Source: Kordiimonadales bacterium IMCC3096 (GTDB lineage: Bacteria > Pseudomonadota > Alphaproteobacteria > Minwuiales > Minwuiaceae). From it: a stretch of 64,000 nucleotides of DNA. The position numbers were made by a program, and so were the translations under genes. This document shows positions 1-64,000 of this stretch, piece after piece; within the stretch, counting starts at the first letter, position 1, and each line of letters opens with the position of its first letter. Under the pieces are notes generated by a model. The model worked only from the letters and a program-made list of their open reading frames with translations, made no database searches and was not told the origin of the DNA. The DNA lies in assembly GCA_016865035.1 (NCBI GenBank), contig CP018227.1, forward strand, positions 3,315,501-3,379,500. The letters run 5' to 3'.

Positions 1-966
<966 letters not shown>

Positions 967-1193
967 TTTCTTCTTGTCCCCTGTGTCAAAGACGCGTGAG
1001 AGACCCGGCATGGCGCCGGACCGTTGCGAGACTGATGTTCTGGTGATCGGGAGCAGCACCGAATCCGCCACGCGGACCCCATCCCGGCAAGCTCCCGCCA
1101 GGTCAGTTGCGCTGGCTTATGCCAAAGTGCGGCGCACCATGCAAGGCGGTGCGGTGACGTCGTCCCGCATGGCAGATCACCTGCAGGTCCGCT

Positions 1194-2435
1194 TCAGACT
1201 CCGGCGCCCGCCATGCGGCGGCGGTGCAGGGCCAGCCACAGGGTGGCCAGCAGGGCAAGGCTGATCATCGGCAGGGCGGCTGTGGTGACCACGTCCCAGC
1301 CGAAGGCGTGCAGCAACTGGCCCGAGCTGAGGGAGCTGACCGCGACGACACCGAAGACCATGAAGTCGTTGATGCCCTGGACCCGCGCGGCCTCCGCCGG
1401 GGTATGTGCCTCGGCCAGCAGGGTGGTGCCGCCGACGAACATGAAGTTCCAGCCGATGCCCAGCAGGATCAGTGCGCTCCAGAAGTGCAGGAACTCGAGA
1501 CCGGAGTGGGCTGTCGCGATGCAGATCATGTTCAGTACCGCACCGGCCGCGATGATGCGCAGCACACCGAATTTCCGGATCAGGATGCCGGTGAAGAAGC
1601 TGGGGGCGAACATGCCGACCACATGCCACTGGATCACGGTCGCGGAACTGTTGAAGTCATGCCCGCAGGCAACCATGGCCAGCGGGGTGGCGGTCATGAT
1701 CAGGCTCATGGCCCCGAATCCGGCCATGGCGGAACCGGCGGCGACCCAGAAGACCGGCTGCTTCGCGATCTCCCAGAACGGGCGGCCACGCGTTGCGGCG
1801 GTATGGCGAACCGGCTTGGGGATTCGCAGGCCCATCAGGATCAGCGCCGATAGGACCGTCAGGCCGGACGCCGCGATGTAGCTGCCGGCGAAGGTGATCG
1901 GCTCGATCATGTCCTTGGTCCACTTGGCCAGCTCCGGCCCCAGGAAACCGGCGACGACACCACCGGCCATCACCAGGGAAACCGCCTGGCCGCGCAACAG
2001 CGGCGGGGCCATGTCCACTGCGGCATGGCGATACTGCTGTCCGAAGGCGGAGAACATGCCGACCAGCCCGGTGGCGCAGCAGAACAGCCAGAAGTTGGCC
2101 TGGTACAGCGCCACCACCCCCAGCAGGGTTCCTGCCGTGCCCAGCATCGTGCCGAAGATGAAGCCCGCGCGTCGGCCAACACGTCCCATCAGCATCGCCG
2201 CCGGAATTGTCATCAGCGCCGTGCCTGCGACCACGGCAGTCACGGGCAGTGTCGCCAGTGCCTTGTCCTCCGCCAGGCTGAACCCGATCAGTCCACCCAG
2301 CGCGATCATGATCGCGGAGGTGGAGGTGAACAGCGCCTGGCAGATCGAAAGCAGGATGACGTTGCGGCGGATGCTGCTGAAACCGGCGGGGACTTCAGCC
2401 TCTGGGGATGTGTTTGTCATGATGGCCGGGAACAT
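1194..2435 (-). CDS. MFS transporter
   Basis: A 413-residue protein with about twelve hydrophobic segments in two halves, the layout of a major facilitator superfamily carrier in the inner membrane. The loop between helices 2 and 3 has the MFS A-motif-like GRVGRRAG. The substrate cannot be told from sequence. An alternative start is the ATG at 2420 (MTNTSPEAE), and neither start has a clear ribosome binding site. It stands alone between hppA and the cyclase gene, all on the minus strand with gaps of 86 and 227 bases, so it is probably its own transcript. Confidence 0.85.
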   Translation of the reverse strand: MFPAIMTNTSPEAEVPAGFSSIRRNVILLSICQALFTSTSAIMIALGGLIGFSLAEDKALATLPVTAVVAGTALMTIPAAMLMGRVGRRAGFIFGTMLGTAGTLLGVVALYQANFWLFCCATGLVGMFSAFGQQYRHAAVDMAPPLLRGQAVSLVMAGGVVAGFLGPELAKWTKDMIEPITFAGSYIAASGLTVLSALILMGLRIPKPVRHTAATRGRPFWEIAKQPVFWVAAGSAMAGFGAMSLIMTATPLAMVACGHDFNSSATVIQWHVVGMFAPSFFTGILIRKFGVLRIIAAGAVLNMICIATAHSGLEFLHFWSALILLGIGWNFMFVGGTTLLAEAHTPAEAARVQGINDFMVFGVVAVSSLSSGQLLHAFGWDVVTTAALPMISLALLATLWLALHRRRMAGAGV

Positions 2436-2521
2436 ACGCAGTCACCGCGCCTGCCGCCAAACCAATTTTGCACAGTTGGGTTGCGTGGAATGAGACTGGC
2501 CCCTGCAGCCGCCGCGCCCGC

Positions 2522-3559
2522 CTAGACGGTCGCTATCGGCGTTGCCGGGCTGCCGACTGCGCCGGGCAGGCGCAGGGGCGGTGCGGTGAGCAGGAAGCGG
2601 TTACGGTTGTTGGCGCGTAGCCAGTCGGCCAGTTCCGACAGGAACCAGAGTTCCGCCAGCGGCAGGCCCAGCTTGAACAGGCAATGGTGATGCAGCGGCA
2701 GGGCAGGGCGCGGGCCTTCCTTCGGCTGTGCAGGAATGCCTTCGACGGCGTAGTTGTCGGCGATCAGGGCGGCGACGCCTGAATCAGTGATCCAGTCGAG
2801 CAGTTTCTGGTCGCGGCCATCCAGCACGGCACAGCTGTTCTCCAGCCGCTCCTTCGTCGGCTGGCGGTTCATCGACAGGATCTCGTCGGCGAAGCCGGTG
2901 CGGAAAAGCAGCATGTCGCCCGGTTCCACGACGACGCCGTCATCCTGCATGATCTGCATCAGCCGGTCGTGGCCGACGTAGACGCGCTCCCGCCCCACAT
3001 GTGCCTCCAGATCCACCAGCACCGCGCGACCCTGGATGCCATGGTAGGCGAAGTTCTCGATACCGAGGGACCTGGCGCCGAAAAGCTGCGCGTCGCTGTC
3101 CTCCCCGTCCCAGGACTTCGGGCCGACAACATGTTCACCGGCACGGAAGCCGTTGTAGTAGACCTTCTCTGCCTCCCCATCGCCGTCGGCATCGAAGAAG
3201 GATCCGACGTGGGAAAGCGCGTCCCACTGGGTGGAATACTGCAGGCAGATCGTCACCTGATCGTCGCTGACCACATCGGTGTTTTGCCCGTCGATGTTGC
3301 GCAGAGGGAAGTTGATGTAGGGCTTGTCGCCCAGGAATGTCGGCTGGCGGTGCGGCGGGTGGCGGCGTTCGTTCAGCATGTTGCCGCCGGGATAGTCGAG
3401 CGGCAGGCTGAGGCAGAAGGTCCGGCCCTCCCGCACCTCGGCTACACCCTGACGCACCTTCTCCGGCGTGATCAGGTTGATGCGGCCAAGCTGGTCATCG
3501 TCACCGAAGTTACCCCAGTTCGACCCTTCCGGCCGGTTCTTCCAGCGTGTCGTGCTCAT
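2522..3559 (-). CDS. Cyclase family protein (kynurenine-formamidase-like metal hydrolase)
   Basis: A 345-residue member of the cyclase/formamidase-like family (PF04199 type), metal-dependent hydrolases opening or closing amide and lactone bonds. The typical N-terminal RWKNRPEGSNWG and the metal-site region WDALSHVGSFFD near residue 112 are present; the strict HxGTHxD motif of true kynurenine formamidase is degenerate here. Its ATG overlaps the stop of the upstream FAD oxidoreductase gene by 4 bases (ATGA), so the two are translationally coupled. That suggests the cyclase acts on the product of the oxidase or on the same substrate class. The substrate is unknown. Confidence 0.8.
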   Translation of the reverse strand: MSTTRWKNRPEGSNWGNFGDDDQLGRINLITPEKVRQGVAEVREGRTFCLSLPLDYPGGNMLNERRHPPHRQPTFLGDKPYINFPLRNIDGQNTDVVSDDQVTICLQYSTQWDALSHVGSFFDADGDGEAEKVYYNGFRAGEHVVGPKSWDGEDSDAQLFGARSLGIENFAYHGIQGRAVLVDLEAHVGRERVYVGHDRLMQIMQDDGVVVEPGDMLLFRTGFADEILSMNRQPTKERLENSCAVLDGRDQKLLDWITDSGVAALIADNYAVEGIPAQPKEGPRPALPLHHHCLFKLGLPLAELWFLSELADWLRANNRNRFLLTAPPLRLPGAVGSPATPIATV

Positions 3560-4701
3560 CCGTTCTCTCCCCTGAAGCGATGGACCGAGAGACTGTCGAC
3601 TGACAGTCCCTGGTCCAGAATATCGGCCGGTACCGGCTTGCCCGCGATCTGTGCGGCGGCGACGCGGCCCATGGCCGGTGAGGTCTTGATGCCATAGCCG
3701 CCCTGGCCGACCAGCCAGTAGAAACCTTCGACCGCGTCGTCGAAACCGTTCACGGGCGAATGGTCGTCCACGAAGCAGCGCAGTCCGGCCCAGCTGCTGG
3801 CCAGACGGCGGACCTGCAGGTCAGTGGCATTCTGGATGCGGTCGACGCAGATGGCGATGTCCATCTCGTCGGGCTGCGCATCGCAGGGCGCGGAGGGTGT
3901 CTCGTCGGCGGGGGAGGCGAGAATGCGCCCGGCATCAGGCTTGAAGTACCAGCCGCCGCCCAGTTCGAACGTCAGCGGCCAGCTGCTGACATCAGTGCCC
4001 GGCGCCGGGTCGAAGGTGATCGCCGTGCGCCGCTTCGGCACCAGCCCGACGGGTGCGGCCCCGGCCATCGCGGCCAGTTCGTCGCCCCAGGCTCCGGCGG
4101 CGTTGATGACGATCTCCGCCCGGAATTCGCCTGCGGTGGTCGCGATACGGAAACCATCGCCGCCGCGTTCGATGGCCGTGACAGCCGCGTCGCCGATGAT
4201 TCGCCCGCCGAGGCCCCGAAAGACCCGGACGAAGCCCTGCAGCATGCCGTGCACGTCGATGTCCATGGCCAGCGGTTCGTGGACACCACCCGAAAGCTGG
4301 TCCTGACGCAGCGCCGGGCAGATTTCCCTGCAGCGCGCGGCATCGACGCGGGTCAGCACGTCCGGGCGCTGCATTTCCTCCATGAAGGCATCCAGCCGTT
4401 CCGCCTCGCCGCTGTTCGCGACCATCAGCGCGCCGCGCGGGGTCAGCAGCGGATGGTCGGCGTAGCGTTCGGCAGGGTGTTCCATGAAGTCCCGGCCGGC
4501 ACGGACCAGGGCGCGAATGACATCGTTGCCATAGACTTCCGTGTACATCGCGGCGGAGCGGCCGGTGGTGTGATAGCCGGGCTGCGATTCCCGCTCCAGC
4601 ACCACGATATCCGCGCCGTTGCCCGATTCCTCCGCGATCAGGCAGGCGGCCGATGCGCCCGCCATGCCGCCGCCGACAATGGCTATCCTGACGTCCGTCA
4701 T
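3556..4701 (-). CDS. FAD-dependent oxidoreductase, D-amino acid/glycine oxidase (DAO) family
   Basis: The protein starts MTDVRIAIVGGGMAGASAA, a Rossmann GxGxxG motif for FAD directly at the N-terminus, which is why ATG 4701 is preferred over an upstream in-frame ATG at 4800. A C-terminal glycine-rich block (GYGIKTSPAMG) typical of the DAO fold closes the FAD site. It is 381 residues, normal for sarcosine/D-amino-acid oxidase relatives. It probably oxidises an amino acid or secondary amine in the cytoplasm with release of H2O2 or transfer to a carrier. It is coupled to the cyclase-family gene by a 4-base overlap and diverges from the amidase gene at 4802. Confidence 0.85.
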   Translation of the reverse strand: MTDVRIAIVGGGMAGASAACLIAEESGNGADIVVLERESQPGYHTTGRSAAMYTEVYGNDVIRALVRAGRDFMEHPAERYADHPLLTPRGALMVANSGEAERLDAFMEEMQRPDVLTRVDAARCREICPALRQDQLSGGVHEPLAMDIDVHGMLQGFVRVFRGLGGRIIGDAAVTAIERGGDGFRIATTAGEFRAEIVINAAGAWGDELAAMAGAAPVGLVPKRRTAITFDPAPGTDVSSWPLTFELGGGWYFKPDAGRILASPADETPSAPCDAQPDEMDIAICVDRIQNATDLQVRRLASSWAGLRCFVDDHSPVNGFDDAVEGFYWLVGQGGYGIKTSPAMGRVAAAQIAGKPVPADILDQGLSVDSLSVHRFRGENG

Positions 4702-4801
4702 TCGATGCAGCCCCCTTCCACGACAAGGGTGCATTGTCGGACGGCATCGCCTGCGTGACAATGCATCAGCGACGAGAGGCAGGAACCGGAGAGGGGCCAA
4801 G

Positions 4802-6208
4802 ATGGCGGACGAACTGATCAGAAAGACAGCGGGCGACCTGGCTGTGGGTTACGAGAAGGGGGAGTTCAGCCCGGTCGAGGTTGCCGGCGCGGTTTTCGAC
4901 CGGATCGATGCGGTCGATGGTCGGCTGAACGCCTTCCGTGTGCTCGACAGGGAGGAAGCCATGGCTGCCGCCGCGCGCTCGACCGAGCGCTGGCTGAAAG
5001 GCACGCCGCTGTCGCCGATCGACGGGGTGCCGACCAGCATCAAGGACCTGTTCGCCGTCAAGGGGATGAGCAACCGCAAGGGCTCTCTGACGACACCGGA
5101 CACACCGGACCCGGAGGATGCGCCGACGGTCGCGCGCCTGCGCAATGCCGGTGCGGTGATCCTGGGCAAGACCAACACGCCGGAGTTCGGCTGGAAGGGT
5201 GTCACCGACAGCCCGGCGGAAGGCCCTACCCGCAACCCCTGGAACACGGATCGTACTCCCGGTGGTTCCTCGGGCGGTGCGTCTGCTGCCGCGGCGGCGG
5301 AGATGGGTGTGCTGCATCTAGGGACCGATGGCGGCGGTTCCATCCGCATTCCTGCGGGCTTCGCAGGGGTGTTCGGTCACAAGCCGTCGTTTGGCCGGGT
5401 GCCCTATTTTCCGCCAAGCCCGATGGGCACGCTGGCCCACGCCGGGCCGCTGACCCGGACAGTCGCGGATTCGGTGCTGATGCTGAATGTCATGATGGGG
5501 GAGGATACGCAGGACTGGTACACGCAGCCCTCCGGTCCCGTTCACCTGGCGGCCCTTTCCGGTGGCGTGAAGGGTATGAAGGTCGCCTACAGCCCGGCGC
5601 TGGGCCATGCGACTGTTGACGGGGAAGTGGCGGCCAGCGTTGCGGAGGCCGCGCGGCTGTTCGCCGAAATGGGCGCTGAGGTGGAGGAATGCGATCCGTT
5701 CACCGATGACCCCGTGGGCATCTTCAACACGCTCTGGCAGTCGGGGGCCTATGGCGCCCTGCGCGACCTGCCGCCGGACCAGCGTGCAAAGCTCGATCCC
5801 GGTCTGTCGAAGGTACTGGATGACGCCGCCGGGATCAGTCTGGGTGACTACATGGATGCACAGCGGGACCGTGCCGCCTTCAGTTCGGCGGTGAAGGTCT
5901 TCATGTCGAAATATGACCTGCTGCTGACCCCGACCCTGGCCGTGCCGGCGTTCGATGTTGACCGGCTGGTGCCGGAAGGCTGGGCGGAGGACGCGGAGAA
6001 CAGCTGGGTTGCCTGGACGCCCTTCTCCTATCCCTTCAACCTGACGCAGCAGCCGGCCTGTTCGGTGCCCTGCGGCTTCACGACGGATGGTCTGCCCATC
6101 GGCCTGCAGATCGTGGGGCGCATGTTCGACGATGCGACGGTGCTGCGCGCGGCCCAGGCCTACGAGGATGCGAAACCGCTGTATCGGCACCACCGCCCGG
6201 AGCTCTGA
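4802..6208 (+). CDS. Amidase (amidase-signature family)
   Basis: A 468-residue serine amidase. The catalytic triad is visible: Lys in GVPTSIKDLF (near residue 80), cis-Ser in the GGSSGG block and the nucleophilic Ser in DGGGSIRIPAG. It hydrolyses a carboxamide to acid and ammonia in the cytoplasm; the substrate is not evident and no gatB/gatC neighbour is present, so it is not part of the glutamyl-tRNA amidotransferase. ATG 4802 gives MADELIRKTAG, follows a purine-rich GGAGAGG, and marks the conserved N-terminus. Only 1 base separates its stop from the next start, indicating an operon with the NAD(P)HX repair gene. Confidence 0.88.
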   Translation: MADELIRKTAGDLAVGYEKGEFSPVEVAGAVFDRIDAVDGRLNAFRVLDREEAMAAAARSTERWLKGTPLSPIDGVPTSIKDLFAVKGMSNRKGSLTTPDTPDPEDAPTVARLRNAGAVILGKTNTPEFGWKGVTDSPAEGPTRNPWNTDRTPGGSSGGASAAAAAEMGVLHLGTDGGGSIRIPAGFAGVFGHKPSFGRVPYFPPSPMGTLAHAGPLTRTVADSVLMLNVMMGEDTQDWYTQPSGPVHLAALSGGVKGMKVAYSPALGHATVDGEVAASVAEAARLFAEMGAEVEECDPFTDDPVGIFNTLWQSGAYGALRDLPPDQRAKLDPGLSKVLDDAAGISLGDYMDAQRDRAAFSSAVKVFMSKYDLLLTPTLAVPAFDVDRLVPEGWAEDAENSWVAWTPFSYPFNLTQQPACSVPCGFTTDGLPIGLQIVGRMFDDATVLRAAQAYEDAKPLYRHHRPEL

Positions 6209-6209
6209 G

Positions 6210-7679
6210 ATGACGCCGCAGAACGCGGAGCCGCTGCTGTCCGTCCGGCAGATGTACGCCGCCGATGCCCATGCCGTGGCGCATGGCGTGTCGGGGGAGG
6301 TGCTGATGGAGGCCGCTGGACGCGGCGCCGCGCGCGCGATCACGGACCGCTGGGCTGCCATGCCCTGTGTCATCCTCTGTGGCCCGGGAAACAATGGCGG
6401 CGACGGCTATGTGATCGCCCGCCATCTGTCGGACGCGGGCTGGCCGGTACGTGTCGCGGCACTGGGCGACCAGAAAAAGCTGAAGGGTGACGCGGCGATC
6501 ATGGCCCGGCGCTGGGATGGACCGGTGGAGCCGCTGCACGCGGACTGTCTGGGCGGGGCGGAACTGGTTGTCGATGCCCTGTTCGGTGCCGGTCTGACCC
6601 GTGGGCTGGACGGCATCCCCGCCGAACTGGCGGAGGCCGCGAAGGGGCGCATCGTCGTTGCCGTCGATGTGCCGAGCGGGGTGTCGGGAGACAGTGGCCT
6701 GGCCGAAGGTGCCAGCTTCGATGCCGACCTGACGGTCACGTTTCACCTGCGCAAGCCGGGACATCTGCTGATGCCGGGGCGCGCGCGCGCCGGCGAGGTG
6801 GTGGTGATCGACATCGGCATTCCCGCGACCGCCGCTGAGGAGATCGTGTCCAGGTGCTGGGTGAACGGGCCGGAACTCTGGCACCATTGCCTGCCCGTGC
6901 CGTCGGCGCAGGGCCACAAGTTCGGGCGCGGTCACGCGCTGGTGGTCGGCGGTGGCATGCTCAGCAGCGGTGCCGCGCGGCTGTCCGCCATATCCGCCTT
7001 GCGGGCCGGTGCCGGTCTGGTGACAGCCGTGCCGCCGCGCAGTGCCGCGATGGTCTACGCCAACCATCTGACGGCGGTGATGCTGCAACCGGCGGACACC
7101 CCGCAGGACTGGGCCAGGCTGCTGGACGACCCGCGTCGCAACGCGGTGCTGGTCGGGCCGGGCAACGGGGTCAATGCCCGCACACGGGCCTTCGCGCTGG
7201 CGGCTCTGGACCGGGATCGTGCAACCGTTTTCGACGCGGATGCGATCACCGTCTTCGCCGATGATCCGAAGGGACTGTTCCTGCGCATCACCGCCCCCTG
7301 CATCATGACGCCCCATGCCGGAGAGTTCGCCCGGCTGTTCACGGTCACGGGCGACAAGCTGGAGGATGCGCGTGCCGCCGCACGCCGCAGCGGTGCAACA
7401 ATTGTTTCAAAGGGGCCGGATACGGTCATTGCCGCTCCGGACGGGCGTGCCGCGATCAACTGCAACGCGCCGCCGGACCTTGCGACAGCGGGCTCGGGCG
7501 ACGTGCTGGCCGGCATTGCCGTCGGTCTGCTGGCGCAGGATGTATCGCCGTTCGAGGCGGCCTGCATGGCAGTGTGGCTGCATGGCGCAGCAGCGACGGT
7601 TGCAGGTCCGGGACTGATCGCAGAGGATCTGGCGCCGAGCCTGCCAGCGGTCTGGCAACAGCTGCGGCGACAGGACTGA
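6210..7679 (+). CDS. nnr: Bifunctional NAD(P)H-hydrate epimerase / ADP-dependent NAD(P)H-hydrate dehydratase
   Basis: Repairs hydrated NADH and NADPH. The N-terminal half (residues 1-215) is the YjeF_N epimerase, with GPGNNGGDGYV and the later VDVPSGVSG block. The C-terminal half is the ribokinase-like dehydratase, with FDADAIT, TPHAGEF and the ATP/ADP-site motif TAGSGDVLAGI. The length of 489 residues matches the fused bacterial enzyme. ATG 6210 sits 1 base after the amidase stop; an open frame extends upstream, but it overlaps the amidase and lacks family sequence. Housekeeping function, not a clue to the amidase substrate. Confidence 0.93.
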   Translation: MTPQNAEPLLSVRQMYAADAHAVAHGVSGEVLMEAAGRGAARAITDRWAAMPCVILCGPGNNGGDGYVIARHLSDAGWPVRVAALGDQKKLKGDAAIMARRWDGPVEPLHADCLGGAELVVDALFGAGLTRGLDGIPAELAEAAKGRIVVAVDVPSGVSGDSGLAEGASFDADLTVTFHLRKPGHLLMPGRARAGEVVVIDIGIPATAAEEIVSRCWVNGPELWHHCLPVPSAQGHKFGRGHALVVGGGMLSSGAARLSAISALRAGAGLVTAVPPRSAAMVYANHLTAVMLQPADTPQDWARLLDDPRRNAVLVGPGNGVNARTRAFALAALDRDRATVFDADAITVFADDPKGLFLRITAPCIMTPHAGEFARLFTVTGDKLEDARAAARRSGATIVSKGPDTVIAAPDGRAAINCNAPPDLATAGSGDVLAGIAVGLLAQDVSPFEAACMAVWLHGAAATVAGPGLIAEDLAPSLPAVWQQLRRQD

Positions 7680-7720
7680 AACGCACCGTTCGACGGTCGC
7701 ACGAGCCGGAGGCCAGCACG

Positions 7721-9124
7721 ATGAACAGACCCACCGGAAACTTCTGGTCCCGGACCCTGTCGCGATTGCGCGACTGGCGTGGCGACGCGCTGGCCGGTGT
7801 CCGGCCACTGTCCGTCAGTGCCGATCTGGCCGGTGATGATCTCGCGGTGATTTCGGCCCAGATAGGGGCCTGTCTCGAAGGTCGGGGGGGTGCCGTTTCC
7901 TCCCGTCTGCGGGCCGCGGAACTCGGCCGTGCCTATCTGAGTCTCGACAGCGAGGGGCGGCTGCGTTTCTTCCAGCTGCTGGCGGAGCGTTTCGACGTTG
8001 ATGAGGCGGCGGTGGACAAGGCTGCGACCAGCCTCGGTGAAGCGGACAATGATGCGGACCGGATCAGGGCACGACGGGCGCTGCGCCGGAACCTCGTGGC
8101 ACCACGGGTGGACCTGTTCCGACAGTTCAACAGTCTGGATCGCGGTGTGAAGTTCCTGGTCGACATGCGCGCCGATCTCCTGCGGCTGCTGCGTGACCAT
8201 CCGGAACTGCGGGGGGTGGAGGAAGACCTGCAGGACCTGCTGCGGGCCTGGTTCGATGTCGGGTTCCTCGAAATGGCGCAGATCACCTTCAACTCCCCGG
8301 CGTCTTTGCTGGAGAAGCTGATTGCCTATGAGGCCGTGCACGAGATCCAGTCCTGGGCCGACCTGAAGAACCGGCTGGATTCCGACCGGCGATGCTTCTC
8401 CTTCATGCATCCCAACATGCCCGATGAACCGCTGATCTTTGTCGAGGTGGCACTGGTCAACGGCATCGCCGACAATGTACATGACCTGCTGGACGAGATG
8501 GCCCCCGCAACCGATCCGGAGATGGCGGACACGGCGATCTTCTATTCGATTTCCAACTGTCAGCGCGGCCTCGCCGGGGTTGGTTTCGGCGACTTCCTGA
8601 TCAAGCGGGTCGTGGATCGCCTGTCCCAGCGCATGCCGAACGTGAAGACATTCGCCACGCTGTCGCCGATCCCCGGCTTCCGGAAATGGCTGGACCAGCA
8701 ACTGGAGTCCGACGCGGAACTCCTGTCGGATGCGCAGGCCCGCCTGATCAAGGCAATCGCCCGCACCGGCTCCGCCAACGAGGCCTTCCGCAAGCTGATC
8801 AGCGATCCCAAGTGGCCCAACGACCATGATATCGAGGGGGCGGTGAAGGAACCCCTGATGGCGCTCTGCGCCCGCTATCTGGCAAGGGAAAAGGACAGCC
8901 GTGACCGCCCGCTTGATCCCGTGGCGCGGTTCCATCTGAACAATGGCGCGCGGATCGAACGGCTGAACTGGCTGGGCGACCGGTCCTCGTCCGGGTTGCG
9001 CCAGTCTGCGGGGATGATGGTCAACTACCTCTACAATCTGGATCACATCGAGCGGAACCACGAGGCCTATCGCGGGGAGGGCCGCATCGCCGCGGCCTCT
9101 TCCGTGACGCGACTGGCGAAGTAG
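7721..9124 (+). CDS. Malonyl-CoA decarboxylase
   Basis: Decarboxylates malonyl-CoA to acetyl-CoA and CO2. The 467-residue protein has the helical N-terminal oligomerisation region and the C-terminal acetyltransferase-like catalytic domain. The latter includes HPNMPDEPLIFVEVAL, FYSISNCQRGL and a TLSPIPGF block carrying the conserved Ser; these are hallmark MCD segments. ATG 7721 gives MNRPTGNFWSRTLSRL, a usual alphaproteobacterial start; the 41-base gap from nnr suggests cotranscription. No malonyl-CoA synthetase (matB) or malonate transporter lies next to it, so the role may be control of the malonyl-CoA pool rather than dedicated malonate growth. Confidence 0.93.
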   Translation: MNRPTGNFWSRTLSRLRDWRGDALAGVRPLSVSADLAGDDLAVISAQIGACLEGRGGAVSSRLRAAELGRAYLSLDSEGRLRFFQLLAERFDVDEAAVDKAATSLGEADNDADRIRARRALRRNLVAPRVDLFRQFNSLDRGVKFLVDMRADLLRLLRDHPELRGVEEDLQDLLRAWFDVGFLEMAQITFNSPASLLEKLIAYEAVHEIQSWADLKNRLDSDRRCFSFMHPNMPDEPLIFVEVALVNGIADNVHDLLDEMAPATDPEMADTAIFYSISNCQRGLAGVGFGDFLIKRVVDRLSQRMPNVKTFATLSPIPGFRKWLDQQLESDAELLSDAQARLIKAIARTGSANEAFRKLISDPKWPNDHDIEGAVKEPLMALCARYLAREKDSRDRPLDPVARFHLNNGARIERLNWLGDRSSSGLRQSAGMMVNYLYNLDHIERNHEAYRGEGRIAAASSVTRLAK

Positions 9125-9305
9125 GCCGGGTGGCGACGGCGCGGACGCGGATTCCCTGAAATTCAGTGTGCCTTCTGACGGCGGAAACGCTGGTGTGCGC
9201 TTGACGTGTCCCGCGCTCCCGCGTATGGCTCCGCCGCGGCGATGAAGGCATAGGCGGCAGGGGATCGGCCACGGCGCGGTACGGCTCCGCAGGCGCGTGG
9301 TTCAA

Positions 9306-9390
9306 GCGGGCGTGGCGGAACTGGTAGACGCGCCAGGTTTAGGTCCTGGTGACGAAAGTCTTGGGGGTTCGAGTCCCTCCGCCCGCACCA
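9306..9390 (+). tRNA. tRNA-Leu (anticodon TAG)
   Basis: An 85-base cloverleaf with acceptor stem GCGGGCG pairing CGCCCGC, an encoded CCA at the 3' end, anticodon stem CCAGG/CCTGG around loop TTTAGGT (anticodon TAG, reading CUA), a long class II variable arm and T-arm GGGGGTTCGAGTCCCTC. The long variable arm confirms leucine. It lies between malonyl-CoA decarboxylase and the trigger factor gene. The 180 bases upstream and 165 downstream hold no other feature I can support. Confidence 0.96.
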
Positions 9391-9555
9391 TCGCTGCACT
9401 TCGGGTTGCCTGACCGGTTACCGGTTCCGGGTTGCACCGCGGGAGTGAGGAAATTTGACGCCCCGATCATTCGGACCGGGGCCGGGTACGTGGCCCGCAT
9501 GACGGGCAGGCAGCACCATCGGGGTGCGGCATGGATAACAAGGGATAAGGTTTCG

Positions 9556-10965
9556 ATGCAGATCGAACAGCTCTCGGCGGAAGGCCTGAAACGCGAGTTC
9601 AACATTGTTCTTTCCGCCGCTGAGGTCGAGGAACGGATGGGTGCAAAGCTGGGTGAGCTCGGCAAGCAGGTACAGATGAAGGGGTTCCGCCCCGGCAAGG
9701 TGCCGCCCCGGCTGATCCGTCAGCTCTATGGCAAGTCCGTCCTGGGCGAGGTGCTGGAGGAAGCGGTCAACGAAAGCAGCCAGAAGGCGCTGGAAGACAA
9801 TGACCTGCGCCCGGCCGCGCAGCCGAAGATCGAGATCAAGAGCTTCGACGAAGGTGCGGACCTAGAATACACGATGGCCGTCGAAGTCATTCCGGAGTTC
9901 GAGATCACCGACCTGTCGGCGCTGGAAGTCGAGCGCCTGAAGGCCGAGGTCGACGAGGACAAGGTCACGGAAGCGCTGGAGCGTCTGGCCGCCGACCAGA
10001 AGAACTACGAGAAGATCGAGGAAGACCGCCCGGCTGCCGAAGGTGACCAGGCCCTGATCGACTTCCTGGGCAAGCTGGATGGCGAGCCGTTCGAAGGTGG
10101 CGCCGGTGAGGATGTGCCGCTGGTGCTGGGCTCCGGCCAGTTCATTCCGGGCTTCGAGGAGCAGCTGATCGGCAAGTCGGTCGGCTACGAGGGCGACATC
10201 AACGTGACCTTCCCGGCGGAGTATGGTGCCGAGCACCTGGCCGGCAAGGAAGCGGTGTTCGAGATCAAGCTGAAGGAGATCCGCACGGCAGCCGAGGCGA
10301 AGATCGACGACACGCTGGCCACCAACCTGGGTCTCGAGAACCTGGAAGCCCTGCAGCAGATCATGCGTGACCGCATTGCCGAGGAATACGGCCAGGTCGC
10401 CCGCATGCGTCTGAAGCGGACCGTGCTGGACCTGCTGGCCGACCGCCATGACTTCGGCGTGCCGGAAGGCATGGTCGAGGAGGAATACGGCCAGATCGTT
10501 CGTCAGGCCAAGGCCGATGACGGCCAGGCTGATGACAGCCAGGCCGGGGAAGCGCACGATCACGATCACGATCACGATCACGACCATGATCACGATCATG
10601 CGCATGACGAGAAGCCGGTCGACGAGGGGCTGGACGACGAGAAGAAGGCCGAATACCGCGGCATTGCCGAGCGTCGCGTGCGCCTCGGCCTGGTGCTGGC
10701 CGAGATCGGTCGCCAGAACAAGCTGGAAGTCGGCCCCGAGGAAGTGAACCGCGCCATCATGGAGCAGGCCCGCAACTTCCCCGGTCAGGAACGGATGGTG
10801 ATGGAATATTACCAGAAGAACCCTGACGCGATGATGCAGCTTCGTGCGCCGCTGTTCGAGGACAAGGTCATCGATTTCATCGTCGAGATGGCGAAGGTCG
10901 AGGAGAAGGCCGTCTCCATCGAGGAGCTGACCAGGGATCCGGACGAAGAGAACGAATCGGCCTGA
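9556..10965 (+). CDS. tig: Trigger factor (ribosome-associated chaperone, peptidyl-prolyl isomerase) with His-Asp run
   Basis: Binds ribosomal protein L23 at the exit tunnel and holds nascent chains. The N-terminal domain has the ribosome-binding signature GFRPGKVPP (about residues 39-47), followed by the FKBP-type PPIase domain and the helical SurA-like C-terminal arms. Length is 469 residues against about 430-450 usually; the excess is an insertion around residues 318-352 in the C-terminal arm. It contains an alternating His-Asp tract at residues 334-351 (nine His). ATG 9556 starts MQIEQLSAEGLKREF. It heads the usual tig-clpP-clpX-lon order. Confidence 0.96.
   Translation: MQIEQLSAEGLKREFNIVLSAAEVEERMGAKLGELGKQVQMKGFRPGKVPPRLIRQLYGKSVLGEVLEEAVNESSQKALEDNDLRPAAQPKIEIKSFDEGADLEYTMAVEVIPEFEITDLSALEVERLKAEVDEDKVTEALERLAADQKNYEKIEEDRPAAEGDQALIDFLGKLDGEPFEGGAGEDVPLVLGSGQFIPGFEEQLIGKSVGYEGDINVTFPAEYGAEHLAGKEAVFEIKLKEIRTAAEAKIDDTLATNLGLENLEALQQIMRDRIAEEYGQVARMRLKRTVLDLLADRHDFGVPEGMVEEEYGQIVRQAKADDGQADDSQAGEAHDHDHDHDHDHDHDHAHDEKPVDEGLDDEKKAEYRGIAERRVRLGLVLAEIGRQNKLEVGPEEVNRAIMEQARNFPGQERMVMEYYQKNPDAMMQLRAPLFEDKVIDFIVEMAKVEEKAVSIEELTRDPDEENESA
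10555..10608 (+). repeat. His-Asp codon repeat inside tig
   Basis: Nine CAC/CAT codons alternate with GAT/GAC codons (one Ala codon interrupts near the end), encoding residues 334-351 of trigger factor. Both synonymous codons are used for each residue, so this is not a fresh single-unit expansion, although CACGAT dominates the first part. Length polymorphism by slippage is possible. Confidence 0.9.
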
Positions 10966-11045
10966 TCGGCGATCGTTTGACGGGGAACCACCAAGGGGGC
11001 TTTGCCTTGGCGTGAATCAGCGCCATATAGGGCATCTGTCTTTTT

Positions 11046-11078
11046 CCCGCAGCGGCGTTCGCGACCTGCCGCTGCGGG
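11046..11078 (+). terminator. GC-rich hairpin between tig and clpP
   Basis: Perfect 11-bp arms CCCGCAGCGGC and GCCGCTGCGGG around an 11-base loop, followed by CTTTCC. It lies 24 bases before the clpP start. It may end tig transcription or act as a 5'-leader hairpin of clpP; the poor T-run makes the terminator reading uncertain. Confidence 0.5.
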
Positions 11079-11102
11079 CTTTCCAACCTTCGAGGAGCCG
11101 AG

Positions 11103-11738
11103 ATGCAGGACCCCCGTGACGTTTACATGAACACCCTTGTCCCGATGGTCGTGGAGCAGACCAACCGGGGCGAACGGGCCTATGACATCTATTCCCGGCT
11201 GCTGAAGGAGCGGATCATCTTCATCGTCGGGCCGGTGCACGATGGCCTGTCTTCTCTGGTGACGGCGCAGCTGCTGTTTCTGGAGGCGGAGAACCCGACC
11301 AAGGAAATCTCCATCTACATCAACTCGCCGGGCGGCATCGTGACCTCCGGCCTGGCGATGTACGACACCATGCAGTACATCCGCCCGAAAGTGGCGACGC
11401 TCTGCATCGGGCAGGCCGCCTCCATGGGATCGCTGCTGCTGACGGCGGGGGAGAAGGGCATGCGTTTCAGCCTGCCGAATTCCCGCATCATGATCCATCA
11501 GCCGTCGGGCGGGTTCCAGGGGCAGGCATCGGACATCGAGATTCACGCCCGTGAGATCATCGCCCTGCGTCAGCGCCTGAACGAGATCTATGTGCATCAC
11601 ACCGGTCAGGACATCGAGACGGTTGAAAACTCGATGGACCGTGACAACTTCATGACACCACAGGATGCCGTGAAATATGGCCTCATCGATGAAGTGGTGG
11701 AGCACCGCGCGGTGCCGACGGATACGCCGGAAAGCTGA
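11103..11738 (+). CDS. clpP: ATP-dependent Clp protease proteolytic subunit
   Basis: Forms the double-heptamer peptidase chamber used by ClpX and ClpA. The 211-residue protein shows the catalytic Ser107 in GQAASMGS, the His in MIHQPSGG about 25 residues later, and the Asp in [10 protein letters not shown]. The N-terminal [20 protein letters not shown] carries the usual propeptide boundary. ATG 11103 follows CGAGGAGCC, a good ribosome binding site. It is followed after 179 bases by clpX. Confidence 0.97.
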
Positions 11739-11917
11739 TCGCGGGCTGTTTTCGGGGCTGTTAACCGAACCTTGATCCGTACCGGGTCAGCATTGTCGGC
11801 AGCCTTGATCACCGTCACCTGCATGCTACCTCGCCGGGGTGCAGCACTTCGGTGGGGTTGAACGGCGGACGAGCGGCTGTCTAGAATGAGGATGGCCTTG
11901 AGAAGACTGGAGCTGAA

Positions 11918-13183
11918 ATGACCAAGCTGAGCGGCAGCGACTCGAAGAACACCCTGTATTGCTCCTTCTGCGGGAAGAGCCAGCATGAGGTGCGCAAGCT
12001 GATCGCCGGTCCCACCGTCTTCATCTGTGATGAATGCGTGGAACTCTGCATGGATATCATCCGTGAGGAGAACAAGGGATCGCTGGTTAAGACGCGGGAC
12101 GGCATTCCGACCCCGCAGGAAATCTGCACGGTGCTGGATGACTACGTGATCGGCCAGTTCGTGGCCAAGCGCGTGCTGTCCGTCGCGGTCCACAATCACT
12201 ACAAGCGCCTGAACCATTCCGGCAAGAACGGCGATGTCGAGCTGGCGAAGTCGAACATCCTGCTGATGGGGCCGACGGGCTGCGGCAAGACGCTGCTGGC
12301 CCAGACGCTGGCCCGGATCCTGGACGTGCCCTTCACCATGGCCGACGCCACCACGCTGACGGAAGCGGGCTATGTCGGCGAGGATGTGGAGAACATCATC
12401 CTGAAGCTGCTGCAGTCTGCCGACTACAATGTCGAGCGGGCGCAGCGCGGCATCGTCTATATCGACGAGGTCGACAAGATCAGCCGGAAGTCAGACAACC
12501 CGTCCATCACCCGCGACGTTTCGGGCGAGGGTGTGCAGCAGGCGCTGCTGAAGATCATGGAAGGCACGGTCGCCAGCGTTCCGCCGCAGGGTGGACGCAA
12601 GCACCCGCAGCAGGAATTCCTGCAGGTCGACACGACCAACATCCTGTTCATCTGTGGCGGTGCCTTTGCCGGTCTCGACAAGATCATCTCCGCCCGCGGG
12701 CAGGGCACGTCCATCGGCTTTGGCGCCGATGTGCGCAGCCCCGATGACCGCAAGACGGGTGAAGTGCTGGCCGAGGTGGAACCCGAGGATTTGCTGAAGT
12801 TCGGCCTGATCCCGGAATTCGTCGGACGTCTGCCGGTTCTGGCCACCCTGAGTGACCTCGACACCGAAGCGCTGGTCGAGATCCTGACGAAGCCGAAGAA
12901 TGCGCTGGTGAAGCAGTACGAGAAGCTCTTCGAGATGGAGAGTGTCGGCCTGACCTTTACCGAGGATGCCCTGACCGGCATCGCCAAGAAGGCGATTGCC
13001 CGCAAGACGGGTGCGCGTGGACTGCGATCGATTCTGGAGAATATCCTGCTCGATTCGATGTACGACCTGCCGTCCATGGATGGGGTCGAACAGGTTGTCG
13101 TCAACGGCGAGGTTGTGGAGGGTCGGGCCAAACCCCTGAAACTCTACGCGGATCGCGCCGGAGAGATGGACAACAGCGCCTGA
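11918..13183 (+). CDS. clpX: ClpX, ATP-binding subunit of ClpXP
   Basis: AAA+ unfoldase that feeds substrates to ClpP. The N-terminal C4 zinc finger (CSFC then CDEC, about residues 16-42) is followed by Walker A GPTGCGKT, Walker [10 protein letters not shown] and sensor regions. The pore loop and the ClpP-docking loop area are in the expected order. At 421 residues it is standard size. It sits downstream of clpP and upstream of lon in the conserved order. Confidence 0.97.
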
Positions 13184-13309
13184 TCCGGGTCTGCCATTCG
13201 CACTGCGCGCGCGTGCAGTGCTTGAAGCATGAAACCAATTGCATAGATGATGACGCAGGGACCGCCGCTCCGGTGAGGGCGGTGCGGCCCGCGCGTAAAG
13301 GAGAATTGT

Positions 13310-15721
13310 GTGTCTGACGCAGAGAACATCGTGACGCTGCCGGTCCTTCCGCTCCGTGACATTGTCGTATTCCCGAACATGATCGTGCCGCTGTTTGTCG
13401 GTCGCGACCGCTCCGTCCGTGCCCTTGAGGCCGTCATGCAGGGGTCCAAGGAGATCCTGCTGGTGGCGCAGAAGGATGCGACCGTCGATGACCCGGGGGA
13501 GCGTGACATCTATCGCTACGGCGCGATTTCCACGGTCCTGCAATTGCTGAAGCTGCCTGATGGCACCGTGAAGGTTCTGGTCGAGGGCCGCCGTCGCGCG
13601 GAACTGACCGACTTCATCGAGAATCCGGAATATTTCGAGGCGACCGCCCGCACCCTGACCGAGGACGAGGGCGGCGCCGACACCGTGTCGGCCCTGGGCC
13701 GCACGGTGCTGGATCAGTTCGAGCAGTATGTGAAGGTCTCGCGCAAGGTTCCGAACGAGGTGCTGGCAACCGTCCAGCAGATCGAGGAATCCAGCAAGCT
13801 GGCCGATACGGTGGCGCAGCACCTGCAGCTGAAGCTGGCCGACAAGCAGGTCCTGCTGGAAACCCTTTCGGTTGCGGAGCGTCTGGAGAAGATCAGCGGC
13901 CTGATGGAAGGCGAGCTGGGGGTGATCCAGGTCGAGAAGAAGATCCGTGGCCGCGTGAAGCGCCAGATGGAGAAGACCCAGCGCGAGTATTACCTGAACG
14001 AGCAGATGAAGGCGATCCAGCGGGAGCTGGGCGAGGGCGATGACGGCGGCGACGAGCTGTCGGAACTGGAGCAGCGGATCGAGGAGACCAAGCTGTCCAA
14101 GGAAGCCCGCGAGAAGGCCGATCAGGAGATGAAGAAGCTGCGGGCGATGAGCCCGATGTCAGCCGAGGCCACGGTCGTGCGGAACTATCTCGACTGGCTG
14201 CTCTCGATTCCGTGGGGCAAGAAGTCCCGCGTGAAGCGCGACGTGAATGCCGCCGAGATCGTGCTCAACAACGATCACTACGGTCTGGAGAAGGTCAAGG
14301 AACGCATCCTGGAATATCTCTCGGTGCAGCAGCGCGCCAAGAAGCTGAAGGGTCCGATCCTGTGCCTCGTCGGTCCGCCGGGTGTCGGCAAGACCTCGCT
14401 CGGCAAGTCGATTGCCCGGGCGACGGGCCGGAACTTCGTGCGGCTGTCGCTGGGCGGCGTCCGTGACGAGGCGGAGGTGCGCGGTCATCGTCGTACCTAC
14501 ATCGGTTCCATGCCCGGCAAGATCGTGCAGTCGATGAAGAAGGCGAAGACGTCCAACCCGCTGTTCCTGCTGGATGAGGTCGACAAGCTGGGCGCCGATT
14601 TCCGCGGCGATCCCTCTTCGGCCCTGCTGGAGGTGCTGGATCCGGAACAGAACCACACCTTCGCGGACCATTATCTGGAGGTCGACTACGACCTGTCGGA
14701 CGTGATGTTCATCTGTACCGCCAACACGCTGCGGATGCCGCAGCCGCTGCTGGACCGCATGGAGGTCATTCGCCTCTCCGGCTACACCGAGGACGAGAAG
14801 CTGGAGATCGCGAAGCGGCACCTGCTGCCGAAGCAGATCAAGGACCATGGCCTGCGCAAGGGCGAATGGGATATCACCGACAACGCGATCCGCGACGTCA
14901 TCCGCTATTACACGCGTGAGGCCGGGGTGCGTAACCTGGAACGCGAGATGGCGAAGCTTGCCCGCAAGTCGGTCAAGGCCATCGTCACGGGTGAGGCGAA
15001 GACGGTGAAGATCACCAGCCGCAATCTCGACAAGTATGCCGGCACCCGCCGCTTCCGCTTCGGCGAGATCGAGGAAACGGACATGGTCGGTGTGACCACC
15101 GGTCTGGCCTGGACCGAAGTCGGTGGCGAACTGCTGTCGATCGAGGCGGTGATGCTGCCCGGCAAGGGCCGCATGACCATCACCGGCAAGCTTGGCGAGG
15201 TGATGCAGGAATCGATTCAGGCGGCACGCTCGCTCGTCCGGTCCCGCGCCCTTGGCTTCGGTGTCATTCCACCGACCTTCGACAAGAAGGACATCCACAT
15301 CCACGTGCCGGAGGGGGCGACGCCGAAGGACGGCCCGTCCGCCGGTATCGCCATGGTGACGTCCATTGTCTCGGTTCTGACGAACGTGCCGGTACGGCGC
15401 GACATCGCCATGACCGGGGAGGTGACCCTGCGTGGTCGCGTGCTGCCCATCGGCGGCCTGAAGGAAAAGCTGCTGGCGGCACACCGTGCCGGTATCAAGA
15501 CCGTGCTGATCCCGAAGGACAACGAGAAGGATCTGGACGATATTCCGGCCAACGTGAAGAAGGACATGGAGATCGTTCCTGTCGGGACCATTGACGATGT
15601 GCTGCCACGTGCGCTGACCGAGCCGCTGAGCGCGGTGGAGTGGGATGAGGCCGCCTACGAGGCCGAGCAGCTTGCCGCCCGCCGTGGTGATCCGGATCGG
15701 GAAGGTGTCGTCACCCACTGA
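13310..15721 (+). CDS. lon: Lon ATP-dependent protease
   Basis: An 803-residue homohexameric protease for misfolded and regulatory proteins. An N-terminal LON substrate domain (from [13 protein letters not shown]) precedes the AAA+ module with Walker A GPPGVGKT from residue 355. The C-terminal S16 peptidase domain has the catalytic Ser677 in KDGPSAG and the conserved Lys further on. The start is GTG at 13310, preceded by AAAGGAGA; no in-frame ATG gives a better N-terminus. A strong hairpin at 15812-15845 ends the transcript. Confidence 0.97.
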
Positions 15722-15811
15722 TTCGATGATCGGGCAGCCTGGCATGCAGGCTTGACAGCAACGCGTGCCGTTGCCGCGTCACTGAAATGCAACGTTAAGT
15801 GCATGATTTGC

Positions 15812-15845
15812 AAAGGCGGAGAATCCTTGGGATTTCTCCGCCTTT
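15812..15845 (+). terminator. Rho-independent terminator after lon
   Basis: Arms AAAGGCGGAGA-ATCC and GGATTTCTCCGCCTTT pair with a single bulge around a TTG loop, then CCCTTTG. It lies about 90 bases after the lon stop and 80 bases before hupB, separating the two transcripts. Confidence 0.75.
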
Positions 15846-15925
15846 CCCTTTGACGGGCCAAGGGTCGCCGCCTATTCTTGCCGCGGAATCACGACCTGAC
15901 CGGCAATTGATGAAGGGGACGCCTT

Positions 15926-16198
15926 GTGAACAAGAATGAGCTGGTAGCAGCAGTCGCGGAAGCGACGGAACTCTCGAAGCGCGATGCGGGCAACGCAGTT
16001 GACGCAACGCTGGCAGCAATCGAAGGCGCGATGGCGAAGGGCGACGAAGTTCGTCTGGTCGGCTTCGGCACCTTCCTGGTCGCCAAGCGGGCCGCCTCCA
16101 AGGGCCGTAACCCGCAGACCGGTGCCGAGATCGATATTCCGGCTTCCAACCAGCCGAAGTTCAAGGCTGGCAAGGCTCTGAAGGACGCGGTCAACTGA
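15926..16198 (+). CDS. hupB: HU family DNA-binding protein
   Basis: A 90-residue nucleoid protein that binds and bends DNA as a dimer. The sequence shows the HU N-terminal helices ([18 protein letters not shown]), the core VRLVGFGTF and the DNA-clasping arm with [15 protein letters not shown], including the conserved Pro that intercalates. The start is GTG at 15926 after GAAGGGGAC. It is the usual downstream neighbour of lon and has its own terminator-like hairpin at 16225-16262. Confidence 0.96.
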
Positions 16199-16224
16199 TC
16201 CTGTCCTGATTGACGACGAAGGCG

Positions 16225-16262
16225 CGCCGACCCTTTCCCTTGTCTGGTGAAAGTGGTCGGCG
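16225..16262 (+). terminator. Probable terminator after hupB
   Basis: Perfect 8-bp arms CGCCGACC / GGTCGGCG, extended by CTTT/AAAG after one mismatch, followed by TTGTCTTT. It lies 27 bases after the hupB stop and about 100 bases before tRNA-Val. Confidence 0.55.
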
Positions 16263-16360
16263 TTGTCTTTCCGGGGCCGTTGGCCCGGAGCCCGGCGATT
16301 GCTTGCCGGAGCGCGATACCCTCTCCCGGGGGATTGAAGCGTCCTGCAGGGTGAATTGAG

Positions 16361-16436
16361 GGGCGGTTAGCTCAGCTGGTAGAGCATCTCGTTTACACCG
16401 AGAGGGGCGGCAGTTCGAACCTGTCACCGCCCACCA
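16361..16436 (+). tRNA. tRNA-Val (anticodon TAC)
   Basis: A 76-base cloverleaf with acceptor GGGCGGT/ACCGCCC and an encoded CCA. The D-arm GCTCAGCTGGTAGAGC, anticodon stem TCTCG/CGAGA with loop TTTACAC (anticodon TAC) and T-arm GGCAGTTCGAACCTGTC are all present. It is located between hupB and gyrA. Confidence 0.96.
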
Positions 16437-16645
16437 CCACATCCTGCACCTGATAATGCCTCAAGCCGCTGAATATTGCGGTTTTGTGGGTCGCGGCGGC
16501 TTGCCCCGACCGTCTTCACAGGGTAATAAATCCCTGTAACAGAACAAGATTCACAGCCCCGTGCGGCCCGCCAGTCGGGCATCGTCGAAACACCAACCCG
16601 ATCAAGGGTGTGGACACGCTCCGGGCGATCCTGAGGACCTATTTC

Positions 16646-19414
16646 TTGGCAACCGAACAGGGCACTCCTCCGCCGGAATTTCCGTCGGACATTTCCGGAA
16701 TCACGATCGAGGAGGAGATGCGCCGCTCCTACCTCGACTATGCGATGAGCGTCATCGTCTCCCGCGCGCTGCCTGATGCGCGGGACGGTCTGAAGCCGGT
16801 CCACCGGCGCATCCTGCATTCGATGAACGAGAACGGATTCACCTCCGACAAGGCCTACCGCAAGTCCGCCCGCGTGGTCGGTGAGGTCATGGGCCGCTAT
16901 CACCCGCACGGTGACCAGGCGATCTATGACGCGATGGTGCGCATGGCGCAGGATTTTTCCATGCGTCTGCCGCTTCTGGACGGCCAGGGCAACTTCGGCT
17001 CCATGGACAACGACCCGCCTGCGGCCATGCGGTACACGGAAATTCGCCTGGACAAGGCGGGGGAGGCGATGCTGCAGGATATCGACCTGGATACGGTCGA
17101 TTACCAGGACAATTATGACGGCACGACCAAGGAACCCATCGTGCTGCCGTCGCGCATTCCCAATCTGCTGGTCAATGGTGCGGGCGGTATCGCCGTCGGC
17201 ATGGCCACCAATATTCCGCCGCACAATCTGGGTGAGGTCATCGACGCCTGTCTGGCGTTCGCGGAGAATCCGGCGCTGACCGCCGAGGAACTGATGGAGT
17301 TCGTGCAGGCGCCGGACTTTCCCACCGGCGGCCAGATCCTGGGCCGTGCAGGCAGCCGCGCCGCGCTGACCGAGGGGCGGGGTTCCGTCATCATGCGCGG
17401 CCGCAGCACGGTCGAGGAGATCCGCAAGGACCGCGAGGCGATCATCGTCACCGAGATTCCCTATCAGGTGAACAAGGCGGCGATGATCCAGAAGATCTCC
17501 GAAGCGGTGAAGGCCAAGCGGGTCGAGGGAATTTCGGAACTGCGCGACGAGTCGGATCGCGACGGCGTACGGGTCGTCATCGAACTGCGCCGCGATGCGA
17601 TCCCCGAGGTGGTGCTGAACCAGCTCTACCGCTACACCCCGCTGCAGACGAGTTTCCCGGTGAACAGCCTGGCGCTGCTGGCCGGGCGTCCCGAAGTCTT
17701 GAACCTGCGGGACATGATCGAGGCATTTGTCCGGTTCCGCGAAGTGGTCATTGCCCGTCGGACCCGTCATCTGCTGGGCAAGGCACGTGACCGTGCCCAT
17801 GTACTGGTCGGTCTGGCCATCGCGGTGGCGAACATCGACGAGATGATCCGCATCATCCGCGCCGCGCCGGATCCGGCATCCGCACGCGATGAACTGATGG
17901 ACCGCGTCTGGCCGGCGGAGAATGTCCGTGCGCTGATCGAACTGATCGACGATCCGACCCACAAGGTCATCGACGGCAAGTATCGTCTGTCGGAAACCCA
18001 GGCCCGCGCCATTCTGGACCTGCGGCTGAACCGCCTGACCGCGCTGGGCCAGGACGAGATCGGGGACGAACTGAAGGGACTGGGCGAGAAGATCGCCGAC
18101 TATCTGGACATCCTCTCCAGCCGGGCGCGTCTGATGGACATCCTGCGGGAGGAACTGGCGGACGTGCGCGAACGCTTCGCCACGCCGCGCCGGACCGAGA
18201 TCCTGGATATCGAGTTCGAACATGACGAGGAAGACCTGATCCAGCGTGAGGACATGGTCGTGACCGTCAGCCACAAGGGCTACATCAAGCGGGTGCCGCT
18301 TTCGACCTACCGGGTGCAGCGCCGTGGCGGCAAGGGCCGTTCCGGCATGGCCACGCGGGACGAGGATTTCGTCACCAAGGTGCATGTGGTGAACACCCAT
18401 ACGCCGGTGCTGTTCTTCTCCTCCGCCGGCAAGGTCTACAAGATGAAGACCTATCGCATTCCGCTGGCGCAGCCGAACGGTCGGGGGCGGCCGATGCAGA
18501 ACCTGCTGCCGCTGGAGCCGGGGGAGGTGATCCAGACCCTGCTGCCGCTGCCGGAGGATGAGGCGGACTGGGAGAACCATCAGGTCATGTTCGCGACCCG
18601 CAGCGGCAACGTGCGGCGCAACCTGCTGTCCGATTTCTCCAACGTGAAGTCCAACGGCAAGATCGCCATGCGGCTGGACGAGGATGATGCGCTGGTCAAT
18701 GTCCGCCTGTGCGGGGAGGAGGATGACATCCTGCTCGCCGTCGGCAGCGGCAAGTGCATCCGCTTCCGCGCCAGTGATGTGCGGGTCTTCAAGGGGCGCG
18801 ACTCCACCGGTGTCCGGGGCATCCGCCTGGTCGATGATGCCCAGGTCATTTCCATGAGCGTGCTGCGCCATGTCGATGGCACGCCTGCGGAATTCCGCGC
18901 CTATCTGAAGCACCAGAGCATGATCCGCCGGGGTGAACAGGCGGACGTCGATGGTGAGACGCCGGAGCCGCAGGACGAGGACAACGGTGACGAGGGCGAG
19001 GTTTCGCTGAGCTCGGAACGGATTGCCGAACTGGGCGCCGCGGAACAGTTGCTGATCTCCATTACCGAGAACGGGTTCGGCAAGCGTACCTCCGCCTATG
19101 AATATCGCGTCACCGGACGTGGCGGGCAGGGCATCGTCAATATCGTCACCAGTGGACGCAACGGACGCGTCGTTGCATCGGGTCCGGTGGAAGACACCGA
19201 CCACATGATGCTGATGACGAATGGCGGCAAGCTGATCCGTATCCGGGTTGACGAAGTACGCCTGGCTGGGCGCAATACGCAGGGTGTGCGTCTGTTCGAT
19301 GTCGGCAACAAGGAACAGGTCGTCTCCGTCACCCGCCTTTCGGAGGCGGAGAATGAAGGCGAGGAAGACGAGGACGAGAACGACGGCGGAAGTGAGGGGC
19401 AGGTGGAGACCTGA
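16646..19414 (+). CDS. gyrA: DNA gyrase subunit A
   Basis: Breakage-reunion subunit of the type II topoisomerase that introduces negative supercoils. Active-site Tyr130 lies in AMRYTE, and the GyrA box QRRGGKG that distinguishes GyrA from ParC is present in the C-terminal beta-pinwheel. A long acidic insert (about residues 770-790) and an acidic tail follow the family pattern in alphaproteobacteria. The best start is TTG at 16646, with GAGGA eight bases upstream, giving 922 residues beginning [13 protein letters not shown]; the frame is open further upstream but without family sequence. The quinolone-pocket residue equal to E. coli Ser83 is Gln91. Confidence 0.95.
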
Positions 19415-19455
19415 TACCGGATCGCCGTCACCAATCTCTGAAGGGGAGAGCAGAG

Positions 19456-19959
19456 TTGAGTGAACGTGAAATCGTCGGATTGTATCCCGGCACCTTCGAC
19501 CCGATCCATCTGGGTCATTTCGACATCATCCGCCGTGCCGCGCGGCTGGTGGACCGCCTGGTCATCGGCGTCGCCATCAATGCCGGCAAGGGACCGCTGT
19601 TCTCTCTGGAGGAGCGGGTGCAGATGGTCGAGCACGAGGTGAGGGAGTTCGACGGCCAGGTCGAGGTCCGTCCGTTCGAGGGGCTGCTGATGCACTTCGC
19701 CGAGGAACTCGGTGCCCGTGCCATCGTGCGCGGCCTGCGCGCGGTGTCCGACTTCGAGTACGAGATGCAGATGGTCGGCATGAACCTGCGCCTGAATTCG
19801 AACGTGGAGACCATCTTCCTGATGGCGTCCGACAGCCACCAGTTCATTGCCTCCAAGCTGGTGAAGGAGATCGCGATGCTGGATGGCAATGCGAAACCCT
19901 TCGTCTCCGCCCATGTCGCGGGCCTGCTGGAAGCCAAGGTCGCCGCGCGGAAGAAGTGA
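19456..19959 (+). CDS. coaD: Phosphopantetheine adenylyltransferase
   Basis: Penultimate step of coenzyme A synthesis (4'-phosphopantetheine plus ATP to dephospho-CoA). The 167-residue nucleotidyltransferase has the [11 protein letters not shown] signature at the N-terminus and the late IRGLR-type motif ([13 protein letters not shown]). The start is TTG at 19456, after AAGGGGAG. Its stop overlaps the GTG start of queA by 4 bases. It follows gyrA by 41 bases. Confidence 0.96.
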
Positions 19960-20993
19960 GGGTCGATCTCTTCGATTTCGACCTGCCGCCGGAGCGGATC
20001 GCGCTTCGGCCCGCCGAGCCCAGAACCGCCGCGCGCCTGCTCGAGGTGACGGCGGACGGCGTCGCGCACGCCACCATTGCCGACCTGCCGGACCTGCTGC
20101 GCCCGGGTGACCATCTTGTGGTGAACGACACGCGGGTCATTCGCGCGCGCCTGCGGGGCCAGCGTGGCCAGGCACGGGTGGAGATCATGCTGCACATGAA
20201 TCTCGGGCCCGACTGCTGGGCCGCCTTTGCCCGGCCGGCGAAGCGGCTGCGCGTCGGTGACCGGGTGCTCTTTGCCGATGAATTCTCCGCCGAGGTGCTG
20301 GAGAAGCGGGACGCGGGGGAGGTCGTGCTGCGCTTCGACCGCCAGGACGCCGACCTCATGGCTGCCATCGACCATGTCGGTGAGCTGCCGCTGCCGCCCT
20401 ATGTGGCCTCGCGCCGGGCCGTCGATGACCGCGATACGGCGGACTATCAGACCATCATGGCCGACCGCCCCGGTGCCGTCGCTGCCCCCACGGCGGGCCT
20501 GCATTTCACCGACGGGCTGTTCGCGGAGCTGTCGGCGCGGGGCATCGACAGCACGCGCGTGACGCTGCATGTGGGGGCGGGCACCTTTCTGCCGGTGAAG
20601 GCTGATGACACCACCGAGCACCGGATGCATGCGGAAGTGGGGGAGATCACGGCGGAGGCCGCGGCCCGGATCAATGAAGCGCGCGCGGCGGGGGGGCGGA
20701 TCGTGTCGGTCGGTACCACGTCGCTCCGCCTGCTGGAGAGCGCGGCGGACGAGGACGGGACCATCCGGCCCTATCATGCGGCGACGGATATCTTTATCAC
20801 GCCCGGATATGCCTTCCGCGCCGTGGACATGCTGATGACCAATTTCCACCTGCCCCGCTCGACCCTGTTCATGCTCGTCTCCGCCTTTACCGGTCTGGAG
20901 CGGATGCAGGCCGCCTATGCCACCGCGATCGCGGAGGGCTATCGCTTCTATTCCTACGGCGACGCGACCCTGCTGCACCGGGTGTCGGCATGA
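19956..20993 (+). CDS. queA: S-adenosylmethionine:tRNA ribosyltransferase-isomerase
   Basis: Transfers and isomerises the ribose of SAM onto preQ1 in tRNA to make epoxyqueuosine. The 345-residue sequence has the conserved [14 protein letters not shown] start, HLVVNDTRV, the PTAGLHFT block and [12 protein letters not shown] at 19956 overlaps the coaD stop (GTGA), and its own stop overlaps the tgt start (ATGA), so coaD-queA-tgt is translationally coupled. Confidence 0.96.
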
Positions 20994-22126
20994 ACGCGCC
21001 GACCTTCGGTATGGACGTGCAGGCGACCGACGGCATGGCCCGCGCCGGGGTGCTGCAGACCGCCCATGGCCCGATCCAGACCCCGGTCTTCATGCCGGTC
21101 GGCACGGCAGGTACGGTCAAGGCGATGACCCCCGCCGCCGTGAAGCAGACCGGCGCCACGATCATTCTCGGCAATACCTATCACCTGATGCTGCGGCCCG
21201 GGTCGGAGCTGGTGCAGGAAATGGGCGGGCTGCACCGTTTCATGAACTGGCCGGGACCGATCCTGACCGATTCTGGCGGGTTCCAGGTCATGTCGCTGGC
21301 GGGGCTGAGAAAAATCGACGCCGACGGGGTGACATTCCGCAGCCACGTCGATGGTGCGCATGTGCGTCTGACCCCGGAAAGCTCGACCCTGATCCAGGAC
21401 CAGCTCGACGCCACCATCACCATGGCCTTCGACGAATGCACGCCCTGGCCGGCGACGGAGCAGCAGGCGCGGGAATCGATGGAACTGTCGATGCGCTGGG
21501 CGGAACGCTGCCGCACCGCCTTCCGCGCCCGGCCCGGCTATGGCCAGTTCGGCATCGTGCAGGGCGGCACCTTCGAGACCCTGCGGCTGCAGTCCGCCAG
21601 CACCCTGACCGACATCGGCTTCGACGGCTATGCCGTGGGCGGGCTGGCGGTGGGGGAGGGGCAGGAGGAGATGTTCCGCACCCTCGATTTCACCACCCCC
21701 GCCCTGCCGCATGACCGCCCGCGTTACCTGATGGGCGTCGGCAAGCCCGACGATCTGGTCGGCGCGGTGCAGCGCGGCGTGGACATGTTCGATTGCGTCG
21801 CCCCCACCCGGTCGGGGCGCAACGGTCAGGCCTTTACCCGGCGCGGCACCGTGAATCTGCGCAACAGCCGCCACCGCAGCGATCCGCGCCCGCTGGACGA
21901 GGAATGTCCCTGTCCCGCCTGCCAGGACCACAGCCGTGCCTATCTGCACCATCTGATCAAGGCGAAGGAGATCCTCGCCGCCATGCTGCTGACCTGGCAC
22001 AACCTGACCTACTATCAGACCCTGATGCAGCAGATGCGCACCGCGATCCTGGCTGGCCGCATGGACAACATGGCAGCCGCCTTCTCCGAGGAACAGGCCA
22101 TGGGCGACATACCGCCAAGGGACTGA
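20990..22126 (+). CDS. tgt: tRNA-guanine transglycosylase
   Basis: Exchanges guanine 34 for preQ1 in GUN-anticodon tRNAs, one step before QueA. The 378-residue TIM-barrel enzyme shows [11 protein letters not shown] with the catalytic Asp, the second Asp in the MFDCVAPTR region, and the zinc site CPCPAC with a following Cys/His. The start overlaps the queA stop by 4 bases. After tgt come 136 bases with only a short GC-rich inverted repeat (ACCGGAG/CTCCGGT), then tRNA-Lys. Confidence 0.97.
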
Positions 22127-22262
22127 GGACAGGCCCCGACCCGCAGTCGCCGGATGACGCCACGGCAGCGCCCGGACAGTCTTGACCCCGCTCCCCACCC
22201 CGCCTATCGTCCGCCCGCCGCGACACCGGAGCCCCCTCCGGTCCCTCCCGCACACCCCATGG

Positions 22263-22338
22263 GGGCCCTTAGCTCAGCCGGTAGAGCAACTGACTTTTAA
22301 TCAGTAGGTCGTTGGTTCGAACCCAACAGGGCTCACCA
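22263..22338 (+). tRNA. tRNA-Lys (anticodon TTT)
   Basis: A 76-base cloverleaf with acceptor GGGCCCT/AGGGCTC (one G-U pair), D-arm GCTCAGCCGGTAGAGC, anticodon stem ACTGA/TCAGT with loop CTTTTAA (anticodon TTT), T-arm GTTGGTTCGAACCCAAC and encoded CCA. Its 3' half doubles as the left attachment repeat of the AT-rich islet that follows. Confidence 0.96.
22304..22335 (+). repeat. Left attachment repeat (attL-like) in the tRNA-Lys 3' end
   Basis: A 32-base direct repeat starting GTAGGTCG, with the uninterrupted identical core at 22309-22331 covering the T-arm. It matches 24493-24524 with two mismatches. The intact tRNA retains this copy, as expected when the element supplies the 3' end. Confidence 0.85.
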
Positions 22339-22345
22339 TATTTTT

Positions 22346-22366
22346 CAATAATTTATCAAATTATTG
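22346..22366. repeat. AT-rich perfect palindrome just inside the islet
   Basis: Arms CAATAATTT and AAATTATTG (9 bp) with loop ATC, 7 bases after the tRNA-Lys CCA. It could be a weak tRNA terminator or a recombinase/excisionase arm site. A second, imperfect hairpin follows at about 22388-22435 (arms containing CCCTCAAAG...CCTTTT and AAAAGGCTTCTTGAGG). The rest of 22367-22540 holds nothing else I can support. Confidence 0.5.
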
Positions 22367-22544
22367 ATCTTACTCGCGCTCAAGGCCGCCCTCAAAGTTT
22401 CCTTTTTTGTGTAACGCAAAAGGCTTCTTGAGGCTGTCTCGGTTCGGATAGTGCTTTGACCCCCATAGAATTCCAGATGCCGGTGGTCCAGACTTGGGGA
22501 CCGGAGCATACTGAACAACAAATTTCATTCAGGCAGGGAAATGC

Positions 22545-22928
22545 ATGGCCGAAGAAGATTACGACGAAGAACTGCGTTGGCGGCTAGAGGTGCTGCGTAC
22601 GCAGTTTGAGGAAGGCAAGATACACATCGCTGAGCATCTGGCTGCTGATTTTGAGCGAAGCTTGGGAGCAGTGCGGTACCGCGCAGACGGCAAAATCGAT
22701 CTATCAACCGTCGATGGTCGCGTACGTTCAATGGCAATGATGGCAGCTGTTGTCAAGAATCGCCAAGATGCGAAAGACGCAGTTTCTTTGGAAGAGATTG
22801 CTCATTTATATTTTTGTTGTATTGAAGAAAATCTTGGATTATTTTTAAGAGAAGCTCGACAAAAAAGTACGATGCACATTCATTTGCGAAGATGGTATCT
22901 GGACAACCGAGTGTTGTTGTCAACATAA
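22545..22928 (+). CDS. Unknown islet protein A (127 aa)
   Basis: I do not recognise this protein. It starts at ATG 22545 after AGGCAGGGA, has an acidic, helix-rich N-terminus (MAEEDYDEELRWRLEVLRTQ), no signal peptide and no membrane segment. Codon use is AT-rich and unlike the flanking chromosome. Its last 37 bases overlap the start of the 433-residue gene in another frame, so the two are probably one unit with coupled translation. A frameshift that split one longer ancestral gene is the alternative. Function is unknown; the position in a tRNA islet makes an accessory or defence role possible but unproven. Confidence 0.7.
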   Translation: MAEEDYDEELRWRLEVLRTQFEEGKIHIAEHLAADFERSLGAVRYRADGKIDLSTVDGRVRSMAMMAAVVKNRQDAKDAVSLEEIAHLYFCCIEENLGLFLREARQKSTMHIHLRRWYLDNRVLLST

Positions 22929-24193
22929 GCCCACAGATTCCAAGATTGCTGGAGGGCCTAGAGGAATTTTGGTCGTCATTGACCGATTCCTCACATTATC
23001 ATGTTCAGGAATTGACTGGGGTTAAGGCGGTTTTTGGCGGTGATCTGTTCCCCTCCTACCAGCGCAATATTGCAAGCAGCACGGGCTTGTATGTTGATAC
23101 AATTGTTCTGTCTGACCCATTTTGGCATACCCGCCACATTTTTGAACGCGCGACTCCAGAACGGCAAGTTTATTACTTAATAAAGCACGCGATTAACCTG
23201 ATGCAGTATCGTGACCTAGCTCTTGCCGATTTGGATAATCCGATAGTTATCATCACACCATTTAGGTCTTCAGTAGATGAAGAAGAGGTGAAATTCTTAA
23301 AAGGGTTGGCGGAGAAAGATGCCTTGATCCACGCGGAATATCTTTTTGGTCGTAAATTTAATTCAGTTGAAGAATTTTTTGAATTTGCAAATAGTTTGGA
23401 CACGCCGGAAAGCGTCGTGAAAGAGCTTGTTGATAGAGATCGGTTGCTTTTTGATATCGATTGGACAGAGCCATTGGAGCAGCAAATTCGTCGTTCGATT
23501 AAGTATAATGCTGAATTGTTGCCTGTTGGCACTAATTCTGGCGGCTTGGTTGCTTCGCAATGCATGGGAAGAATGATGCAGTCGACTGACATATTGCTCA
23601 AGATTCGCTATCTTATGGGCACGCCTTTGATTGATGCGGCCACATCTTGGAAGTACTTTAGCTGGAAGTTGGAGTATAATTCGGCATTGACCGAAAGCGC
23701 GGAGGCGAATTTACATATGGTGAGAGGGCTGCAACGTGTTGCGGAAACGGATATGCAATGGCTTGGCAACATTCCGCCAGCGGCACTCATAGAGATGCGC
23801 CAGCAGGGCGCTTTTGACGAAATCCGTGAGATGTTGTCACAAGGTGTCAGTGAAATTGCTGCGACCAGACCGGATTCTTTTTTCAGGCCCAGTGATAAGA
23901 TCGTTGATAACGTGCAAGACGCTTTTGAGAGGCATAAAGAAAGAATCAGAGAACTTCGTCAGAAGAATATGAATTTCGCGGGAAACGATCTCGGTTCTTG
24001 GCTCGTTTCGGGGACAATTGAGCTTGCGGCAATTGCAACTGGTACACCGACCTTCGGGGTTGCAGCATTTGCAATCAATCAAGTGGTCGATGCACCCAAG
24101 TTGAGAGAACTACCCGAACGGTTCCGTAGTCTGAGAGATGCTCACGTCGAACTTAAGAAGTCACCTATGGGACTGTTTTTCGCTCACAAGTAG
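22892..24193 (+). CDS. Unknown islet protein B (433 aa)
   Basis: I do not recognise this protein. It is mostly soluble and mixed alpha/beta in character, with one moderately hydrophobic stretch near the C-terminus (about residues 370-400, SWLVSGTIELAAIATG onward) followed by a basic tail. No Walker, nuclease, helicase or methylase motif is apparent. ATG 22892 lies inside the 3' end of gene A and has only a weak ribosome binding site, consistent with translational coupling. The composition is AT-rich with many TTT, ATT and TTG codons, pointing to recent transfer. It ends 26 bases before the IS-like inverted-repeat sequence. Confidence 0.75.
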   Translation: MVSGQPSVVVNISPQIPRLLEGLEEFWSSLTDSSHYHVQELTGVKAVFGGDLFPSYQRNIASSTGLYVDTIVLSDPFWHTRHIFERATPERQVYYLIKHAINLMQYRDLALADLDNPIVIITPFRSSVDEEEVKFLKGLAEKDALIHAEYLFGRKFNSVEEFFEFANSLDTPESVVKELVDRDRLLFDIDWTEPLEQQIRRSIKYNAELLPVGTNSGGLVASQCMGRMMQSTDILLKIRYLMGTPLIDAATSWKYFSWKLEYNSALTESAEANLHMVRGLQRVAETDMQWLGNIPPAALIEMRQQGAFDEIREMLSQGVSEIAATRPDSFFRPSDKIVDNVQDAFERHKERIRELRQKNMNFAGNDLGSWLVSGTIELAAIATGTPTFGVAAFAINQVVDAPKLRELPERFRSLRDAHVELKKSPMGLFFAHK

Positions 24194-24218
24194 GCCAGAT
24201 CGACGAAATGAACGGTCC

Positions 24219-24320
24219 CTGACCTGCTCCCCTTTGAATCCGCGATTCAAGGTTTGCACAGTTCAGGTTTGGTTCTCTGTTGACCGTTGATGATACTCCC
24301 GCGGGGTGAGACCATTGTCA
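24219..24320 (-). pseudogene. Probable IS3-family terminal remnant
   Basis: Read on the plus strand, 24219 starts with TGACCTGCTCCCC, resembling an IS3-family terminal repeat (TG at the tip). Just inside it, on the minus strand, a frame ends with NGLTPREYHQRSTENQT then a stop at 24263. That resembles the extreme C-terminus of an IS3-type OrfB transposase. No further transposase sequence precedes it, so only about 100 bases remain. Both resemblances are from memory and short, so this is tentative. Confidence 0.35.
24234..24250. repeat. 17-bp palindrome
   Basis: Arms TTGAATC and GATTCAA with loop CGC, inside the IS-like remnant between gene B and the small membrane ORF. It may be a subterminal recombinase site or chance. 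Confidence 0.4.
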
Positions 24321-24596
24321 CAAGGGGAGGTGGCGTCTCTCATCCAAACAGCCGTTGAACTGCACTCCAGGGCCTTGGATCTGGCGAAGGATTGGCGTTG
24401 GCAGTTCCCCGTTTCGACCGCTTTCATATCTGCAGTTTCTGGTATTGCAGGAATTTTGTTGGGAGTGCTGCTTACTTGGCTGCTTCTACTCCGTAGTTCG
24501 TTGGTTCGAACCCAACAGGGTTCATCCCTTTCAGTTGGTGCCCGTTCGGCTATCATCGGGGCTGAACCTGGCAGGCATTTGGGGAAAATCAGTTGA
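24306..24596 (+). CDS. Small hypothetical membrane protein running through the right attachment repeat (96 aa)
   Basis: A GTG-initiated frame of 96 residues. The middle (about residues 40-65, FISAVSGIAGILLGVLLTWLL) is a convincing single transmembrane helix, preceded by an amphipathic region. After residue 65 the frame reads into the right attachment repeat and then chromosomal sequence, so the C-terminus looks fused by the integration event. The stop overlaps the TTG start of the GST gene. It could be a truncated islet gene or an accidental frame; no family is recognised. Confidence 0.4.
   Translation: MRPLSQGEVASLIQTAVELHSRALDLAKDWRWQFPVSTAFISAVSGIAGILLGVLLTWLLLLRSSLVRTQQGSSLSVGARSAIIGAEPGRHLGKIS
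24493..24524 (+). repeat. Right attachment repeat (attR-like)
   Basis: A direct copy of the tRNA-Lys 3' end, 23 identical bases at 24498-24520 within a 32-base stretch with two mismatches. The remaining tRNA body is absent. GC-rich chromosomal DNA resumes at once, with the GST gene starting 68 bases later. Confidence 0.85.
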
Positions 24597-25228
24597 TCAC
24601 CATTCATCATCTTGGCGTATCGCAGTCCGACCGCGTGGTCTGGCTGATGGAGGAACTCGGTCTTCCCTATGACCTGAAGTGGCATCACCGGAAGGCGAAC
24701 CGGCTGATGCCGGACGCGTACTTCAACCTGCATCCGGCGGCGACCGCGCCGGTGATCGAGGATGACGGTCGCGTGCTGACGGAATCGGCGGTGGTGCTGG
24801 AATATGTCTGCCGCACGCATGCCGGGGGCCGGTTCACCGTGAACCCCGACCAGCCGAACTATTTCGACTACCTCTACTGGATGCAGTTCAACAACAATGC
24901 CCTGGGCCTGTATTTCGCGCAGCTTGCCATGGGAGCCAACCCGACGGGCGAATCGACGCCGATCGTGAAGGAACTGCTGCACCGCCGCTGGTCAGGCTAT
25001 TACGACTATCTGGAGCAGACGCTGGCGAAGCACGATTATCTGGCAGGTGACGAATTCACCTGCGCGGACATGATGGTCGTCTACAACTTCGGCAACATCC
25101 TTGCCTCCGGTGGCCGGACCCTGGCGGATCTGCCGAACACCAATGCCTATTTCCAGCGGATCAGTGCCCGGCCCGCGTACCAGAAGGCCATGCAGATCGC
25201 GGGGCCGGAGGCGACGCCCCCGGCGTAG
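24593..25228 (+). CDS. Glutathione S-transferase family protein
   Basis: A 211-residue cytosolic GST. The N-terminal thioredoxin-like domain starts MITIHHLGVSQSDRVVWLMEELG, with the active-site Ser/Thr region and the cis-Pro segment TAPVIEDDG. ESAVVLEY follows (glutathione gamma-glutamyl contact) and then the all-helical C-terminal domain with the FTCADMMVV N-capping box. The start is TTG at 24593; a later in-frame start would remove the first beta strand. It is the first normal chromosomal gene after the tRNA-Lys islet. The substrate is unknown. Confidence 0.88.
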   Translation: MITIHHLGVSQSDRVVWLMEELGLPYDLKWHHRKANRLMPDAYFNLHPAATAPVIEDDGRVLTESAVVLEYVCRTHAGGRFTVNPDQPNYFDYLYWMQFNNNALGLYFAQLAMGANPTGESTPIVKELLHRRWSGYYDYLEQTLAKHDYLAGDEFTCADMMVVYNFGNILASGGRTLADLPNTNAYFQRISARPAYQKAMQIAGPEATPPA

Positions 25229-25361
25229 GTGCTTCTGAGGCCGGATGCGGAGGGCGGTGTGGCGATTGTCCTCACTGTGCCCTGACCTGATCAGTGGCAA
25301 GATGCAGGCACCTTTCATGACCTGAGCTGATCGAGCCGGGTTCCATAATGGAGGTGCAGGC

Positions 25362-26369
25362 ATGAAGGCGATGGTGCTGGATGCGCCCGAACAGGCGTTG
25401 CGGCTGGCGGAGATGCCGACACCGGTTCCCGGTCCTGACGATGTGCTGCTGGATGTGGAAGCCTGCGCCGTCTGCCGGACCGACCTGCATATCGTCGATG
25501 GCGATCTGACCGAGGCAAAGCTGCCGCTGGTGCCGGGCCACGAGATCGTCGGTCGTGTCGCGGCAATGGGCGCGGCTGTCCAGGGGCTGACGGTTGGCCA
25601 GCGGGTCGGGGTGCCCTGGCTTGGCGGCACCTGCGGGCATTGCCGCTATTGCCTGAAGGGTGCGGAGAACCTCTGCGATACGCCCGTCTTCACCGGCTAC
25701 ACGCGCAACGGCGGGTTCGCCGAACAATGCCTTGCCGATGCCCGCTTCGTGGTGAAACTGCCTGATGATGCCGACCCCGCCCATCTCGCGCCTCTTCTGT
25801 GTGCCGGGCTGATCGGGCACCGGTCGCTGGGCATGACCGGGGAGGCCCGGCGGCTCGGGCTCTACGGGTTCGGTGCCGCGGCCCATATTGTCGCCCAGGT
25901 GGCGCGCTGGCAGGGACGCGAGGTCTTCGCCTTCACGCGGCCCGGCGATTCCGATGCCCAGGGTCTGGCCCGGCGGCTCGGCGCCGTCTGGGCGGGCGGA
26001 TCGGACGAGATACCGGCGGAGCCACTGGACGCCGCGATCATCTTCGCCCCTGTCGGCGCGCTTGTGCCTGTCGCCCTGCGGGCCGTGGCGAAAGGGGGAA
26101 CCGTCGTCTGTGGTGGCATCCACATGTCCGACATTCCCGGCTTTCCCTATCAGGATCTCTGGGGCGAGCGCGTGATCCGCTCCGTGGCCAATCTGACCCG
26201 TGCCGACGCGACGGACTTCTTCGGGACCGTGGCGGAGGCCGGCATCCGCACCGAGGTGACGCGATATCCGCTGGAGGACGCGAACACGGCTCTGTCGGCA
26301 CTCAGGGAAGGACAGATTTCCGGGGCAGCCGTTCTGATGTGCGGGCAGGCGCGCCATGAACACACCTGA
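25362..26369 (+). CDS. Zinc-dependent alcohol dehydrogenase
   Basis: A 335-residue medium-chain dehydrogenase. Catalytic zinc ligands are Cys in CAVCRTD and the His-Glu of GHEIVG; structural zinc is bound by the four-Cys lobe CGHCRYCLKGAENLC. The nucleotide-binding segment around LGLYGFGAAAHIV follows. It probably oxidises alcohols or reduces aldehydes with NAD(H). Its 3' end overlaps the downstream kinase-like gene by 14 bases, so the pair is an operon. Confidence 0.9.
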   Translation: MKAMVLDAPEQALRLAEMPTPVPGPDDVLLDVEACAVCRTDLHIVDGDLTEAKLPLVPGHEIVGRVAAMGAAVQGLTVGQRVGVPWLGGTCGHCRYCLKGAENLCDTPVFTGYTRNGGFAEQCLADARFVVKLPDDADPAHLAPLLCAGLIGHRSLGMTGEARRLGLYGFGAAAHIVAQVARWQGREVFAFTRPGDSDAQGLARRLGAVWAGGSDEIPAEPLDAAIIFAPVGALVPVALRAVAKGGTVVCGGIHMSDIPGFPYQDLWGERVIRSVANLTRADATDFFGTVAEAGIRTEVTRYPLEDANTALSALREGQISGAAVLMCGQARHEHT

Positions 26370-27864
26370 AACGGACCAGGCTGCGACCGTCGCCTTCATG
26401 ATGCGGGCGGATACGCACGGCGGTAGACCCGTCGAGCATATCGAGACGCATATCTCGCACATCTTCCTGGCCGGCGATTATGCCTGGAAGATGAAGAAGG
26501 CTGTCAGTCTCGACTTCGTGGACTTCAGCACCCTGGCGCAGCGCAAGGCGGCCTGCGAGGCCGAACTGGTGGTGAATGCCCGGACAGCACGGGCGATGTA
26601 TCTCGATGTCGTGGCCGTCAATGAGCGGGACGGGCAACTCTGGCTCGGTCCGCCGACTGCGCCGGTCGAGTATCTTGTCCGGATGCACCGCTTCGAACAG
26701 GCGGACCTGCTGGACCGGATGGCGGCGGAACACAGGCTGGATCTTCAGACCGTCCGGGAATTCGCCGACGCCGTGGCGGGCCTGCATCTGACCGCCGAGG
26801 TCGTGCGCCCGCAATCAGGTCGGGACGCCTTTGCGATGACGCTCGATGATCTGATCACCAATCTCGACCATGCCGTGCCGGACGGGCTCCGTGCCGCTTT
26901 CGGGCGCTGGCGGGCGAAGGTACTTCCGGTTGCCGGGGCGCTGGCAACCAGGCTGGCGGCACGGGCCCGTCGGGGTGCCGTGCGCCACGGTCACGGTGAC
27001 CTGCACCTCAACAATGCCTGTCGCTTCCGGGGCGAGGTGGTGCTGTTCGACGCCATCGAGTTCGAGCCGCGGTTCAGTCACGTCGATGTGCTCTATGACG
27101 CGGCCTTCGCGCTGATGGACCTGCGCCATCGTGGGGAGGATGAACCGGCGATTGTCTTCCTCAGCCGATATCTTGTGGCGACGCGGGACTATGCGGACAT
27201 GCCCGCGTTGCGGCTGTTCCTTTCGGTGCGCGCGGCTGTGCGGGCCCTGGTCGGCGTGCTTTCGCCTGCCGGGCAGACCGCTGCGGCAGAATATCTGGCA
27301 CTCGCCGAGGATCTGCTGGCGGCGCCTCGGCCCCCGCAGGTCATCGCAATCGGGGGCCGTTCCGGCACCGGCAAGTCGACACTTGCCCAGGCGCTGGCAC
27401 CCCGGATCGCTCACGCACCGGATGTGGTCATCCTGCGCACGGACGAGATCCGCAAGCGCATGCTCGTCTGCCGCCCCGACGAGACGCTGGGGGCGGATGC
27501 CTATCGCCCGGATATCACGGCTGCAGTCTATCGCAGGCTGGCGGACGACGCCGGGCGGGCGCTGGGCGCAGGCGCGAGTGTCATTGTCGACGCGACGATG
27601 CTGAAGCCTGAACAGCGTGCCATCGCACAATCCATTGCACGCGACGGGGGGGCGGCGTTCCACGGCTTCTGGCTTGTCGGGGCGGAGGAGACCCTGGCCG
27701 AGCGGATCGCCGGGCGGGGCACGGATGCATCCGATGCCGACCAGCAGGTCATGCGGCGACAGCCGAAGATCGGTGAAGTCGAGGGCTGGCAGACGCTACG
27801 GTCCGACCGTGACAGTTCCGCCACCCTGGAGGCGGCGCTGGCAGTGCTCGGGCTCCCCGCCTGA
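26356..27864 (+). CDS. Fusion of aminoglycoside-phosphotransferase-like domain and P-loop AAA kinase
   Basis: A 502-residue two-domain protein. Residues 1-320 resemble the APH fold, with the HGHGDLHLNN catalytic loop and the later IEFEPRF metal-site region. Residues 330-502 form a zeta-toxin/gluconate-kinase-like P-loop domain with Walker A GGRSGTGKST and a VDATML segment. Such fusions are annotated as AAA family ATPases next to alcohol dehydrogenases in several Proteobacteria. Neither substrate is known. It starts inside the ADH gene and is coupled to it. Confidence 0.85.
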   Translation: MNTPETDQAATVAFMMRADTHGGRPVEHIETHISHIFLAGDYAWKMKKAVSLDFVDFSTLAQRKAACEAELVVNARTARAMYLDVVAVNERDGQLWLGPPTAPVEYLVRMHRFEQADLLDRMAAEHRLDLQTVREFADAVAGLHLTAEVVRPQSGRDAFAMTLDDLITNLDHAVPDGLRAAFGRWRAKVLPVAGALATRLAARARRGAVRHGHGDLHLNNACRFRGEVVLFDAIEFEPRFSHVDVLYDAAFALMDLRHRGEDEPAIVFLSRYLVATRDYADMPALRLFLSVRAAVRALVGVLSPAGQTAAAEYLALAEDLLAAPRPPQVIAIGGRSGTGKSTLAQALAPRIAHAPDVVILRTDEIRKRMLVCRPDETLGADAYRPDITAAVYRRLADDAGRALGAGASVIVDATMLKPEQRAIAQSIARDGGAAFHGFWLVGAEETLAERIAGRGTDASDADQQVMRRQPKIGEVEGWQTLRSDRDSSATLEAALAVLGLPA

Positions 27865-27972
27865 TGCCGGGTCCCGGATTCCGGCATTCGTCAGGGGGGC
27901 GCATTTTTCGATGGGAACACATGCGTTCGTGACTTAAGTGTCCGGGATCGAATTCCTGCGGATTGTTGAACC

Positions 27973-28650
27973 ATGACTTCCGAGACTTCAGCCAATACCG
28001 AAGAGACCATCCGCCTCACGCAGCGGCCTGACTGGGTCTATCTGCTGCGTGAGTACTATGAGCTCTACCGGTTCCTGTCCGCGGGCGGCAGTTCGAAGAT
28101 CCGGACGCATCAGCGCACGGTGCGGGAGGCGATCAACAAGGTGATACAGGCGAATGCGCCGATGACCTTTCCGCTGCCGGAGCGCAAGCCGGTCGTCAGT
28201 CACATGCGGCGGGCCCTGGACGAGGGGCTGGCGGAACGCCATGCGTCCTGCATCCGGGCGATCATGGCCGTGCAGGATGAACTGAGCTGGCAGTATGGCT
28301 ATGGCCGCATGCCGAGGGGGCTGTCGCAGAAGTACGCCTATGCGGAGATCACGGGACCGTCCGGTCCGGTCATCACGGAGCAGGTCATTCTCGGCCTGGT
28401 GCTGTTCGCGCCCGGCTGTACCTATCCGGCGCATGCCCATGACGGCATCACCGAAAGCTATGTCTGTCTTTCAGGCTCGGTCAGCGAGAATCACCAGGGC
28501 GTCTATTCGCCGGGGTCGCTGATATACAACCCGCCGGACCATCGTCACCGGATCACCGTCGCGGATCATGAGCCGGCCTTGCTGGCCTACGCCTGGCATG
28601 GGCCGACCGAAAAGCTGGCCGGGCAGGTGATGTCTTTCCGGCGGTCCTGA
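27973..28650 (+). CDS. dddL: Dimethylsulfoniopropionate lyase family cupin (DddL-like)
   Basis: DMSP lyases cleave DMSP to dimethyl sulfide and acrylate. The 225-residue protein has a helical N-terminal region and a C-terminal cupin barrel. The metal-binding residues expected for the family are His154, His156, Glu161, Tyr163 (in YPAHAHDGITESY) and His192 (after YNPPDH). The YNPPDHRHRI and LLAYAWHG segments also fit DddL. Size is close to DddL (about 230) rather than DddQ or DddW. Monocistronic; no dddT-type transporter or acrylate genes adjoin. The symbol is a best guess within the DMSP-lyase family. Confidence 0.75.
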   Translation: MTSETSANTEETIRLTQRPDWVYLLREYYELYRFLSAGGSSKIRTHQRTVREAINKVIQANAPMTFPLPERKPVVSHMRRALDEGLAERHASCIRAIMAVQDELSWQYGYGRMPRGLSQKYAYAEITGPSGPVITEQVILGLVLFAPGCTYPAHAHDGITESYVCLSGSVSENHQGVYSPGSLIYNPPDHRHRITVADHEPALLAYAWHGPTEKLAGQVMSFRRS

Positions 28651-28824
28651 AAGCCATTCCGGCCCGTCCGTCGGGTCGGAAACACGTCACGGAGGACGCC
28701 ATGTTCCGGGATTCCTCGATCATTTGATCTCGTCGAATGTCCGCCACCTGGCCGCCCATACCGAAATCTCGGTGATGGTGGTGCGGCGGGCACATCACCG
28801 GACACTGCGCGGGCGCGTTCCGGA

Positions 28825-29958
28825 TCAGCCCTGATCGAGCATATCCACGTGCGCGGTCAGGTTCCGGTGAAAGTGACCGATCGCCTGCTCGAAGTGGCCG
28901 AACGTCAGATGGCTGTTGGCGCCGCTTTCCATGTGGGTCTGGATCGTGTGGGCTGCGTCGCGATCCTCGATCAGGCCGGTGTCCTGCACGAAGTTGGCGT
29001 CGCGGCGGGCGACCTCGACATCGATCGGCTTGCCGTCTTCCGGTTTCAGGGTGACCTGATAGATCACCCATTGGGTCTCGGTCGGGCTGACCGGCTCCAG
29101 AATCACCAGCATCGCGTGATCCGTCAGGTAGGAAATGTGCGTGTTCGGAAACAGCTGGTAGACGTCGGTCACCATGCCCTTCAGGCGTCGTTCCTCCCGC
29201 GGAATCTGTCGCAGCTTCTCGATCCGGCGGAAGGGAAAGACGATCCGGGAATTGCGCCCGTAGGTCTCGACGACATTCAGGTTGTCGAAGCCGTAGGGGT
29301 AGAACGACTTATTGTGCAGGGCCTTGATGTGATAGCCCTCCATCGAGGTCTCGCCGATCAGTTTCCAGTTCGATTCATCGGTGAAGCTGATGGAGTTGAA
29401 GACTTCCTGCCCGGGTTCCAGCAGATCTGGCATCTCGCCCAGTGCCCCGTCCGACAGCGGCGTGTCCTGGGTGACGAAGATCAGTCCCCCGCGTTCCTCC
29501 ACCGCATGCACCGGCACCAGCCCGTTGTCCGCCTTGTCCAGACCGGGAAAACCGTCTTCGCCGGGCACATGTTTCAGGCTGCCGTCCAGGCCATAGGTCC
29601 AGGCGTGATAGGGGCAGGCGAAGGACCGCTGGCAGCCCTCCCCCCGCGCCACGGCCATGCCGCGATGGCGGCAGGCATTGCGGAAGGCGCGGGCCACGCC
29701 GTCGTCGCCACGGACCACCAGCAGTGGCGTGCGTGCGGCCGTGCGCGCGATGTATGACCCCGGTTCGCTGAGGGCGGCGGAGGGGCAGAAGGGGACGGGT
29801 ATGCGGCGCAGCACCTCGATCTCGGCGTCGAACCTTTCCCGGGACCGGTAGTTCTCCACCGGCTCCCGCCACACCTGGGTGCCAGCATCCGTCGTCTTGC
29901 CGTCGATGTGACTGAAGATCCGGTCAATCAGATCAGCGTCGTTCAGCAAATGTCCCAT
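28825..29958 (-). CDS. Aromatic-ring-hydroxylating-type Rieske oxygenase, alpha subunit
   Basis: A 377-residue mononuclear-iron oxygenase. Rieske ligands are CRHRG and CPYHAW about 20 residues apart (near residues 90-115). The catalytic domain holds the iron motif MEGYHIKALH. No beta subunit, ferredoxin or reductase gene adjoins. This is typical of single-component-type oxygenases acting on quaternary amines or small aromatics, including the GbcA/carnitine-oxygenase-like branch. The substrate is open. The 174 bases between it and the convergent DMSP lyase gene hold no supported feature. Confidence 0.88.
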   Translation of the reverse strand: MGHLLNDADLIDRIFSHIDGKTTDAGTQVWREPVENYRSRERFDAEIEVLRRIPVPFCPSAALSEPGSYIARTAARTPLLVVRGDDGVARAFRNACRHRGMAVARGEGCQRSFACPYHAWTYGLDGSLKHVPGEDGFPGLDKADNGLVPVHAVEERGGLIFVTQDTPLSDGALGEMPDLLEPGQEVFNSISFTDESNWKLIGETSMEGYHIKALHNKSFYPYGFDNLNVVETYGRNSRIVFPFRRIEKLRQIPREERRLKGMVTDVYQLFPNTHISYLTDHAMLVILEPVSPTETQWVIYQVTLKPEDGKPIDVEVARRDANFVQDTGLIEDRDAAHTIQTHMESGANSHLTFGHFEQAIGHFHRNLTAHVDMLDQG

Positions 29959-30037
29959 CAGTTCCTCCCCGAACCTCCGTCATGAACAGACAGATAGCAT
30001 TGCACCCCGCACCCGCCAAGGAATGGTGTGATGCGTC

Positions 30038-30808
30038 CTAGCCCTTCAGCCGCGACAGGATGGCGGCCATGCGCTCCCGCACATCGGTGATCTCGTAGGT
30101 GGTTTCCGCCTCGTAGGTCAGGCCGTCATCCAGTCCGGCATTCTCGGAGCGCTGGTAGAGATCCTTGTAGGCGGCGATGGAGCCCGAACTGTTGGCGGCC
30201 ATCGCGGCAGCCAGTGCATCAACGCGGGCATCCAGTTCAGCGCGGGGAACGGATTCAAGGGCCAGGCCGTAGCTGGCCGCCTCCGTTCCCGTGATCGTGC
30301 GGGCGGTGAAGGAAAGCTCCTTGGCGCGCATCATGCCGACCTTGCGCGACAGTCGCTGGGTCATGCCCCAGGTCGGGCGCAGGCCGATCATGGCGTGCGT
30401 GTCGCCGAACTTCGCCTCATCGGCGGTGATGGTGATGTCGCAGGCCAGCATGATCTCCAGCGCGCCCGTGAAGCAGAAGCCGTTGACCTTGGCGATCGTC
30501 GCCTGCGGCATCTCCGAGAGCAGTTTCTGCACCCGACGCGCGGCGCTGTTGAGTTCGGTGCCGACGTCTCCGGCGCTGACGTCCTGTCCACTGGCCTGCA
30601 GTGCCTTCAGGTCGACACCGGCGGAAAAGGCCCGGCCCGCGCCGGTCAGCACGACCACAGAGACATCATTGCGCGCCGCAAGGCCGGACAGGGCGTCGCC
30701 AGCCTCCGTCAGCAGATCGATGGTCAGCGCGTTCAGCGCGTCCGGCCGGTTGAAGGTGACGGTGGCGACACCGTCGGCCACTTCAGTGATGATGAATTCA
30801 TGGGCCAT
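30038..30808 (-). CDS. Enoyl-CoA hydratase/isomerase family protein
   Basis: A 256-residue crotonase-fold enzyme acting on acyl-CoA thioesters. The oxyanion-hole segments [11 protein letters not shown] (about residue 60) and [13 protein letters not shown] (about residue 114) are clear. The usual second catalytic Glu region reads [15 protein letters not shown], with differences from true beta-oxidation hydratases. It lies downstream of nothing obvious on the minus strand, 79 bases from the Rieske oxygenase start, and is divergent from the proline-racemase gene. Confidence 0.88.
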
Positions 30809-30931
30809 GCGACTGCTCCCCCTTGTGCGCCGGATCGCGGCAGTCTTCCATCAATGGGCGCGCGGCTCAACGGTGCGCCACGCGCAGGCGGGATGCATCG
30901 GCACCAGGGCAGGGAGGCGGAACGGGACAAC

Positions 30932-31957
30932 ATGCGCAGCAGCAAGGTGATCCACGTGATCTCCGCCCATGCGGAGGGGGAGGTGGGCGATGTCATCGTC
31001 GGCGGAGTCGCGCCGCCACCGGGGGAGACCCTCTGGCAACAGCGTGACTTCATCGCGCGGGATGGGGTGCTGCGCGACTTCGTGCTGAACGAACCGCGTG
31101 GCGGTGTCTTTCGCCACGTCAATCTGCTGGTGCCGCCGAAGCACCCGGAGGCCGATGCGGCCTTCATCATCATGGAGCCGGAGGACACACCGCCCATGTC
31201 CGGCTCCAACAGCATCTGCGTCGCGACGGTCCTGCTGGACGCCGGTCTGGTCCCGATGCAGGAACCCGTCACGCATCTGACGCTGGAGGCTCCGGGCGGA
31301 CTGGTGCGGGTCAGGGCCGAATGCCGGGACGGCAAGGCGGAGCGGATCACGGTGCGCAATCTGCCCAGTTTCATGGACAGGGCAGGGGTCGTGCTGGAGG
31401 TTCCTGGTCTTGGCCGGATCACGGTCAACACGGCCTTTGGCGGCGACAGTTTCGTGGTCGTCGATGCCGCCGGACTGGGCTTCGCCATCGTGCCGGAGGA
31501 AGCGCGGGCGCTGGCGGAGATGGGAATCAGGCTGACCAATGCCGCAAACGCGCAACTGGGCTTCCATCATCCGCAGAACCCCGACTGGCGGCACATTTCC
31601 TTCTGCCTGTTCGCGGGACCGCTGGAGCGGCGGGGGCAGGGCCTGCATGCCCGCTCTGCCGTGGCGATCCAGCCGGGCAAGATCGACCGTTCCCCGACCG
31701 GCACCGCGCTGTCGGCGCGGATGGCGATACTGCATGCACAGGGGGGCATGCGGACCGGTGACACGCTGACCGTCGAATCGATCATCGGATCGCATTTCAC
31801 CGGACGCATTGCCGACACCACGATTGTCGGCGACAGGCCTGCGATCATCCCGGAGATTTCCGGACGGGGCTGGATCACCGGCACGCATCAGCACATGCTT
31901 GATCCCGCCGACCCCTGGCCGCGCGGGTATCGGCTGAAGGATACCTGGGGCGTGTAG
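30932..31957 (+). CDS. Proline racemase family protein with Ser/Thr in place of both catalytic Cys
   Basis: A 341-residue two-lobed proline racemase superfamily enzyme (racemases, hydroxyproline 2-epimerases and trans-3-hydroxyproline dehydratases). The first catalytic site is [11 protein letters not shown] with Ser90 where racemases have Cys. The second is [12 protein letters not shown] with Thr256 instead of Cys. Loss of both cysteines rules out classical racemase chemistry; Thr at the second position is typical of the dehydratase branch. ATG 30932 is preceded by a purine-rich stretch (GGGAGGCGGAACGGG). No hydroxyproline catabolic genes adjoin. Confidence 0.85.
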
Positions 31958-32073
31958 TTGTGGTTCGGGGGGCGAACGGGCAGAGTGTCGCGTGGGCGCA
32001 AATGCCTGATAATGGGGCAGAAGGCTCGTTATGATGCCATGCTGTTCCGATGTTTCCGCCGGAGGATGTTCCC

Positions 32074-32802
32074 ATGCAGGTTGCACCACCGAAAATCACC
32101 ACCACGCGCTGCGATATCTGTGCGATCCGTCATCGTGCGGTCTGCGGCGCGCTGTCGAACGAAGAACTGGCGATGATGAATGCCATTTCGCGACAGCGCG
32201 TGCTGCAACCCGGTGAGCCGATCCTGAGCGCGGGCGACACGATCAACTGGTTCGGCAATATCGTGACCGGCGTAGTCAAGCTGACCAAGCTGTTGAGCGA
32301 CGGACGCCAGCAGATCGTCGGCCTGCAGTTTCCGCCTGATTTCCTGGGCCGGGCGTTCAAGGACCGCAGCCCCTATTTCGCCGAAGCCGCGACCGAGGTG
32401 GAGCTCTGCATCTTCCCGAAGCCCGCGTTCGAGAAGATCCTGAAGGAGAAGCCGGACATGGAGTTCCGGCTGTTCCAGGACACGCTGGACGAACTGGATG
32501 CCGCGCGCGACTGGATGCTGCTGCTGGGACGCAAGACGGCGGCCGAGAAGGTCGCGAGTTTCCTGTACATGATCGCCCGACGGTCCCCCATGATCGGCTG
32601 TGCCCATCACAATGGCGGTGACGAGATCCGCTTTCAGATGCCGCTGAGCCGGTCGGAGATCGCGGACTATCTGGGCCTGACGATCGAGACCGTCAGCCGC
32701 CAGATCGGACGGCTGAAGTCCGACGGTGTGCTGCAACTGCATGCGACGCGGGAATTTTCGGTGCTGGACATGCAACGCCTGACCGAGGTCAGCGGCGAAT
32801 AA
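32074..32802 (+). CDS. fnrL: FNR-type oxygen-sensing transcription regulator (FnrL)
   Basis: A Crp/Fnr regulator of 242 residues. The N-terminal Cys13-x2-Cys16-x7-Cys24 (CDICAIRHRAVC) and distal Cys112 match the [4Fe-4S] ligands of alphaproteobacterial FnrL. A cyclic-nucleotide-like domain and an HTH with ETVSRQIGRLK, the FNR recognition helix (E..SR), follow. ATG 32074 has GGAGGA at the right distance; the ATG 24 bases upstream does not. It sits beside the cbb3 oxidase genes, whose promoter has a perfect FNR site. It probably activates them at low oxygen. Confidence 0.92.
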   Translation: MQVAPPKITTTRCDICAIRHRAVCGALSNEELAMMNAISRQRVLQPGEPILSAGDTINWFGNIVTGVVKLTKLLSDGRQQIVGLQFPPDFLGRAFKDRSPYFAEAATEVELCIFPKPAFEKILKEKPDMEFRLFQDTLDELDAARDWMLLLGRKTAAEKVASFLYMIARRSPMIGCAHHNGGDEIRFQMPLSRSEIADYLGLTIETVSRQIGRLKSDGVLQLHATREFSVLDMQRLTEVSGE

Positions 32803-33283
32803 GGCGCAGTTCCGCGATCACCTGATCCTCCCATGCCATGTGGCGGCGCATCTGGCTGAAGAAGTGCCGGATCAGATAGCCGAGTGCGTCGGCGCGGGCC
32901 GGGTCCTGCCGGGTGCCATATTCTTCCAGCGCCTCGGCCAGTTCCAGCATGATCGTTTCGTTGTCATGGTGCTCCTCGATGATCAGACCGGCGGCCTGCC
33001 TCAGCCATGCCTGTCCTTCCTTGCTGCGGCCCAGCGCCTCCTTCAGTGCGGCTTCCTCGTGCCGGCAATGGGCGGGAATGCCGAACTGCAGCAGGGTGAT
33101 CAGTTCCGAGAGACTTTCGCGCCGGGGGACGACGGGCAGGGCATCGGCAATGGCCTCCAGCCTGTCGCAGACAGCGCGGATCAGATCGTGTTCCGCACGG
33201 AAACTGGATTCGCTGTCGGCCTCCGCCGTCATCTGCGCAGTCATCGCCTGTTTCAGTGGAGAAAATGGCAGTTTTTGGTCCAT
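32789..33283 (-). CDS. Hemerythrin domain-containing protein
   Basis: A small helical di-iron protein. His/Glu/Asp ligand positions are visible as FRAEHDLI, HCRHEEAAL, EEHHDNE and RHMAWED. ATG 33283 (MDQKLPFSPLK) gives 164 residues. The frame is open back to 33400, but that extension would run across the FNR box, so the shorter start is preferred. Its 3' end overlaps fnrL by 14 bases tail to tail. Divergent from ccoN with the FNR box between, so it may also be under FnrL. Role probably oxygen or NO/iron sensing; not proven. Confidence 0.8.
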   Translation of the reverse strand: MDQKLPFSPLKQAMTAQMTAEADSESSFRAEHDLIRAVCDRLEAIADALPVVPRRESLSELITLLQFGIPAHCRHEEAALKEALGRSKEGQAWLRQAAGLIIEEHHDNETIMLELAEALEEYGTRQDPARADALGYLIRHFFSQMRRHMAWEDQVIAELRLIRR

Positions 33284-33365
33284 TGATTGAGCCAGTTCCT
33301 GGAGGGCAGCGACGCCCGCTGCGTGGTCGATTGATGCAAGTGTCTCACACGCGCGTGGTTGTGAA

Positions 33366-33379
33366 TTGATCCAGATCAA
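33366..33379. promoter_or_regulatory. FNR box
   Basis: TTGATCCAGATCAA is a perfect match to the palindromic FNR consensus TTGAT-N4-ATCAA. A class II promoter centred here (33372.5) would start transcription near 33414, about 40 bases before the ccoN ATG. The site is symmetric and also about 83 bases upstream of the hemerythrin start, so it could serve both directions. Confidence 0.88.
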
Positions 33380-33453
33380 GGCGTCGGGACCGGCCCCCAC
33401 CTACTGCTCTCGGCATGCAGCTCCCGTTCGGAGCGGAAGCAGAGGGAACTTCC

Positions 33454-35070
33454 ATGGGCAATGTAGTCTTGATCATCCTGCTGGGCCTCGCCGCCGTGGC
33501 AGGTCTATTCGGTGCGGCGCGGGGACACGACGCACTGTTCCAGGCCCATGCCTGGGTCATTGTCGCGGCCAGTCTGGTTGCGATCGTCGCGCTGCTGCAA
33601 CGGCTCGACAGGCCGTCGCAGGAGGATACGGAGAACAGCTATGCCGACGGCGTCGTCCGTTTCGGCGTCATCGCGACCGTGTTCTGGGGGGTCGTCGGCT
33701 TCCTGGTCGGGCTGGTCATCGCCTTGCAACTGGCGTTCCCCGAGCTCAATCTCGGATATTCCTTCTCCAGTTTCGGACGCTTGCGGCCGCTGCATACCTC
33801 TGCGGTGATCTTTGCCTTCGGCGGCAACGCGCTGCTCGCCACCAGCTTCTATGTCGTGCAGCGGACCTGCCGCACCCGGCTGGCGCTGGGCGGGCTGCAC
33901 TGGTTCGTTTTCTGGGGCTATCAGCTCTTCATCGTGCTGGCGGCCACCGGCTACGTCATGGGTGTCACCCAGTCGAAGGAATATGCGGAACCGGAATGGT
34001 ACGTCGACATCTGGCTGACGCTGGTGTGGGTGGCCTATCTGCTGGTCTTCCTGTTCACGCTGTTCAAGCGCAAGGAACCGCACATCTACGTTGCCAACTG
34101 GTTCTATCTCGCCTTCATCGTCACCGTCGCCATGCTGCATCTGGTGAACAATCTGGCGGTGCCGGTTTCCTTCCTGGGTTCCAAGAGCTATTCGGCCTTC
34201 TCCGGCGTGCAGGATGCGCTGACCCAGTGGTGGTACGGCCATAACGCAGTCGGCTTCTTCCTGACCGCGGGCTTCCTCGGCATGATGTACTACTTCGTGC
34301 CGAAGCAGGCGGAACGGCCGGTCTACAGCTATCGCCTCTCGATCATCCATTTCTGGGCGCTGATCTTCCTCTACATCTGGGCCGGTCCGCATCACCTGCA
34401 CTACACGGCGCTGCCGGACTGGGCGCAGACCCTGGGAATGGTGTTCTCCATCATGCTGTGGATGCCCAGCTGGGGCGGCATGATCAATGGCCTGATGACC
34501 CTGTCGGGGGCCTGGGACAAGCTGCGTACCGATCCCGTGCTGCGCATGATGGTCGTCGCGGTCGCCTTCTACGGCATGTCGACCTTCGAGGGGCCGATGA
34601 TGTCCATCAAGGCGGTGAACGGGCTCAGCCACTACACCGACTGGACCATCGGGCACGTGCATTCCGGTGCGCTCGGCTGGGTTGGCATGATCAGCTTCGG
34701 TGCGGTCTACTTCCTGGTGCCACGGCTCTGGAACCGGGCCGGCCTCTACAGCCTGCGACTTGTCAGCTGGCATGTCTGGCTGGCGACCATCGGCATCGTC
34801 ATCTACGCGGCGGCGATGTGGGTCAGCGGTATCACCCAGGGCCTGATGTGGCGCGAGTACGACCCGAACGGCTTCCTGGTCTACAGCTTCGCCGAGACGG
34901 TCAATGCCATGCATCCCTTCTACGTCATCCGGGCGTTCGGCGGTCTGGTCTACATCAGCGGTGCCTTCCTGATGGTCTACAACGTCTGGCGGACCATCAA
35001 GGGCACGCCTGAAATCCGCGCCGTCGCCAGCGACGTCCCGGCAACCGCAACCGCCAACTCGGCAGCCTGA
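33454..35070 (+). CDS. ccoN: Cytochrome c oxidase cbb3-type, subunit I
   Basis: Catalytic membrane subunit with the heme b / b3-CuB center, reducing O2 with very high affinity and pumping protons. The 538-residue protein has twelve or more hydrophobic helices and conserved His ligands in [30 protein letters not shown] and the [10 protein letters not shown] region. ATG 33454 follows AGAGGGA. An upstream in-frame ATG at 33415 would lie at the predicted transcription start and is rejected. First gene of ccoNOQP. Confidence 0.96.
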
Positions 35071-35081
35071 GGGAGGATCCG

Positions 35082-35807
35082 ATGAAATTCGATCATTCAC
35101 GCATCGAAAAGAACGCCACCCTGATGCTGGTGCTCAGCCTGCTTGTCGTCTCCATCGGCGGCATCGTCGAGATCGCGCCTCTGTTCTACATGCAGAACAC
35201 GATCGAGAAGGTGGAGGGGGTGCGTCCCTATTCACCGCTGGAACTGGCCGGGCGCAACATCTACGTGCGGGAGGGCTGCTACAACTGTCACAGCCAGATG
35301 ATCCGTCCCATGCGGGATGAGGTGGAGCGCTATGGCCACTACAGCCTGGCGGCGGAGAGCATGTACGACCATCCCTTCCAGTGGGGGTCGAAACGCACGG
35401 GACCCGATCTGGCCCGGGTCGGGCAGCGCTATTCGAACGAATGGCATGTCCAGCACCTGACGGATCCCCGTTCCGTCGTGCCGGAATCGGTCATGCCCGG
35501 ATACAGGTTCCTGCTGACATCCGAACTCAGGACAGATGATATCGTCGCGCACCTGAAGGCAAATCGGGCGGTGGGTGTCCCCTACGACGATGCCATGATC
35601 GAGGCAGCGGAGGCCGACATCCGGGACCAGGCCGATCCGGATGCCGACTGGGACGGGCTGCTCGCCCGCTACCCCAAGGCCCAGACGGGTGATTTCGACG
35701 GCAATCCGCGTGCCCTGACGGAGATGGATGCGCTGATCGCCTACATGCAGATGCTCGGCACCCTGGTGGACTTCTCCGCCTACCGCGCCGATGAAAATTT
35801 CAGGTGA
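35082..35807 (+). CDS. ccoO: Cytochrome c oxidase cbb3-type, subunit II (mono-heme)
   Basis: A membrane-anchored c-type cytochrome of 241 residues. One N-terminal helix (residues 12-35) is followed by the periplasmic heme site CYNCH at residues 66-70, with an axial Met in the later VMPGY segment. It passes electrons from CcoP to CcoN. It starts 11 bases after the ccoN stop. Confidence 0.96.
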
Positions 35808-35812
35808 GCATG

Positions 35813-35992
35813 ATGGATCACGAAACACTGCGGCATCTGGCCGATACCTGGGGTCTGGTCTTTCTGTTCCTGACCTTCGTCGTTGCGGTTGCGGTGCTGT
35901 TCCGCCCCGGTGCCGGAAGCCATTTCCGGAAATGTGCGGAGTTGCCCCTCAAGGATGATCGGAAGCCTGACGTGCGGGAGCCTGGCAAATGA
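35813..35992 (+). CDS. ccoQ: cbb3-type oxidase small subunit CcoQ
   Basis: A 59-residue protein with one membrane helix (WGLVFLFLTFVVAVAVLF) and a basic cytoplasmic tail, typical of CcoQ/FixQ, which stabilises the oxidase. AGGTGAG lies just upstream of ATG 35813. GTG 35804 and ATG 35810 are alternative in-frame starts, and the GTG would overlap the ccoO stop. Its stop overlaps the ccoP start by 4 bases. Confidence 0.88.
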   Translation: MDHETLRHLADTWGLVFLFLTFVVAVAVLFRPGAGSHFRKCAELPLKDDRKPDVREPGK

Positions 35993-36858
35993 GCGAGAAA
36001 AAGACAGACGAGGTGACCGGCGTCGACACCACCGGTCATGAGTGGGACGGCATTCGGGAACTGGACAATCCCTTGCCACGCTGGTGGCTCTGGACGTTCC
36101 TGGCCTGCATTGTCTGGGCCTTCGGATACATGATCTTCTATCCTGCGGTGCCCATGGTGTCGGAGGCGACACCCGGAGTGCTTGGCTATTCCAGCCGTGC
36201 CGCCGTGCATCAGGACATCCAGGATGCCCGCGCTGCCCAGTCGGAGATGATCTCGAAGGTCGATAGCCTGCCGCTCGCCGAGATTCGCCAGGATGCCGAC
36301 ATGCTGCAGTTCGCGATCAACGGTGGCCGTGCGGCCTTTGCCGTGAATTGCTCGCAGTGTCATGGGTCGGGGGCGGCCGGGTCTCCCGGTTATCCGAACC
36401 TGAACGATGACGAATGGATCTGGGGCGGCGATCTGGAGAACATTGCAACCACCCTGCGGCATGGCATCCGTCACCCCGGTGACGATGAGACCCGCTTCTC
36501 GGAAATGCCGGCCTTCGGGCGCGACGGCATTCTGGACAGGGAACAGGTCAAGGCGGTGGCGAACCGGGTCCTTGCGTTCGCCGGCCAGCCGCATGACGCG
36601 GAACTGGCAGCGGAGGGTGCCGAGCTCTATGCGGACAACTGTGCCGCCTGCCACGGTGATGCCGGAAAGGGTGACCGTGAACAGGGGGCGCCGAACCTCG
36701 CGGATGCCATCTGGCTCTACGGCAGCACGGAGGCTGACATTGCCCGGCAGATCCACGCCCCGCGTCACGGCGTCATGCCCGCCTGGGGGGACAAGCTCGA
36801 CCCGGTGACGATCAAGCAGCTCACCATCTATGTCCATTCTCTCGGTGGCGGGGAGTAG
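35989..36858 (+). CDS. ccoP: Cytochrome c oxidase cbb3-type, subunit III (di-heme)
   Basis: A di-heme c-type cytochrome of 289 residues. An N-terminal membrane helix (about 34-53) follows the characteristic HEWDGIRELDNPLPRWW. Heme sites are CSQCH (121-125) and CAACH (218-222), with axial Met residues in EMPAFG and VMPAWG. It is the entry point for electrons from soluble cytochrome c. Overlaps ccoQ by 4 bases. Confidence 0.96.
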   Translation: MSEKKTDEVTGVDTTGHEWDGIRELDNPLPRWWLWTFLACIVWAFGYMIFYPAVPMVSEATPGVLGYSSRAAVHQDIQDARAAQSEMISKVDSLPLAEIRQDADMLQFAINGGRAAFAVNCSQCHGSGAAGSPGYPNLNDDEWIWGGDLENIATTLRHGIRHPGDDETRFSEMPAFGRDGILDREQVKAVANRVLAFAGQPHDAELAAEGAELYADNCAACHGDAGKGDREQGAPNLADAIWLYGSTEADIARQIHAPRHGVMPAWGDKLDPVTIKQLTIYVHSLGGGE

Positions 36859-36864
36859 CAACCT

Positions 36865-38358
36865 GTGGCCAGCAAGGATGCCAATGTAGCGGTTGATGGC
36901 GTCGCACGGATCGAGGTGGAGGCGGTCAACAGCCGCCAGCACCGCTCCCTCTACAAGGCACGGGAATCGATCCACCCCATGCGGGTCGCCGGAACCTTCC
37001 GGCGGCTGAAGTGGTGGATCATGGGTGTCCTGCTGGCCATCTATTACGTGACCCCCTGGCTGCGCTGGGACCGTGGTGTCGGCATGCCCGACCAGGCGGT
37101 GCTGGTGGACCTGGAGCATCGCCGGTTCTTCTTCTTCTTCATCGAGATCTGGCCGCAGGAATTCTATTACGTCGCGGGCATGCTGATCATGGCCGGGATC
37201 GGGCTGTTCCTCGTCACCTCGGTGCTGGGACGGGCCTGGTGCGGCTATGCCTGCCCGCAGACCGTCTGGGTTGATCTCTACGTCCATGTGGAACGCTGGC
37301 TGGAGGGGGACAGGAACGCCCGCTTCCGTCTCGACAAGTCACCATGGAACGCCGCGAAGATCCGCAAGCGGTTCACCAAGTACCTGATCTGGCTGCTGAT
37401 CGCGGTCGCGACAGGCGGCGCCTGGGTCTTCTATTTTGCCGACGCGCCGGCCCTGTTCGTGAAGCTGTTCACGCTGGAGGCGTCGGCGATCGCCTATGTC
37501 ACCGTCGGTGTGCTGACCGCCACGACATTCGTCTTCGGCGGCTTCATGCGCGAACAGGTCTGCACCTACATGTGTCCCTGGCCGCGCATCCAGGCGGCGA
37601 TGATGGACGAGAACTCGCTGACCGTGACCTATCAGGACTGGCGGGGGGAGCCGCGTGGCCGCCACCGCAAGTCGGCCGACGCGTCCCAGCTGGGGGACTG
37701 CATCGACTGCAACCAGTGTGTCGCGGTCTGCCCGATGGGCATCGACATTCGCGACGGCCAGCAACTGGAATGCATCAACTGCGCGCTCTGCGTCGATGCC
37801 TGCAACAGCATCATGGCGCGGACCGGCGGCACGCCCGACCTGATTTCCTACACCACACTGAAGAGCTACGAGGCCAATGCCGACGGGCGTCCCGCCCTGC
37901 CGCTGAAGAAGACCATCTTCCGCGCCCGCACGCTGCTCTATGCAACGCTCTGGTCCTGCATCGGCCTGGCGATGCTGTTCGTCCTGTTCACCCGCGACAG
38001 GCTGGACATCAACGTCCTGCGCGACCGCAATCCGCAGTATGTGGTGCTTTCCGACGGCAGCATCCGCAATGGCTACACCGTGAAGATCCTGAACATGGAG
38101 CAGCGGGAACGCCGTGTCCTGCTGCAGATCTCGGATCTGCCGGATGCGCTGATGACTGTGGTTGGCGATGACCTCTGGCCAAGCCGTACACGCGAATTCG
38201 TGCTGGACGCGGATCAGGTGCAGCAGTTGCAGGTCTATGTTGCCGTGCCCCGTGAGTCGGTCGAACCCGGCGCAAACAGCTTCCGCTTCTCGGTCACGGA
38301 CCTGACCGGCATCGAGCAGGCGCACTATGGCGCGATCTTCAGGGCACCGGAGGAGTAA
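36865..38358 (+). CDS. ccoG: Cytochrome c oxidase accessory protein CcoG (FixG/RdxA)
   Basis: A 497-residue polyferredoxin membrane protein used in cbb3 biogenesis, reported to reduce Cu(II) for the CuB site. There are several hydrophobic helices, the CGYACPQTVW segment, and two [4Fe-4S] motifs (CIDCNQCVAVCP and CINCALCVDAC near residues 275-315). A C-terminal Ig-like domain closes the protein. The start is GTG at 36865 with GGGGAG upstream, 6 bases after ccoP. Confidence 0.94.
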   Translation: MASKDANVAVDGVARIEVEAVNSRQHRSLYKARESIHPMRVAGTFRRLKWWIMGVLLAIYYVTPWLRWDRGVGMPDQAVLVDLEHRRFFFFFIEIWPQEFYYVAGMLIMAGIGLFLVTSVLGRAWCGYACPQTVWVDLYVHVERWLEGDRNARFRLDKSPWNAAKIRKRFTKYLIWLLIAVATGGAWVFYFADAPALFVKLFTLEASAIAYVTVGVLTATTFVFGGFMREQVCTYMCPWPRIQAAMMDENSLTVTYQDWRGEPRGRHRKSADASQLGDCIDCNQCVAVCPMGIDIRDGQQLECINCALCVDACNSIMARTGGTPDLISYTTLKSYEANADGRPALPLKKTIFRARTLLYATLWSCIGLAMLFVLFTRDRLDINVLRDRNPQYVVLSDGSIRNGYTVKILNMEQRERRVLLQISDLPDALMTVVGDDLWPSRTREFVLDADQVQQLQVYVAVPRESVEPGANSFRFSVTDLTGIEQAHYGAIFRAPEE

Positions 38359-38362
38359 GGCA

Positions 38363-38848
38363 ATGAGTGCAGTGCATGTCGAGAAGCCGTTCACCGGACG
38401 CCGGATGCTGATCTATGTCCTCGCGTTCTTCGGTGTGATCATTGCCGTCAACATGGTGCTGATGACCATGGCACTGAGGACGGACAACGGGCTGGTGGTG
38501 CGCAACAGCTATGTCGCAAGCCAGAACTTCAACCGGGACCAGGACGAGGCCCGGGCACAGGCAGCCCTGAACTGGTCCGTGGCGCTGGTCTGGAATGATG
38601 GTGAGCTGTCCCTGACCTATCGCGATGCGCAGGGCATGCCGCTGCGCGACCTGGAGGTCACGGGCCGGGTAGGACGCCCGGTGACCGCCCGTGACGACCG
38701 TGCTGTCGTGCTGACCAGGACAGGCTCCGGCAGCTACACGACGGAACTGCCCCTGGGGGCCGGTTTCTGGGATGTGGACCTGACGGCCACCAATGCGGAC
38801 GGACAGCGGTTCCGGCGGATCTTCCAGATCAGGGTCGGAGAGGACTGA
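38363..38848 (+). CDS. ccoH: cbb3 assembly protein FixH
   Basis: A 161-residue membrane-anchored protein with one N-terminal helix (about residues 14-34) and a periplasmic beta-rich domain, as in FixH/CcoH. It is needed for stable assembly of the oxidase with the copper ATPase. ATG 38363 has GGAGGAGTAAGG just upstream. Its stop overlaps the ccoI start by one base. Confidence 0.9.
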   Translation: MSAVHVEKPFTGRRMLIYVLAFFGVIIAVNMVLMTMALRTDNGLVVRNSYVASQNFNRDQDEARAQAALNWSVALVWNDGELSLTYRDAQGMPLRDLEVTGRVGRPVTARDDRAVVLTRTGSGSYTTELPLGAGFWDVDLTATNADGQRFRRIFQIRVGED

Positions 38849-41094
38849 TGAGCTGCTGCACCTCCGGTGCCGCCTGCGCCCCGGCGCCGCGCAAGACGGC
38901 ACCGCGCAGCATGGAAGGCAATACCCTGGAACTGATCATTCCCGGTGTTCACTGCGCGGGCTGCATTTCCCGCATCGAAGGTGCGGTGAGCGGTCTGCCG
39001 GGGGTCGAGAGCGCGCGGCTGAACCTGTCGACGCGCCGCCTGCGGGTCGGCCTCGGCGCCGGGGCCGCCGGGGACGACGTCATCCCGACGGTGGAGGGAC
39101 TGGGCTATGACTGCCGGACCTTCAGCGCGGCGGAGGCCGGTTCGGCCGCCCAGGACAGGCAGGGCAGGGAACTGCTGTTCGCGCTTGCGGTGGCGGGCTT
39201 TGCCGCCGGCAACGTGATGCTGCTCTCCGTCTCCGTCTGGTCGGGTGCGGAAGGTGCGACGCGCGACCTGTTTCACTGGATCTCTGCCCTGATCGCCCTG
39301 CCGGCGATCCTGTTTGCGGGCCGCCCCTTCTTCCGTTCGGCATGGCGCGCGGTCAAGGGGCGCAGCCTGAACATGGATGTGCCGATCTCGCTGGCCGTGC
39401 TGCTGGCCGGTGGCCTCAGCCTCGACGCCGCGATCTCGGGGGGCGAGGAAGCCTTCTTCGATGCAGCCGTGATGCTGCTCTTCTTCCTGCTTGTGGGACG
39501 CTACCTGGACCACCGCGTGCGTGCCAGAGCCCGGGACACGGTCGGGCAACTGCTTTCGCTGATGGCGTCCGATGTCACCCTGCTGGTGGATGGCGGACAG
39601 CAGCGCGTGCCGGTCGAGACGGTCAATGCCGGTGACATGATCCGTGTCGCGGCAGGGGAGCGTGCGCCCGTCGATGGCCAGATCATCGAAGGACAGGGCG
39701 ACCTGGACCGCTCCATCGTCACCGGCGAATCCATGCCCGTCACGCTTGGTCCCGGTGATCAGGTGGAGGCCGGAACACTTGTCCTGACGCACCCGCTGAC
39801 ACTGCGGGCGACAGCGGTGGGACAGCATACGTTCCTGGCCCAGGTCGTTCGGCTGATGGAGGAAGCGGAGAGCGGGCGCGCCCGCTACCTGCGCCTCGCC
39901 GATCGCGCCGCGCAGATCTACGCGCCTGCGGTCCATCTGGTGGCGCTGCTGACCTTCATCGGCTGGATGCTGGCGACCGGTGGTGACTGGGGACAGTCGC
40001 TCTGGATCGCCGTTTCGGTGCTGATCATCACCTGTCCCTGCGCCCTGGGTCTGGCTGTCCCCGCCGTTCAGGTGGTGGCGAGCGGTGTCCTGTTCGGCAA
40101 GGGCATCCTGATCAAGGACGGCACGGCGCTGGAGCGACTGGCGGAGGCGCGGCGTGTGGTGCTGGACAAGACCGGGACCCTGACAAGCGGCAAGCCGCAT
40201 ATCCTCCGATGCGATCTGCCCCCGTCAGCCATGGTCCTTGCGCAGGCGCTTGCCGCGCACAGCCGCCATCCGCTGGCACAGGCCATGCTGGCCGGGCAGG
40301 GCGCCACTTCCGCCCCGGCCCCGGTTCTGACGGCGGTCACGGAACACCCGGGACAGGGCATGTCGGGTACGACGGACGGGCGTCTGGTCCGGCTGGGCAG
40401 CCGTGCGTTTGCCGGTCCCGGCAACGGCGTTACCGTTCCCTCGGGCATGGAACTCTGGCTGTCCATTGATGGCGTGCCGCAGGGCCATGCGGTCCTGGCT
40501 GATACCCTGCGCGATGGTGCGGTGGAGACCATTGCGGCGCTGCAGGCCGATGGCTTCGCGCCGCTGCTGATCTCGGGTGACAATGCGACGGCGGTCGCGG
40601 ATACGGCGCAGGCTGCGGGTATTGCCGACTGGCGCGCGGAACAGCGCCCGGAAGACAAGATCGAAGCGATTCAGGCGCTTGTGGTGGATGGCCAGAGGCC
40701 CCTGATGGTTGGAGACGGTATCAATGACGGCCCCGCCCTGGCGGCGGCGCATGTCTCCATGGCACCGGCCAGTGCCTCCGACCTGGGGCGGGCGGCGGCC
40801 GACATCGTCTTTCTCTCCGAACGGCTGGACGCGGTGACGGAGGCCATGCGGATCGCCCGGCGCGCCCGTGCACTGATCGTGCAGAACTTCGGCCTGGCCC
40901 TGGCCTACAACCTTGTCGCCGTGCCGGTTGCGGTGCTCGGCGGCGCGTCGCCCCTGGTCGCGGCCATTGCCATGTCATCATCTTCCCTTGTGGTCACGCT
41001 CAATGCCCTGCGCCTGCGCCTGCCGGGCCTGTCATTGCGCCGGACCGGCGGTGCGCCGAAGGTGGTCCGGGAGAGTCAGGAGGCTCCGGCATGA
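38848..41094 (+). CDS. ccoI: Copper-exporting P-type ATPase for cbb3 assembly
   Basis: A 748-residue P1B ATPase that supplies copper to the periplasmic or membrane site for CcoN. The N-terminal metal-binding domain has GVHCAGC (near residue 35). The membrane CPC motif lies in ITCPCALG. The phosphorylation site is DKTGTLT, and the hinge is GDGINDGPAL. An extra Cys-rich leader (MSCCTSGAACAPAP) precedes the HMA domain, as in other CcoI/FixI proteins. Coupled to ccoH and ccoS by overlaps. Confidence 0.95.
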   Translation: MSCCTSGAACAPAPRKTAPRSMEGNTLELIIPGVHCAGCISRIEGAVSGLPGVESARLNLSTRRLRVGLGAGAAGDDVIPTVEGLGYDCRTFSAAEAGSAAQDRQGRELLFALAVAGFAAGNVMLLSVSVWSGAEGATRDLFHWISALIALPAILFAGRPFFRSAWRAVKGRSLNMDVPISLAVLLAGGLSLDAAISGGEEAFFDAAVMLLFFLLVGRYLDHRVRARARDTVGQLLSLMASDVTLLVDGGQQRVPVETVNAGDMIRVAAGERAPVDGQIIEGQGDLDRSIVTGESMPVTLGPGDQVEAGTLVLTHPLTLRATAVGQHTFLAQVVRLMEEAESGRARYLRLADRAAQIYAPAVHLVALLTFIGWMLATGGDWGQSLWIAVSVLIITCPCALGLAVPAVQVVASGVLFGKGILIKDGTALERLAEARRVVLDKTGTLTSGKPHILRCDLPPSAMVLAQALAAHSRHPLAQAMLAGQGATSAPAPVLTAVTEHPGQGMSGTTDGRLVRLGSRAFAGPGNGVTVPSGMELWLSIDGVPQGHAVLADTLRDGAVETIAALQADGFAPLLISGDNATAVADTAQAAGIADWRAEQRPEDKIEAIQALVVDGQRPLMVGDGINDGPALAAAHVSMAPASASDLGRAAADIVFLSERLDAVTEAMRIARRARALIVQNFGLALAYNLVAVPVAVLGGASPLVAAIAMSSSSLVVTLNALRLRLPGLSLRRTGGAPKVVRESQEAPA

Positions 41095-41231
41095 ACGTGC
41101 TCCTCTATCTCGTGCCCGTGGCGCTGCTGCTCGGCGGTCTGGGGCTGGCGGCCTTCGTCTGGGCGCTGCGCTCCGGCCAGTTCGATGACCCGGACGGTGC
41201 GGCCGAACGCATCCTGCTGGACGACGACTGA
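41091..41231 (+). CDS. ccoS: cbb3-type oxidase assembly protein CcoS
   Basis: A 46-residue protein starting MNVLLYLVPVALLLGG, with a single membrane helix and then FVWALRSGQFDDPDGAAERIL, the CcoS signature (W.....GQFDD). Needed for cofactor insertion into CcoN. Its ATG overlaps the ccoI stop (ATGA). Last gene of the cbb3 cluster. Confidence 0.93.
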   Translation: MNVLLYLVPVALLLGGLGLAAFVWALRSGQFDDPDGAAERILLDDD

Positions 41232-41357
41232 GAGGCGTCGGTTCGCCCTGCAACAAGGGGTTGTTCGTTGACTCTCATCGCCCCGGGTACTCACTCTTGT
41301 ATCTACGGCGGCTGGAAAACCTGACTGTTCCGGTCCCGCATCAAGGGAGTTCCGGAC

Positions 41358-41834
41358 ATGAGCGAAGATCTGGCTGCACGCGTTGACCGTCTCGAGTCGA
41401 TCGAGGCAATCAAGAAGCTGAAACACGTCTACATGAACGAATGCGATCTGGGTTATCTGCCGGACAGGCTGGGGCCGCTGTTCGTGGATGAGGCGGTCTG
41501 GACCAGCGCCGTCTTCGGTCATCACGATGGTCGCGCGGCCATCGAGGAATTCTTCGGCGGCATCTCCGCCCAGATCGTCTTTGCCGCCCATCTGGCGATG
41601 AACTTCGTCATTGACGTTGACGGCGACACCGCGACCGGCAAGTGGCGCATCCTGATGCCCTGCACGATGATGGAGGATGGCCAGAAGGTCAGCCGCTGGA
41701 TCCTGGGGGACTATGACGAGACCTACGTTCGCCGCGATGGCAAGTGGCTGTTCTCGAAGATCGATTTCCTGGTGAACTTCAACGTTCCGAGCCTGGAGAG
41801 CTGGGCCGGAACCGAAATCGTGCGCGGGGACTGA
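41358..41834 (+). CDS. SnoaL/NTF2-like nuclear-transport-factor fold protein
   Basis: A 158-residue cone-shaped alpha+beta barrel protein of the SnoaL-like type, starting with helix LAARVDRLESIEAIKKLKHVYM and continuing with alternating strands (TATGKWRILMPC, YVRRDGKWLFSKIDF). Usually an isomerase, hydrolase or dehydratase of small ring compounds, or a ligand-binding partner. The OYE-family gene starts 5 bases later, so the pair likely acts on one substrate. Confidence 0.78.
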   Translation: MSEDLAARVDRLESIEAIKKLKHVYMNECDLGYLPDRLGPLFVDEAVWTSAVFGHHDGRAAIEEFFGGISAQIVFAAHLAMNFVIDVDGDTATGKWRILMPCTMMEDGQKVSRWILGDYDETYVRRDGKWLFSKIDFLVNFNVPSLESWAGTEIVRGD

Positions 41835-41839
41835 TCGCA

Positions 41840-43015
41840 ATGGCCCGCACGTCACTGTTCAGCCCCATCCAGGTGCGCGGGCAGACCTTCAAGAACCGCG
41901 TCGTCATCGCACCCATGTGTCAGTACTCGGCGGTCGATGGCATGCTGAACGACTGGCATCTGACGCACCTGAACCAGTTTGCCATGGGCGGTGCCGGGCT
42001 GGTGATCATGGAGGCGACGGCGGTCGAGAAGCGGGGCCGCATCACCTGGGGCGACAGCGGCCTCTGGTCCGACGCGCACATGGAACCGATGCGTCCCATC
42101 GTGCAGCAGGTGAAGGCCCGTGGCGCGGCCATCGGTGTCCAGCTGGCCCACGCGGGACGCAAGGCCAGCATCAGCCGCCCGTGGGAGGGGGATTGTCCGC
42201 TCTCACCACGCGAGATCGCGAAGGGCGAGGTGCCGTGGGAGACAGTGGGCGCCAGCGCGGTGCCCTTCGACGAGGGCTGGATCGTGCCGCACGAGCTCTC
42301 CGTCAGCGAGATCGCGGACATGGTGGACAAATGGGTCGATGCCACGCGCCGCGCCGAGCAACTCGGCTTCGACATGGTGGAGATCCACAGTGCCCATGGC
42401 TATCTGAGCCACAGTTTCCTCTCCCCGCTCTCCAATCGCCGCAGCGATGCCTACGGTGGTGACCGCAACGGACGGATGCGTTTCACGCTGGAGGTGACGG
42501 AGGCCGTGCGCGCCGCCTGGCCCGCGGAGAAGCCGCTGTTCCTCCGCATCTCCTGCGTCGATGGCAAGCGGGATGGCTGGGACATTGCGGATTCGGTGGA
42601 ACTGGCCAGGCGGGCGAAGGCGCTGGGGGTCGATGTCATCGACTGCTCCTCCGGCGGTATCGCGGGCTATGGCGAGAACACCCTGCCACCCTCGACGCCC
42701 GGCTATCAGGTCGGCCATGCGGCGACGATCCGGCGCGAGGCGGAGATCATGACCCAGGCCGTCGGGCTGATCACCGATGCCGCGCAGGCGGAGACCATCC
42801 TGCGCTCCGGTGCCGCTGATTTCACGGCGCTGGCCCGTGAAGTGCTGCATGATCCCTACTGGGCACGCCATGCCGCGCTTGCGCTGGGCGAACCGGATGC
42901 CTTCGACGACTGGCCGGTGCAGTACGGTCACTGGCTGGCCATGCGGTCGAAGGGCATGTTCGGTGGCCGGGCCGGGGATTCGGATACGGAGAACCTGAAG
43001 AAGGCTGCCGGCTGA
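41840..43015 (+). CDS. NADH:flavin oxidoreductase, old yellow enzyme family
   Basis: A 391-residue FMN TIM-barrel reductase of the YqjM/XenA class. The N-terminal LFSPIQVRGQTFKNRVVIAPMCQYSA includes the class-defining Cys near the flavin. The active-site pair appears in GVQLAHAGRKAS, EIHSAHGYL follows, and the C-terminal phosphate-binding region ends the barrel. Likely reduces activated C=C bonds with NAD(P)H. ATG 41840 is the start, 5 bases after the SnoaL-like gene; the frame extends upstream into that gene without family sequence. Confidence 0.9.
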   Translation: MARTSLFSPIQVRGQTFKNRVVIAPMCQYSAVDGMLNDWHLTHLNQFAMGGAGLVIMEATAVEKRGRITWGDSGLWSDAHMEPMRPIVQQVKARGAAIGVQLAHAGRKASISRPWEGDCPLSPREIAKGEVPWETVGASAVPFDEGWIVPHELSVSEIADMVDKWVDATRRAEQLGFDMVEIHSAHGYLSHSFLSPLSNRRSDAYGGDRNGRMRFTLEVTEAVRAAWPAEKPLFLRISCVDGKRDGWDIADSVELARRAKALGVDVIDCSSGGIAGYGENTLPPSTPGYQVGHAATIRREAEIMTQAVGLITDAAQAETILRSGAADFTALAREVLHDPYWARHAALALGEPDAFDDWPVQYGHWLAMRSKGMFGGRAGDSDTENLKKAAG

Positions 43016-43057
43016 TACCACGGCACGATACATGACAGGACTGAAGGGGCTGGGCAG

Positions 43058-43267
43058 ATGGGCGAACGCAAACCGATCACGGCAGAAACCGTAGCAGCAG
43101 TGGCGCGCGAGAATGCGGGCCACCCGCTTGAACCGGAGCGCGCGGCGGCCTATGCCGAAGCGCTGGAACCCATCCTCGGCATGATGGAACAGCTCCGCGC
43201 CCTGCCGCTGAAGGACGTGGAACCGGCTCCCGTCTTCACCCCGGTGGAGGGCACCTCCAATGACTGA
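43058..43267 (+). CDS. Small GatC/AtzG-like amidase subunit
   Basis: A 69-residue helical protein ending PLKDVEPAPVFTPVEG, the segment that AtzG (DUF4089) and GatC use to wrap the partner amidase. It overlaps the amidase gene by 8 bases. No gatB is present here, so it resembles AtzG-AtzE-type complexes more than the tRNA-dependent amidotransferase. Confidence 0.75.
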   Translation: MGERKPITAETVAAVARENAGHPLEPERAAAYAEALEPILGMMEQLRALPLKDVEPAPVFTPVEGTSND

Positions 43268-44666
43268 CCTGACCCGACTGGATGTCGTCGAACTGGGCGC
43301 GCTGATCGCCGCGAAACATGTTTCACCGGTCGAGGTGACGGATGCCTTCCTGGCCCGAATCGACCAGGCGAACGCGGGGCTGAACGCCTTCGTCACCGTG
43401 ACGCCGGAGGCCGCGCGCGCCACGGCCAAGGCGGCTGAGACGGAGATTCAGTCCGGCAGCTATCGCGGCCCGCTGCATGGTATCCCGCTGGGTCACAAGG
43501 ACCTCTATGCGACGGCAGGCGTGCGCACGACCGGTGGATCCCGCGTGCTGGCCGACAATGTCCCGACCGAGGATTCCACCGTTGCAGCGCTGCTGGCGGC
43601 GGCGGGAACGGTAATGCTGGGCAAGCTCAACACGCATGAGTTCGCCTATGGACCGACCAACGAGAGCTCCATGTTCGGCCCCACCCGCAATCCCTGGAAC
43701 ACGGATCGGATCACCGGCGGTTCCAGCGGTGGCTCGGGTGCCGCCGTGGCCGCCGGGCTGGTCCCTGTCGCCTCCGGCAGCGACACCGGCGGTTCCATCC
43801 GCATGCCCGCCGCCTGCTGCGGCCTGACCGGCCTGAAACCCACCTATGGCCGGGTCAGCCGGGCCGGGATCCTGCCGCTCTGCTGGTCGATGGACCATGC
43901 CGGGCCGCTGGCACGCTCCGCGATGGATGCCGCGATCTTCCTGGGCGCAATCGCCGGGCACGATCCGCGCGATGCCGCCTCCGCCGACCGGCCCGTGCCG
44001 GATTACCCGGCAGCCCTGACCGGCGACATACGCGGCCTGCGCATCGGAATCCCCCGCCGCTACTTCTTCGATCAGGCGCAGGGACAGGTGGTGAGCCTTG
44101 TCGATGCCGCGCTGGCAGAACTCGCCGCCATGGGCGCGGAACTGGTGGAGGTCGACATTCCCCATATCGAGGCGTCAGCCGCCGCCGCCATGGCCATCTA
44201 CATCTCCGAGGCCACGGCCTATCACGACGACACCCTGGACGACCGTGCGGACCTCTATACGGAGCAGGTGCGGGCCTTCCTGGAGATCGGTGACCAGATG
44301 CTGGCCAAGGACTACCTGCACGCCCAGCGCTACCGCACCCTGCTGGGGACGGAGGTCGCGCGGATCATGGCCGATGTGGACGTGCTCGCCACCCCCGGCA
44401 TCGCCCATACCGCAACGCCGCTGGGGCAGGAGATGGTGGACATCAACGGCACGGAGGAAGCCGTCTTCGGCGCCATCCTGCGCAATACCGAACCCTTCGA
44501 CCTGACCGGCCAGCCCGCCGTCGTCATCCCCTGCGGCCTGGCAGAAGACGGCATGCCCGCCAGCATCCAGTTCGCCGGGCGTCCGTTCGACGAGGCAACG
44601 GTGCTCAACGTCGCCCACGCCTACCAGCAGGCAACCGACTGGCATCGGAAAAGGCCGGATTATTGA
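43260..44666 (+). CDS. Amidase (GatA/AtzE-like)
   Basis: A 468-residue amidase-signature enzyme. The triad is visible as Lys in GIPLGHKDLYAT, cis-Ser in GGSSGGSGAAV and nucleophile Ser in SDTGGSIRMPAA. It pairs with the small GatC/AtzG-like subunit just upstream (8-base overlap). Likely cleaves a small amide; ureido substrates such as carboxybiuret are handled by AtzE relatives. No s-triazine or cyanuric acid genes adjoin. Distinct from the amidase at 4802, which has no small partner. Confidence 0.85.
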   Translation: MTDLTRLDVVELGALIAAKHVSPVEVTDAFLARIDQANAGLNAFVTVTPEAARATAKAAETEIQSGSYRGPLHGIPLGHKDLYATAGVRTTGGSRVLADNVPTEDSTVAALLAAAGTVMLGKLNTHEFAYGPTNESSMFGPTRNPWNTDRITGGSSGGSGAAVAAGLVPVASGSDTGGSIRMPAACCGLTGLKPTYGRVSRAGILPLCWSMDHAGPLARSAMDAAIFLGAIAGHDPRDAASADRPVPDYPAALTGDIRGLRIGIPRRYFFDQAQGQVVSLVDAALAELAAMGAELVEVDIPHIEASAAAAMAIYISEATAYHDDTLDDRADLYTEQVRAFLEIGDQMLAKDYLHAQRYRTLLGTEVARIMADVDVLATPGIAHTATPLGQEMVDINGTEEAVFGAILRNTEPFDLTGQPAVVIPCGLAEDGMPASIQFAGRPFDEATVLNVAHAYQQATDWHRKRPDY

Positions 44667-44669
44667 ACC

Positions 44670-45230
44670 CTATCCGTCGCTGAACCCGATTGCCGGATAG
44701 ACCAGTCGTCGAGGCATCTGCCCGTTGAAGCGATAGCCTTCGTTGATGATTACCCAGGGTGCAAATGGTCGACCCGTCTGCCCGCGGAAGCCTGGAACCG
44801 TTTCCAGACCCGCACCATTTTCGAGGTGATGCCAAACCGTCCAGGCAACGATCTGTTCGATCTCTTCGTAGTATCCGGGGCTTGGCTGGATGCGTTCAAA
44901 GTGGATGCGACCAAGCGAGACAAGGGTGTCACCTTGCCTGTTCACCAGATGCTCGAACATGTGATGTTTTCGTGTCAGCCGCTTCCTGAAGGAGATTGCC
45001 TTGCCAACATAGGCAATCCTGCGGCGGGCCTTTTGGGCATGATGGTCTCTGAGAAGACAGTAGATTCCCCCGTGCTCGGCCCATTCCTGCGGAATCGGTG
45101 GGCGCGCATTTTCCGGTCTCCAAACCGTTGGCCGTGACCAGGTGATTCTGGCCAAACGATAGAAATAGCGCCCGGAAAGATTCCGGATCACTTCAGGATC
45201 GCCGCCAATATCTGCAATACGCCAGCTCAA
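44670..45230 (-). CDS. GIY-YIG domain protein, unclassified
   Basis: A 186-residue protein with the GIY-YIG core in the middle: GGIYCLL, then IAYVGKAISFRKRL about 15 residues on with the catalytic Arg region, and a later Glu-rich helix (YEEIEQIV). An extra N-terminal 50 residues and a C-terminal domain (GLETVPGFRGQTG onward) are not recognised. It is isolated, convergent with the amidase (3 bases between stops), and its base composition is slightly lower in GC than its neighbours. It may be an accessory nuclease. The 113 bases up to lysR hold nothing else supported. Confidence 0.7.
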   Translation of the reverse strand: MSWRIADIGGDPEVIRNLSGRYFYRLARITWSRPTVWRPENARPPIPQEWAEHGGIYCLLRDHHAQKARRRIAYVGKAISFRKRLTRKHHMFEHLVNRQGDTLVSLGRIHFERIQPSPGYYEEIEQIVAWTVWHHLENGAGLETVPGFRGQTGRPFAPWVIINEGYRFNGQMPRRLVYPAIGFSDG

Positions 45231-45343
45231 TTCCTGACCTGCCTAAAATATCTAGGGAACCGTGAGTGCGCTTCGGCCATGTTGCCATTCCCGTCGAGTA
45301 TCAGGCAATGAATTGGCAAGAGGTCCGTTCGGGAACGCAGCCT

Positions 45344-46225
45344 CTACGGGCTGGCGGGTGACAGCAGTTCCTCCAGCAGCGGGTTGGGGAATTTCCTTCG
45401 GATCGTGACGGCGCAGAAGACTTCGGTGATCTCCTCCAGTCGGGCGATTTCGACCAGTCTGCCGGTGGCCAGTTCGTCCTGAACGACGATCGGCGGGATC
45501 ACCGCGATCCCGGCGTCGGCACTGGCGAGAAGGCGCAGCATGGCCATGTCGTCCGCCTCCGCCGCTATTCTGGGCATGATGCCGAGACGTTCGACCATGG
45601 CATCGAATCCGGCACGCAGCGAGGATTCGGGTGTCGGCAGGATCAGTGGCTTGCCAGCCAGGATCTCGGCGACTGTCTCCGGCCCCGACGCCAGGCGTGC
45701 CGGCGTTCCGACCAGGCTAACCGGCTGCTCATCGAGGCGCTGCACAAGGTAGGGGCTGAGCTTGTCCCGTGCGGGGACAAGATTCGTCAGCACGATATCC
45801 AGTGACAGGGCCTCAAGCCCGCGCAGCAGGGTTTCCTGCGAACCGGATCGCAGCATGATCTCCACGTCCTCGCGACCGATGATCGGTTCGAGGAACGCCA
45901 TCTGGAAATTGCGGGACAGGGTGGCCAGCGCGCCTATCCGCAAGGCCTGACGCCGTCTGCCGGACGACGCGAGGGATACGGTCAGTTCCTCGGCGGCACG
46001 GAAGATCTCCTCCGCGTAGTCCAGCGCGATGCGCCCGGCTTCGGTGAGGACAAGGTTCCTGCCACGCCGTTCGAACAAGTCATGGCCGAGTGCAGTCTCC
46101 AGGGCCTTGATCTGGGTGGAGACCGCCGACTGCGAGATATTGAGAATGCGGGCGGCACCGGTCAGGGTCCCGTCGCGGGCCACGGCGCGAAAGAGGCGCA
46201 GATGGTGAAGGTTGAGCGATGCCAT
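45344..46225 (-). CDS. LysR family transcriptional regulator (of dabBA)
   Basis: A 293-residue LTTR. The N-terminal winged HTH (LHHLRLFRAVARDGTLTGAARILNISQSAVSTQIK) is followed by a periplasmic-binding-like effector domain. Divergent from dabB with a 98-base AT-rich gap holding operator-like sequence, the usual layout for an LTTR and its target. It probably senses a carbon-status metabolite. Inference from position, not sequence identity. Confidence 0.9.
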   Translation of the reverse strand: MASLNLHHLRLFRAVARDGTLTGAARILNISQSAVSTQIKALETALGHDLFERRGRNLVLTEAGRIALDYAEEIFRAAEELTVSLASSGRRRQALRIGALATLSRNFQMAFLEPIIGREDVEIMLRSGSQETLLRGLEALSLDIVLTNLVPARDKLSPYLVQRLDEQPVSLVGTPARLASGPETVAEILAGKPLILPTPESSLRAGFDAMVERLGIMPRIAAEADDMAMLRLLASADAGIAVIPPIVVQDELATGRLVEIARLEEITEVFCAVTIRRKFPNPLLEELLSPASP

Positions 46226-46226
46226 A

Positions 46227-46243
46227 ATTCGATAATATAGAAT
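46227..46243. promoter_or_regulatory. Putative LysR operator between lysR and dabB
   Basis: ATTCGATAATATAGAAT has dyad ends ATTC/GAAT and contains the LTTR T-N11-A pattern. The gap (46226-46323) is strikingly AT-rich against the GC-rich flanks, with a second AT block near 46253-46272, as expected for recognition and activation sites. Confidence 0.55.
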
Positions 46244-46323
46244 GAATGAAGCGAATATATGAAATATTATTTATGATCGGTGACCGCTAGTTCTCCGCCA
46301 GTCGAATTTGCCGGAGAACACCC

Positions 46324-47889
46324 ATGACGTCTGCCGTGTCCCTGTCGTTTCTCGCACCGCTGGCCCTTCTGCTGGTTGCTGCCCTTGCGCTGGCCCGTCC
46401 TGGCCGTCGGCCCGGGCGACTGACGTTCCTATCCGAGGCTGCCGCGCTGCTGGCGCTTGGTCTGGCGATGGGCGGCATGGTGCAGTTCATCGTATCGGGT
46501 CCTTCGGCGTTCGCCGTTCTGGCAGAGACCGGCCTGCTCGGCCTCCGTGCGGATCTGCTCAGCGTGACCATGACGCTGCTGGTTGCGTTCATCGGATGGG
46601 TGGTGATGCGCTACAGCCGCACCTATCTGGATGGGGAGCAGCGGGAGGGCGCGTTCCACGGCCTGATGCTGGTGACGCTCGCCTCCGTTCTCATCTTCGT
46701 CCAGTCGGGCAGCCTCGACGTCCTCATCCTCTCCACGGCCTGCGTCGGACTGAGCCTGAGGCGGCTTCTTCTCTTCTACGCGGATCGTCCCGAGGGGCGG
46801 CGGGCGGCGACCAAGTTTGCCCTTGTCTGGCACGCGGGCGATCTGACGCTTCTGGTCGCCGGGGCGATGCTGTTCGCCATCCATGGAACCGCGAACCTGG
46901 GGGATCTCGCTGCCGCTGCAACGGCTGAAGGTCTGACCCTGGCGATGATGCTGCCGATTGCCCTGATTGTCCTGGCGGCCATTCTGAAGACAGCAGCCTT
47001 TCCGGTCCACGGCTGGCTCACGGAGGTCATGGAGGCCCCGACACCGGTCTCGGCCCTTCTGCACGCGGGCATCATCAATTCCGGCGGTGTCCTGCTGATC
47101 ACGGTCGCTGACCTGGTGCAGCTCAGTTCCGGTGCCATGGCCGCGCTGGTGATGATCGGCGGGTTCACCGCCTTGTTCGGTGCCACCGTGATGCTGACCC
47201 AGAGCGCCGTGAAGACCGCGCTGGCCTGGTCCACGGTCTCGCAGATGGGGTTCATGCTGCTCCAGTGCGGGCTCGGGTTGTGGGCGCTGGCACTGCTGCA
47301 CATCGTGGCCCACTCCCTCTACAAGGCCCATGCCTTCCTGTCCTCGGGTCAGGCAGTCGGTGCGGTCGCGAGCCTCCGCCGGCCCGGGCCGGTGGCCGTG
47401 CCCCGCCTCGGTGCCGTGCTCCGGTCATTCGGCCTGGCCATCGTTCTCTATGGCATCATCGCGGGCCTGTTCATGGCGGTCACCGGGCCGAAGACCGCCC
47501 AGGCGCTCGCTCTCGGCGGGATACTGATCTTCGGTGTCGCCTATCTGGTGGCGCAGGGACTGGCCGATCTCGCGCCCGCCGCCCTCACCAAGCGCACCGT
47601 GCTCGCATCCCTCGCGGCGGCGTTCGCCTACTTCACCTTCCAGGCCACGGCGGACGCCATCTGGGGCGCACACCTGCCTGCGGCGCCGGTTCCCGGTCCG
47701 CTTGAATGGGGCCTTGTCGTCCTGGCGGTGCTGTCCTTCGGACTGGTTGCCTTTGCCCAGGCCCTGTTCCCCCTGTGGGCGCATCACCCGGCGACTGCGG
47801 GACTGCGGGTCCACCTGGCGAACGGCCTCTACCTGAATGCCCTGCTGGACCGCGCAATCGGCGGTTTCCGCGTCGGCAGGACCAACTGA
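46324..47889 (+). CDS. dabB: DAB inorganic-carbon transporter, membrane subunit (NuoL-like)
   Basis: A 521-residue multi-helix protein of the proton-conducting NuoL/MrpA-type family. The core has KTAAFPVHGWLTEVMEAPTPVSALLHAG, with the charged Lys and His of the proton path, and further Lys in the SAVKTALAWSTVSQMG block. Shorter than NuoL and paired with the DabA-like gene 1 base later, which separates it from complex I genes. It probably drives proton influx coupled to CO2 hydration. Confidence 0.93.
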   Translation: MTSAVSLSFLAPLALLLVAALALARPGRRPGRLTFLSEAAALLALGLAMGGMVQFIVSGPSAFAVLAETGLLGLRADLLSVTMTLLVAFIGWVVMRYSRTYLDGEQREGAFHGLMLVTLASVLIFVQSGSLDVLILSTACVGLSLRRLLLFYADRPEGRRAATKFALVWHAGDLTLLVAGAMLFAIHGTANLGDLAAAATAEGLTLAMMLPIALIVLAAILKTAAFPVHGWLTEVMEAPTPVSALLHAGIINSGGVLLITVADLVQLSSGAMAALVMIGGFTALFGATVMLTQSAVKTALAWSTVSQMGFMLLQCGLGLWALALLHIVAHSLYKAHAFLSSGQAVGAVASLRRPGPVAVPRLGAVLRSFGLAIVLYGIIAGLFMAVTGPKTAQALALGGILIFGVAYLVAQGLADLAPAALTKRTVLASLAAAFAYFTFQATADAIWGAHLPAAPVPGPLEWGLVVLAVLSFGLVAFAQALFPLWAHHPATAGLRVHLANGLYLNALLDRAIGGFRVGRTN

Positions 47890-47890
47890 G

Positions 47891-50290
47891 ATGATGGAGA
47901 TCAAGATGTTCAAAGCGCATTCCCAGACTGCCTCCGGGCAGATGGATGAAATCCTGAAGTCCGCCGAAGCCGCCGTGCGTGCGATCCCGCCCGCATTCCC
48001 GCTCGAAGCCACGGTCGCGGTCAATCCGTTCATCGGACAGACGGGGGAGGATCTGGCCACCACTTCGGCGCGGCTGGAGCGGGTTGCGGGTGTCCGGGTT
48101 TCCCAGGCCCGCAGCGCATATGCCGCTGCGATCAGCGAAGGGCGGATCACCGATCAGGACCTTTACGACGCGTTGGAGGCGTCTCCGTCAGCCCTGAAGC
48201 CTTCCGATCTGGTTGTGCTCAAGGAAGCAGCGATGAAACCGGACGCTGATCCGGATCCGGAGGTGTTTCCGACCGTGGCGGATCTGGCGGCCCAGGCAAC
48301 CGGCATCGACTGGCCGTCGGTCATCGAGAAGACCTTCGGACACTGGGCGGCAGGTCATTTTGATCAGGGACAGGCCCTCTGGACCCCGGCACCGGGATCG
48401 GACGCCTATGCCGCCTGGCGCGCATGGGCGGTCCATGACCTGACGCCGGAGATCGCGGGCCTTGATGGCTTCTGCGCGCTTGTCACTCGCGCGCCCGACA
48501 CGTCGGAGCGGGCGATCCTGCACGCCGCCGATGCCCTTGGTCTGACCGGGAAGGCTTGCGAGACGGTCTTTCACCGGCTGCTGATCGATGTCGGTGGCTG
48601 GTCGCAGCATGCGCGCTGGCTGCTGTGGAAGGCGGAGCTTGCCGGAGAGAGTGACCGCACACTGGCTGACATTCTGGCGATCCGGCTGATCTGGGAGGAG
48701 GCCCTGCTGGCCCATGTGCCGGAGATCGGTGATGCGTGGGCGCTGACCGTGGCCGCGCATGATGCCCCTGTCACGCCGACCGGGGATCACGTGATCCAGG
48801 CGATCCTGCAGGATGCCGCCGACCGCGCGCATCAGCGCACACTGGCCCGGGCACTCGACGGTGCGGTGGCCACAGCGGGGCGTCCGTTCCTGCAGACGGC
48901 CTTCTGCATCGATGTCCGCTCGGAGGTGTTTCGCCGTGCCCTCGAGGGGCTGGATCGGGAGATCGAGACCATCGGTTTCGCGGGCTTCTTCGGGCTGCCG
49001 CTGGCGCACCGGGCCCATGGCTCCGACGTGGTGGAATCGCATCTGCCGGTACTGCTGAACCCCACGGTGGAAACCACCTCCCACACCGATCCGGCGGATG
49101 AGCAAAGCGTTCGGATCGCTGCCCGCACCAGCCGGGCCTGGGGCCGGTTCCGGCAGGCCGCCGTGTCTTCCTTCGCATTCGTCGAGTCCGTGGGGCCGCT
49201 CTATGCGGCAAAGCTGGTGAAGGACGCGCTCGGGAAGGGGGGCGGCACGGCGCCTGCAGAGCCTGCGCCGCAGGTCGTTGGCGGGATGACGGCAGCACAG
49301 AAGGCCGACACGGCCGCCACAGTGCTCAAGGCCATGAGCATGACGGAAAATCACGGGAAGGTCGTCCTGCTGCTGGGGCACGGCGCGCAGGTGACCAACA
49401 ATCCTCACGCCAGTGCGTACCATTGCGGCGCCTGCGGCGGCTATACCGGCGAGGTGTCGGCGCGGCTGCTCGCGACGTTGCTGAATGACCCGGAGGCGCG
49501 CGCAGGTCTGGAGGAGCGCGGTATTTCCGTTCCCGAGGACACCCTGTTCGTCGCCGGTCTGCACAACACCACGACCGACGAGATCACGATCCATGATGAT
49601 GGAATCGCGGCTGGCCGCAGGGAAGACCTGGGCCGGGTCCGGGAATGGATGGTGCAGGCCGGGCGCGTTGCGCGGGCAGAGCGGGCGGCCAGGCTGCCCG
49701 GGGCCACCGCCGACACGATTGCCGCGCGGGCCTGCAACTGGGCGGAGGTGCGCCCGGAGTGGGGTCTGGCCGGATGCGCGGCCTTCGTTGCGGCACCGCG
49801 CAGCGTGACGGCCAGCCGGGACCTTGCCGGCCGGGCGTTCCTGCACACCTACGATTGGCAGGCTGATGAAGGGTTTGCGACGCTGGAACTCATCCTGACC
49901 GCGCCAGTGGTTGTCGCGAGCTGGATCAGCCTCCAGTACTACGGCTCATCGGTTGCGCCGGAGGTGTTCGGCGGCGGCAACAAGCTGATTCACAACGTCG
50001 TCGGTGGTATCGGCGTGATCGAGGGGAACAGCGGTCGCCTGCGTCCCGGACTGCCTTGGCAGTCGGTGCATGACGGGGAGAAGCTGACGCATGAACCGCT
50101 TCGCCTGACAGTGATGATCGAGGCCCCGCGTGAGGCAATCCTTGCCATCCTGGAACGGCACCCGGAGGTGCGGAACCTGTTCGACAATGGATGGCTGCAC
50201 CTCTTCATACTGCGGGACGGCATCATCGATGCACGCTACAGGTCCGGACTTTCATGGATGGAGGAAGGCGTGACACGTCTGGCGGCGTGA
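47891..50290 (+). CDS. dabA: DAB inorganic-carbon transporter, zinc beta-carbonic-anhydrase-like subunit
   Basis: A 799-residue UPF0753/DUF2309 protein. The zinc/active-site residues of characterised DabA are present: Cys339 and Asp341 (AFCIDVRSE), His497 (LLGHGAQ) and Cys512 (HCGACGG), with the last two exactly 15 apart as in the Halothiobacillus protein. With DabB it forms an energy-dependent system hydrating CO2 to bicarbonate in one direction. ATG 47891 is chosen; ATG 47906 with GGAGA upstream is possible. Coupled to dabB. Confidence 0.93.
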   Translation: MMEIKMFKAHSQTASGQMDEILKSAEAAVRAIPPAFPLEATVAVNPFIGQTGEDLATTSARLERVAGVRVSQARSAYAAAISEGRITDQDLYDALEASPSALKPSDLVVLKEAAMKPDADPDPEVFPTVADLAAQATGIDWPSVIEKTFGHWAAGHFDQGQALWTPAPGSDAYAAWRAWAVHDLTPEIAGLDGFCALVTRAPDTSERAILHAADALGLTGKACETVFHRLLIDVGGWSQHARWLLWKAELAGESDRTLADILAIRLIWEEALLAHVPEIGDAWALTVAAHDAPVTPTGDHVIQAILQDAADRAHQRTLARALDGAVATAGRPFLQTAFCIDVRSEVFRRALEGLDREIETIGFAGFFGLPLAHRAHGSDVVESHLPVLLNPTVETTSHTDPADEQSVRIAARTSRAWGRFRQAAVSSFAFVESVGPLYAAKLVKDALGKGGGTAPAEPAPQVVGGMTAAQKADTAATVLKAMSMTENHGKVVLLLGHGAQVTNNPHASAYHCGACGGYTGEVSARLLATLLNDPEARAGLEERGISVPEDTLFVAGLHNTTTDEITIHDDGIAAGRREDLGRVREWMVQAGRVARAERAARLPGATADTIAARACNWAEVRPEWGLAGCAAFVAAPRSVTASRDLAGRAFLHTYDWQADEGFATLELILTAPVVVASWISLQYYGSSVAPEVFGGGNKLIHNVVGGIGVIEGNSGRLRPGLPWQSVHDGEKLTHEPLRLTVMIEAPREAILAILERHPEVRNLFDNGWLHLFILRDGIIDARYRSGLSWMEEGVTRLAA

Positions 50291-50404
50291 CCTGCATGGG
50301 GGCCCTATTCGCGTGCGCTGTCGCATTGGTCACGATGCTGGACCGTTCCACCCCGCATCGCCGTGTGCTACAGCCTCAGCAGGCTGGATCATGCAGGACG
50401 GATC

Positions 50405-51505
50405 ATGAGCGATACAGACGAGGCGGCGGTCGCGGCGGAGGGGTCTCCGGCTGCGGGAGATGGTGAGAAACTGGTGCTGACGCCGTCGCGGCAGTTTGGC
50501 GACTGGCTGCGCGAGACGAACGTGAGCCTGGGCTTCTCGACCTATCAGGCGGGGAAGATGTTCCTGGTCGGTCGGCGTGACGATGGCCGCCTGTCGGTGT
50601 TCGAGCGGACGTTCAACCGCTGCATGGGCATGTGGGCGGATGGCCAGACGATCTGGATGAGCTCGCTCTACCAGCTCTGGCGGTTCGAGAACATCCTGCC
50701 CGACGGTCAGATGCACCAGGGCTATGACCGGGTCTATGTGCCCCAGATCGGCTATACCACCGGCGACATCGACACCCACGACATCGTTGTGACGGCGGAG
50801 GGCAACGTCAACTTCATCGCCACCCTGTTCGGCTGCATCGCGGAGCCCAGCGAGAGGTTCTCCTTCAAGCCGATCTGGAAGCCGCCGTTCCTGTCGAAGC
50901 TGGCGGCGGAGGATCGCTGCCACCTGAATGGTCTTGCCATGCGCGACGGCAAGCCGGGCTTCGTCACCGCGGTCAGCCGCTCCGACGTGTCCGACGGCTG
51001 GCGCGACCGGCGCACGGACGGTGGCATTGTCATGGATGTGGACAGCAACGAGATCATTGCCGATGGGCTGTCGATGCCGCACAGCCCGCGCTGGCATCAG
51101 GGCAAGCTGTGGCTGTCGAATGCCGGCACCGGAGAGTTCGGCCATATCGACATGGATACCGGCAAGTTCGTGCCCGTGGCCTTCTGCCCCGGTTTCCTGC
51201 GCGGCCTGACGATGATTGGCGACTACGCCGTGCTGGGCCTGTCGAAGCCGCGCGAGAACCGCACCTTCAGCGGTCTGCCGCTGGACGAGAAGCTGACGCA
51301 GGCTGACGCGGAGCCGCGCTGCGCGATCTATGTCATCGACCTGCGCACCGGGGACGTGGTCCACTGGCTGCGCATCGACGGCGTGGTGGAGGAACTCTAC
51401 GACGTGACCGTCCTGCCCGGCGTCAAGCGGCCCATGGCCATCGGCTTCGTCAGCGACGAGATTCGCCGTATCCTGACTGTCGATGACACGGAATGGGACG
51501 GCTGA
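50405..51505 (+). CDS. TIGR03032-family conserved protein of unknown function
   Basis: A 366-residue protein with repeated WxxG/LWR..N-type beta segments (MWADGQTIWMSSLYQLWRFEN, HLNGLAMRDGKPGFVTA, HSPRWHQGKLWLSNAGTGEFG) indicating a beta-propeller. It matches the TIGR03032 conserved family in pattern and length. The function of the family is not known. ATG 50405 (MSDTDEAAV) is preferred to an upstream in-frame GTG or ATG at 50363. Confidence 0.78.
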   Translation: MSDTDEAAVAAEGSPAAGDGEKLVLTPSRQFGDWLRETNVSLGFSTYQAGKMFLVGRRDDGRLSVFERTFNRCMGMWADGQTIWMSSLYQLWRFENILPDGQMHQGYDRVYVPQIGYTTGDIDTHDIVVTAEGNVNFIATLFGCIAEPSERFSFKPIWKPPFLSKLAAEDRCHLNGLAMRDGKPGFVTAVSRSDVSDGWRDRRTDGGIVMDVDSNEIIADGLSMPHSPRWHQGKLWLSNAGTGEFGHIDMDTGKFVPVAFCPGFLRGLTMIGDYAVLGLSKPRENRTFSGLPLDEKLTQADAEPRCAIYVIDLRTGDVVHWLRIDGVVEELYDVTVLPGVKRPMAIGFVSDEIRRILTVDDTEWDG

Positions 51506-51563
51506 ACAGCCGGCCCCAGGGCGGCGCTTCTGAATTTCAACGACCGGATCACAGGACGACACA

Positions 51564-52238
51564 ATGACTGACAGCAAACCTTCGATCGCCGTTCTCGGCG
51601 GCACCGGCGACCTTGGCGGCGGCCTGGCGCTCCGCTGGGTGCGGGCCGGGTATCCGGTGATCATCGGCAGCCGTACCGCCGACAAGGCGGAAACCTCGGC
51701 CGGCGCGCTCAACGAACGCTTTCCTGGCTCGGGCGTGCAGGGCATGGACAATGTCGCCGCCGCGGCGGCCGGGCAGATCGTGGTCATGACCGTCCCCTTC
51801 TCCAACCACCGATCGACGCTGGAATCGGTGAAGGACGCGGTGCAGGGCAAGATCGTCGTCGATGTCACCGTGCCCCTGGTGCCGCCGAAGGTCAGCCGCG
51901 TCCAGATGCCGCCCGAAGGTTCCGCCGGCAAGGCCGCGCAGGACTTCCTGGGACCGGACGTGCAGGTCGTTTCCGCCTTCCAGAACGTTGCCGCCGATCA
52001 TCTGGCGGATCTGGAGCATGATCCGGACTGTGATGTGCTGGTGGCGGGCAATGTCGTCGCGGCGCGGGAGCAGGTGGTCGAACTGGTGGAAGCCTGCGGC
52101 ATGCGTGGATTTCATGTCGGTCCCATCGACAATGCGGCGGTGGCCGAGGCGCTGACATCCGTGCTGATCTTCATGAACAAGCGCTACAAGAGTCCCGGTG
52201 CCGGTATCCGCATCACCAATCTGCCGGACATGGACTGA
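51564..52238 (+). CDS. npdG: F420-dependent NADP reductase (NpdG)
   Basis: A 224-residue oxidoreductase of the F420:NADPH type. The N-terminal Rossmann motif VLGGTGDLGGGLALRW and IIGSRTADKA (NADP phosphate contact) match the family, as does VVDVTVPLVPP. Reversibly transfers hydride between NADP and F420. It lies directly before cofE and cofD, with 28 bases to cofE, which supports the F420 assignment over a generic dehydrogenase. Confidence 0.85.
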   Translation: MTDSKPSIAVLGGTGDLGGGLALRWVRAGYPVIIGSRTADKAETSAGALNERFPGSGVQGMDNVAAAAAGQIVVMTVPFSNHRSTLESVKDAVQGKIVVDVTVPLVPPKVSRVQMPPEGSAGKAAQDFLGPDVQVVSAFQNVAADHLADLEHDPDCDVLVAGNVVAAREQVVELVEACGMRGFHVGPIDNAAVAEALTSVLIFMNKRYKSPGAGIRITNLPDMD

Positions 52239-52266
52239 GCGGACCCGGACCAGGAATCGACCCGCG

Positions 52267-53034
52267 ATGCGGCGACTTGAGCTGATCGGGCTGGAGGGAC
52301 TGCCGGAGGTTCTGCCCGGGGCTGATCTGGCAGCGATGATCCACGATGCCGCCAACGCCTCGACTGACGGACTGCGGGATGGTGACATCGTCGCGGTGGC
52401 GCAGAAGGTGATATCCAAGGCGGAGGATCGCTATGTCGTGCTGGATGAGGTCCGACCCTCCGACCGTGCCATACGTATCGCCGCCCAGTGTGCCAAGGAT
52501 CCGCGCCAGGTGGAGGTGGTGCTGTCCGAGGCGTCTGAGGTCGTGCGCCATCGCCCCGGCGTGCTGATCGTCCGCCACAGGCTCGGGCATGTGCTGGCCA
52601 ATGCGGGTATCGATGCCTCCAATGTGCCGCGCGACCGACAGGGGCGGGAGCGGCTGTTGCTGCTGCCGGTGGACCCGGACGGCAGCGCGCAGCGGCTGCG
52701 CGCGGACCTGCAGCGGCTTGCCGCATGTGAACTTGGCGTGGTTGTCAATGACAGTCCCGGTCGGGCCTGGCGGGTCGGAAGTGCCGGTATCGCCATCGGC
52801 GTGGCCGGGGTGCCCGCGATGCAGGATCTGCGGGGGCAGATCGACCGGGACGGGCGGGAACTGCAGGCCAGCGAACTGGGTATCGCGGACGAGGTCGCCG
52901 CCGCCGCCTCCCTGGTCATGGGGCAGGGCGCGGAGGGCGTGCCTGTCGTGATCATGCGCGGCATGCAGCTTGCCGGTCGTCACGGTACGGCGGATGAGCT
53001 GGTGCGGCACCCGCTGATGGATCTGTTTCGATGA
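52267..53034 (+). CDS. cofE: Coenzyme F420-0:L-glutamate ligase
   Basis: A 255-residue ligase adding glutamate to F420-0. The conserved segments HRLGHVLANAGIDASNVP and VVNDSPGRAWRVGSAGIAIGVAG (GTP/metal site region) are present, as is GDIVAVAQKVISKAE at the N-terminus. No FbiB-type second domain. ATG 52267 follows the npdG stop by 28 bases; its stop overlaps the cofD ATG by 4 bases. Confidence 0.92.
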   Translation: MRRLELIGLEGLPEVLPGADLAAMIHDAANASTDGLRDGDIVAVAQKVISKAEDRYVVLDEVRPSDRAIRIAAQCAKDPRQVEVVLSEASEVVRHRPGVLIVRHRLGHVLANAGIDASNVPRDRQGRERLLLLPVDPDGSAQRLRADLQRLAACELGVVVNDSPGRAWRVGSAGIAIGVAGVPAMQDLRGQIDRDGRELQASELGIADEVAAAASLVMGQGAEGVPVVIMRGMQLAGRHGTADELVRHPLMDLFR

Positions 53035-53972
53035 ACGGCAGCGGCATCACCTATCTGTCCGGCGGCGTCGGCGGGGCCAAACTGGCGCTGGGACTGGCCA
53101 GGGTGCTGCCGCCCGAGGACCTGGCGATCATCGCCAATACGGGCGATGACTTCGACCATCTGGGCCTGCGCATCTGCCCGGACATCGACACGCTGGTCTA
53201 TACCCTGTCCGACCGCGCCAACCTGGCGCAGGGCTGGGGACGGCAGGACGAGAGCGACGGCTTCATGACCGCGATGCGTGAACTGGGGGGACCGGACTGG
53301 TTCTTCCTCGGCGACCGGGATCTCGCCATGCATGTGGAGCGCACGCGGCGCATGCGGGCCGGAGAAGGGCTGACCGAAGTCACGGCAGCACTGGCCGGGG
53401 CGCTCGGGATCGGGCCGCGCATCCTGCCCATGACCGATACGGTCGCACCGACCATCATCGAAACAGCCGATGGCCCCGTGGCGTTCCAGGACTACTTCGT
53501 GCGTCTGCGCGCAGCACCCGCCGTGACCGGTTTCACCCTGCACGGTGGCGCGCCGCAGGCACCGACCGCCGAGGTTGCCGCTGCGCTGGAGAACCCGGCG
53601 ATGGTCATCATCGGGCCATCGAACCCGTTCATTTCCATCGACCCGATCCTGTATCTGAGCGGCCTGCGGGACCGTTTGCGGACCTTGCGTGACGGGGGAA
53701 CCCCGGTCGTGGCCGTTTCACCCATTGTCGGCGGAGACGCCATCAAGGGACCGACGGCCAAGATGTTCCGGGAACTGGGGACCGACCCCAGCGTTGTTGC
53801 GGTCGCCGGACGCTACCGGGACATCGTCAGCCATCTGGTGCTGGATACGGCTGACGCAGGTTCGGTCGGGTCCGTGACCGCCCTGGGGATCCAGGCGCCG
53901 GTCACGCCGACAGTCATGCGCTCCATCGATGACCGGATCGCGCTGGCCCGGCGGGTGCTGGCGCTGGGATGA
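53031..53972 (+). CDS. cofD: 2-phospho-L-lactate (or PEP / 3PG) transferase
   Basis: A 313-residue enzyme joining the phospholactyl/PEP-guanosine donor to Fo, making F420-0 or its dehydro or 3PG form. The N-terminal LSGGVGGAKLALGL is the CofD signature, followed by IANTGDDFDHLGLRICPDIDT and a later GPSNPFISIDPIL. Which three-carbon donor is used cannot be told. Fo synthesis (cofG/cofH or fbiC) and cofC are not in this window. Confidence 0.93.
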   Translation: MNGSGITYLSGGVGGAKLALGLARVLPPEDLAIIANTGDDFDHLGLRICPDIDTLVYTLSDRANLAQGWGRQDESDGFMTAMRELGGPDWFFLGDRDLAMHVERTRRMRAGEGLTEVTAALAGALGIGPRILPMTDTVAPTIIETADGPVAFQDYFVRLRAAPAVTGFTLHGGAPQAPTAEVAAALENPAMVIIGPSNPFISIDPILYLSGLRDRLRTLRDGGTPVVAVSPIVGGDAIKGPTAKMFRELGTDPSVVAVAGRYRDIVSHLVLDTADAGSVGSVTALGIQAPVTPTVMRSIDDRIALARRVLALG

Positions 53973-54009
53973 GAGCCAGCGCCAACCGGTGTCAGGACGC
54001 CGGTTTGGC
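53960..54009. terminator. Tandem hairpins at cofD/lipoprotein convergence
   Basis: The first hairpin has perfect arms GGCGCTGG/CCAGCGCC over the cofD stop codon. The second pairs GCCAACCGG with CCGGTTTGGC over the stop of the convergent gene. No T-run, so it may act bidirectionally or not at all. Confidence 0.4.
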
Positions 54010-54483
54010 TGTCGTGATTTCCTGACCCTGGTCAGGCACGATGCGGGTCTTGTCGGAATAGATGATCAGCACAGGCTGCCCGGCCTTCATCTCCTCGCCA
54101 TCGTTCTGCACGATCACGAAGGTGTCGCCGTTCTCCTTGCGGATGATGAACTCCGTCGCGGTGCCGGACGTAATGCCCTCCTCGGCCACGGAACCGGCAA
54201 CTGCACCGATGATGGCGCCGCCTACCGCGCTGGCGACACGAACGACGCCGCTGCCGCCGATCTGGGAGCCGATGGCACCACCGGCAACCGCACCACCGAC
54301 CGTACCGGCGCCTGATCGCGTACCCTCGACGTCAACACTGCGGACGCTGACGATCGTGCCCTTCTCGATGGAGGCGGCGCGGCCAAGTTCGCCGCGCTTG
54401 TAGGTCTCGTTCGAGTGGATGCCACTGCATGCGGCCAGAACCAGCATCAGCAGACCAGCAGTGGTGACGCGAATGACATTCAT
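53992..54483 (-). CDS. Glycine-zipper outer-membrane lipoprotein (SlyB-like)
   Basis: A 163-residue precursor with an N-terminal signal and lipobox (LVLAACSG, Cys19). A glycine-zipper 2TM segment (GAGTVGGAVAGGAIGSQIGG and a following GGAIIGAVAGS) inserts in or lines the outer membrane, as in SlyB/PcpY. Probably supports envelope integrity. Convergent with cofD. The 215 bases between it and the next gene hold a GGTCACAG(T)C direct repeat only. Confidence 0.85.
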   Translation of the reverse strand: MNVIRVTTAGLLMLVLAACSGIHSNETYKRGELGRAASIEKGTIVSVRSVDVEGTRSGAGTVGGAVAGGAIGSQIGGSGVVRVASAVGGAIIGAVAGSVAEEGITSGTATEFIIRKENGDTFVIVQNDGEEMKAGQPVLIIYSDKTRIVPDQGQEITTAKPAS

Positions 54484-54698
54484 GACGAAAACTACCCCTT
54501 CGAATGGGAACCCTGACGGGCAAGCTGCGCGACGGGCCGGAGCCAGTCACCCGATCCTGCAATGGTGCAGCAGCCGACCGGATTTCGCCAATCAACTCCG
54601 ACAACCATAGCAGGCGCTATGTCGGTCGAGATTGTGTCGATTCAAGGGCGGTCACAGTCTGGTCACAGCAGGCCGCACGGTCTCCGCCGGGGCAGGGG

Positions 54699-54938
54699 TC
54701 AGCCTGCGGTCTTCTTCTTTGCCGGGGCCTTGCGCTTGCGCGGGGCAGGGGCCGCCGCTGCCTCGGCTTCCTTCGCCTTCAGCTCTTCGGCTTCCTTGGC
54801 GATCCGCAATGCCTTCAGCTTCTCGACCTTGGCATTGCGCGCAACGCGTGCAGTTTCCTTGTCCTTGATCATCTGCCGCGCCTTGCGCTCTTCCAGCGCG
54901 AGTTTCTCTTCGGCCTTGCTGGGGGTCGAACGCTGCAT
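54699..54938 (-). CDS. Lys/Ala-rich small protein
   Basis: A 79-residue basic protein, mostly one charged helix (AEEKLALEERKARQMIKDKETARVAR onward as a repetitive heptad-like pattern), with a Lys/Pro/Ala tail (APRKRKAPAKKKTAG) like histone-H1-type nucleoid tails. It could bind nucleic acid. No family is assigned. ATG 54938 follows a GGAGAAGC purine stretch. The 205 bases upstream hold nothing else supported. Confidence 0.65.
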   Translation of the reverse strand: MQRSTPSKAEEKLALEERKARQMIKDKETARVARNAKVEKLKALRIAKEAEELKAKEAEAAAAPAPRKRKAPAKKKTAG

Positions 54939-55143
54939 AGGTGCTTCTCCAGTGACTGGTCGTGAACTCAGTATGGAAACGAAGAAGCCCCCCGTCTGGG
55001 GAACCGAGCCTCGGAAACACGCTGGATCAGGATACTGACATTTCTAGCTGACATGACATCATAGTCGCGACGGCACGCGGAAGTAACAAGAATCTCCCAC
55101 CGGAAACATCCCGGGCGTGTTCGCACTGCATTTGCCTGTTACC

Positions 55144-55806
55144 ATGACGGACGCTGGTCCCGCAGTTGGCCCGGCTTCCGACGGTCCCGCAGACAAGGCG
55201 CGTCTCATGGATTCCGCTGACATTCTGTCGACACTGGACATTCGCGACAGGCGCAGCCTGGCATTCGCGAATTACTGGTTCAGCCTGCCCCGGCAGGGGC
55301 TGGTGCCGACGCGTCAGGATTTCGATCCCTGCACGCAGGGACCGATCCTTTCCACCTATGTGATCCACGAACTGATCTCTCCGGACTTCATCAGGGTGCA
55401 CCTGGCCGGAACCGGTGTCCGCGAACAATATGGAACCGAGATCACGGGAACCAACTATCTCGATTTCGTCGAGGACTGGCGCAAGGAGAATGCCTCCCGC
55501 TCCCTGTTCGTGATGTGCGAGCAGCCTTGCGGAATCCTGGCACACCTGCGCGCGCGGACATCAGCGGGCAAGCAGATACTCAACGAGTCCATCGGTCTGC
55601 CGATGCGGGACAATTCCGGTGCAGTGCGGCTGATCTATTACCAGTCGAACACGATTCACGAGGAAGGCTACCGCGACCCGGAGGAGGACATGCTGATGAC
55701 GCTCGAGATAGAGAATGAGGTCCACTTCGACATCGGTGCAGGACTGCCGGATTTCCGGCGCCTGACCGCGCCGGAAGTCGCCGGAGGCCAGGATGCGGAC
55801 AGTTGA
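55144..55806 (+). CDS. PAS-domain protein (PAS_5 type)
   Basis: A 220-residue soluble protein resembling the alphaproteobacterial PAS_5 (PF07310) single-domain proteins. LPRQGLVPTRQDFDPC is a family-type opening, and the PAS core continues through FIRVHLAGTGVREQYG, the GTNYLDFV loop and YQSNTIHEE. Ligand unknown. ATG 55144 is chosen. The frame is open to GTG 55117, and the ATG at 55207 is also possible. Nearby genes are unrelated. Confidence 0.75.
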   Translation: MTDAGPAVGPASDGPADKARLMDSADILSTLDIRDRRSLAFANYWFSLPRQGLVPTRQDFDPCTQGPILSTYVIHELISPDFIRVHLAGTGVREQYGTEITGTNYLDFVEDWRKENASRSLFVMCEQPCGILAHLRARTSAGKQILNESIGLPMRDNSGAVRLIYYQSNTIHEEGYRDPEEDMLMTLEIENEVHFDIGAGLPDFRRLTAPEVAGGQDADS

Positions 55807-55934
55807 CTTGTGACCGGCAACCGCGCGGACCCAAAGCAGCAACACGCAGGTCACGAGACCCGGACCGGACGACACCGCGAACCGGATTTCCTCAGCATTT
55901 CCGTCGGTCGCCCTGAACCAGGCGACGGAACGAC

Positions 55935-56642
55935 CTAGCAGCCCATCTTCTCAGCCAGATCGATGAAGTCACTGGCGACCCATTCCCAGTCCTGGCTGGG
56001 GGGGCGTGGCTTGCCGCCGCTGGTGACAAACTCGTTGCGCCGCTCGACATAGGCTGTCTGCAGGCCGAAGGAGCGGGCGGCGGCCAGATCCTCATTGTGG
56101 GCTGCGACCATGCAGCATTCCTCCGGCTTCAGGCCCAGGAAGGCGGCGGAGCGCAGGTAGGCTTCGGCATCCGGCTTGTAGGCCTGCGCCACTTCACCGC
56201 CGAGGATCACGTCCCAGTTCAGGCCCGCGCGCCGGGCCATGTTGACCATCAGCGCGATATTGCCGTTGGAGCAGGTGGCCACGATGTGGCGTGACTTCAG
56301 GCGGTTCAGGCCACCTGCGGAGTCCCCCCAGGCGTCCAGGCGGTGCCAGACGCGGTTCAGGTCGTCGATCTCGGCCTCTGACAGGCAATCAATGGAGAAT
56401 TCCACCAGCACGTCGCGCAGGTTCTCCATATGCAGGATGTCGAGCGGCACGAAGCCCCGGTTGCCCTGTCTGATCCGCGCCATGGCCGGCTGGTAGAGTT
56501 TCCGCCAGGCGAGCGCGAAGTCATGACCGTTGACCGAAAATCCCTTCTGCTCGCCAATGCGCTCGATCTCGCGCGCCACAGAACTGCGCCAGTCCACGAC
56601 CGTGCCGAATACGTCGAACAGAAGGGCCCTGGGATGTGACAT
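55935..56642 (-). CDS. Haloacid dehalogenase type II
   Basis: A 235-residue HAD hydrolase. The nucleophile Asp is in LLFDVFGTVVDW (residue 10). ATCSNGN carries the Ser/Asn of motif II. The Lys is in AYKPDAEAY and the AAHNEDLAAA motif closes the site; these fit L-2-haloacid dehalogenases. It removes halide from 2-haloacids by an ester intermediate. Divergent from the luciferase-like monooxygenase gene. Confidence 0.88.
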   Translation of the reverse strand: MSHPRALLFDVFGTVVDWRSSVAREIERIGEQKGFSVNGHDFALAWRKLYQPAMARIRQGNRGFVPLDILHMENLRDVLVEFSIDCLSEAEIDDLNRVWHRLDAWGDSAGGLNRLKSRHIVATCSNGNIALMVNMARRAGLNWDVILGGEVAQAYKPDAEAYLRSAAFLGLKPEECCMVAAHNEDLAAARSFGLQTAYVERRNEFVTSGGKPRPPSQDWEWVASDFIDLAEKMGC

Positions 56643-56722
56643 GTCAGTATCTCCGGCGTCTTTGACCCGTGGGTGTGTTCTGCTACCCTTGGGTAAATCA
56701 TGAATGTTGGGGAGAGACTATC

Positions 56723-57982
56723 ATGCAATTCGGCGTCTTTTACGAACTGCAACTGCCAAAGCCCTGGAACGAGGGGGACGAGCACAGACTGTTCCAGAAC
56801 GCGCTGGAACAGGTAGAGCTGGCTGATCGTCTGGGGATCGATTACGCGTGGGCCGTCGAGCATCATTTCCTGGAGGAATACAGCCATTGCGCCTCGCCGG
56901 AGGTGTTTCTGGCGGCTGCGGCAGGGCGGACGCAGAACATCCGGATCGGTCACGGCATTCGCCAGGTCATTCCCAACTACAATCACCCTGCCCGCACGGC
57001 GGAGGGGATCGCGACGCTGGACCTGGTGTCCAACGGGCGGGCACAGTTCGGCATCGGCGAAGGCGCGACACGCCTGGAACTGCATGGCTTCGGCATCCCG
57101 GCGAAGGAGAAGCGCAACATGGCGCTGGAGGCGGCCGAGCAGGTTGCCAACATGATGGTGATGAACCCCTATCCCGGCTACGAGAGCGAGAACTTCTCGG
57201 TACCCTGCCGCAACGTGGTGCCGAAGCCGCTGCAGAAGCCGCATCCGCCCATGTGGATGGCCTGCACCAACCGCGACACGATCCGCGTGGCGGCACAACT
57301 GGGTGTCGGCGCCCTGGCCTTCAGCTTCCTCGACCCGGAGGAGGCGCAGAGCTGGTCAAAGATCTACTACGACATCATCAAGTCGGAGGAATGTGTCCCC
57401 ATCGGTCATGCGGTCAACGCCAATATCGCCATGGTCTCGGCCTTCTCGCTGCATCATGACCGCGAAACCGCGATCCGGCAGGGGCAGGAAGGGTTCGAGT
57501 TCTTCGGCTTTGCCATGCGCCAGCTCGTGGCCGAGGACGTGAAGCCGGGACGCACGACGATCTGGGAGGATTTCCAGGCCCAGCGCAAGGTGCGTGAAGA
57601 CGAGATGGTTGCCGCCGCGGCGGGCGAGAATGATGCCGCCCGGTTGCTGCATGCGCCCGGTATCGGCACGCCCGATGACTTCCGTGACCATATCCGGAAT
57701 TTTGAGGCCGCTGGTGTCGATCAGATCATCCTGCTGCAGCAGGCGGGCCGCAACACGCATGAGCAGATCTGCGCTTCATTGAACCTGTTTGCTGATGAGG
57801 TCCTGCCCGAGTTCAAGGCCAGGCAGGCCGAGAAGGAAGCGGCAAAGGCAAAGGAACTCGCGCCGTACATCGAAGCGGCCCTGGCACGGAAGAAGCGGAT
57901 GCCGGAACTCAGCGACGACGAGATTCCGGTCGTCAAGGCATCGGTCAAGTCGGTTCAGGTCAACCGCGGCGCGGCCGCCTGA
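56723..57982 (+). CDS. LLM class flavin-dependent oxidoreductase
   Basis: A 419-residue bacterial-luciferase-like monooxygenase, starting MQFGVFYELQLPKPW with AVEHHFLEEYSH and the IRIGHGIRQVIP and NGRAQFGIGEG segments of the TIM barrel. It uses FMNH2 (or possibly F420H2 in some relatives) with O2. Tempting to link to the F420 genes 3 kb upstream, but the sequence looks like the FMN-type branch. ATG 56723 has GGGGAGAGA upstream. Operon with the hydrolase 4 bases later. Confidence 0.88.
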   Translation: MQFGVFYELQLPKPWNEGDEHRLFQNALEQVELADRLGIDYAWAVEHHFLEEYSHCASPEVFLAAAAGRTQNIRIGHGIRQVIPNYNHPARTAEGIATLDLVSNGRAQFGIGEGATRLELHGFGIPAKEKRNMALEAAEQVANMMVMNPYPGYESENFSVPCRNVVPKPLQKPHPPMWMACTNRDTIRVAAQLGVGALAFSFLDPEEAQSWSKIYYDIIKSEECVPIGHAVNANIAMVSAFSLHHDRETAIRQGQEGFEFFGFAMRQLVAEDVKPGRTTIWEDFQAQRKVREDEMVAAAAGENDAARLLHAPGIGTPDDFRDHIRNFEAAGVDQIILLQQAGRNTHEQICASLNLFADEVLPEFKARQAEKEAAKAKELAPYIEAALARKKRMPELSDDEIPVVKASVKSVQVNRGAAA

Positions 57983-57986
57983 GGTC

Positions 57987-58895
57987 GTGGAGACGAAGCT
58001 GTCGTCCGTCAGGGCGGGATCGCTGGAGATTGCCTTTGTGGAGACCGGCCCGGCTGATGGCTGGCCGGTCATCCTCTCGCACGGGTTTCCCTATGGCCCG
58101 GAGAGCTATGGCGATGTGACGCCGCTGCTCGCGGCGGAGGGCGCGCGGGTGATCGTGCCGTTCCTGCGTGGATATGGTCCGACGCGGTCCCGTGACCCGG
58201 ACACGCCCAGGTCAGGCGAGCAGGCGGCACTCGGCGCGGATCTGCGGGCACTGATGGACGCCCTGGAGATCGGACAGGCCGTACTTGGTGGCTACGACTG
58301 GGGTGGACGGGCCGGCTGCGTGGTGGCGGCACTCTGGCCGGAGCGGGTGTCGGCGCTGGTTTCCGTGAATGGCTACAACATCCAGAACATCGCGCGCAGC
58401 ATGGAGCCGGCAGCCGCCGTGGATGAGTACGCCTACTGGTACCAGTACTACTTCCATTCGGAGCGGGGGCGGGCCGGGCTGACCCGGAACCGTCGGGACA
58501 TATGCCACCTGCTGTGGCGGCTGTGGTCGCCGAAGTGGGCCTTTGACCAGGCGACCTTCGACGCCACGGCGGCGCATTTCGACAATCCGGACTTCGTTGA
58601 GGTCGTCATCCATTCCTACCGTCACCGCTACGGTCTCGTCGCGGGCGATCCGGCGGTGGCGGAGATCGAGCGACGGCTGGCGGAGCAGCCGGACATCACC
58701 GTCCCGTCCATCACCATCGACGGCGACAGTGACGGGGTGCTGGGCACGGGAGGCACCGCCCACCATGCGCGCAGGTTCACCGGGCCGCATGAACACAGGA
58801 TCCTAGCCAACATCGGTCACAATGTGCCGCAGGAAGCCCCGGAGGAATTTGCCCGGGCCATTCTCGACGCCAGGGCGCTCAGTTCACCTCGGTGA
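57987..58895 (+). CDS. Alpha/beta hydrolase
   Basis: A 302-residue esterase/haloalkane-dehalogenase-fold protein. The N-terminal HGFPYGPESY is the HG oxyanion motif, and GGYDWGGRAG carries Asp as nucleophile (not Ser), as in epoxide hydrolases and haloalkane/fluoroacetate dehalogenases. A late NIGHNVPQEAP supplies the His. GTG 57987 starts 4 bases after the monooxygenase stop. It probably processes the monooxygenase product. Confidence 0.85.
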   Translation: METKLSSVRAGSLEIAFVETGPADGWPVILSHGFPYGPESYGDVTPLLAAEGARVIVPFLRGYGPTRSRDPDTPRSGEQAALGADLRALMDALEIGQAVLGGYDWGGRAGCVVAALWPERVSALVSVNGYNIQNIARSMEPAAAVDEYAYWYQYYFHSERGRAGLTRNRRDICHLLWRLWSPKWAFDQATFDATAAHFDNPDFVEVVIHSYRHRYGLVAGDPAVAEIERRLAEQPDITVPSITIDGDSDGVLGTGGTAHHARRFTGPHEHRILANIGHNVPQEAPEEFARAILDARALSSPR

Positions 58896-59532
58896 TGAAC
58901 TGCTCCAGGTCGCCCAGACCGACCTGACGACGCTCATAGGCCAGGCCGAGCTTCTCCGCCGCCAGTTCGGCTGCACGGTCCAGTTCCGCGCTCTGCGTCT
59001 GGGCCAGATAGATCACCTTCTCGTAGTTGCCGAAGTACATGTCCCGCAGTTCCGGATGGCGGTCGAGGCCGAGGGACCGGATGACCAGCGTATCGAACTG
59101 CCGGACCAGGAAGTCGGTGAGGTAGAAACTGGTCATGTCGTCGTCACCGGCAGCCTCGAAGGCCCTGTTGCCGGAATAGAACGCGTAGCAGTGCGGTCCC
59201 GGGATGCGCTCGACACCTTCCTCCGCGCAGACCTTGTCCAGCAGGCCGCCGGTGCCGCAGTCGGCATAGCCGACGACAACGCGGCCATAGTTCCCGCGCG
59301 CGGCACGCACGGCTTCGCGCACGGCCTCCGGGATCTTCTCCGGCGTGTTGTGCAGGGTGGCAGGCAGGCAGCGCAGCGCCAGATGCGACAGGCCGTTGCG
59401 CCCGATGATGGAGCCGATCTCGCGCGCAAGCGCGCCACAGGCGATGATCAGGGTCCTGTCCTGTGCCTGTTCGCTCAGATCAGGGCCGCACCGCGGTCGT
59501 GCTGATCGGGGAGGGCGAGTGGTGTCTGCCAT
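58879..59532 (-). CDS. DUF1638 domain protein next to corrinoid methyltransferase genes
   Basis: A 217-residue protein with LIIACGALAREIG, GYADCGTGGLLD and IPGPHCYAFYSG, matching DUF1638. This family is often found next to MttB-type genes, and Cys in ADCGTGG and PHCY suggest metal or corrinoid chemistry. ATG 59532 (with GGAAAG upstream) is preferred to the TTG at 59568. Downstream of the corrinoid gene on the same strand; overlaps the hydrolase by 17 bases tail to tail. Confidence 0.82.
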   Translation of the reverse strand: MADTTRPPRSARPRCGPDLSEQAQDRTLIIACGALAREIGSIIGRNGLSHLALRCLPATLHNTPEKIPEAVREAVRAARGNYGRVVVGYADCGTGGLLDKVCAEEGVERIPGPHCYAFYSGNRAFEAAGDDDMTSFYLTDFLVRQFDTLVIRSLGLDRHPELRDMYFGNYEKVIYLAQTQSAELDRAAELAAEKLGLAYERRQVGLGDLEQFITEVN

Positions 59533-59695
59533 GGTCTTGCTTTCCGGTTCATGAGAAATGGAAGTCAAACCCTGTCGTGCGATGATTGCGTCACCGCTTC
59601 CGCGCAGGGACCCAACCGGCCCCTGTCTGTTGCAGTTTCCTGTTCAGGTCATGCCTTTCCGGCCCCGGTCAGGGATGGCAGGCGTGCCCGATGTC

Positions 59696-60403
59696 TCAGT
59701 TGCCGGACGAGAGCTGGTTGTGGCGACGGGCAATCAGTTCCTTCGCCGTCTCGACCGTGACAGCCGCGTCGCGGCAATAGGCGTCCGCGCCGACAGCTTC
59801 CGCGAACTCCTCGTTCAGCGGGGCACCGCCGACCATGACGATATAGTCGTCGCGAATGCCCTTTTCCTTCATCGTGTCCACCACGACCTTCATGTAGGGC
59901 ATGGTGGTGGTCAGCAGGGCGGACATGCCCAGGATCTCGGGCTTGTGCTCCTCCAGCGCGTCGAGATAGTTCTCGACCGGGTTGTTGATGCCCAGATCGA
60001 TGACCTCGAAGCCGGCGCCTTCCATCATCATGCCGACCAGATTCTTGCCGATGTCGTGGATGTCGCCCTTCACGGTGCCGATCACCATCTTGCCGACCTT
60101 CGGCGCGCCGGTTTCCACCAGCAGCGGGCGCAGGATGAACATGCCGGCCTTCATGGCATTGGCGGACAGCAGCACCTCCGGCACGAACAGGATGCCGTCA
60201 CGGAAGTCGATGCCGACGATCCGCATCCCCTCCACCAGCGCCTGGGTGAGAATGTCGTACGGGGCCCACCCACGCTCCAGCAGGATGTTGACGGCTTCCT
60301 CGATCTCTTCCTTCAGACCGTCGTAGAGGTCGTCATGCATCTGCTGGACGAGCTCGGCATCGTCCAGTTCGGACAGGACGACATCATCGTCTTCATCGGC
60401 CAT
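59696..60403 (-). CDS. Cobalamin-binding corrinoid protein (MtgC/MttC-like)
   Basis: A 235-residue carrier of a methyl-corrinoid. The N-terminal helical cap (LVQQMHDDLYDGLKEEI) is followed by a Rossmann B12 domain with GDIHDIGKNLVG, the DxHxxG motif whose His ligates cobalt, and SALLTTTMPYM plus VGGAPLNEEFA. It shuttles methyl groups between MttB-like methyltransferase and a folate- or homocysteine-linked acceptor. ATG 60403 starts MADEDDD; an upstream TTG/ATG is less likely. Divergent from mttB. Confidence 0.9.
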   Translation of the reverse strand: MADEDDDVVLSELDDAELVQQMHDDLYDGLKEEIEEAVNILLERGWAPYDILTQALVEGMRIVGIDFRDGILFVPEVLLSANAMKAGMFILRPLLVETGAPKVGKMVIGTVKGDIHDIGKNLVGMMMEGAGFEVIDLGINNPVENYLDALEEHKPEILGMSALLTTTMPYMKVVVDTMKEKGIRDDYIVMVGGAPLNEEFAEAVGADAYCRDAAVTVETAKELIARRHNQLSSGN

Positions 60404-60666
60404 GGCAACAGTTCTCCGCACGCAACCACGATATGGGTCAAGCTGTTGGTCAATATGGCGAAGCCGCGCCTGATCCGGTGTGTCGATTACGACAGGATGC
60501 GTCGTTCTTTGCGACGCGGGTCACGCACCGAACGATCGTGGCTGTTCCCGGCGCGGCGGCGCAGTGACGCGAACTGGCAAGCCACCCGTGCGCGCTGTCT
60601 ATACTCAGGATGAACGGATGGGGTGGCCCATTCAGTCTGTTTCCTTGAATCGGGGGGTTTTCGGCC

Positions 60667-62259
60667 ATGGCAACTGACAGCAGCAACGACGACGCAGCCG
60701 TTACGGCCGATGGCGCTGAGAGCACGGGGCGCAGGCGCGGTCGACGTGGTGGCGGCGCCGAGAACCGGCGCGAGGGCCGTCGTGGCGGTGGCATGGAGAA
60801 GCAGCGCTTCATCACGCGCAAGCTGAAGCCGTTCGAGGTTCTGACCGACGAGGGGCTGGAACTGATCGAATACAATGCCGAGACGGTGCTGGAGGAGATC
60901 GGCATCGAATTCCGCGACGACCCGGAGGCGCTGCAGATGTGGCGCGATGCCGGTGCCGATGTGGACGGAGAGCGGGTGCGGTTTCCACGCGGTCTCTGCC
61001 GCAAGCTGATCGAGACGGCTCCGGCGACCTTCACCCAGCATGCCCGCAACAGCGAGCGCAATGTGGAGATCGGTGGCAACAACACGGTCTTCGCCCCGGT
61101 CTATGGGCCGCCGTTCGTGCGCGATCTGGACGGCAAGCGGCGCTACGCGACCATTGAGGATTTCCGGACCATCGTGAAGCTGGCCTACATGGCGCCGTCG
61201 ATGCATCACTCCGGCGGGACAGTCTGCGAGCCGGTGGACGTGCCGGTGAACAAGCGTCACCTGGACATGATCTACAGCCACATCCGCTATTCCGACAAGG
61301 CCTTCATGGGCTCCGTCACCCACCCGGACCGGGCGGCGGACACGGTGGAAATGGCGCAGATGCTGTTCGGCGCCGATTTCGTCGACCAGAACTGCGTGCT
61401 GGTGTCGCTGATCAACGCCAACTCGCCGATGGTCTTCGACGACACAATGCTGGGGGCGCTGAAGACCTACGCCCGCGCCAATCAGGCCTGCATCGTGACG
61501 CCGTTCATCCTGTCCGGCGCGATGGCCCCTGTGACACCGGCCGGTGTTCTGACCCAGACCCTGGCCGAGGCGCTGGCCGGCATGGCCTTCACGCAGCTCT
61601 GCCGCCCCGGTGCCCCGGTGATCTTCGGCAGCTTTGCCAGCTCCATGTCGATGCAGTCCGGCGCGCCCACCTTCGGGACCCCGGAACCGGCCCTGATCCT
61701 CTACGGCGCGGCGCAGCTCGCGCGGCGTATCGGGGTGCCCTTCCGTTCCGGTGGTGCACTCTGCGGTTCCAAGGTGATGGATGCGCAGGCGGCCTACGAA
61801 AGCCAGGCGACGCTGATCCCGACCGTCATGGGCGGTGTCAACTTCGCACTGCACAGCGCGGGCTGGCTGGAGGGCGGGCTGGTCTCCTCGTTCGAGAAGT
61901 TCGTGCTCGACTGCGACCAGCTTGCCATGATGCAGCGCTTCGCGGACGGGATCGACCTGTCACCGAACGGGCAGGCCATGGACGCGATCCGGGAGGTTGG
62001 TCCCGGCGCGCATTACCTCGGCTGCGCCCATACGCAGGCCAATTTCAAGTCGGCATTCTACCTGTCGCCGCTGACCGACAACAATTCCTACGAGCAATGG
62101 GCGGCGGAGGGCGAGCGTCGGCTGGAGGACCGCGGCCGTGACCTGGTCCGCAAGTGGCTCGACGCCTATGAGGCACCGGCGCTGGATCCCTCGATCGACG
62201 AGGCGCTGAACGACTTCATCCGCCGCAAGAAGGATTCGATGCCCGACGCCTTTGCCTGA
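60667..62259 (+). CDS. mttB: Trimethylamine/glycine-betaine methyltransferase family protein (MttB-like, no Pyl)
   Basis: A 530-residue TIM-barrel methyltransferase of the MttB superfamily. No in-frame amber codon interrupts the gene, so it is a non-pyrrolysine member such as glycine-betaine (MtgB) or other quaternary-amine demethylases. A GR-rich leader (about residues 20-43) precedes the core from MEKQRFITRKLKPF, and ATG 60788 within it is a possible internal start. Core segments GGTVCEPVDVPV, SGAPTFGTPEP and GGVNFALHSAGWLEGG are family-typical. Substrate unproven. Confidence 0.88.
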   Translation: MATDSSNDDAAVTADGAESTGRRRGRRGGGAENRREGRRGGGMEKQRFITRKLKPFEVLTDEGLELIEYNAETVLEEIGIEFRDDPEALQMWRDAGADVDGERVRFPRGLCRKLIETAPATFTQHARNSERNVEIGGNNTVFAPVYGPPFVRDLDGKRRYATIEDFRTIVKLAYMAPSMHHSGGTVCEPVDVPVNKRHLDMIYSHIRYSDKAFMGSVTHPDRAADTVEMAQMLFGADFVDQNCVLVSLINANSPMVFDDTMLGALKTYARANQACIVTPFILSGAMAPVTPAGVLTQTLAEALAGMAFTQLCRPGAPVIFGSFASSMSMQSGAPTFGTPEPALILYGAAQLARRIGVPFRSGGALCGSKVMDAQAAYESQATLIPTVMGGVNFALHSAGWLEGGLVSSFEKFVLDCDQLAMMQRFADGIDLSPNGQAMDAIREVGPGAHYLGCAHTQANFKSAFYLSPLTDNNSYEQWAAEGERRLEDRGRDLVRKWLDAYEAPALDPSIDEALNDFIRRKKDSMPDAFA

Positions 62260-62366
62260 AAGGACAGTGACCGGACGGCGATGACGCTGGGGGACAGGTA
62301 TTACAGCCGCGCCCTGGCCGAGGCGTTCGGGTTCAGGACAGGCTGACAGGAGAGCCGTTCATCCGG

Positions 62367-62387
62367 TTGATAGAAAAAAACTATCAA
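62367..62387. promoter_or_regulatory. Palindrome with A7 loop upstream of the BI-1 family gene
   Basis: TTGATAG and CTATCAA (7-bp arms) flank exactly seven A bases, 105 bases before the Bax-inhibitor-1 ATG. Operator-like or terminator-like for mttB; not assignable. Confidence 0.45.
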
Positions 62388-62492
62388 AACTGCGCACATG
62401 TTCGATGGATGTTCCGGTTTTCCTTGATTCACGGGGGCTATGGGCCAATATCATTCCCAGTACGAATTCAACTCACAGGGAGTTTGTCAAAA

Positions 62493-63215
62493 ATGGCAAC
62501 CAATGCTGACCAGCGCTATGGCGCAACGGCCAGTGGCGCTCAGGCCGCCGAACTAGACCAGGGCCTGCGCAAGTACATGCTCGGCGTCTACAACTACATG
62601 GCGTCGGGGCTCCTCGTCAGTGGCGTCGTGGCGCTGCTGGTGTCCAGTTCGCCGTCGATGATGCAGGCGATCTTCGGCTCCGGCCTCGGCATCGTCGTCA
62701 TGCTGGCTCCGATCGGCATCCTTCTGGTGATGTCCTTCGCCCAGAACAAGCTCAGCACCCCGGTGATGCAGGCGCTCTACTGGCTGATGGTGGCGATGTT
62801 CGGCGTTTCGATGTCGACGATATTCATCGCCTATACCGATGCTTCGGTCGTGCGCGTGTTCATGATCACCGCAGCCTCCTTCGCCGGTCTCAGCCTGTTC
62901 GGCTATACCACCAAGAAGAACCTGTCCGGCATGGGCAGCTTCCTGATGATGGGCCTGATCGGCCTGATCATCGCCTCCGTCGTGAACATCTTCATGGAAT
63001 CCTCCATGATGCAGATGGTCATTTCGATGGTCGGTGTGCTGATCTTCGCGGGCCTGACCGCCTTCGATACGCAGCGGATCAAGTCGACCTACATCCAGCA
63101 CCGGATGGAAGGCGATGTGGCTGTCCGCTCCGCGATCTTCGATGCGGTGGCGCTGTACTTGAACTTCGTCAACCTGTTCATGATGCTGATGCATCTGCTG
63201 GGCGACCGCGAATAG
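62493..63215 (+). CDS. Bax inhibitor-1/YccA family membrane protein
   Basis: A 240-residue protein with about seven hydrophobic helices, the TMBIM fold. LRKYMLGVYNYM opens the first segment and the C-terminal FDTQRIKSTYIQH plus ALYLNFVNLFMMLMHLL carries the conserved Asp and helix. Proposed to leak calcium or protect membrane proteases such as FtsH; role in bacteria uncertain. ATG 62493 gives MATNADQRYG. Followed by a strong terminator. Confidence 0.9.
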   Translation: MATNADQRYGATASGAQAAELDQGLRKYMLGVYNYMASGLLVSGVVALLVSSSPSMMQAIFGSGLGIVVMLAPIGILLVMSFAQNKLSTPVMQALYWLMVAMFGVSMSTIFIAYTDASVVRVFMITAASFAGLSLFGYTTKKNLSGMGSFLMMGLIGLIIASVVNIFMESSMMQMVISMVGVLIFAGLTAFDTQRIKSTYIQHRMEGDVAVRSAIFDAVALYLNFVNLFMMLMHLLGDRE

Positions 63216-63241
63216 GCTTCGCGACTGCCAGTCTGATCGGG

Positions 63242-63272
63242 AAAGGCCCGGTGGTTCGCCACCGGGCCTTTT
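63242..63272 (+). terminator. Rho-independent terminator after the BI-1 gene
   Basis: Perfect 13-bp arms AAAGGCCCGGTGG and CCACCGGGCCTTT around a TTCG loop, then TCATTTG. Lies 27 bases after the stop. Very stable. Confidence 0.9.
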
Positions 63273-63319
63273 CATTTGTAGAATGCACGACGGATTCGAA
63301 CCGGGGGAGGGGAACACCC

Positions 63320-64000
63320 ATGCGCATCGTCATTGCCATGATGAAACACGAGACCAACACCTTCTCGCCCGTGGTGACCGACTGGGCACGCTTCACCGGC
63401 TGGGGCAGCTTTCTGGGGGACGAGGCGCTGGCGGCCTATGACGGCACCGGGATGCCGTTTGCCGCCTATCTGGACCTGGCGCGGGCGCGTGGCGCGGAGA
63501 TCGTGACCCCGGTGGCGGCGGAGGCGATGCCGTCGGGCAAGGTGCAGCGGGACGCCTACGAGCTGATGGCCGGGGCAATCGTTGATGCGGTGGCGGACGG
63601 CTGCGATGCCGTGATGCTGGACCTGCACGGTGCGATGGTGGCGGAGCATACCTTCGATGGGGAGGGGGAGTTGCTGCGCCGCATCCGTGCCGTGGCCCCG
63701 GACGTGCCCATCGCGGTCACCTGCGACCTGCACTGCAACCTGACCGATGCCATGGTCGACAATTGCGACGCCCTGATCGGCTACAAGACCTACCCGCATG
63801 TGGACATGCATGAGATGGGGCAGCAGATCGGTGACGTGCTGCTGCGGATGCTGGATGGAGAGGTCACGCCGGTCATGCGCTGGGGCAACCTGCCACTGCT
63901 GTCGCAGACCCTGATGCAGGGCACCGACGATGAGCCGATGAAGAGCCTGATCGCCATGGCCCGGGCGGCGGAGCAGCGCCCCGGCGTGCTGGCCGCGACG
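63320..64000 (+). CDS. M81 family metallopeptidase (MlrC/microcystinase-C-like), N-terminal part
   Basis: The visible 227 residues start MRIVIAMMKHETNTFSP, with MLDLHGAMV and VTCDLHCNLT, which carry the zinc-site Asp/His of M81 peptidases, then YKTYPHVDMHEMG. Family length is about 490, so the C-terminal half is beyond the window. Despite the MlrC name, most members do not degrade microcystin. ATG 63320 follows GGGGGAGGGG. Confidence 0.9.
   Translation, partial: MRIVIAMMKHETNTFSPVVTDWARFTGWGSFLGDEALAAYDGTGMPFAAYLDLARARGAEIVTPVAAEAMPSGKVQRDAYELMAGAIVDAVADGCDAVMLDLHGAMVAEHTFDGEGELLRRIRAVAPDVPIAVTCDLHCNLTDAMVDNCDALIGYKTYPHVDMHEMGQQIGDVLLRMLDGEVTPVMRWGNLPLLSQTLMQGTDDEPMKSLIAMARAAEQRPGVLAAT

Follow-up and report, generated by a model that had tools for sequence, protein, structure and literature searches.

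The gpA–gpQ hotspot of P2-like prophages carries diverse anti-phage systems together with other genes, as described in excerpts of Rousset et al. 2022 (PMC9122126). The cargo named there includes old/tin, DUF4238, DprA-PRTase and others, one DUF4238 protein protects against T7, and the same site also holds genes outside defence, putative partition systems among them. Two further systems bear on the locus described here. Aditi, the DitA–DitB system, is listed among systems of unknown mechanism in the excerpted part of a 2026 review (PMC12926258). In AVAST type 1, Avs1c accompanies Avs1b: a true pair in the Pseudomonadota genome G701 (locus L104, 8135–13995) consists of an Avs1b ORF (E 0), at least 1,863 residues long and reaching the edge of the sequence examined, and immediately behind it an Avs1c of 84 residues (PADLOC E 1.4e-40). 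Avs1c is not named in the excerpted part of PMC12799240. A literature search with most subscription journals outside its range found no paper that links DitB with anti-phage activity, cyclodipeptide synthases with anti-phage activity or Avs1c with AVAST, and no mention of six protein accessions of the relatives described below.

The locus lies in a 64,000-nucleotide stretch of contig CP018227.1 from Kordiimonadales bacterium IMCC3096 (the whole stretch analysed, hereafter the window). It is a 2.1-kb islet of 47% GC, flanked by a tRNA-Lys gene and a partial copy of the 3′ half of this tRNA. An initial annotation of the window had read its cargo as a two-gene module, a small partner followed by a larger effector. 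The features of the islet are as follows.

22263–22338, + strand: tRNA-Lys (TTT), the insertion site of the islet (ARAGORN)
22294–22335, + strand: left 42-nt direct repeat, attL-like, within the 3′ half of the tRNA (repeat comparison)
22545–22928, + strand: ORF 1 (127 residues), the N-terminal ~107 residues of the gene plus ~20 out-of-frame residues
22581–22736, + strand: Avs1c-like N-terminal module, ORF 1 residues 13–64 (NCBIfam NF041811, PADLOC, profile alignment)
22861–22866, + strand: A6 run with a net −1 frame change relative to intact homologues
22892–24193, + strand: ORF 2 (433 residues), the other four fifths of the same gene
23108–23716, + strand: DitB-like central region, ORF 2 residues 73–275 (PADLOC PDLC03827)
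24023–24079, + strand: moderately hydrophobic C-terminal segment, ORF 2 residues 378–396 (Kyte-Doolittle)
24483–24524, + strand: right 42-nt repeat, attR-like, 88% identical to the left (also seen as G000:C1:3339983-3340024)

The coordinates, lengths, strand and 37-base overlap of the two ORFs given by the initial annotation are exact, and its remark on AT-rich composition agrees with 1-kb windows of 45–50% GC within the islet against 61–70% in the flanks; each part of the gene is about 46% GC. The pair was also rightly called the only substantial cargo, as the other ORFs of the islet are antisense (the largest 142 residues) or, in one case, a 96-residue ORF at the right edge. No integrase is found among the islet ORFs. 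The site has the marks of a mobile integration site, with the tRNA-Lys gene, the 42-nt att-like repeat and different contents in two other genomes of the genus. In one of these (G002) the same tRNA is followed by 1.15 kb with a metallo-beta-lactamase-fold gene, and in the other (G001) by an alpha/beta hydrolase gene; in a further genome (G004) a transposase-like ORF, recognised by eye, lies downstream at a contig end. A match to ORF 2 is absent from all six other genomes of the genus, out of 96 genomes searched.

Several smaller observations concern the same site. In G006, near 2508200 (L035), an ORF after the homologous tRNA-Lys resembles a terminase small subunit by eye and has no Pfam match; this suggests a phage attachment site. 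An IS-like scar of ~97 bp lies 3′ of the gene (24220–24315), with a 79% copy at another place in the genome of the window (G000:C1:3713187-3713283) and an 82% match in G006 (L018), of the same genus. The hydrophobic 96-residue ORF (24306–24596) spans the right att-like repeat and runs into the start of a GST gene; its FtsX match is sub-threshold only, and the ORF is probably spurious.

The two ORFs are one gene divided by a shift of reading frame. The best relative, the 549-residue product of a single ORF in Pseudooctadecabacter jejudonensis (L001, 85% identity), has ORF 1 as its N-terminus and ORF 2 as the rest, so that the two parts in the window align with it end to end in two frames. The initial annotation took the ORFs for two overlapping genes, but the frame of ORF 2 runs upstream of its ATG into ORF 1 in the register of the homologues, and the ATG itself aligns to an internal residue. 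The final ~20 residues of ORF 1 have no counterpart in the homologues. Stepping back one base at the A6 run (22861–22866) restores the homologue register. A single ORF of 534–577 residues with no internal stop is present in 26 of the 28 other full-length loci, which gives no support to a small partner with a separate larger effector. Among the outcomes that the annotation had set against its own reading were homologues found only as a single fused gene of a known housekeeping family; the single gene was found, the known housekeeping family was not. The locus is an example of how a frameshift can give one gene the appearance of a two-gene module.

The count covers 29 full-length loci, the window included, of which the window, L008 and L073 are split. 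The 26 intact loci are L001, L005, L006, L007, L040, L062, L064–L072, L074, L076–L080, L085, L086 and L094–L096, with near-duplicates among them (L066/L067; L070/L072; L040 with L076–L080). Outside the count stand L009, which is shorter and has no N-terminus, two contig-end fragments (L091, L092), same-contig duplicates (L081–L084, L087–L090, L093, L097), 12 more records from the E. coli search, L004 (a fragment that matches the DitB profile and is interrupted by two stops) and the E. coli record CP019279.1. The last has 1,821 bases like L008 and a match cut at 77–80%, and is probably split as well.

In each of the other two split loci, the difference from intact sisters is a single base within a T run. 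In L073, a T8 run has become T7, and the gene is split near the position of the split in the window; its sisters L070, L072 and L040 show no split. In L008 the split is at another place, and its 1,821 bases compare with 1,820 in the intact copy from the same E. coli strain; here the split is judged from the annotation and from a T6 that is not present in L040. It is very improbable that the pair is a genuine two-gene module of small partner and effector, perhaps one that arose by gene fission and is translationally coupled. Such coupling would be possible with the 37-base overlap, and L073 is split at a nearby position, but the L073 split is itself a loss of one T relative to intact sisters, the last ~20 residues of ORF 1 lack a homologous counterpart, and the gene is a single ORF in all but two of the other loci.

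The dN/dS ratio against L001 is 0.10 over the first 107 codons and 0.115 over ORF 2. Since both values are about 0.1, neither part has decayed, and the break is either of recent origin, or tolerated, or an error of assembly. Homopolymer miscounts are common in sequencing. An assembly or base-calling error at A6, with an intact gene in the living strain, is therefore a possibility to be taken into account, although we lean against it; it is compatible with a defence role. The undecayed state of both parts speaks for it, as do the splits of L008 and L073 at T runs next to intact close sisters. Against it, frameshifts were found in none of 101 genes from relatives, over 204 kb of this genome, 24 G/C runs of at least six included, so that the general quality of the sequence is good; no A/T run of at least six occurs within these 101 genes, and an error of the A6 type is not directly covered by them. 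This count was made with a codon-position GC filter (in the reverse comparison 2 of 87, both near gene starts). An unfiltered count had given 23/382 and 15/306 apparent shifts, which reflected shadow ORFs in this GC-rich genome.

Programmed −1 frameshifting or slippage, which would yield both the 127-residue product and a full-length product from one gene, appears decidedly unlikely. A one-base slip at A6 does restore the register, and no damage is seen in the remainder of the gene. The A6 run is, however, not found at this place in the relatives displayed, 26 of the 28 other full-length loci need no shift, and the RNA downstream of A6 is not unusually structured (z −0.46; 61 of 200 shuffled sequences reach an equal or better fold, pseudoknots excluded). 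T8 runs do occur at the same linker position, after the N-terminal module, in the E. coli-type L040 and in the Photobacterium locus L006. Phase variation through such a T8 was considered and set aside: when the codons of L040 were shuffled synonymously 2,000 times, 1,527 of the resulting sequences held an A or T run of at least eight, and this frequency gives no sign of selection for such runs. A full-length product in this strain would require slippage of the frame or a base count different from the one recorded; otherwise the strain would make only fragments, and the gene would probably be impaired or without activity.

The relatives combine three parts in a single chain, an Avs1c-like N-terminal module, a conserved DitB-related centre and a moderately hydrophobic C-terminus. 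The annotation had found no motif that it could name in either ORF, and the first two of these parts supply such similarities. ORF 1 matches the NCBIfam Avs1c model NF041811 with E 8.1e-6 (25.9 bits, which does not reach the curated cut-off of 70) and the PADLOC Avs1c profile with E 1.5e-5. With each of the two libraries, 10 of 18 alignment rows match Avs1c, the best at 4.1e-10; ORF 2, which is one of the rows, cannot match because this part is absent from it. Aligned with the true Avs1c of G701, the family profile covers 66 columns (hhalign pairwise E 1.1e-4, probability 57%). Another NF041811 match, in G649 (L101), has a LacI-type regulator and, by eye, a lyase-like ORF in its surroundings, and was judged to be due to chance.

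In its centre, ORF 2 has a significant match to part of the DitB profile of PADLOC, PDLC03827 (E 4.4e-10, profile positions 92–289, 198 of 361). Twelve of the 18 alignment rows match DitB, the best at 3e-13, while L006 and L009 show no match at E 0.1. No Pfam domain was found in the ORFs of the window or in L001. The search for DitA, a profile of 486 positions, gave no match in the genome, with a profile for which no control gave a signal, and no islet ORF other than the two parts of the gene is longer than 142 residues. No ORF of Avs1b size occurs within 18000–30000. Because neither partner gene, DitA or Avs1b, lies beside the gene, the locus is neither Aditi nor AVAST type 1. A weak DitB-profile match with two in-frame stops is also seen in the Alphaproteobacterial genome G010 (L004, 1501–1788).

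The hydrophobic end that the annotation saw in the second protein is present but weak. Its Kyte-Doolittle maximum over 19 residues is 1.34, below the usual transmembrane level of 1.6; the same region has at least one 19-residue segment above 1.6 in 10 of 19 relatives.

Predicted structures of the family are mediocre. The AlphaFold model of the L001 protein has a mean pLDDT of 63.9 (13 alignment rows), with residues 1–155 helical and fairly confident and pLDDT below 50 from about residue 426 onward, and the central region of the window protein modelled alone is no better (mean pLDDT 62.5, 15 rows). In VIA-align, the central region of the L001 model finds cyclodipeptide synthases or tyrosyl- and tryptophanyl-tRNA synthetases in 9 of 50 rows, the best with Z 5.3 over 188 residues and an rmsd of 5.1; the domain-only model finds the same kinds of protein in 10 of 50 rows with Z 2.5–3.3, and the tool warns that Z below 8 may mean only a common arrangement. 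Rows that rank higher have Z up to 6.9 and involve residues 423–518, where pLDDT is below 50, and assorted helical proteins; the top row of the domain-only model is a retromer model (Z 5.5). Because other folds rank higher and Z stays below 8, the likeness to cyclodipeptide synthases or class Ic synthetases is a lead only. Foldseek gave no match at E 0.001 in PDB or BFVD, no solved structure matches ORF 1 or ORF 2 by sequence at E 1, and the solved structures found with the family profile are all calponin-homology chains, none better than E 0.19. Twelve of 48 invariant residues fall within the 44 of 291 positions near predicted strand ends (p 0.035); the strand ends were picked after the data had been seen, so this value is not used as proof. 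Invariant residues occur, among other places, in the motifs GDLFP, YxDT, KH and TSW.

The family is rare. It is found in 17 of 5,426 E. coli genomes at 80% cover (19 records, of which six chromosomal loci were examined), in 6 of 72,556 plasmid records, in a single one of 50,697 phage records, which is the E. coli record of L008, and in 2 of 398 genomes of the phylum, one of which is the genome of the window itself. A scan of genome contigs for close relatives gave one locus, single-protein viral scans with L009, L007 and L006 gave no relatives, and a DNA search of the E. coli genomes with the window sequence gave nothing.

Where members occur, the surroundings are often those of mobile elements. 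In 18 of 30 family loci (a list that includes L008, L009, L073, L075 and near-duplicates), the next gene downstream, on the opposite strand, is a P2-like portal gene, and 14 of these 18 loci also have a gpA-type replication gene. All six E. coli chromosomal loci examined adjoin the portal gene; their other neighbours vary, and by this token the gene appears to stand alone. L062 follows a tyrosine integrase. Defence-like genes are found beside several members: SIR2 and HerA in L078 (PADLOC E 6e-211 and 6e-267), an AAA/Toprim-type ATPase in L094, a PDC-S31 candidate in L080, and in L001 a type IIG restriction-methylation gene, type IV-like endonuclease and HNH genes, with a relaxase gene nearby. 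A scanned neighbour in L071 gave a weak LmuB match in PADLOC; scanned neighbours in L065, L077 and L006 had no PADLOC match, and in L005 and L007 neither the annotation nor inspection by eye shows a defence-like neighbour.

A DUF4238 gene lies immediately downstream of L096 (6750–7784; E 2.7e-29) and another ~3 kb upstream of L006 (137–2455), with an IS256-type gene between. L006 and L096 are distant members of the family, and a recurrent partnership with DUF4238 is possible. L009, on a Sutcliffiella plasmid (Bacillota; 5842–8098), is a distant member of 452 residues with no N-terminal module and is followed by a SEC-C protein and XerS; it could be a different two-gene variant.

We consider it likely that the gene encodes a single accessory protein of mobile elements, ~550 residues long, whose role would be anti-phage, that is, the exclusion of one element by another. 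The mobile anti-phage cargo proposed by the initial annotation is in this respect supported in kind, by context and distant similarity, and its two-gene architecture is not. The proposal draws on two things, the distant likeness to Avs1c and DitB and the mobile, defence-rich context. In such a protein, the N-terminal module would sense or dock a partner related to infection, the central region, in which many polar residues are invariant, could be the enzymatic effector, and the C-terminus may serve oligomerisation or membrane contact; infection would then turn on an activity that damages the host or blocks the phage. Points against a defence role are the non-defence genes of P2 hotspots, the neighbours of L005 and L007, the rarity of the family, the distance of the similarities and the mediocre models, and no phage assay of any family member was found in the literature searched.

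A gene of mobile elements with a role other than defence, in lysogenic conversion, in the maintenance of a prophage or plasmid or in anti-defence, is unlikely, if by no means far-fetched. The family does occur on plasmids and prophages, the excerpts of PMC9122126 describe putative partition systems and further non-defence genes at the P2 hotspot, and some members have no defence neighbours. The similarity to Avs1c and DitB and the several defence neighbours argue against such a role. A more specific proposal within the anti-phage interpretation is improbable as it stands: an undescribed single-protein system in which an Avs1c module is joined to a DitB-type enzyme with a fold like that of cyclodipeptide synthases or class Ic synthetases, acting on aminoacyl-tRNA or a nucleotide.

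Returning to the anti-phage role that we favour, the gene is probably a one-protein phage-defence gene, little studied so far, and may be broken in this bacterium. If the family is defensive, it adds one gene to the arsenals of P2 prophages and plasmids, it suggests that Avs1c is a portable module and not a part of AVAST only, and the link between Avs1c and DitB gives two little-understood proteins a shared single-chain context. If the likeness to cyclodipeptide synthases and synthetases is true, it would offer testable biochemistry for Aditi.

The comparison with described systems comes down to the following. With the cargo of the P2 hotspot, the E. coli-type relatives share the same position, adjoining gpQ; the protein family is a different one, and the window copy is at tRNA-Lys and not in a P2 prophage. 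With cyclodipeptide synthases and class Ic aminoacyl-tRNA synthetases, the likeness is one of fold only, in low-confidence models and with no sequence-profile match. With Aditi, the likeness is a match of the central region of ORF 2 to part of the DitB profile, but the family has ~115 additional N-terminal residues of another kind and is a single gene in 26 of the 28 other loci. With AVAST type 1, the N-terminal ~70 residues of the family align with true Avs1c; there, Avs1c is a separate protein of 84 residues that follows Avs1b, whereas here it is part of a longer and different protein.
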